Translations under genes and position numbers: made by a program
In this document: one piece after another, positions 1-18,446 of the stretch
How the letters are laid out: each line of letters begins with the position of its first letter
How positions within the stretch are numbered: position 1 is the first letter of the stretch
Assembly (NCBI GenBank): GCA_027063075.1
Contig: JAMOSM010000014.1
Span: 1-18,446 of the forward strand
Origin: Nautiliaceae bacterium
Lineage (GTDB): Bacteria; Campylobacterota; Campylobacteria; Campylobacterales; Nautiliaceae
DNA: 18,446 bases
Reading direction: 5' to 3'
The notes under the pieces: model-generated
What the model was told of the DNA's origin: nothing
What the model saw: only the letters and a program-made list of their open reading frames with translations
The model's database searches: none

Positions 1-62
1 TGACATCCCGCAATAATAAATGCTAACACAATAAATAAGAATACTACAACCCCCTTTTTCAT
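1..62 (-). CDS. lipoprotein, 5' end only (runs off window)
   Basis: On the minus strand an ATG at 62-60 opens a frame that stays open to the window edge. It encodes about 20 residues: MKKG, a run of hydrophobic residues, then AGC. That is a type II (lipoprotein) signal peptide with a lipobox ending in Cys20. A Shine-Dalgarno AAGGG lies about 7 bases upstream. The product should be a membrane-anchored lipoprotein. Its function cannot be read because the mature part lies outside the window. It follows the decayed lipoprotein gene at 170-1099 in the same direction, so the two may be neighbours of a once larger lipoprotein locus (inference). Confidence 0.6.
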   Translation of the reverse strand, partial: MKKGVVVFLFIVLAFIIAGC

Positions 63-169
63 CCTTTGACCCTTTTTTAATAATACTTTAACATAAAAAA
101 TAAAAAAATACGAATTTTGGGATACTTTTTGCTTATCTATTAGAAGTAAAAAGGAAAAGAAATCCCATT

Positions 170-1099
170 TTATTGAAATTCTTCTATATCTGGAGTAGCT
201 GCTACAAGTTTATTGTTTTTAACATCAAATACAAGAACTTTATATTCATTATCAAATACAAATATATATTTATTAAAAGTAAAAGGAACTCCTATATAAT
301 TGTTATTACCTGATAATTTTATTACTCTATTTTCAACAGACCATTTATAAGTTGCTGTTTTACCTTCCTCATCAGTTTCAACAGCAGTGCCGTTTTGATC
401 AAAATAAATAAAATCGTTATAATCCGCCCTAAAATATTTCCCGGCCAAATCTTCAACTTCTAAAGGTGTAATACCGAGAAGATTTGGTAGCGCAAGCAAG
501 AGCCCTATCTTTAAATTTATTATCGTCAGAATCTGTTCCTTGAACTTTGAAAATATATGCATTTTCCTGATCAACACTGACATTAACTTTTAAACCGTCT
601 AAATAATCAATTTCAACGCTTCCGTCATCAAGTATTTTCTAGTTTTCAGTATATTTCACTTTTATCACTATCATTTTCATATTCTTTATAATAAATAACT
701 GTTCCGTCATTATTAAACTGTACATAGTACCCCCATTTTCCTGTTTACAAAATAGGTTACTTATTAAAATATCTTTGAAAGCAAGTTGTTTTAAAAAATC
801 CGGATTACTATTTTTTATAGCATTCTGAACAACAGTTTGAATTAATTTAGGATCTTTTAACTCATTAAGATTTTGATTTTCAACAATGTTTTGTAATACT
901 TTCTTTCAACTGATATCTTCCATTAATATCTGTAGTTGCCGTAGGCTCATCCGCATTACACTGACCGTTAAAGTTGTAATCCACACACACTTTTGCGTTA
1001 TAAATCGGACCGTCTACTACTTTTCCTGTAACTGATGAAGTCGAAGAACTACTACTGCTGCTTTCTCCTCCACATCCTATTAAATATAAAAAGAAAGAG
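170..1099 (-). pseudogene. decayed lipoprotein gene with several frameshifts
   Basis: Read on the minus strand, pieces of one plausible protein continue across all frames. The first piece has a hydrophobic run ending in the lipobox LIGC, a serine-rich linker, and a stretch VTGKVVDGPIYNAKVCVDY typical of bacterial Ig-like/carboxypeptidase-regulatory repeats of surface lipoproteins. Around 895-905 the frame breaks, then continues as a helical piece (QNLNELKDPKLIQTVVQ). It breaks again near 735 (GKWGYYVQFNNDGTVIYY), meets a TGA near 648, shifts again near 630 (KILDDGSVEIDYLDG) and once more near 480-500 (PLEVEDLAGKYFRADYND to the stop at 170). There is no start codon before the lipobox; the remnant begins inside the queF stop region, so the signal peptide is also truncated. 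Repeated short motifs such as FNNDGTVIYY and YFDQNGTAVET suggest beta-sheet repeats. Sequencing error is possible, but the adjacent long genes are intact. Confidence 0.75.
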
Positions 1100-1100
1100 A

Positions 1101-1490
1101 TTAGTTAGAAGTTTTATTTATAGTATCACTGTCTATTTCAATAACAGTATGCACATTTCCCCTTGGATTAAAATCCATAACAACTTTCATCCATTTTGGA
1201 TGCAATCTATTATATAAAGTATCAAAAATCTCATTTGCAGCATCTTCGTGAGATATATATCTGTTCATAAAAGAATTAATATAAAGTTTTAAAGCCTTTA
1301 ATTCAATTACCCATTTATCAGGTATATATTCAAGATATATCGTGGCAAAATCAGGATAACCAGAACGAGGACACTTTGCCATAAATTCAGGCAACGTTAT
1401 TTTAATTACATAATTTTTTGAATGTTTATTTTCCCATCTCTCTAAGTTATTCACATCTAATTCACATATCTCTTTTTCACCATATTTCAT
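1101..1490 (-). CDS. queF: NADPH-dependent 7-cyano-7-deazaguanine reductase
   Basis: QueF reduces the nitrile preQ0 to the amine preQ1 in queuosine (tRNA wobble base) biosynthesis. The 129-residue protein is the short, single-domain tunnelling-fold form. The active-site block AKCPRSGYPDFATIYLEY carries the nucleophile Cys40 and the proton donor Asp47. The QueF signature ELKALKLYINSF (63-74) is one step from the usual ESKSLKLY, and His81-Glu82 follow in SHED. The gene starts 10 bases after the gyrB stop on the same strand, so it is probably the last gene of the dnaA-dnaN-gyrB block. Its 3' end abuts the decayed lipoprotein gene. Its first codons contain three DnaA-box-like 9-mers (see separate entry). 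Identification is secure from the motifs. Confidence 0.95.
   Translation of the reverse strand: MKYGEKEICELDVNNLERWENKHSKNYVIKITLPEFMAKCPRSGYPDFATIYLEYIPDKWVIELKALKLYINSFMNRYISHEDAANEIFDTLYNRLHPKWMKVVMDFNPRGNVHTVIEIDSDTINKTSN
1447..1481. promoter_or_regulatory. DnaA-box group inside the 5' end of queF
   Basis: Three boxes lie in the same orientation within 35 bases: TTATTCACA (1447-1455, identical to the origin boxes), TAATTCACA (1458-1466) and TTTTTCACC (1473-1481, one mismatch). They are within codons of queF, about 3.4 kb from the dnaA-dnaN origin region. Spacing between starts is 11 and 15 bases. Whether DnaA binds here is inference. A chance cluster in an AT-rich coding region is possible but less likely for three boxes together. 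Confidence 0.45.
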
Positions 1491-1500
1491 ACTTTATCTC

Positions 1501-3777
1501 CTAAACATCTATATTTTCAACTTCTTTTGCATTTGCCTGAATATACTCTCTTCTTGGAGCTACTTCATTTCCCATAAAGAGTTCAAATTTCTTAGCGGCT
1601 TCTTCGGCATCTTCAAGTGTTACTTGAATAAGAGTCCTATTTTCAGGGTCCATAGTAGTATCCCATAGCTGTTCTGGATTCATTTCACCAAGACCTTTGT
1701 ATCTTTGAATATGAGCTCCCTGTCTTGCTTTTCTAATAACTTCTTCTAAAAGCTCAAGATAATCACCCTTAATTAAATCTTTATATTCTTTTAACTTTTC
1801 ATACACTTTTTTAGCTTCTAAAAACAGAGGATGATTTAAAAGCTTTTCATCAATCGTAATTTCTTCAAGACCCCTGTTAGTCTGAATATAGTAGTGATTA
1901 CCGTGTTTTGAAATGATATTAAATCCAAATTTTTTAAGATACCCTTCAAGTTCTTCTAAATTTCCGTTTTCTATCAAAAATCTTATAACTTCCGGAACAT
2001 TAAATCTATTTGTAAGTTTTTCAAGCAAAAGTTTATAAAAAGCTGCGTTTTTCAAAAGCTCTTTAAGTTCTGGCTTACCAACCCCTTCAATCTCAATGGA
2101 ATTAATTCCCTGTTCTATTAAAAATTCATTTAACTCTTTATCGTCTTTTAAATATTTTTCTACTTTTCCTTTTTTATATCTGTAAAGAGGAGGCTGAGCT
2201 ATATACAGATAACCTCTTTCAATCAGTTCTCTTAAATGATTAAAGAAAAACGTCATAATAAGTGTTTGAATATGACTACCATCCACATCGGCATCTGTCA
2301 TAATAATTATTTTTTTATATCTTATCCTATCAGCGTCAAAATCTTTTCCAATTCCGGTTCCAAGGGCTGTTATTATATTCTTAATCTCTTCAGAGCTTAA
2401 AACTTTAGTATCGGAGCTTTTTTGAGTATTTAATATTTTTCCTCTAAGTGGTAAAATCGCCTGAAAATATCTATCACGTCCCTGTTTTGCACTACCCCCT
2501 GCACTGTCCCCCTCAACTAAATAAAGCTCAGCTTCATCAGGATTTTTTGTCTGGCAATCGGCTAACTTTCCAGGAAGTGTTCCAACCCCTATTTTTGTCT
2601 GTTTTCTTGTAAGCTCTCTTGCTTTTTTAGCAGCAATTCTGCTTTTTGCAGCTGCTATTGCTTTTTCTGCTATTGTTTTTGCAGTTTGAGGATTTTCTTC
2701 AAAATATCTTGTTAAGTATTCATATGTAACTTTTTGCACAATAGGTTTTACATAAGAGCTTCCAAGTTTTCCTTTAGTCTGACCTTCAAACTGAGGCTCG
2801 CTCATTTTTACGCTTACAATTGCATTTAGCCCCTCTTTTACATCATCTCCTGTGATTTTTATATTTTCTTTTAGTTTCATATTTTTATTGATGTAATTAA
2901 TTATGGCTTTTGAGAGGCCTGCTTTAAAACCACTCTCATGAGTTCCACCCTCGGGGGTTCTAATATTATTTACAAAACTAAGTACTTTTTCATCATATCC
3001 TGTGTCATAACATAAAGCCACTTCAACATCAAGAGATTTCTCTTCATCAGAGTAGTGCTCGTTATAATAAATTACTTCTGTAATACACTCTTTTTTACTT
3101 AAAGTTTTTACAAAGTCTTTTATACCACCTTCAAAGTGATAAACTTCTTTTACTCCATCAATTTCGTTTTCAAAATAAATCGTAATGTTTGGATTTAAAT
3201 AAGCAAGTTCTTTTAACCTTTTTCTTAAAATATCGCTGCTAAACTGAGTTGTTTCAAAAATTTCCTCATCGGGCCAGAACTGAATAGTAGTTCCGGTTCT
3301 ATTAGTAGTACCTATTATTTCAAGGTCTGTTACCGGTTTTCCTCTTTCAAACACCTGCTGGTAAATTTTTCCATCTCTTTTAATAGTCATTATAAGTTTT
3401 TTAGAAAGAGCATTTACAACGCTAACCCCAACTCCGTGAAGACCGCCTGAGACTTTATATGTTTTATTGTCAAATTTTCCACCAGCGTGTAGTACAGTTA
3501 AAACTACAGTGGCTGCAGGAATTTTTTCGTCTGGATGAATATCAACAGGAATTCCACGTCCGTTATCAGATATTGTAACACTTCCGTCTTTATTGACTTT
3601 AACTTTTATTTCCGTGGCATATCCAGCCATTGCTTCATCAATCGCATTATCTACTACTTCATAGATTAGATGATGAAGCCCTTTAATACCTGTATCTCCT
3701 ATATACATTCCCGGACGTTTTCTAACAGCCTCAAGTCCTTTTAAAACTTTAATACTATCTGCACCATATTTTGCCAT
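1501..3777 (-). CDS. gyrB: DNA gyrase subunit B
   Basis: This is the ATPase and TOPRIM subunit of the A2B2 type IIA topoisomerase that introduces negative supercoils. The 758-residue product has the GHKL ATPase first: EVVDNAIDEA with Glu40 and Asn44, DNGRGIP with Asp71, and GGLHGVGVSVVN at 111-122. The TOPRIM domain follows, with LVEGDSAGGSA (Glu422) and the metal acidic triad in TDADVDG (Asp495, Asp497, Asp499). The C-terminal signature is YKGLGEMNPEQLWDTTMDP (about 693-711). Quinolone-pocket positions look wild type: Asp424 matches E. coli Asp426, while E. coli Lys447 is Arg445 here, a change that I believe is common outside enterobacteria. The ATG has an AAAGGA site 5 bases upstream. It lies 31 bases after dnaN and probably shares its transcript. 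Confidence 0.98.
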   Translation of the reverse strand: MAKYGADSIKVLKGLEAVRKRPGMYIGDTGIKGLHHLIYEVVDNAIDEAMAGYATEIKVKVNKDGSVTISDNGRGIPVDIHPDEKIPAATVVLTVLHAGGKFDNKTYKVSGGLHGVGVSVVNALSKKLIMTIKRDGKIYQQVFERGKPVTDLEIIGTTNRTGTTIQFWPDEEIFETTQFSSDILRKRLKELAYLNPNITIYFENEIDGVKEVYHFEGGIKDFVKTLSKKECITEVIYYNEHYSDEEKSLDVEVALCYDTGYDEKVLSFVNNIRTPEGGTHESGFKAGLSKAIINYINKNMKLKENIKITGDDVKEGLNAIVSVKMSEPQFEGQTKGKLGSSYVKPIVQKVTYEYLTRYFEENPQTAKTIAEKAIAAAKSRIAAKKARELTRKQTKIGVGTLPGKLADCQTKNPDEAELYLVEGDSAGGSAKQGRDRYFQAILPLRGKILNTQKSSDTKVLSSEEIKNIITALGTGIGKDFDADRIRYKKIIIMTDADVDGSHIQTLIMTFFFNHLRELIERGYLYIAQPPLYRYKKGKVEKYLKDDKELNEFLIEQGINSIEIEGVGKPELKELLKNAAFYKLLLEKLTNRFNVPEVIRFLIENGNLEELEGYLKKFGFNIISKHGNHYYIQTNRGLEEITIDEKLLNHPLFLEAKKVYEKLKEYKDLIKGDYLELLEEVIRKARQGAHIQRYKGLGEMNPEQLWDTTMDPENRTLIQVTLEDAEEAAKKFELFMGNEVAPRREYIQANAKEVENIDV

Positions 3778-3808
3778 TAAATTCCTTTAGAGGTTTTTAC
3801 TAATTATA

Positions 3809-4864
3809 TCAAATATTAAGGGGCATTACTATTGTTATGAATTTATCTTCTTTTAGCATAAACGGAATATTAGGTTCATTTAAACAGAGTTTAAAATTTT
3901 CTGAATTTATAATATTTAAAAAATCCATCAGATATCTGCTATTTACAGCAAATGTGAATTCATCAATGTTACACTTGCATTCAAAACTTGTTTTTGCCTG
4001 CATTGTTTCATCACTTATACTTTCAAACTCTATTTTATCAGGAAAAATTTTTATTCTAACTTCATTTGAAATAATGCTTACCTGTTTTAAATGTGACAAA
4101 AATTCGTTTTTAGGAATATCTATTTCATATTTAAAACTTTTTGGAATTATTCTTTCATAAGTTGGAAATGTTCCGTTTATAAGTTTTGTAAAAAAGAGGG
4201 TATTTTCATTTTTTAAAATTAAAAATACGTTATCGTAAAATATTTCCATATCTTCTTTAAATACTCTTTTTATTTCACTGATGGCCCTTTTAGGCACAAT
4301 TATCTGATTTTCTTTTCCATTTGCGTCTGAATAATAAAGTGCTAGTCTTCTTGTATCTGTTGATACAAAGTTTGTTTTTTCTTTAATATCAAAAAGTGCT
4401 CCGTTTAATTCGTATTTTGGATTGTTTGTGTCAATTACAGGAAAAATTTTTTTTATTGCGTCAATAAATTCTTCATTTTTTATATTTAATTTATTTAAAT
4501 CTTCAGGTTTTGGGAATTCTGGAAACTCTTCTGGGTTGAATGAGTTTAATTTGTAAATGGAGCTTTCTTGTGTTATTGTAATTTGTTCGTTTTCGCTTTT
4601 TATTTCTATATCTTTATTTTTTAGTGTTTTTATTATTTCTGAGAATTTTCTTCCGTTAATTGTTATTTTCCCTTCTTCAAGAATTTCGGCTTGAGTTATT
4701 ATTTTTATTCCCATTTCTTTATCTGTTGCTTTTATTGTTAGTTTGTTTTCTTTTGCGTTTATTAAAATATGAGATGTAATCATTGTATTGTCTTTTTTTT
4801 CTGTAAAAGGGATAACCTGGTTTATAATACTTTCAATCACGGGTTTTTGTATTTTTATGTGCAT
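3809..4864 (-). CDS. dnaN: DNA polymerase III beta sliding clamp
   Basis: DnaN forms the dimeric ring that tethers polymerase III and many partner proteins to DNA. The 351-residue product is close to the usual 360-370. It shows the three-fold DNA-clamp pattern: MHIKIQKPVIESIINQV at the start, INGRKFSEIIKTLK and FNPEEFPEFPK in domain 1, TDTRRLALYYSD at the end of domain 2, and INGTFPTYERIIPKSF in the domain 2/3 linker. The C terminus FITIVMPLNI matches the usual IVMPMRL-type ending that forms the partner-binding pocket. The start is ATG at 4864 with an AAGGAG site 7 bases upstream. That leader overlaps the AT-rich part of the putative origin, so clamp expression and origin unwinding share DNA. 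It lies between dnaA and gyrB on one strand. Confidence 0.97.
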   Translation of the reverse strand: MHIKIQKPVIESIINQVIPFTEKKDNTMITSHILINAKENKLTIKATDKEMGIKIITQAEILEEGKITINGRKFSEIIKTLKNKDIEIKSENEQITITQESSIYKLNSFNPEEFPEFPKPEDLNKLNIKNEEFIDAIKKIFPVIDTNNPKYELNGALFDIKEKTNFVSTDTRRLALYYSDANGKENQIIVPKRAISEIKRVFKEDMEIFYDNVFLILKNENTLFFTKLINGTFPTYERIIPKSFKYEIDIPKNEFLSHLKQVSIISNEVRIKIFPDKIEFESISDETMQAKTSFECKCNIDEFTFAVNSRYLMDFLNIINSENFKLCLNEPNIPFMLKEDKFITIVMPLNI

Positions 4865-4999
4865 TTTTTTCTCCTTATATTTAAATTATAATAGTAGTAG
4901 TAGTAGATGTACGTGAATATGTGAAAAACTGCTCTCAAGCCCGAGTTTTCGGAAAGTTTTATGTGAATGAAATTTACAAAGTTATTCACATTATTCACC
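4865..4999. other. putative replication origin, dnaA-dnaN side (oriC2-like)
   Basis: The dnaA-dnaN gap holds an AT-rich segment (4871-4891), five tandem TAG triplets (4892-4906), and DnaA boxes at 4912-4920 (CGTGAATAT), 4920-4928 (TGTGAAAAA, exact reverse of TTTTTCACA), 4962-4970 (TGTGAATGA), 4982-4990 (TTATTCACA) and 4991-4999 (TTATTCACC, overlapping the dnaA stop). The order AT-rich segment, triplets, boxes is that of a bacterial unwinding module. In Helicobacter pylori the origin is bipartite, with box clusters on both sides of dnaA and unwinding in the downstream one. The same arrangement is seen here (assignment by analogy). dnaN's Shine-Dalgarno lies within the AT-rich part. Confidence 0.75.
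4889..4906 (+). repeat. DnaA-trio candidate: TAA plus five TAG triplets
   Basis: On the plus strand TAA at 4889-4891 is followed by TAG repeated five times at 4892-4906, then a 5-base spacer and the first DnaA box at 4912. Read 3' to 5' away from the boxes this is GAT x5 then AAT, which matches the published DnaA-trio pattern 3'-(G/A)A(T/A)-5'. Such repeats let a DnaA filament grip and open one strand. The spacer is not GC-rich as in Bacillus. Confidence 0.6.
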
Positions 5000-6298
5000 T
5001 TTTTTAAGTTGAATTTTATTTTTAAGCTCTTCTATTTTTATTCTGAAGTTGTTGTCTTTTTCAAGTTTTTTATTAAAGCTCTTAATTGCATGGCTTACTG
5101 CACTGTGGTCTTTTAATCCAAAATACTTTGCAATTGTGGGTGTTGATTCTTTTGTAAATTCACGTGCGAGATAAATTGCTGTTCTTCTTGCAGCCACAAT
5201 GTTTTGGTTTCTGCTTTTAGAAGTTATTTCACTTGGTTTTATATTGAATTCTTTTGCAATAAGTTCGATTATATCTTCAAGGGTTATATTCTCTTTTTTA
5301 TCTTTTATATGTTCTTTTAGAGCCTGCTTTGCAAAATCTCTTGTAATATCCCTAATTCCAAGCAGTTTTGCCATAGCATTTAGTTTTACAATCATTCCTT
5401 CAATCTCTCGTATATTGTCATTAAGTTTTGTTGCAATAAATTCAATAACCTCTTCTGGCAAATAAATTCCGTTTATTTCACATTTTTTACGGATAATTTC
5501 TATTTTTGTTTCAAGCTCCGGAGGTTGAATATCTACAATAAGCCCTGCTTCAAAGCGGCTTCTTAATCTATCTACTAAATCATTTAATTTTTTAGGAGGT
5601 CTATCAGATGATAGACAAATCTGTTTTTGCTGACTGTAAAGTTCATTAAATGTGTGGAAAAACTCTTCTTGGGTTTGTTCTTTTCCTGAGAAAAACTGAA
5701 CATCGTCTATTAAAAGGCAATCGCAGTTTCTGTACTTTTCGTGAAAAATATCCATTGTGTGATTTCTGACATGTTCTCTAAATTCATTCATAAACTGTTC
5801 GCTTGTTACATAAAGAACTTTCAGTTTTGTTTTTAAATAGTTTCCAATTGCCTGAAGAAGATGAGTTTTACCAAGTCCTACCCCTCCGTATATAAAAAGC
5901 GGATTATAGCTTTTTCCTGGATTGTGGGCGACTGTTTTTGCAGCTGTATAGGCAAACTGGTTTGAAGGCCCTACAATAAAACTCTCAAATGTATATTCCG
6001 GAATTAAGACAGAAGGAGCGGAGTTTGTTAGAATTTCTTCGGTTGAATATGTTTTAGGTTTTACTGTTTTTGTTGTAATTTCTATTATAGCTTCTATTCC
6101 TGTTTCTTTTTTATAAAGTTCTAGGATTTTATGTGCATATTTTCTTTTTATATAATTTGCTATGTAAATATTTGGAGCCTTAATTACAATTTTTGAACTG
6201 TTGCTTTGCTCTTCGTCAAATTCTAATTTTTTAATAATTTTATTATAATTCACTTGATTTTCACTTTTTAGTGATTCTTTAATTTTATCAAACAGCAA
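4991..6298 (-). CDS. dnaA: chromosomal replication initiator protein DnaA
   Basis: DnaA binds origin boxes, oligomerises with ATP and opens the duplex. The 435-residue product has a short domain I and linker (1-100), then the AAA+ core: Walker A GGVGLGKTH (138-146), Walker B LLIDDVQFF (195-203), and the arginine-finger region RLRSRFEAGL (244-253). The C-terminal domain IV carries the DnaA signature AARRTAIYLAREF (369-381) and the box-contacting motif KDHSAVSHAIK (396-406). The start is TTG at 6298: no in-frame ATG fits, and AAAAGG sits 7 bases upstream. TTG may lower expression. DnaA boxes lie on both sides, so autoregulation is likely (inference). It is first of the dnaA-dnaN-gyrB-queF minus-strand block. 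Confidence 0.97.
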   Translation of the reverse strand: MLFDKIKESLKSENQVNYNKIIKKLEFDEEQSNSSKIVIKAPNIYIANYIKRKYAHKILELYKKETGIEAIIEITTKTVKPKTYSTEEILTNSAPSVLIPEYTFESFIVGPSNQFAYTAAKTVAHNPGKSYNPLFIYGGVGLGKTHLLQAIGNYLKTKLKVLYVTSEQFMNEFREHVRNHTMDIFHEKYRNCDCLLIDDVQFFSGKEQTQEEFFHTFNELYSQQKQICLSSDRPPKKLNDLVDRLRSRFEAGLIVDIQPPELETKIEIIRKKCEINGIYLPEEVIEFIATKLNDNIREIEGMIVKLNAMAKLLGIRDITRDFAKQALKEHIKDKKENITLEDIIELIAKEFNIKPSEITSKSRNQNIVAARRTAIYLAREFTKESTPTIAKYFGLKDHSAVSHAIKSFNKKLEKDNNFRIKIEELKNKIQLKKGE

Positions 6299-6459
6299 AC
6301 GGATACCTTTTGTGAATAGTTTTTTTCACACTATGTGAATAACGTGAAAAAGTTATGTGAATTAAATTTTATCATATCGGAAATAAAATGTCTATTGGTG
6401 TTTTTTATATGTGAGTTGATATGTGAAAAAGATGTGAATAACTAGTGAAAGAATAGTGA
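6299..6459. other. putative replication origin, dnaA-ruvC side (oriC1-like)
   Basis: This 161-base gap between divergent dnaA and ruvC holds at least seven DnaA-box-like 9-mers. Exact ones are TTTTTCACA at 6322-6330, TGTGAATAA (reverse of TTATTCACA) at 6334-6342 and 6433-6441, and TGTGAAAAA at 6422-6430. Near matches are 6311-6319, 6343-6351, 6356-6364 and 6410-6418. Most face the same way; 6322 is opposed. A box-free AT-rich piece lies at 6365-6409. The region must also carry the dnaA promoter, so DnaA bound here would repress its own gene. With the dnaN-side cluster it makes a bipartite origin. Confidence 0.75.
6366..6371 (-). promoter_or_regulatory. possible dnaA -10 element
   Basis: On the minus strand TAAAAT follows ATATGA in the box-free part of the gap, about 68 bases from the dnaA TTG. 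Boxes at 6334-6364 would then cover the transcription start. No -35 is clear, which is usual for Campylobacterota sigma-70 promoters. Weak call. Confidence 0.3.
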
Positions 6460-6924
6460 ATGAAAATATTAGGAATTGACCCAGGGACTATTAGATGCGG
6501 ATATGCGATTATTGAAACTTCTCAAAGGCTTCGGTTAATAGATGCGGGATTTATAAAAATAACTCAAAAGGAACTTCAGTATCAGTTAGCCGAGTTAATT
6601 GAAGGGCTTGATATTATTTTAAAAAATAAGATTGATGAAGTTGCTATTGAAGATATTTTTTATGCTTATAATCCAAAAACAGTTTTAAAGCTTGCTCAGT
6701 TTAGAGGAGCTTTGTCTCTTAGAATATTGCAAGTACATGGTAATTTTTATGAATATACTCCCCTTCAGGTTAAAAAAGCGGTAACAGGAAACGGAAAAGC
6801 TTCAAAAGAGCAGGTTGCTTTTATGGTAAAAAGAATTTTAGGCATAAAAGGTGAGATTAAACCTCTTGATATTACAGATGCTATAGCGGTTGCGATTACC
6901 CATTCTCAAAGAGTGAGATGTTAG
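6460..6924 (+). CDS. ruvC: Holliday junction resolvase RuvC
   Basis: RuvC cuts Holliday junctions together with the RuvAB motor. The 154-residue product is close to the family's 155-175. All four acidic catalytic residues are visible: Asp7 in GIDPGT, Glu64 in [12 protein letters not shown], and Asp137 and Asp140 in [14 protein letters not shown]. The lysine-rich strand-binding block [20 protein letters not shown] lies at 100-119. The ATG immediately follows the DnaA-box cluster and has no clear Shine-Dalgarno. A short or leaderless message is possible (inference). It points away from dnaA. Identification is secure. Confidence 0.96.
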
Positions 6925-7101
6925 AGTTTGCGAATATTATAGAAATGATATTTTGCTATAAACGGTTTTGTTGTAGGTGTGAAAAATAGATTAGATTTAT
7001 TAGGAAATATAATAAGTGTTTTTTGATATTAGGAATAATAACTTATAAAAAACTGGCAACTTCTAAAAATTTGAGTTATAATAATTAAAAAAGGAGAAAA
7101 T
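6925..7101. other. ruvC downstream gap with one DnaA box
   Basis: The 177-base gap is AT-rich. TGTGAAAAA at 6978-6986 is an exact origin-type DnaA box about 540 bases from the main cluster. I see no clear terminator for ruvC and no RNA gene. A promoter is near the right end (separate entry). Confidence 0.4.
7077..7082 (+). promoter_or_regulatory. -10 promoter element for the 157-aa gene
   Basis: A perfect TATAAT at 7077-7082 lies 19 bases before the start codon at 7102, with AAGGAG at 7091-7096. Transcription would begin only about 10 bases upstream of the ATG. No -35 is clear. Confidence 0.5.
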
Positions 7102-7575
7102 ATGAAAGTAGGAGATTTAGTAATAGTAGCGTCTCTTGGTGAAATTAAAGCATATAAAGCGGCTCCGAGGACTCTTGAGGCTGAAGCGGGGCTTAAAGAT
7201 AATGAAGTAAAACTTGATTTAATTAAAGCGGTTGATATATTAGAAGCCCATAAGAAATTAAAAGATTTAGTAACAGGTATTGATGAAGGTGCAAAAAAAG
7301 CCGGATTTTTAAATAGAGCCGCAAGCGGGGAGAAACATAATTTAAAAGATGAAATTTACAAAGAAATTGTAAAAACGGTAGCTGAGGATATTGATTTGAT
7401 TATAGAAGAGTTTGGAGATAAAAAAGTGTTTTTGTCCCTTCCTAAGACAGTATTAAAAGATATTTTAAATGTTATGAAAACTAAAGATAAAATTTTCAGA
7501 CTTGTGGAAAAAGATTTATTAAAAACTGATAAAAACAGACTTATTGAAGAATTTAAACCGGAGCTTTTAAAATAG
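7102..7575 (+). CDS. host-attachment-family-like small cytosolic protein
   Basis: The 157-residue product has no signal peptide or membrane segment and is rich in Lys, Glu and Asp. It resembles the protein-required-for-attachment-to-host-cells family (PF10116 type): an N-terminal strand MKVGDLVIVASLGEIKAYKA followed by a long helical region. A C-terminal block VFLSLPKTVLKDILNVM leads into RLVEKDLLKTDKNRLIEEF, which mirrors that family's ending (a PrfLGxLR-like element followed by KDLT). The family name comes from a plant-associated bacterium; a host role here is not implied. I recall links to an archaeal release-factor-like fold, but cannot check. A strong SD (AAGGAG) supports the ATG. It is probably monocistronic and converges on nusB. 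Confidence 0.5.
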   Translation: MKVGDLVIVASLGEIKAYKAAPRTLEAEAGLKDNEVKLDLIKAVDILEAHKKLKDLVTGIDEGAKKAGFLNRAASGEKHNLKDEIYKEIVKTVAEDIDLIIEEFGDKKVFLSLPKTVLKDILNVMKTKDKIFRLVEKDLLKTDKNRLIEEFKPELLK

Positions 7576-7598
7576 GGAAGTTATTTATTCTCTTCCCT
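7574..7598. terminator. bidirectional terminator candidate between convergent genes
   Basis: AGGGAAG (7574-7580) and CTTCCCT (7592-7598) form a 7-bp stem around an 11-base loop. T-rich sequence follows on the plus strand (TTATTTCTTTT) and, read the other way, TATTTTAAAA on the minus strand. It lies across the stop codons of the 157-aa gene and nusB. Confidence 0.45.
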
Positions 7599-7994
7599 TA
7601 TTTCTTTTGCAACCCTGTCTAAAATTCCGTTAATAAAACTTTTTGCTTTGTCTTCTGAGAAGTTTTTAGCTATTTTTACAGCTTCATCTATTACTATTTG
7701 AAAAGGTGTGTCTGTATATTTTAGTTCATAGATTCCAAGTCTTAATATCTGTTTATCAACTTTGTCAAGTCTGTCAAAACTCCAGTCGATTAAATGCTCT
7801 TTTATTATTTCATCAATTTCGTTTTTATGTTCTAAAACACCATTTAAAAGTTTTTTTGCAAACTCCGCTTTAGAACCTTTTATTTTTCTTTCTTTAAGAA
7901 GTTCGTGAAACTGTTTTACAGCATCTTCGTTGCCCTGTTCTAATGCATAAAGTGTCTGAATTACAGCTTCTCTTGCGTGTGTAATTGTTGCCAT
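7581..7994 (-). CDS. nusB: transcription antitermination factor NusB
   Basis: NusB binds boxA RNA together with S10 (NusE) and keeps RNA polymerase elongating through rRNA operons. The 137-residue, all-helical product starts MATITHAREAVIQTLYALEQG, the family's typical first helix. It contains the signature WSFDRLDKVDKQILRLGIYEL (about 72-92), then the conserved PFQIVIDEAVKIAKNFSEDKAKSFINGILD (97-126). The start codon overlaps the stop of the 64-residue gene upstream (TAATG), with GGAGG just before it, so translation is probably coupled. The pairing with ribH is common across bacteria. Identification is secure. Confidence 0.96.
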   Translation of the reverse strand: MATITHAREAVIQTLYALEQGNEDAVKQFHELLKERKIKGSKAEFAKKLLNGVLEHKNEIDEIIKEHLIDWSFDRLDKVDKQILRLGIYELKYTDTPFQIVIDEAVKIAKNFSEDKAKSFINGILDRVAKEIREENK

Positions 7995-8188
7995 TATTTC
8001 CTCCAGATTTTTATTGTAAATAAAATACTAACTAAAAAAAACTCAGGTATTAAAAAATAAGTGAGTTTTGTAAGTGTTTCAGGAGAGAAAAAGTATTTAA
8101 AAAAACTTAAAAAAGCTCCTGTTAGCACTAAAATAAAAGCAGATATCAAAATGGCTAAATCAAGCCTGTTTTTGATATCAAATTGCAC
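7994..8188 (-). CDS. 64-residue membrane protein in the ribH-nusB operon
   Basis: The product has a short charged N terminus (MQFDIKNRLD), then a hydrophobic segment at about 11-31, a Phe-rich loop FFKYFFSPETLTK, and a second hydrophobic segment at about 42-60 ending KIWRK. By the positive-inside rule both ends probably face the cytoplasm. The start is GTG at 8188, which overlaps the ribH stop (TAGTG); AAGGA lies 7 bases upstream. It also overlaps nusB by one base. These double overlaps, plus coupling in both directions, argue for a real gene. I do not recognise a family. A role in riboflavin or transcription cannot be inferred beyond co-expression. Confidence 0.75.
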   Translation of the reverse strand: MQFDIKNRLDLAILISAFILVLTGAFLSFFKYFFSPETLTKLTYFLIPEFFLVSILFTIKIWRK

Positions 8189-8652
8189 TAAAATTCCTTA
8201 TAAAGATTTATCATTTCAATAAGTCCCGTCATAGCCTCAAAACCTTTATTTCCTACTTTTGTTCCGGCTCTTTCGATTGCCTGCTCAATTGTATCGGTTG
8301 TTAAAAGCCCAAAAGTTACAGGAGTGTCAAAATTTAAAGTTGTGTTAGCTATTCCTTTTGTAGCTTCTGCCGCTACATAATCAAAATGTGGAGTTGCACC
8401 TCTTATTACTGCACCAAGGCATACAATTCCGTCGTAAAAATCTTTTTTTAATGCCCTTTTTAATACAAAAGGAATTTCAAAAGCGCCCGGTACTAAAATA
8501 AGGTCTAAGTTTTCGTCTTTCCCCCCGTTTCTTAAAAACGCATCTCTTGCACCTTCTATTAACCTGTCGGTAATTAGATGGTTAAATCTGCTAGCAATAA
8601 TTGCTACTCTTTCACTTCCTTCAAGTTGTAAATTTCCTTCATATCTGTTCAT
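8188..8652 (-). CDS. ribH: 6,7-dimethyl-8-ribityllumazine synthase
   Basis: RibH condenses 5-amino-6-ribitylamino-uracil with 3,4-dihydroxy-2-butanone 4-phosphate, the penultimate step of riboflavin synthesis. Usually it assembles into 60-mer or pentameric shells. The 154-residue product shows Phe23 in SRFNHLITD, which stacks on the substrate, VPGAFEIP (54-61), and [17 protein letters not shown] with catalytic His89. The phosphate-side motif [12 protein letters not shown] carries Arg128. ATG at 8652 has AAGGAG upstream. Two exact DnaA boxes lie in the gap just before it (separate entry). The 3' end overlaps the 64-residue gene. It is the second gene of the kdsA operon. Confidence 0.97.
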
Positions 8653-8669
8653 AAATTCTCCTTTTAAAA

Positions 8670-8690
8670 TTATTCACACACTTATTCACA
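8670..8690. promoter_or_regulatory. pair of exact DnaA boxes between kdsA and ribH
   Basis: TTATTCACA occurs exactly at 8670-8678 and 8682-8690, the same orientation, 12 bases start to start. It fills most of the 38-base kdsA-ribH gap, next to the ribH Shine-Dalgarno. This is the same 9-mer as the origin boxes, 2.2 kb to the right of the oriC1-like cluster. DnaA binding is inferred. Confidence 0.5.
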
Positions 8691-9482
8691 TTAATTTGTA
8701 CATTTTTTTATGCATTCAATATCTTTTAAAATATTATCAAGCGTTTCAGGTGTTATCATATTTGCACCATCACTTAACGCTTCATCCGGATTATAATGGG
8801 TTTCAAAGAAAAATCCATCAACTCCAACAGCAGCAGCCGCACGGCTAAGAGGTGCTACAAACTCTCTTTTTCCAGAGCTTTTTCCTCCAGCTCCACCCGG
8901 CATCTGAACACTATGGGTTGCGTCAAAAATTGTAGGAGCGAATTTTCTCATAATAACCAAGCTTCTCATATCCACAACCAAATTTCCATATCCAAAAGTT
9001 GTGCCTCTTTCAGTTAGCCATACTCCGTGTTTTTTTGAGTTTTCATAACTTACTTCATCACATCCTCTGGTTTTTAATACTTTTAGGACCGAATATCTCA
9101 TATCCTCAGGGTTCATAAACTGACCCTTTTTGATATTTACTATTTTGTCTGTTTTTGCAGCTTCTACCAATAAATCTGTCTGGCGGCAAAGAAACGCAGG
9201 TATTTGCAATACATCAACAACCTCAGCCGCTTTTTTCACCTGCCATGTTTCATGAACATCTGTTAAAAGTTTGTATCCAAATTTTTGTTTGACTTCGTTT
9301 AAAATATCCAGCCCTTTTTCAATCCCAGGACCTCTGTAGCTATCAAGTGAGGTTCTGTTTGCTTTATCAAAACTTGCTTTAAAATAAAAGTTATATTTTT
9401 CATTATATGGTTTTAAGTATTCAGCAATTTTAAAAATCTGCTCTTTGCTTTCAATTACACAAGGTCCCGCTATTAAAATCAT
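8691..9482 (-). CDS. kdsA: 2-dehydro-3-deoxyphosphooctonate aldolase (KDO-8-P synthase)
   Basis: KdsA joins arabinose-5-phosphate and phosphoenolpyruvate to give KDO-8-phosphate for lipopolysaccharide inner core, so the cell has a Gram-negative envelope. The 263-residue TIM barrel has AGPCVIES (5-12), [12 protein letters not shown] (35-46), GQFMNPEDM (120-128) and the signature [13 protein letters not shown] (188-200). Cys8, with His190, Glu227 (FFETHYNPD) and Asp238 (SDGANM), make up the metal-site set seen in the Aquifex-type metal-dependent class; the metal-free class has Asn at the Cys position. Start ATG 9482 with AAGG 7 bases upstream. It heads the kdsA-ribH-64aa-nusB operon. Confidence 0.96.
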
Positions 9483-9504
9483 TTATTTGCCTTTTTTTAA
9501 AGAG

Positions 9505-9510
9505 ATTATA
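9505..9510 (-). promoter_or_regulatory. -10 element of the kdsA operon
   Basis: On the minus strand TATAAT, preceded by TGA, is 23 bases from the kdsA ATG. Transcription would start about 16 bases upstream of the ATG. No -35 is evident. Confidence 0.5.
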
Positions 9511-9664
9511 TCATACTTAAAAAAAATTTAGAAAATGTCGATACTCTAAGCAAAATTTTGCTTTTAAGGATATATTTGATGGAGAAGATGAAAAATTATC
9601 TTTATAAATCCTTATATAAGGATTTGCCTATTATTATAATTTTTATCAAAATTCAAGCAAGAAT
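9511..9664. other. palindrome-rich kdsA-upstream region
   Basis: Two perfect palindromes lie here: a 16-base one at 9548-9563 (AAGCAAAATTTTGCTT) and a 20-base one at 9606-9625 (AAATCCTTAT and its mirror). A plus-strand TATAAT is at 9635-9640, with the 20-base palindrome covering its -35 zone, so it may be an operator. No ORF is convincing. The region may be native upstream DNA of dapF, separated from it by the element (inference). It belongs to a 305-base gene-free stretch (9483-9787). Confidence 0.4.
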
Positions 9665-9665
9665 A

Positions 9666-9697
9666 CTCCATCTAAATCACAAAGTGATTAGGTGGAG
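9666..9697 (+). repeat. left-end hairpin of the element
   Basis: CTCCATCTAAATCAC pairs with GTGATTAGGTGGAG around an AAA loop: a 14-bp stem with one G-T pair and a single unpaired A at 9674. A subterminal hairpin with one bulged base is what Y1 transposases of the IS200/IS605 group recognise. Alternatively it is a leader hairpin for transcripts from 9635-9640. Confidence 0.5.
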
Positions 9698-9722
9698 ATG
9701 AATTAGCAAATTATAAGTAAGC

Positions 9723-9750
9723 TTTACAAATTTTGCAATTCAGATATAAT
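9723..9750 (+). promoter_or_regulatory. promoter for tnpB
   Basis: TTTACA at 9723-9728 and TATAAT at 9745-9750 are 16 bases apart. Transcription would start about 30 bases before the GTG start at 9788. This is the clearest two-box promoter in the window. Confidence 0.55.
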
Positions 9751-9787
9751 TTTTTTGTTACTTATAACAAACAAAAGGCGGTATATA

Positions 9788-11077
9788 GTGCTTTTAACTA
9801 CAAACAACAGAGTTAAAACCCAAAATAAAGCAAAACTTGCAATTTTAAATGAACTCACAAGAAACTCGAAAGACTTATACAATAAAGCACTATATACCAT
9901 TAGACAACACTTCTTTTCAACAAAAGAGTATCTACCCTACATTGAAGTCTATAAACTCTTAAAATCAAGCGAAGAGTATAAAAGACTTCCAAGCAATGCA
10001 AGTCAGCAGACTTTAAAACAGGTCGATAATGCTTTTAAGAGCTTTTTCAAACTTTTAAAAGTTAAAAGTCAAGGACAAAAAGTCCATATTCCAAGATATT
10101 TGGATAAAGACGGGCATTACAAAGTAATTTATACAAAAATTCATTTAAAAACAATGGATAACGGATATATCAGACTTGCATTGCCAAAATATATCAAAGA
10201 AAAATACAAAGTTAATTATCTCTACTTTAAGATACCAAAACATATCCAGAACAAAGAGATAAAAGAAGTGCATATCTTGCCATATAAACCACATTACAAA
10301 ATATCGTTTGTATATAGCGACGGAGATAAAAATCTCAATAACTATATAACAGATGATATTATGGCAATAGACTTTGGAATAGACAACCTTGCGACCATTG
10401 TAACAAGATACGATAAACCTATACTGCTTGATGGCAAGTCCTTGAAATCCAAGAACAGATATTTCAATAAAAAAATATCTGTTTTGCTATCAAGTATAAC
10501 AAAGGGTAAAAATCCAAAAGAGTGGCAAAAAAAGAACTTTAAAAGATTAAACATCTGGTATCAAAGAAGAGAAAACTATATCAAAGACTATCTACATAAA
10601 ACAGCTACAAAAATAATCAACATCGCAATAGAAAAAGGAATTAAAACTATTGTAATAGGTTATAACAAACTATGGAAAAATAGATGTAATATCGGAAAAA
10701 AAAACAACGAAAAATTCCTCTCAATTCCTCATTCGAAATTACTTCAATACATCAAATACAAAGCTATTCAACATAAAATAGAGATAATCGAAATGGAGGA
10801 AAGCTATACTTCAAAATGTGATGCCCTTGCATTAGAGCCAATTCAAAAACACAAAAAATATCTTGGAAAAAGAGTTAAAAGAGGACTATTCCAATCAGGT
10901 ATAGGGAAATTAATCAATGCGGATGTAAACGGGGCGTTGAATATATTAAGAAAAAGCGTAGCCTGCGATTCTCTAATTAAAGAGATAGCAGGTAGAGGGC
11001 TTGTGTTCCAGCCTGTAAGGGTGCATATACACCCTTACAAACCTTCCTATAAAGGAAGCTCTCTCTATAATTCGTAA
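9788..11077 (+). CDS. tnpB: TnpB, RNA-guided nuclease of IS605/IS1341 type
   Basis: TnpB proteins are small RNA-guided DNA nucleases (ancestors of Cas12) that use RNA from their own 3' end. I choose GTG at 9788 over the longer TTG frame because AAAGG lies 9 bases upstream and the family-like N terminus (LYNKALYTIRQHFF, LPSNASQQTLKQV) starts there, giving 429 residues. The RuvC nuclease is split: Asp195 in MAIDFGIDNLATIV and Asp379 in LINADVNGALNIL. At the usual RuvC-II position, TIVIGYNKLWK, the glutamate is replaced (Gly291). An EE pair (337-338) before SYTSKC is the likely substitute. The usual CxxC...CxxC zinc finger is missing; only Cys344 remains. The C terminus RGLVFQPVR is shared with relatives. 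I judge this an unusual but functional-looking variant. Confidence 0.85.
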   Translation: MLLTTNNRVKTQNKAKLAILNELTRNSKDLYNKALYTIRQHFFSTKEYLPYIEVYKLLKSSEEYKRLPSNASQQTLKQVDNAFKSFFKLLKVKSQGQKVHIPRYLDKDGHYKVIYTKIHLKTMDNGYIRLALPKYIKEKYKVNYLYFKIPKHIQNKEIKEVHILPYKPHYKISFVYSDGDKNLNNYITDDIMAIDFGIDNLATIVTRYDKPILLDGKSLKSKNRYFNKKISVLLSSITKGKNPKEWQKKNFKRLNIWYQRRENYIKDYLHKTATKIINIAIEKGIKTIVIGYNKLWKNRCNIGKKNNEKFLSIPHSKLLQYIKYKAIQHKIEIIEMEESYTSKCDALALEPIQKHKKYLGKRVKRGLFQSGIGKLINADVNGALNILRKSVACDSLIKEIAGRGLVFQPVRVHIHPYKPSYKGSSLYNS

Positions 11078-11100
11078 GCATTTAGGGGGGAGAGGTTCAC
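11014..11100 (+). ncRNA. omega/guide-RNA scaffold candidate at the 3' end of tnpB
   Basis: Two stems lie at the end of the tnpB frame and just beyond. TGTAAGGGTG (11014-11023) pairs with CACCCTTACA (11030-11039), a perfect 10-bp stem around CATATA. CTTCCT (11043-11048) pairs with AGGAAG (11053-11058) around ATAA. A G-run and GAGGTTCAC (11085-11100) close the element. In known TnpB systems the guide RNA covers the 3' coding end plus right end, and the following bases are the guide. Here that would begin at 11101. Its presence is inferred from structure and position; no transcript evidence. Confidence 0.5.
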
Positions 11101-11155
11101 TATTCTCCTCCTATTCAAAAAGATGATTTTGAAAAAAAATTTTTAAAGGATAAAA

Positions 11156-11902
11156 ATGGTAGTGAGTAAATACAGCGCAAGCGGAAATGATTTTGTAATT
11201 TTTCATACGTTTAGAAAAAAAGATAGAAGTGATTTGGCAAAAAAACTTTGTGATAGACAAAATGGAGTAGGGGCTGATGGACTTATTGTAATTTTGCCCC
11301 ATAGTGAATATGATTTTGAGTGGCAGTTTTACAATGCTGATGGAAGTGTTGCTAAGATGTGCGGAAACGGTAGCAGGGCAGCCGCTCATTATGCCTATAT
11401 CAATGATTTAGCTGATAAAAAGATGAAATTTTTAACAGGTGCTGGTGTTATTAAAGCTGAGGTTGAGGGAGATATTGTTGAATCTCAGCTAACTCCATAT
11501 AAGCTTATAGGAGAATATGAGGATTTTGGAAAAAAATTTAAGATATATGATACAGGGGTTCCTCATATTGTTCTTTTAGAAGGAATTAAAAATTTCAATA
11601 AAGAACTTGCTGCAAAGCTTAGATATAAATATAATGCAAATGTAAACTGGGCCGAAGTTAAAGACAATAAGCTTTATGTTAGGACATATGAAAGAGGTGT
11701 TGAAGATGAAACACTTGCGTGTGGGACAGGAATGTGTGCTTCTTTTTTAGTAGCAAGGGATAAAGGACTTTTAGGAGATAGTGTAAAAGTGTATCCTAAA
11801 AGTAAAGAAGAGCTTGAAATTTCTTTAAAAGATGGTAGTCTTTACTTTAAAGGAAAAGTTAAAAAAGTTTTTGAAGCTTATTTAGATATGTTACAAAATT
11901 AG
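11156..11902 (+). CDS. dapF: diaminopimelate epimerase
   Basis: DapF interconverts LL- and meso-diaminopimelate using two cysteines, supplying lysine and peptidoglycan. The 248-residue product has SASGNDFVIF (7-16) with Asn11, FYNADGSVAKMCGNGSRAAAHY with the base Cys69, and ERGVEDETLACGTGMCAS with Cys189. The family is usually about 275 residues; loops are trimmed here. ATG at 11156 has AAAGGA 5 bases upstream. There is no clear promoter between the element's right end and the gene, so expression may come from tnpB read-through (inference). Identification is secure. Confidence 0.96.
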   Translation: MVVSKYSASGNDFVIFHTFRKKDRSDLAKKLCDRQNGVGADGLIVILPHSEYDFEWQFYNADGSVAKMCGNGSRAAAHYAYINDLADKKMKFLTGAGVIKAEVEGDIVESQLTPYKLIGEYEDFGKKFKIYDTGVPHIVLLEGIKNFNKELAAKLRYKYNANVNWAEVKDNKLYVRTYERGVEDETLACGTGMCASFLVARDKGLLGDSVKVYPKSKEELEISLKDGSLYFKGKVKKVFEAYLDMLQN

Positions 11903-11921
11903 ACTCGAGCAATATGTAGTG

Positions 11922-11942
11922 TTACAATTTGTAATTTTTTTT
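11922..11942 (+). terminator. dapF terminator candidate
   Basis: TTACA (11922-11926) and TGTAA (11930-11934) form a 5-bp stem with a 3-base loop, followed by eight T at 11935-11942. The stem is AT-rich and thus weak, but the T-run is good. Its position right after dapF fits. Confidence 0.4.
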
Positions 11943-11980
11943 AAAAAAAGATATATTTAGTCTTTTTTATTTTCTCTCTT

Positions 11981-12008
11981 TATGTTAAACTGCAATAAAA
12001 AAAGGAGG
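11981..12008 (+). promoter_or_regulatory. tpx promoter and ribosome site region
   Basis: A weak -10-like TATGTT at 11981-11986 follows a T-rich stretch, as in Campylobacterota promoters without a -35. AAAGGAGG at 12001-12008 is a strong ribosome site 4 bases before the tpx ATG, consistent with high expression. Confidence 0.35.
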
Positions 12009-12012
12009 CACT

Positions 12013-12531
12013 ATGCCAGTAATAACTAAATTAAAAGGGAACGATGTAGCACTTTACGGAAACCAGGTAAATGTTGGTGATGAAGCTCCGGTTGTAACTT
12101 TACCAAATACTGCCCTTGAAGAAGTAAAAATCGGAGGGGCTCAGGGTGTAGCTCAGCTTATTATTGCAGTTCCAAGCCTTGATACTCCTGTTTGTGCAAC
12201 TGAGACAAGAAAATTCAATGAAGAGGCTGCAAAAGTACAAAACGCTGTAGTTTGTGTGGTATCAATGGATTTACCGTTTGCATCAAAAAGATTTTGTTCA
12301 ACAGAAGGTGTTGAAAATCTTCAGGTATTAAGTGATTACAGAGAAAAATGTTTTTCAACTTCTTATGGGACTTTAATTGCAGAAGGACCGCTTAGAGGTC
12401 TTAGCGCAAGAGCGATTTTTGTAGTTGGAAAAGATGGAAAAATCTCTTATAAAGAGCTTGTTCCTGAAATTACAGAAGAACCAAACTATGAAGCGGCTTT
12501 AAACGCACTTAAAGAAGCGGCTTCTAAATAA
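12013..12531 (+). CDS. tpx: thiol peroxidase (Tpx, atypical 2-Cys peroxiredoxin)
   Basis: Tpx reduces hydrogen peroxide and alkyl hydroperoxides, using thioredoxin. The 172-residue thioredoxin-fold product has the peroxidatic Cys61 in PSLDTPVCATETRKFNEEA and the resolving Cys95 in KRFCSTEG; both numbers match E. coli Tpx. LRGLSARAIFVVGKDGKI forms the dimer-interface/active-site Arg region. The strong ribosome site and frequent preferred codons suggest an abundant protein. It is followed by a MarR regulator in the same direction with its own promoter. MarR could respond to the same stress, but this is only proximity. Confidence 0.97.
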   Translation: MPVITKLKGNDVALYGNQVNVGDEAPVVTLPNTALEEVKIGGAQGVAQLIIAVPSLDTPVCATETRKFNEEAAKVQNAVVCVVSMDLPFASKRFCSTEGVENLQVLSDYREKCFSTSYGTLIAEGPLRGLSARAIFVVGKDGKISYKELVPEITEEPNYEAALNALKEAASK

Positions 12532-12553
12532 TTCTTCTTTTCTTCTTTTTTAG

Positions 12554-12559
12554 TATAAT
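12554..12559 (+). promoter_or_regulatory. -10 element of the MarR gene
   Basis: A perfect TATAAT lies 30 bases before the ATG at 12589, after a T/C-rich stretch (12532-12551). AAGGA at 12579-12583 is the ribosome site. Confidence 0.5.
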
Positions 12560-12588
12560 ACCTTTAAAATTTGTTGTTAAGGAATAAA

Positions 12589-13005
12589 ATGTATTTAAGT
12601 GTTAATGAATCTTTAGGTTTTGCTCTAACCACTACTCTTAATACTTTAAGAAAAAAATTTAATTCTGAGCTTAAAAGTTTAGATATTACATCTGAGCAAT
12701 ATGCGGTAATGAAACTTGTATTAGAGTTTGCTTCTCTTATGCCAAGTAAAATTGCGGATATGTTAAGCAGGGATAGGGCAAATATTACAAGAATTGTAAA
12801 TTCTTTGGAAAAAAAAGGTTTTATAAAAAAAGAGAAACTAAACGAAAAATCTTATGTAATAACTTTAACAGATAAAGGAAAAAAAGCTTTAGAAAAAGCT
12901 GAAAAAATTGTAATAGATTTTAACAAAAGAATAAAAAATATAATTTCCGAGGATGATTATAACTGTTTGATAGAGAAACTCTTTTTAATAAGAGATAATT
13001 TTTAA
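12589..13005 (+). CDS. MarR-family transcriptional regulator
   Basis: MarR proteins are dimeric winged-helix repressors that respond to oxidants or small aromatic ligands. With the ATG at 12589 the protein has 138 residues; the longer TTG start six codons upstream overlaps the ribosome site AAGGA and is rejected. It has an N-terminal helical dimer region (ESLGFALTTTLNTLRKKF), then TSEQYAVMKLVLEF, the recognition helix SRDRANITRIVNSLEKKGFIKKEK, and the wing YVITLTDKGKKALEKAEK. No cysteine is in the usual OhrR sensing position (the N-terminal helix has none), and its ligand is unknown. It is next to tpx and 9 bases before the SurA-like gene. Confidence 0.88.
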   Translation: MYLSVNESLGFALTTTLNTLRKKFNSELKSLDITSEQYAVMKLVLEFASLMPSKIADMLSRDRANITRIVNSLEKKGFIKKEKLNEKSYVITLTDKGKKALEKAEKIVIDFNKRIKNIISEDDYNCLIEKLFLIRDNF

Positions 13006-13014
13006 AGGTTTTAA

Positions 13015-13830
13015 ATGAAAAATATATTGTTTTTAGTTTTAGTTTTTTCTTTTGTTAAAGCTGAAATAGTAGATAGGGTTGTGGCAAGTGTAAATAATGA
13101 GCCTATAACTTCTTATGATATTTCACAGGTTGTTAAAAATAAGAATCTCTCTGCCGAGGATGCTTTGAATTATTTAATAGACAAAAAAATTTTAGATGAA
13201 CAGATAAAAAAATTTGGGATAAGTGTAGATGAGTTTGATATTGAAAATGCAATGGAAAAAATAGCTAAACAAAACGGAATGAGTCTTTTTGAGTTTAAAA
13301 CTTTTTTGCAGGAAAAAGGAAAACTTGAGGAGTTTAAAAATCAGTTGAGAGATTCCCTTTTAAAAGATAAACTTTTTAAGGCAATTGTAAGTTCAAAATT
13401 AAGGGTTTCTCCTGAAGAGATAAAAAGTTATTATGAAAATCATAAAGAGGAGTTTTCTACCTTTAAAACAGTTCAGGTGATTGCATATTATTCAAACAAC
13501 CCTCAAACGCTCGAAAAAATAAAAAAATCTCCTTTAATTTCTCAAAACGGCGTAAGCTCAAAAACAGAGGTGTTTGAATACAGCGAACTTCCCCTTAATT
13601 TGATGTATCTTTTTAAAAATACAAAAGTTGGGGAATTTACTCCTATTATGAATAACGGAACAAATTATATAATGTATTATGTTGCAAGAAAAGACGGGAA
13701 AGTTTATTTACCTCCTGAAAAAGTGAAAAATATTATTGCAAGTAAAATTATTGCTCAAAAAAGAGAGGAGATATTAAAAAGCTATTTTGCGAAGGTTAAA
13801 AACCAGGCAAATATTAAAGTTTACAACTGA
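13015..13830 (+). CDS. periplasmic SurA-like peptidyl-prolyl isomerase/chaperone
   Basis: The 271-residue product starts with a Sec signal (MKNILFLVLVFSFVKA, likely cut after Ala16). EIVDRVVASVNNEPITSYDI follows, the classical SurA N-terminal opening. The helical chaperone part runs to about 135 (LNYLIDKKILDEQIKKFGI, ESKLRVSPEEIKSYYENHKEEF-like region). The parvulin-like domain (about 145-235) is short and lacks an obvious full PPIase signature, as in SurA-like proteins of Campylobacter (Cj1289 type). It probably chaperones outer-membrane proteins rather than isomerising proline. It overlaps by 17 bases, tail to tail, with the DUF3343 gene. AAAGG 5 bases before the ATG supports the start. Confidence 0.8.
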   Translation: MKNILFLVLVFSFVKAEIVDRVVASVNNEPITSYDISQVVKNKNLSAEDALNYLIDKKILDEQIKKFGISVDEFDIENAMEKIAKQNGMSLFEFKTFLQEKGKLEEFKNQLRDSLLKDKLFKAIVSSKLRVSPEEIKSYYENHKEEFSTFKTVQVIAYYSNNPQTLEKIKKSPLISQNGVSSKTEVFEYSELPLNLMYLFKNTKVGEFTPIMNNGTNYIMYYVARKDGKVYLPPEKVKNIIASKIIAQKREEILKSYFAKVKNQANIKVYN

Positions 13831-14149
13831 TATTTTTTATTTCTCCCTCTATTTTTTTAAAGCCATCTTCATAAATCCAAATTTCAAACTCTATATTTTC
13901 TTTTTTTAGAATTTGTTTTATTTTTTCTTTTTCCTTTGTTAAGATTGCAACACCGCACTCTTTAAATATTTCATTTGGAACGGGAATTGATTTTATGTTC
14001 TCTTTTTTTAACACTTTTTCTGCTTTAAGTCCTGTTGGAATGTCTGCAAAATTGAAATAATAATATTCTTTTAAATTATCTGTAAATTTATAAAAAATCT
14101 CTTTTAAATGAAGCCTTATGCCTGCTGGAAGATATTTAAGCTCTGCCAT
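13814..14149 (-). CDS. DUF3343 family protein (Se/S carrier-like)
   Basis: The 111-residue soluble product matches the DUF3343 pattern (PF11823 as I recall): YYFNFADIPTGLKAEKVLKKENIKSIPVPNEIFKECGVAILTK. In that family the pattern is a Phe strand, then AxxxEkxLKxxgI, IPVPrxixSsCGxA, and a single conserved Cys, here Cys65 of ECGVAI. The Cys is proposed to carry sulfur or selenium. An extra N-terminal 28 residues ([18 protein letters not shown]...) precede it. The ATG overlaps the rlmN stop (TAATG), so it is translationally coupled to that radical-SAM methyltransferase. The tail overlaps the SurA-like gene. Function not established. Confidence 0.65.
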   Translation of the reverse strand: MAELKYLPAGIRLHLKEIFYKFTDNLKEYYYFNFADIPTGLKAEKVLKKENIKSIPVPNEIFKECGVAILTKEKEKIKQILKKENIEFEIWIYEDGFKKIEGEIKNISCKL

Positions 14150-15240
14150 TAGTTCTCCTCAAAATCAGGGACATTGCACTTTTTTAATTCTTTTTCCCTA
14201 AGTTGTCCGCAGGCTGCGGATATATCCATTCCTTTGCTTTCTCTTATAGTGCAGGTTATACCTCTATCAAGCAAGAAACGCTGAAATTTTTTCATAGTCT
14301 CTTCATCAGGACGTTTGTAAGGGCTTCCTGGATATGGGTTAAAATAGATTAGATTTACTTTGCTTGGAATTCCGTTTAAAAGTTTTACAAGTTTTTTTGC
14401 TGAAGCAATATCGTCATTTACATCTTTAATAACAAGATATTCAAACATTACTTTTTTTCTTTTATCAATTGGAAATTCTCTTACAGCTTCAATTACACTT
14501 TGAATGTTATATGCTTTATTAAGTGGAATTAACTCTTCTCTTAATTTATCATCAACAGCGTGAAGGGAAATTGCTAAATTTACTCCAAGGTTTTCTTCTC
14601 CAAGTTTTTTAATCTTAGGTGCAATTCCGGAAGTTGAGATTGTCTGTCTTTTTGGAGATATGTTAAGTCCGTCTGGATGGGCGATAATTTTAATTGCTTT
14701 TACAAGGTTTTGATAATTATCAAGAGGTTCTCCCATTCCCATATAAACAACATTTAACGCTTTGTTTTCATCAAAGTTTTTAAATTTTTTCATAAACCAA
14801 ACTTGTGCTACAATCTCACCTGCGCTTAAATTTCTTACAAATCCTCCTTTTGCAGTCAGACAAAACGCACACCCGACTTTACATCCAACCTGGGTTGAAA
14901 CACAAACGGTATATTTTGCTTCCTTTTTTTTGCCGTTTTCTATTCTTTCGTCTTTCATTTTAATTAAAACCGTCTCAACTGTGTGATTATCGTGAAGTTT
15001 AAACAAAAACTTCTCAGTCCCGTCTTTTGCAACTTCGTGATTTACCAGCTCAAGAGGATTTACAATAAATTCATTTTTTAACTTTTCTCTTAAATCTTTA
15101 GGAAGGTTTGTCATTTTTTCAAAATCATCCACATATTTTCTATAAATCCAGTTATAAAGCTGTTTTACTCTAAATTTTGGTTTTATTCCCATTTCTTCGA
15201 GTTCTTCAGGAAGATAATCCATAAAAACTTTTTTATCCAT
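14149..15240 (-). CDS. rlmN: 23S rRNA (A2503-C2)/tRNA (A37-C2) methyltransferase RlmN
   Basis: RlmN is a radical-SAM enzyme that methylates C2 of A2503 in the peptidyl-transferase exit of 23S rRNA and of A37 in some tRNAs. The 363-residue product has the iron-sulfur motif Cys120-x3-Cys124-x2-Cys127 in [17 protein letters not shown]. Cys344 (ISAACGQL) is the methyl-carrying residue, and Cys113 may match a conserved E. coli cysteine. [12 protein letters not shown] and [10 protein letters not shown] are typical. The start ATG overlaps the upstream gene's stop by 8 bases (ATGGATAA), with AAAGGA in front. RlmN-ksgA-rnj closeness recalls Campylobacter gene order. Identification is secure. Confidence 0.97.
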
Positions 15241-15766
15241 TTTTTTCCTTTATAATTTTTTTATCTTTTAAATATTCTATTAAAATTGTTTTTGCTTTTT
15301 TTATGTTGTTTATATACTCTTTATGAGCGTTTTTATCACAGTAGTTTGTAATTACAAAAATTCCCATTGCGTTTATTTCAAACTCTTTTGCTACTCTCAT
15401 AACGGAAAAAAACTCCATATTTTCAGCGTCAATTCCAAGCTTTAGATAAGCTTGTGATAAACTGTTGTCAGTTGTTATATAATTTGATGAATTGACAAGG
15501 ACAGATGGTTTTAAAGATATTATATTATCAAGTGGAGTATAGCACTCTTTTTTCAACACACAGTGTTCTATATTGCTGGCACTAAATGATTTTATAACCT
15601 CAAAAGGTTTGAATCGTCCGTAACTTCCGGCACTTCCTATAAAAATTAAAAATTCAGGCTTATCAAAAAGGCAGATATGCGTTAAGTTGATTGCACTTTC
15701 AATAAGTCCAATTCCTATAGGAGTTGCAAAGTCAAAAATTTCTTTATTTCCAGAGCTTATTATCAT
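15233..15766 (-). CDS. nucleoside phosphorylase-like protein (PNP/MTAN superfamily)
   Basis: The 177-residue product resembles the purine nucleoside phosphorylase/MTA nucleosidase superfamily: [19 protein letters not shown] fits the phosphate-binding GxAG strand, and [19 protein letters not shown] resembles the VDMExxAv substrate motif. [13 protein letters not shown] is the catalytic loop, with an Asp (Asp near 144) in the position of the purine N7 contact. It is shorter than the usual 230 residues; about 50 residues at the N terminus appear missing, so its activity is doubtful. Candidate roles: purine salvage or a step of the futalosine pathway, but not proven. It overlaps rlmN by 8 bases. 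Start at ATG 15766 after GGGGG. Confidence 0.6.
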
Positions 15767-15790
15767 TTTTCCCCCGTATCACGTGAAACT

Positions 15791-16219
15791 CTACTTACAC
15801 GACAAAATAATTTTATATTTAGTTTCAATGTATGTAGGCTTTAAAATAATTTTTTCTTCATCAGGCGTTAAAAATATCAGTTTTTTTAATTTGCAGTCTT
15901 TATAAACTTTTTTTATTTTTTTTAGTACCTTATATTGAATTTTATCCATATCTACAATCGCTATTTTTATGTTTTTAAATTTTGCGTTATCTGGTGCGTA
16001 AAACTCGTTTTCAAGCCACATATTGATTTTATCTAAATCTCCTATTAAAATATATCCATTTTTAATTTTAATAAATTTAAAAGGAAAAATTAAATCGTTT
16101 TTTTTAGTTTGAATTAAAATTGTTTCTTTTTTAGGTATTATATACTCTTTATAGATTTTTATAAATTCAACTTCAAATGCAAAAACTAAAAAAGGAATCA
16201 AAAGTATAAGTTTTTTCAA
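15791..16219 (-). CDS. small exported protein, uncharacterised
   Basis: The 142-residue product begins with a signal peptide (MKKLILLIPFLVFAFE, probably cut near Ala14-Phe15). The mature part is rich in Lys, Ile and Phe with alternating strands: FIKIYKEYIIPKKETILIQT, FPFKFIKIKNGYILIGDLD, KIAIVDMDKI, ending KKLIFLTPDEEKIILKPTYIETKYKIILSCK. One Cys near position 109 and one near 141 could form a disulfide (inference). The start appears to be TTG with AGGA about 8 bases upstream, 2 bases after the hisF stop. That is operon-like, but any link to histidine synthesis is unlikely. I do not recognise a family. Confidence 0.7.
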   Translation of the reverse strand: MKKLILLIPFLVFAFEVEFIKIYKEYIIPKKETILIQTKKNDLIFPFKFIKIKNGYILIGDLDKINMWLENEFYAPDNAKFKNIKIAIVDMDKIQYKVLKKIKKVYKDCKLKKLIFLTPDEEKIILKPTYIETKYKIILSCK

Positions 16220-16221
16220 TT

Positions 16222-16983
16222 TTATATCCTAACACTTATACTGTTTTTTCTTAAATATTGCTTTAAATCCATTATATCTATTTCTTTGAAATGAAATATG
16301 CTTGCCGCTAACGCCGCATCCGCTTTATGCTCAAAAACCTCTTTAAAATGTTCCATTTTTCCTGCTCCTCCGCTTGCAATTACCGGAACATTAACAAGTG
16401 AGGATATTTTTTCTGTTATTTCGATGTCAAACCCGGCTTTTGTTCCGTCTGCATCCATCGATGTTAAAAGTATCTCACCTGCTCCTCTATCTACTACCTC
16501 TTTTGCCCATTTTATTGCATCAAGTCCTGTGTCTTCACGGCCTCCTTTGATAAAAACATGCCACTTATCATGAGCCACTTTTTTAACATCAATTGCTACT
16601 ACAATACATTGAGATCCAAATCTTTTAGAAGCTTCGTTTATAAATTCAGGTTTTTTTACTGCAGCTGAATTGATGCTGACTTTATCGCATCCTACATTTA
16701 ATAAATCATAAATATCATTAAGTTCGCTTATTCCTCCTCCGACAGTGAGAGGAATAAATACTTCACGCGCCACTTCTTTTACAATATCCACAATAGGTTT
16801 TCTTTCTTCATAACTTGCGGTAATATCAAGAAAAGTCAGTTCATCAGCTCCTTCTTCGTTATAACGTATAGCTGCTTCTACCGGGTCGCCTGCATCTTTA
16901 AGTCCTACAAAATTAACACCTTTTACAACCCTTCCGTTTTTTACATCTAAACAGGGAATTATCCTTTTGGCAAAATACTCCAT
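16222..16983 (-). CDS. hisF: imidazole glycerol phosphate synthase subunit HisF
   Basis: HisF is the cyclase half of the histidine pathway's glutamine amidotransferase; it joins PRFAR with ammonia from HisH to give IGP and AICAR. The 253-residue TIM barrel starts [18 protein letters not shown] with catalytic Asp13. The second catalytic Asp132 is in [57 protein letters not shown] and PVIASGGAG are all present. It opens the minus-strand operon hisF-exported protein-nucleoside phosphorylase-rlmN-DUF3343. hisH is not in the window. Divergent from ksgA across a 59-base gap. Identification is secure. Confidence 0.97.
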
Positions 16984-16999
16984 TTAGCGCCTTTTTTGT

Positions 17000-17005
17000 T
17001 ATAAT
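17000..17005 (+). promoter_or_regulatory. -10 element of ksgA
   Basis: A perfect TATAAT at 17000-17005 on the plus strand would start transcription near 17012, giving a roughly 31-base leader before the ATA codon at 17043. The same strand has AAAGGA at 17031-17036. It is the only plausible plus-strand promoter in the 59-base hisF-ksgA gap. Confidence 0.5.
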
Positions 17006-17030
17006 TTTAGCATACTATTTACTTTTAAAG

Positions 17031-17036
17031 AAAGGA
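17031..17036 (+). promoter_or_regulatory. Shine-Dalgarno site pointing at the ksgA ATA codon
   Basis: AAAGGA ends 6 bases before ATA (17043). The nearer ATG at 17038-17040 is only 1 base from it and gives the two-codon frame ATG CTA TAA, so it cannot serve as the start. The spacing therefore selects ATA. Confidence 0.55.
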
Positions 17037-17042
17037 TATGCT

Positions 17043-17816
17043 ATAATCAAGGCGAAAAAGAAGTTTGGTCAAAATTTTTTAAAAGACAGGCATTATTTAG
17101 AAAAAATCGTCCAAGCGATGCCCAATACTGATAATTTGGTAGTAGAAATTGGGCCTGGCTTAGGCGATTTAACAGAAAAGCTGCTGGAAAAAAGAAGAGT
17201 TACAGCTTTTGAGATAGACAAAGAACTTTGTGAAATTTTAAAAGAAAAATTTCCAAATCTTAATTTAAAATGTGGTGATGTATTAGAGTATTGGCAAGAG
17301 AGCTTGGCAGATGAAGATTATGACTTAATAGCAAATCTGCCATATTATGTAGCAACAAATATTATTTTAAAAGCACTAAGAGATAAAAATGCAAAAAATA
17401 TTGTTGTTTTAATTCAAAAAGAGGTAGCAGATAAATTTGCGGCAAAACCTGGTGAGAAAAATTACGGCAGTCTAGCTATTTTAGCCCAGCAGGTGGCTGA
17501 TGTTAAAAAACTTTTTGATATTCCGCCGGGTGCGTTTGTTCCGTCACCAAAGGTGATGAGTAGTGTTATTAGTTTTTCTAAATTTAAAGATTCATACGAT
17601 GAGGAGTTTGCCAAATTTTTAAAAATAGCTTTTGCAAACCCAAGAAAGACTTTAAAGAAAAATTTATCTGTATATGATTTTAAACCTCAGGAATTCGGAC
17701 TTGCCGATACCATAAGACCTCACCAGGTTGATGGCTCTACTTTTTTCCGGCTCTTTTCTGCGCTAAAAGAAAGGAGTAAAAATGGAAAAAGAAATAAATC
17801 TACAAGAAGCGATTAA
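17043..17816 (+). CDS. rsmA: 16S rRNA dimethyladenosine transferase KsgA/RsmA, ATA start
   Basis: KsgA dimethylates A1518 and A1519 in helix 45 of 16S rRNA and checks 30S maturation. The conserved N-terminal motif KKFGQNFLKD (6-15) lies upstream of the first in-frame ATG (17118), so the coding sequence must start earlier. In frame, no ATG, GTG or TTG precedes the motif. The codon aligned with the usual Met (protein (I/M)IKAKKKFGQNF) is ATA at 17043, preceded by AAAGGA at 6 bases. This gives 257 residues. Motif I EIGPGLGDLTEKL is at 35-47 and catalytic NLPYYV at 98-103. The gene overlaps rnj by 35 bases in another frame. Either a rare ATA start, a start-codon mutation, or a base-call error explains it. 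Confidence 0.9.
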   Translation: MIKAKKKFGQNFLKDRHYLEKIVQAMPNTDNLVVEIGPGLGDLTEKLLEKRRVTAFEIDKELCEILKEKFPNLNLKCGDVLEYWQESLADEDYDLIANLPYYVATNIILKALRDKNAKNIVVLIQKEVADKFAAKPGEKNYGSLAILAQQVADVKKLFDIPPGAFVPSPKVMSSVISFSKFKDSYDEEFAKFLKIAFANPRKTLKKNLSVYDFKPQEFGLADTIRPHQVDGSTFFRLFSALKERSKNGKRNKSTRSD

Positions 17817-18446
17817 AAATACAATAGAAGAAAATTTAAAACCTGAAACTTTAGAAAAAGAGAATAAAGAAAACAGCGAAACTCCAAAAAATCAAAAAAA
17901 CATCAATAAAAAATTACACTCTAAGCAAAATCATCAACAAATAAAAAAAACTGATTCCAAAAATTTTGTGTGGTTTAAAGATTTAAATAAAGCTTTTAAT
18001 GAAAATGAAAAAATACAGCAGGCGAGACTTAGTTGTTTTAATAAAATAGATTCAAATAAAAAAGGATGGGTAAGATTTACACCTCTTGGCGGACTTGATG
18101 AAATTGGCGGTAACTGTGCTGTACTTGAAACGGAAGATAGTGCGATTATTATTGATTGTGGTATGAGTTTTCCAAGTGAGGATATGCACGGAGTTGATAT
18201 TTTAATTCCAGATTTTAGTTATCTTAGAGAAATACGTCATAAAATAAAAGGTCTTATTATTACTCACGGACACGAAGACCATATAGGTGCTGTTCCGTAT
18301 CTATTTAAAGAGATGCAGTTTCCAATTTATGGTACTTCTCTTCCTCTTGCGATGATTGAAAATAAATTTAAAGAACATAAAATTCATCATTACAAAAGCT
18401 ATTTTAGAAGCGTTAAAAAAAGAACTCCTATTCAGATAGGCGATTT
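17782..18446 (+). CDS. rnj: ribonuclease J, N-terminal part (runs off window)
   Basis: RNase J is a metallo-beta-lactamase exo/endonuclease for mRNA decay and rRNA maturation. It starts at ATG 17782 with AAGGAG upstream, within the ksgA tail. The first about 95 residues form a Lys-, Asn-, Glu-rich, low-complexity extension (KKLHSKQNHQQIKK). The catalytic domain follows: RFTPLGGLDEIGGNCAVLE, IIDCGMSFPSEDMHGVDILIPDF, and the zinc motif THGHEDHIGA with His162, His164, Asp166 and His167. A long N-terminal extension is also found in Helicobacter RNase J. ksgA-rnj adjacency is known in Campylobacter and Helicobacter. The 221 codons in the window reach into the beta-lactamase core. Confidence 0.93.
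   Translation, partial: MEKEINLQEAIKNTIEENLKPETLEKENKENSETPKNQKNINKKLHSKQNHQQIKKTDSKNFVWFKDLNKAFNENEKIQQARLSCFNKIDSNKKGWVRFTPLGGLDEIGGNCAVLETEDSAIIIDCGMSFPSEDMHGVDILIPDFSYLREIRHKIKGLIITHGHEDHIGAVPYLFKEMQFPIYGTSLPLAMIENKFKEHKIHHYKSYFRSVKKRTPIQIGD

Follow-up and report, generated by a model that had tools for sequence, protein, structure and literature searches.

Which codon initiates translation of ksgA when the reading frame offers none of the usual ones ahead of a conserved N-terminal motif? The question is raised by an 18,446-nucleotide stretch of DNA from a member of the Nautiliaceae, a family of deep-sea vent bacteria. The stretch (hereafter the window; contig JAMOSM010000014.1, or C14) is part of a 1.23 Mb assembly (G000) that is split into 174 contigs and is 70% complete. 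Read from an ATA triplet, the ksgA (rsmA) coding sequence occupies positions 17043 to 17816 of the plus strand, an open frame of 257 codons plus stop. Its product scores 225.2 bits against the KsgA/RsmA model TIGR00755 (cut-off 171), stays under the respective cut-offs of the related Erm and PRK14896 models, and is the sole match to itself in its own genome (E 0.001). The translation includes both FGQNFL and NLPY, which we take to be N-terminal motifs of KsgA. The end of ksgA is overlapped by the open reading frame of rnj (RNase J; 17782 to 18446, plus strand), which runs past the end of the window; so truncated, it aligns with the first 124 of the 546 positions in the TIGR00649 profile and yields 161.4 bits against a cut-off of 400. 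On the other side lies the divergent hisF gene (16222 to 16983, minus strand; TIGR00735, 375.8 bits, cut-off 294.55), 59 bases from the ATA. Elsewhere in the window, a TnpB-family frame of the IS200/IS605 type (9755 to 11077, plus strand, 440 codons; NF040570, 170.8 bits, cut-off 100) is flanked by kdsA and dapF, both named by reading, and a frame named dnaA by reading (4991 to 6298, minus strand) has TTG as its first codon in the mechanical list of open reading frames.

A preliminary description of this DNA had proposed the ATA as the ksgA start. The elements on which it drew are all where it placed them: a Shine-Dalgarno (SD) sequence, AAAGGA, at 17031-17036; a minimal ATG CTA TAA frame at 17038-17046, overlapping the ATA (17043-17045); and the first in-frame ATG (codon 26) at 17118-17120. 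Scanning of the open frame from its upstream end to 17118 likewise bore out the statement that it holds no ATG, GTG or TTG. The FGQNFL motif (17064-17081), within a KKKFGQNFLKD stretch, does lie between the ATA and this ATG. Conservation of the protein upstream of 17118 rules the ATG out as the start; at its position some other lineages have isoleucine codons.

Relatives were sought in 60 genomes, the window's own included. A ksgA gene was detected in 59 of them, and in 20 of the 21 genomes from the window's family (f1), the one without a match being the 57% complete G015. In all 21 genomes compared, 19 from f1 and two from the sister family f13, ksgA carries the block AAAGGATATGNTATAAT. The start region reads AAAGGA TATGNT ATA AT(C/A) throughout, the SD sequence (six bases upstream from the ATA) and the ATA itself being invariant. 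The block is present in the single-contig genomes G003, G010 and G013 and, in the same form, in another Nautiliaceae contig, JAMORJ010000003.1 (L031). A search with the pattern AGGATATGNTATAAT gave 25 occurrences in 24 of the 60 genomes, 21 at ksgA and four elsewhere (G008, G022, G026 and G030). The possibility, raised at the outset, that relatives would have ATG at the aligned place was not borne out within the family; G009, the sole one of the 20 f1 genomes with ksgA to lack the block, has an in-frame TTG instead. In other Campylobacterota, the aligned codon can be ATG or TTG (e.g., L054, L107, L098).

Sequences upstream from the ATA speak for the same start. An in-frame stop is found five codons before it, just ahead of AAA GGA, in eight of the 21 genomes, and the codon immediately preceding it varies freely (GCT in six, GAT in eight, GTT in four, GGT in three, specifying Ala, Asp, Val and Gly, respectively). 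Two genomes of the 21 (L010 and L018) have an additional in-frame TTG; this was discarded as a start codon, being confined to these two and located just 5′ of the SD sequence. Also discarded was a -1 frameshift from the ATG at 17038: the base following this ATG varies freely and thus no fixed slippery sequence exists. The extent of the protein was then delimited from codon constraint, measured as pairwise codon differences among the 21 genomes. The five codons at or before the SD sequence show 17 synonymous and 660 non-synonymous differences; codons 1-2, counting from the ATA, show 38 and 0; codons 3-15, 585 and 174; codons 16-25, where synonymous sites are held by an RNA hairpin (see below), 279 and 700; and codons 26-60, 1415 and 1380. 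Protein-type constraint therefore sets in at codons 1-2, indicating that translation starts at the ATA or, at the latest, at the next codon. The latter (ATC or ATA) is likewise of the AUH type (AUA, AUC or AUU) and lies nine bases from the SD sequence, so that as an alternative start it is not strictly excluded. On this comparative evidence, ksgA of the window and of its family is almost certainly translated from AUA.

Is ksgA peculiar in this respect? Within f1, we compared 250 non-overlapping ortholog pairs between G003 and G010, which represent two genera (800 kb were taken from either genome), flagging pairs in which at least eight aligned residues preceded the first ATG, GTG or TTG in both orthologs, and judging flagged pairs by eye. 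Eighteen pairs were flagged; on reading, 17 of these reflected leader or SD conservation, overlapping genes, or rRNA or antisense frames. The ksgA pair was the only one of the 250 judged to have conserved protein before the first usual start. Furthermore, infC starts with ATG in the 18 f1/f13 loci read, which argues against a general laxity of start codon use in these families. In several other Campylobacterales families (L139-L143, L146), infC apparently starts with TTG.

We then surveyed ksgA starts in 148 Campylobacterales genomes. A search at the phylum level yielded 91 genomes, all from this one order, which sets the scope of the survey. The sample is non-random: it comprises every f1 genome in which ksgA was found (20), 18 members of a single genus of family f14 (presumably the Helicobacter family, judging from the KsgA of H. 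pylori) and hand-picked members among the matches listed. The tally was ATG 60, TTG 43, GTG 10, ATA 23, ATT 10 and ATC 2, the split among the first three being approximate since ties were broken by the SD sequence; G004 and G012 count here as TTG despite an intact ATA block and were coded as AUH in the tree described below. The 35 genomes with AUH starts have no ATG, GTG or TTG within 20 codons of the FGQNF-type motif. Each of these loci offers one to five AUH codons; the best of them is preceded by an SD match of at least five bases in 33 loci (the exceptions being G303 and G308), as compared to 2.8-3.1% of AUH codons overall in stretches taken from four genomes. The AUH starts fall into four groups: f1 plus f13 (ATA), the f14 genus, G104 (ATC) and G040 (ATT). 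In the f14 genus, ATT, ATA or ATC occurs at about the same place in 14 of the 18 genomes, the others having TTG (two) or ATG (two). A KsgA tree of 78 rows, 11 of which are hand-picked named loci and from which five near-identical H. pylori-like rows were omitted, requires at least eight changes between AUH and other starts, four of them forced by well-supported branches. The ortholog control was repeated in the f14 genus with 57 pairs from G299 and G135; three pairs were flagged, none of them real by reading, and ksgA itself went unflagged owing to a distant upstream TTG in G135.

Why would ksgA retain such a start? We suggest that AUA is retained for its weakness. IF3, together with fully methylated 30S subunits, would reject AUA most of the time, holding KsgA at a low level; should KsgA activity fall, under-methylated 30S subunits would be more tolerant of AUA and more KsgA would be made, in a loop resembling that of infC. 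Elements of this scheme have precedents in the literature. In E. coli and Haloferax deficient in KsgA, the proteins that rise are enriched in non-AUG starts, an effect described for non-AUG starts in general and not for AUA specifically (PMC7897474); an earlier reporter study, as cited there, agrees on non-AUG starts in the absence of KsgA. According to PMC5472188, IF3 rejects AUH and accepts ATG, GTG and TTG, and represses the ATT start of infC in E. coli and the GTC start of sigR in Streptomyces, where infC has ATC. The 30S locations of KsgA and IF3 overlap (PMC9032327). Together, these reports make a loop in which low KsgA would raise initiation at AUA a reasonable hypothesis. In the titles and abstracts of the open-licence papers listed, we found no description of AUH starts of ksgA. 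As a whole, an AUA start kept weak by selection and acting in infC-like feedback is the explanation that we favor, with somewhat better than even confidence. Its parts differ in strength: it is likely that the weak start matters for the KsgA level, whereas KsgA-dependent feedback itself is put forward tentatively, at somewhat short of an even chance.

The strongest competing interpretation dispenses with feedback. If an excess of KsgA is harmful, then AUA, AUU, AUC, UUG and GUG may simply be weak starts that keep the protein scarce. The TTG and GTG starts that accompany the AUH codons in the survey accord with this idea, as does the finding that chlamydial KsgA, whose gene in Chlamydiaceae has a predicted GUG or UUG start, slowed growth when overproduced in E. 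coli (PMC2807437). The recurrence of AUU, AUA and AUC fits feedback and plain low dose equally well. Not every member of the order needs a weak start, as shown by the 60 genomes with ATG and, within f1, by the TTG of G009. Two facts weigh against dose alone: IF3 discriminates between AUH on the one hand and ATG, GTG and TTG on the other (PMC5472188), and the f14 genus holds on to AUH in 14 of 18 genomes while swapping ATT, ATA and ATC for one another. We regard a pure dosage effect as a serious contender whose chances nonetheless fall somewhat below one half.

A second interpretation traces the ATA to DNA-level constraint. The extended -10 element of sigma-70 promoters is TGnTATAAT, preferably TRTGnTATAAT. 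A perfect promoter-like match to the extended form (TATGCTATAAT, positions 17037-17047, plus strand; P2) sits on the ksgA start codon. The sequence TATGnTATAAT is present at this place in all 21 genomes, with its ten fixed bases invariant and n alone varying. A second element (TGTTATAAT, 16997-17005, plus strand; P1), 37 bases before the ATA, is the likely -10 of the ksgA promoter. TATAAT occurs 27-40 bases before the ATA in 19 of the 21 genomes, in 17 of them as TGnTATAAT, and is absent in L018 and L020; the ksgA leader is probably short and made at P1. Initiation on a leaderless transcript from P2 was considered and rejected, as no start codon follows. So was the notion that the whole AGGATATGNTATAAT block is a general promoter, 21 of the 25 matches to the pattern being at ksgA.

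Under this second interpretation P2 must lie where it does, perhaps transcribing rnj from about 17054, and the ATA is a compromise, kept because an ATG at 17043 would spoil the TATAAT. Besides the invariance of the ten bases, the surroundings of the other copies point in this direction. TATGnTATAAT occurs 22 times in the 1.6 Mb taken from G003 and G010, two of these being the ksgA copies; among the remaining 20, 18 fall outside genes (as delimited by simple gene calls), and in 11 of the 18 a called start follows at a distance of 18-30 bases. Moreover, G009, the only f1 genome with ksgA that lacks the ATA, lacks P2 as well. Against this, the element is not enriched overall, its 22 copies comparing with roughly 34 expected on both strands from base composition; a P2 transcript would be devoid of the ksgA start; and AUH starts in other lineages occur without TGnTATAAT at that place. 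In 217 distinct ksgA 5′ regions, a TGnTATAAT on the start codon is limited to f1 and f13, L246 having one nine bases further upstream. The promoter thus cannot be the general or whole cause of AUH starts. The overlapping -10 element explains part of the invariance around the ATA equally well, and two constraints may meet at the ATA of f1/f13 ksgA. That the ATA is a by-product of P2 strikes us as somewhat less likely than not.

Further downstream, the ksgA sequence contains a 20-pair RNA hairpin spanning codons 21-43, with arms at 17104-17126 and 17148-17170 (plus strand; 93 bits). In the window its folding energy is -28.8 kcal/mol (z -3.4; one in 200 shuffles as good). Synonymous change among the 21 genomes is reduced in codons 22-30, with the same codon in a fraction of 0.88 of pairs against 0.46 expected, and in codons 36-44 (0.81 against 0.36); it is likewise reduced in the final codons of ksgA, where the gene overlaps or borders on rnj. 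Within the set of 21 f1/f13 sequences, 97.1% of hairpin cells pair, and both the number of double-change pairs (two) and the pair types are unexceptional, being reached by 92 and 418 of 500 shuffles, respectively. For 84 diverse sequences the figures are as follows: 93.1% of cells are paired (reached by none of 500 shuffles), compared to 21-52% for slid structures; the covariation score is 0.160 vs 0.097 (again reached by 0/500); double-change pairs number seven (reached by 36/500); and pair types are reached by 11/500. The covariation sometimes alters amino acids, for example from Met-Pro to Ile-Ala. With shuffling of synonymous codons as control, the mean was 19.45 out of 20 pairs vs 14.8 in 20 f1/f13 loci (L004 was missed by the motif) and 18.2 vs 13.9 pairs in 203 other loci, a figure that includes repeats of the same genome.

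Sixteen pairs or fewer were found in just 11 of 178 distinct arms: eight H. pylori-like loci, L199, L200 and L372. L199 was probably misplaced by the motif, as the covariance model scores 55.6 bits at another locus (L362) from the same genome. The H. pylori-like loci (L166-L172, L177) are without the hairpin, have the motif SLGQHF and start with ATG. The covariance model, applied to 150 first-look candidates per genome, matched in 30 of 31 genomes (G015 giving none), with the best match at ksgA in 29. A search of Rfam with positions 16900-17900 found no family near its gathering score, all matches being far below. The hairpin thus appears to be conserved over most of the Campylobacterales loci read.

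What the hairpin serves is suggested by an exceptional gene arrangement. Of 157 loci, 142 have rnj after ksgA according to a motif search and seven more according to reading; seven loci are too short to tell, and the last belongs to G027 (L434:1501-1569 and L435), the only genome found in which the two genes are apart (no rnj in the 656 bases available after ksgA). The ksgA region of G027 forms 12 of the 20 pairs, the hairpin being lost; on another contig, rnj (496.3 bits with TIGR00649, cut-off 400) is preceded by a 34-bit match to the hairpin, 190 bases from its likely ATG and within what appears by eye to be a relic of ksgA. This leader hairpin has a minimum free energy of -15.3 vs -6.8 (standard deviation 2.1), a value matched by none of 300 shuffles. 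Loss of the hairpin from ksgA and its presence in the rnj leader suggest that it probably belongs to rnj, for instance as a leader sensitive to RNase J, a conclusion drawn from this one genome. In the H. pylori-like loci, rnj follows ksgA and the hairpin is absent.

The hairpin had been read initially as a site where KsgA binds its own mRNA, at codons 21-43, to repress translation whatever the start codon; this reading was dropped in view of the rnj arrangement in G027. Conservation over most of the order would suit such a site, and a 1989 report is said to have described autogenous control of ksgA translation in E. coli, with binding to its own mRNA. Yet the G027 ksgA has kept only 12 of the 20 pairs while the structure lies in the rnj leader, and E. 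coli ksgA forms only five of 20 as placed, making binding by KsgA an improbable explanation.

Less credible still is termination-reinitiation, which the preliminary description had proposed: ribosomes would start at the ATG at 17038, read two codons, stop at the TAA (17044-17046) and restart at the overlapping ATA. The ATG NTA TAA arrangement, with its overlap, is indeed present in all 21 genomes. However, AAAGGA is one base from this ATG, which is too close, and six from the ATA; the T before the ATG and the T at the second position of the second codon are invariant although a mini-ORF has no need for them; and AUH starts in other lineages lack any such frame. TATGnTATAAT is better read as an extended -10 promoter sitting on the start codon than as a mini-ORF, and we consider reinitiation very unlikely. 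Finally, the caveat that a base error or mis-reading hides a true start at the 17118 ATG, to which a fragmented and incomplete assembly might lend some color, can be set aside with near certainty since an identical block is found in 21 genomes, those in single contigs included, and FGQNFL is conserved 5′ of this ATG.

To our knowledge, well-studied genes with AUH starts are few, infC being the textbook one. KsgA acts at the same step as IF3, the fidelity of the 30S P site. If the AUA scheme is correct, the recurrent AUH starts of ksgA would add to infC another start-codon sensor that works by a different mechanism, responding to the methylation of rRNA, and the matching of KsgA output to ribosome production would become testable. 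In practical terms, gene finders limited to ATG, GTG and TTG would truncate or mis-start such KsgA proteins. The comparison also brought up two new leads, the promoter-like sequence overlapping the start codon and the rnj hairpin, the latter being a conserved RNA within a coding sequence that opens a separate way into RNase J control in a large order. One could go further and view the ksgA 5′ end as stacked control, combining an AUH start that senses fidelity, a Nautiliaceae promoter on the start codon and an order-wide rnj hairpin responsive to RNase J. Two maturation or decay enzymes would then be under two feedback loops within a single 130-base stretch; we consider this combined reading speculative and rather unlikely.

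How do these features compare with known systems? In E. coli, the leaders of rne and pnp are hairpins that allow an RNase to regulate the mRNA encoding it. The present hairpin resembles them in being conserved and tied to an RNase gene, rnj, and differs in residing inside the upstream gene, ksgA, and in being known here from sequence comparisons. Chlamydiaceae offer the same gene with a weak start; there, GUG and UUG are ordinary alternative starts and no AUH is involved (PMC2807437). The Streptomyces sigR gene, with its IF3-repressed GTC, shares with ksgA a tendency to be misread by gene finders and a non-canonical start, which holds the protein at a low level in sigR and probably does so in ksgA; unlike the putative ksgA loop, sigR is not self-regulating through its product, and both the codon and the gene are different (PMC5472188). 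The closest parallel is infC, at whose start codon IF3 controls its own production and which, with AUU in E. coli and ATC in Streptomyces, combines a conserved AUH start with an SD sequence as ksgA does here (PMC5472188). Both products belong to the machinery of 30S start-codon fidelity. The gene with the AUH start is nonetheless ksgA, infC having ATG in these bacteria, and the putative ksgA feedback would operate through methylation of 16S rRNA and not through an initiation factor.
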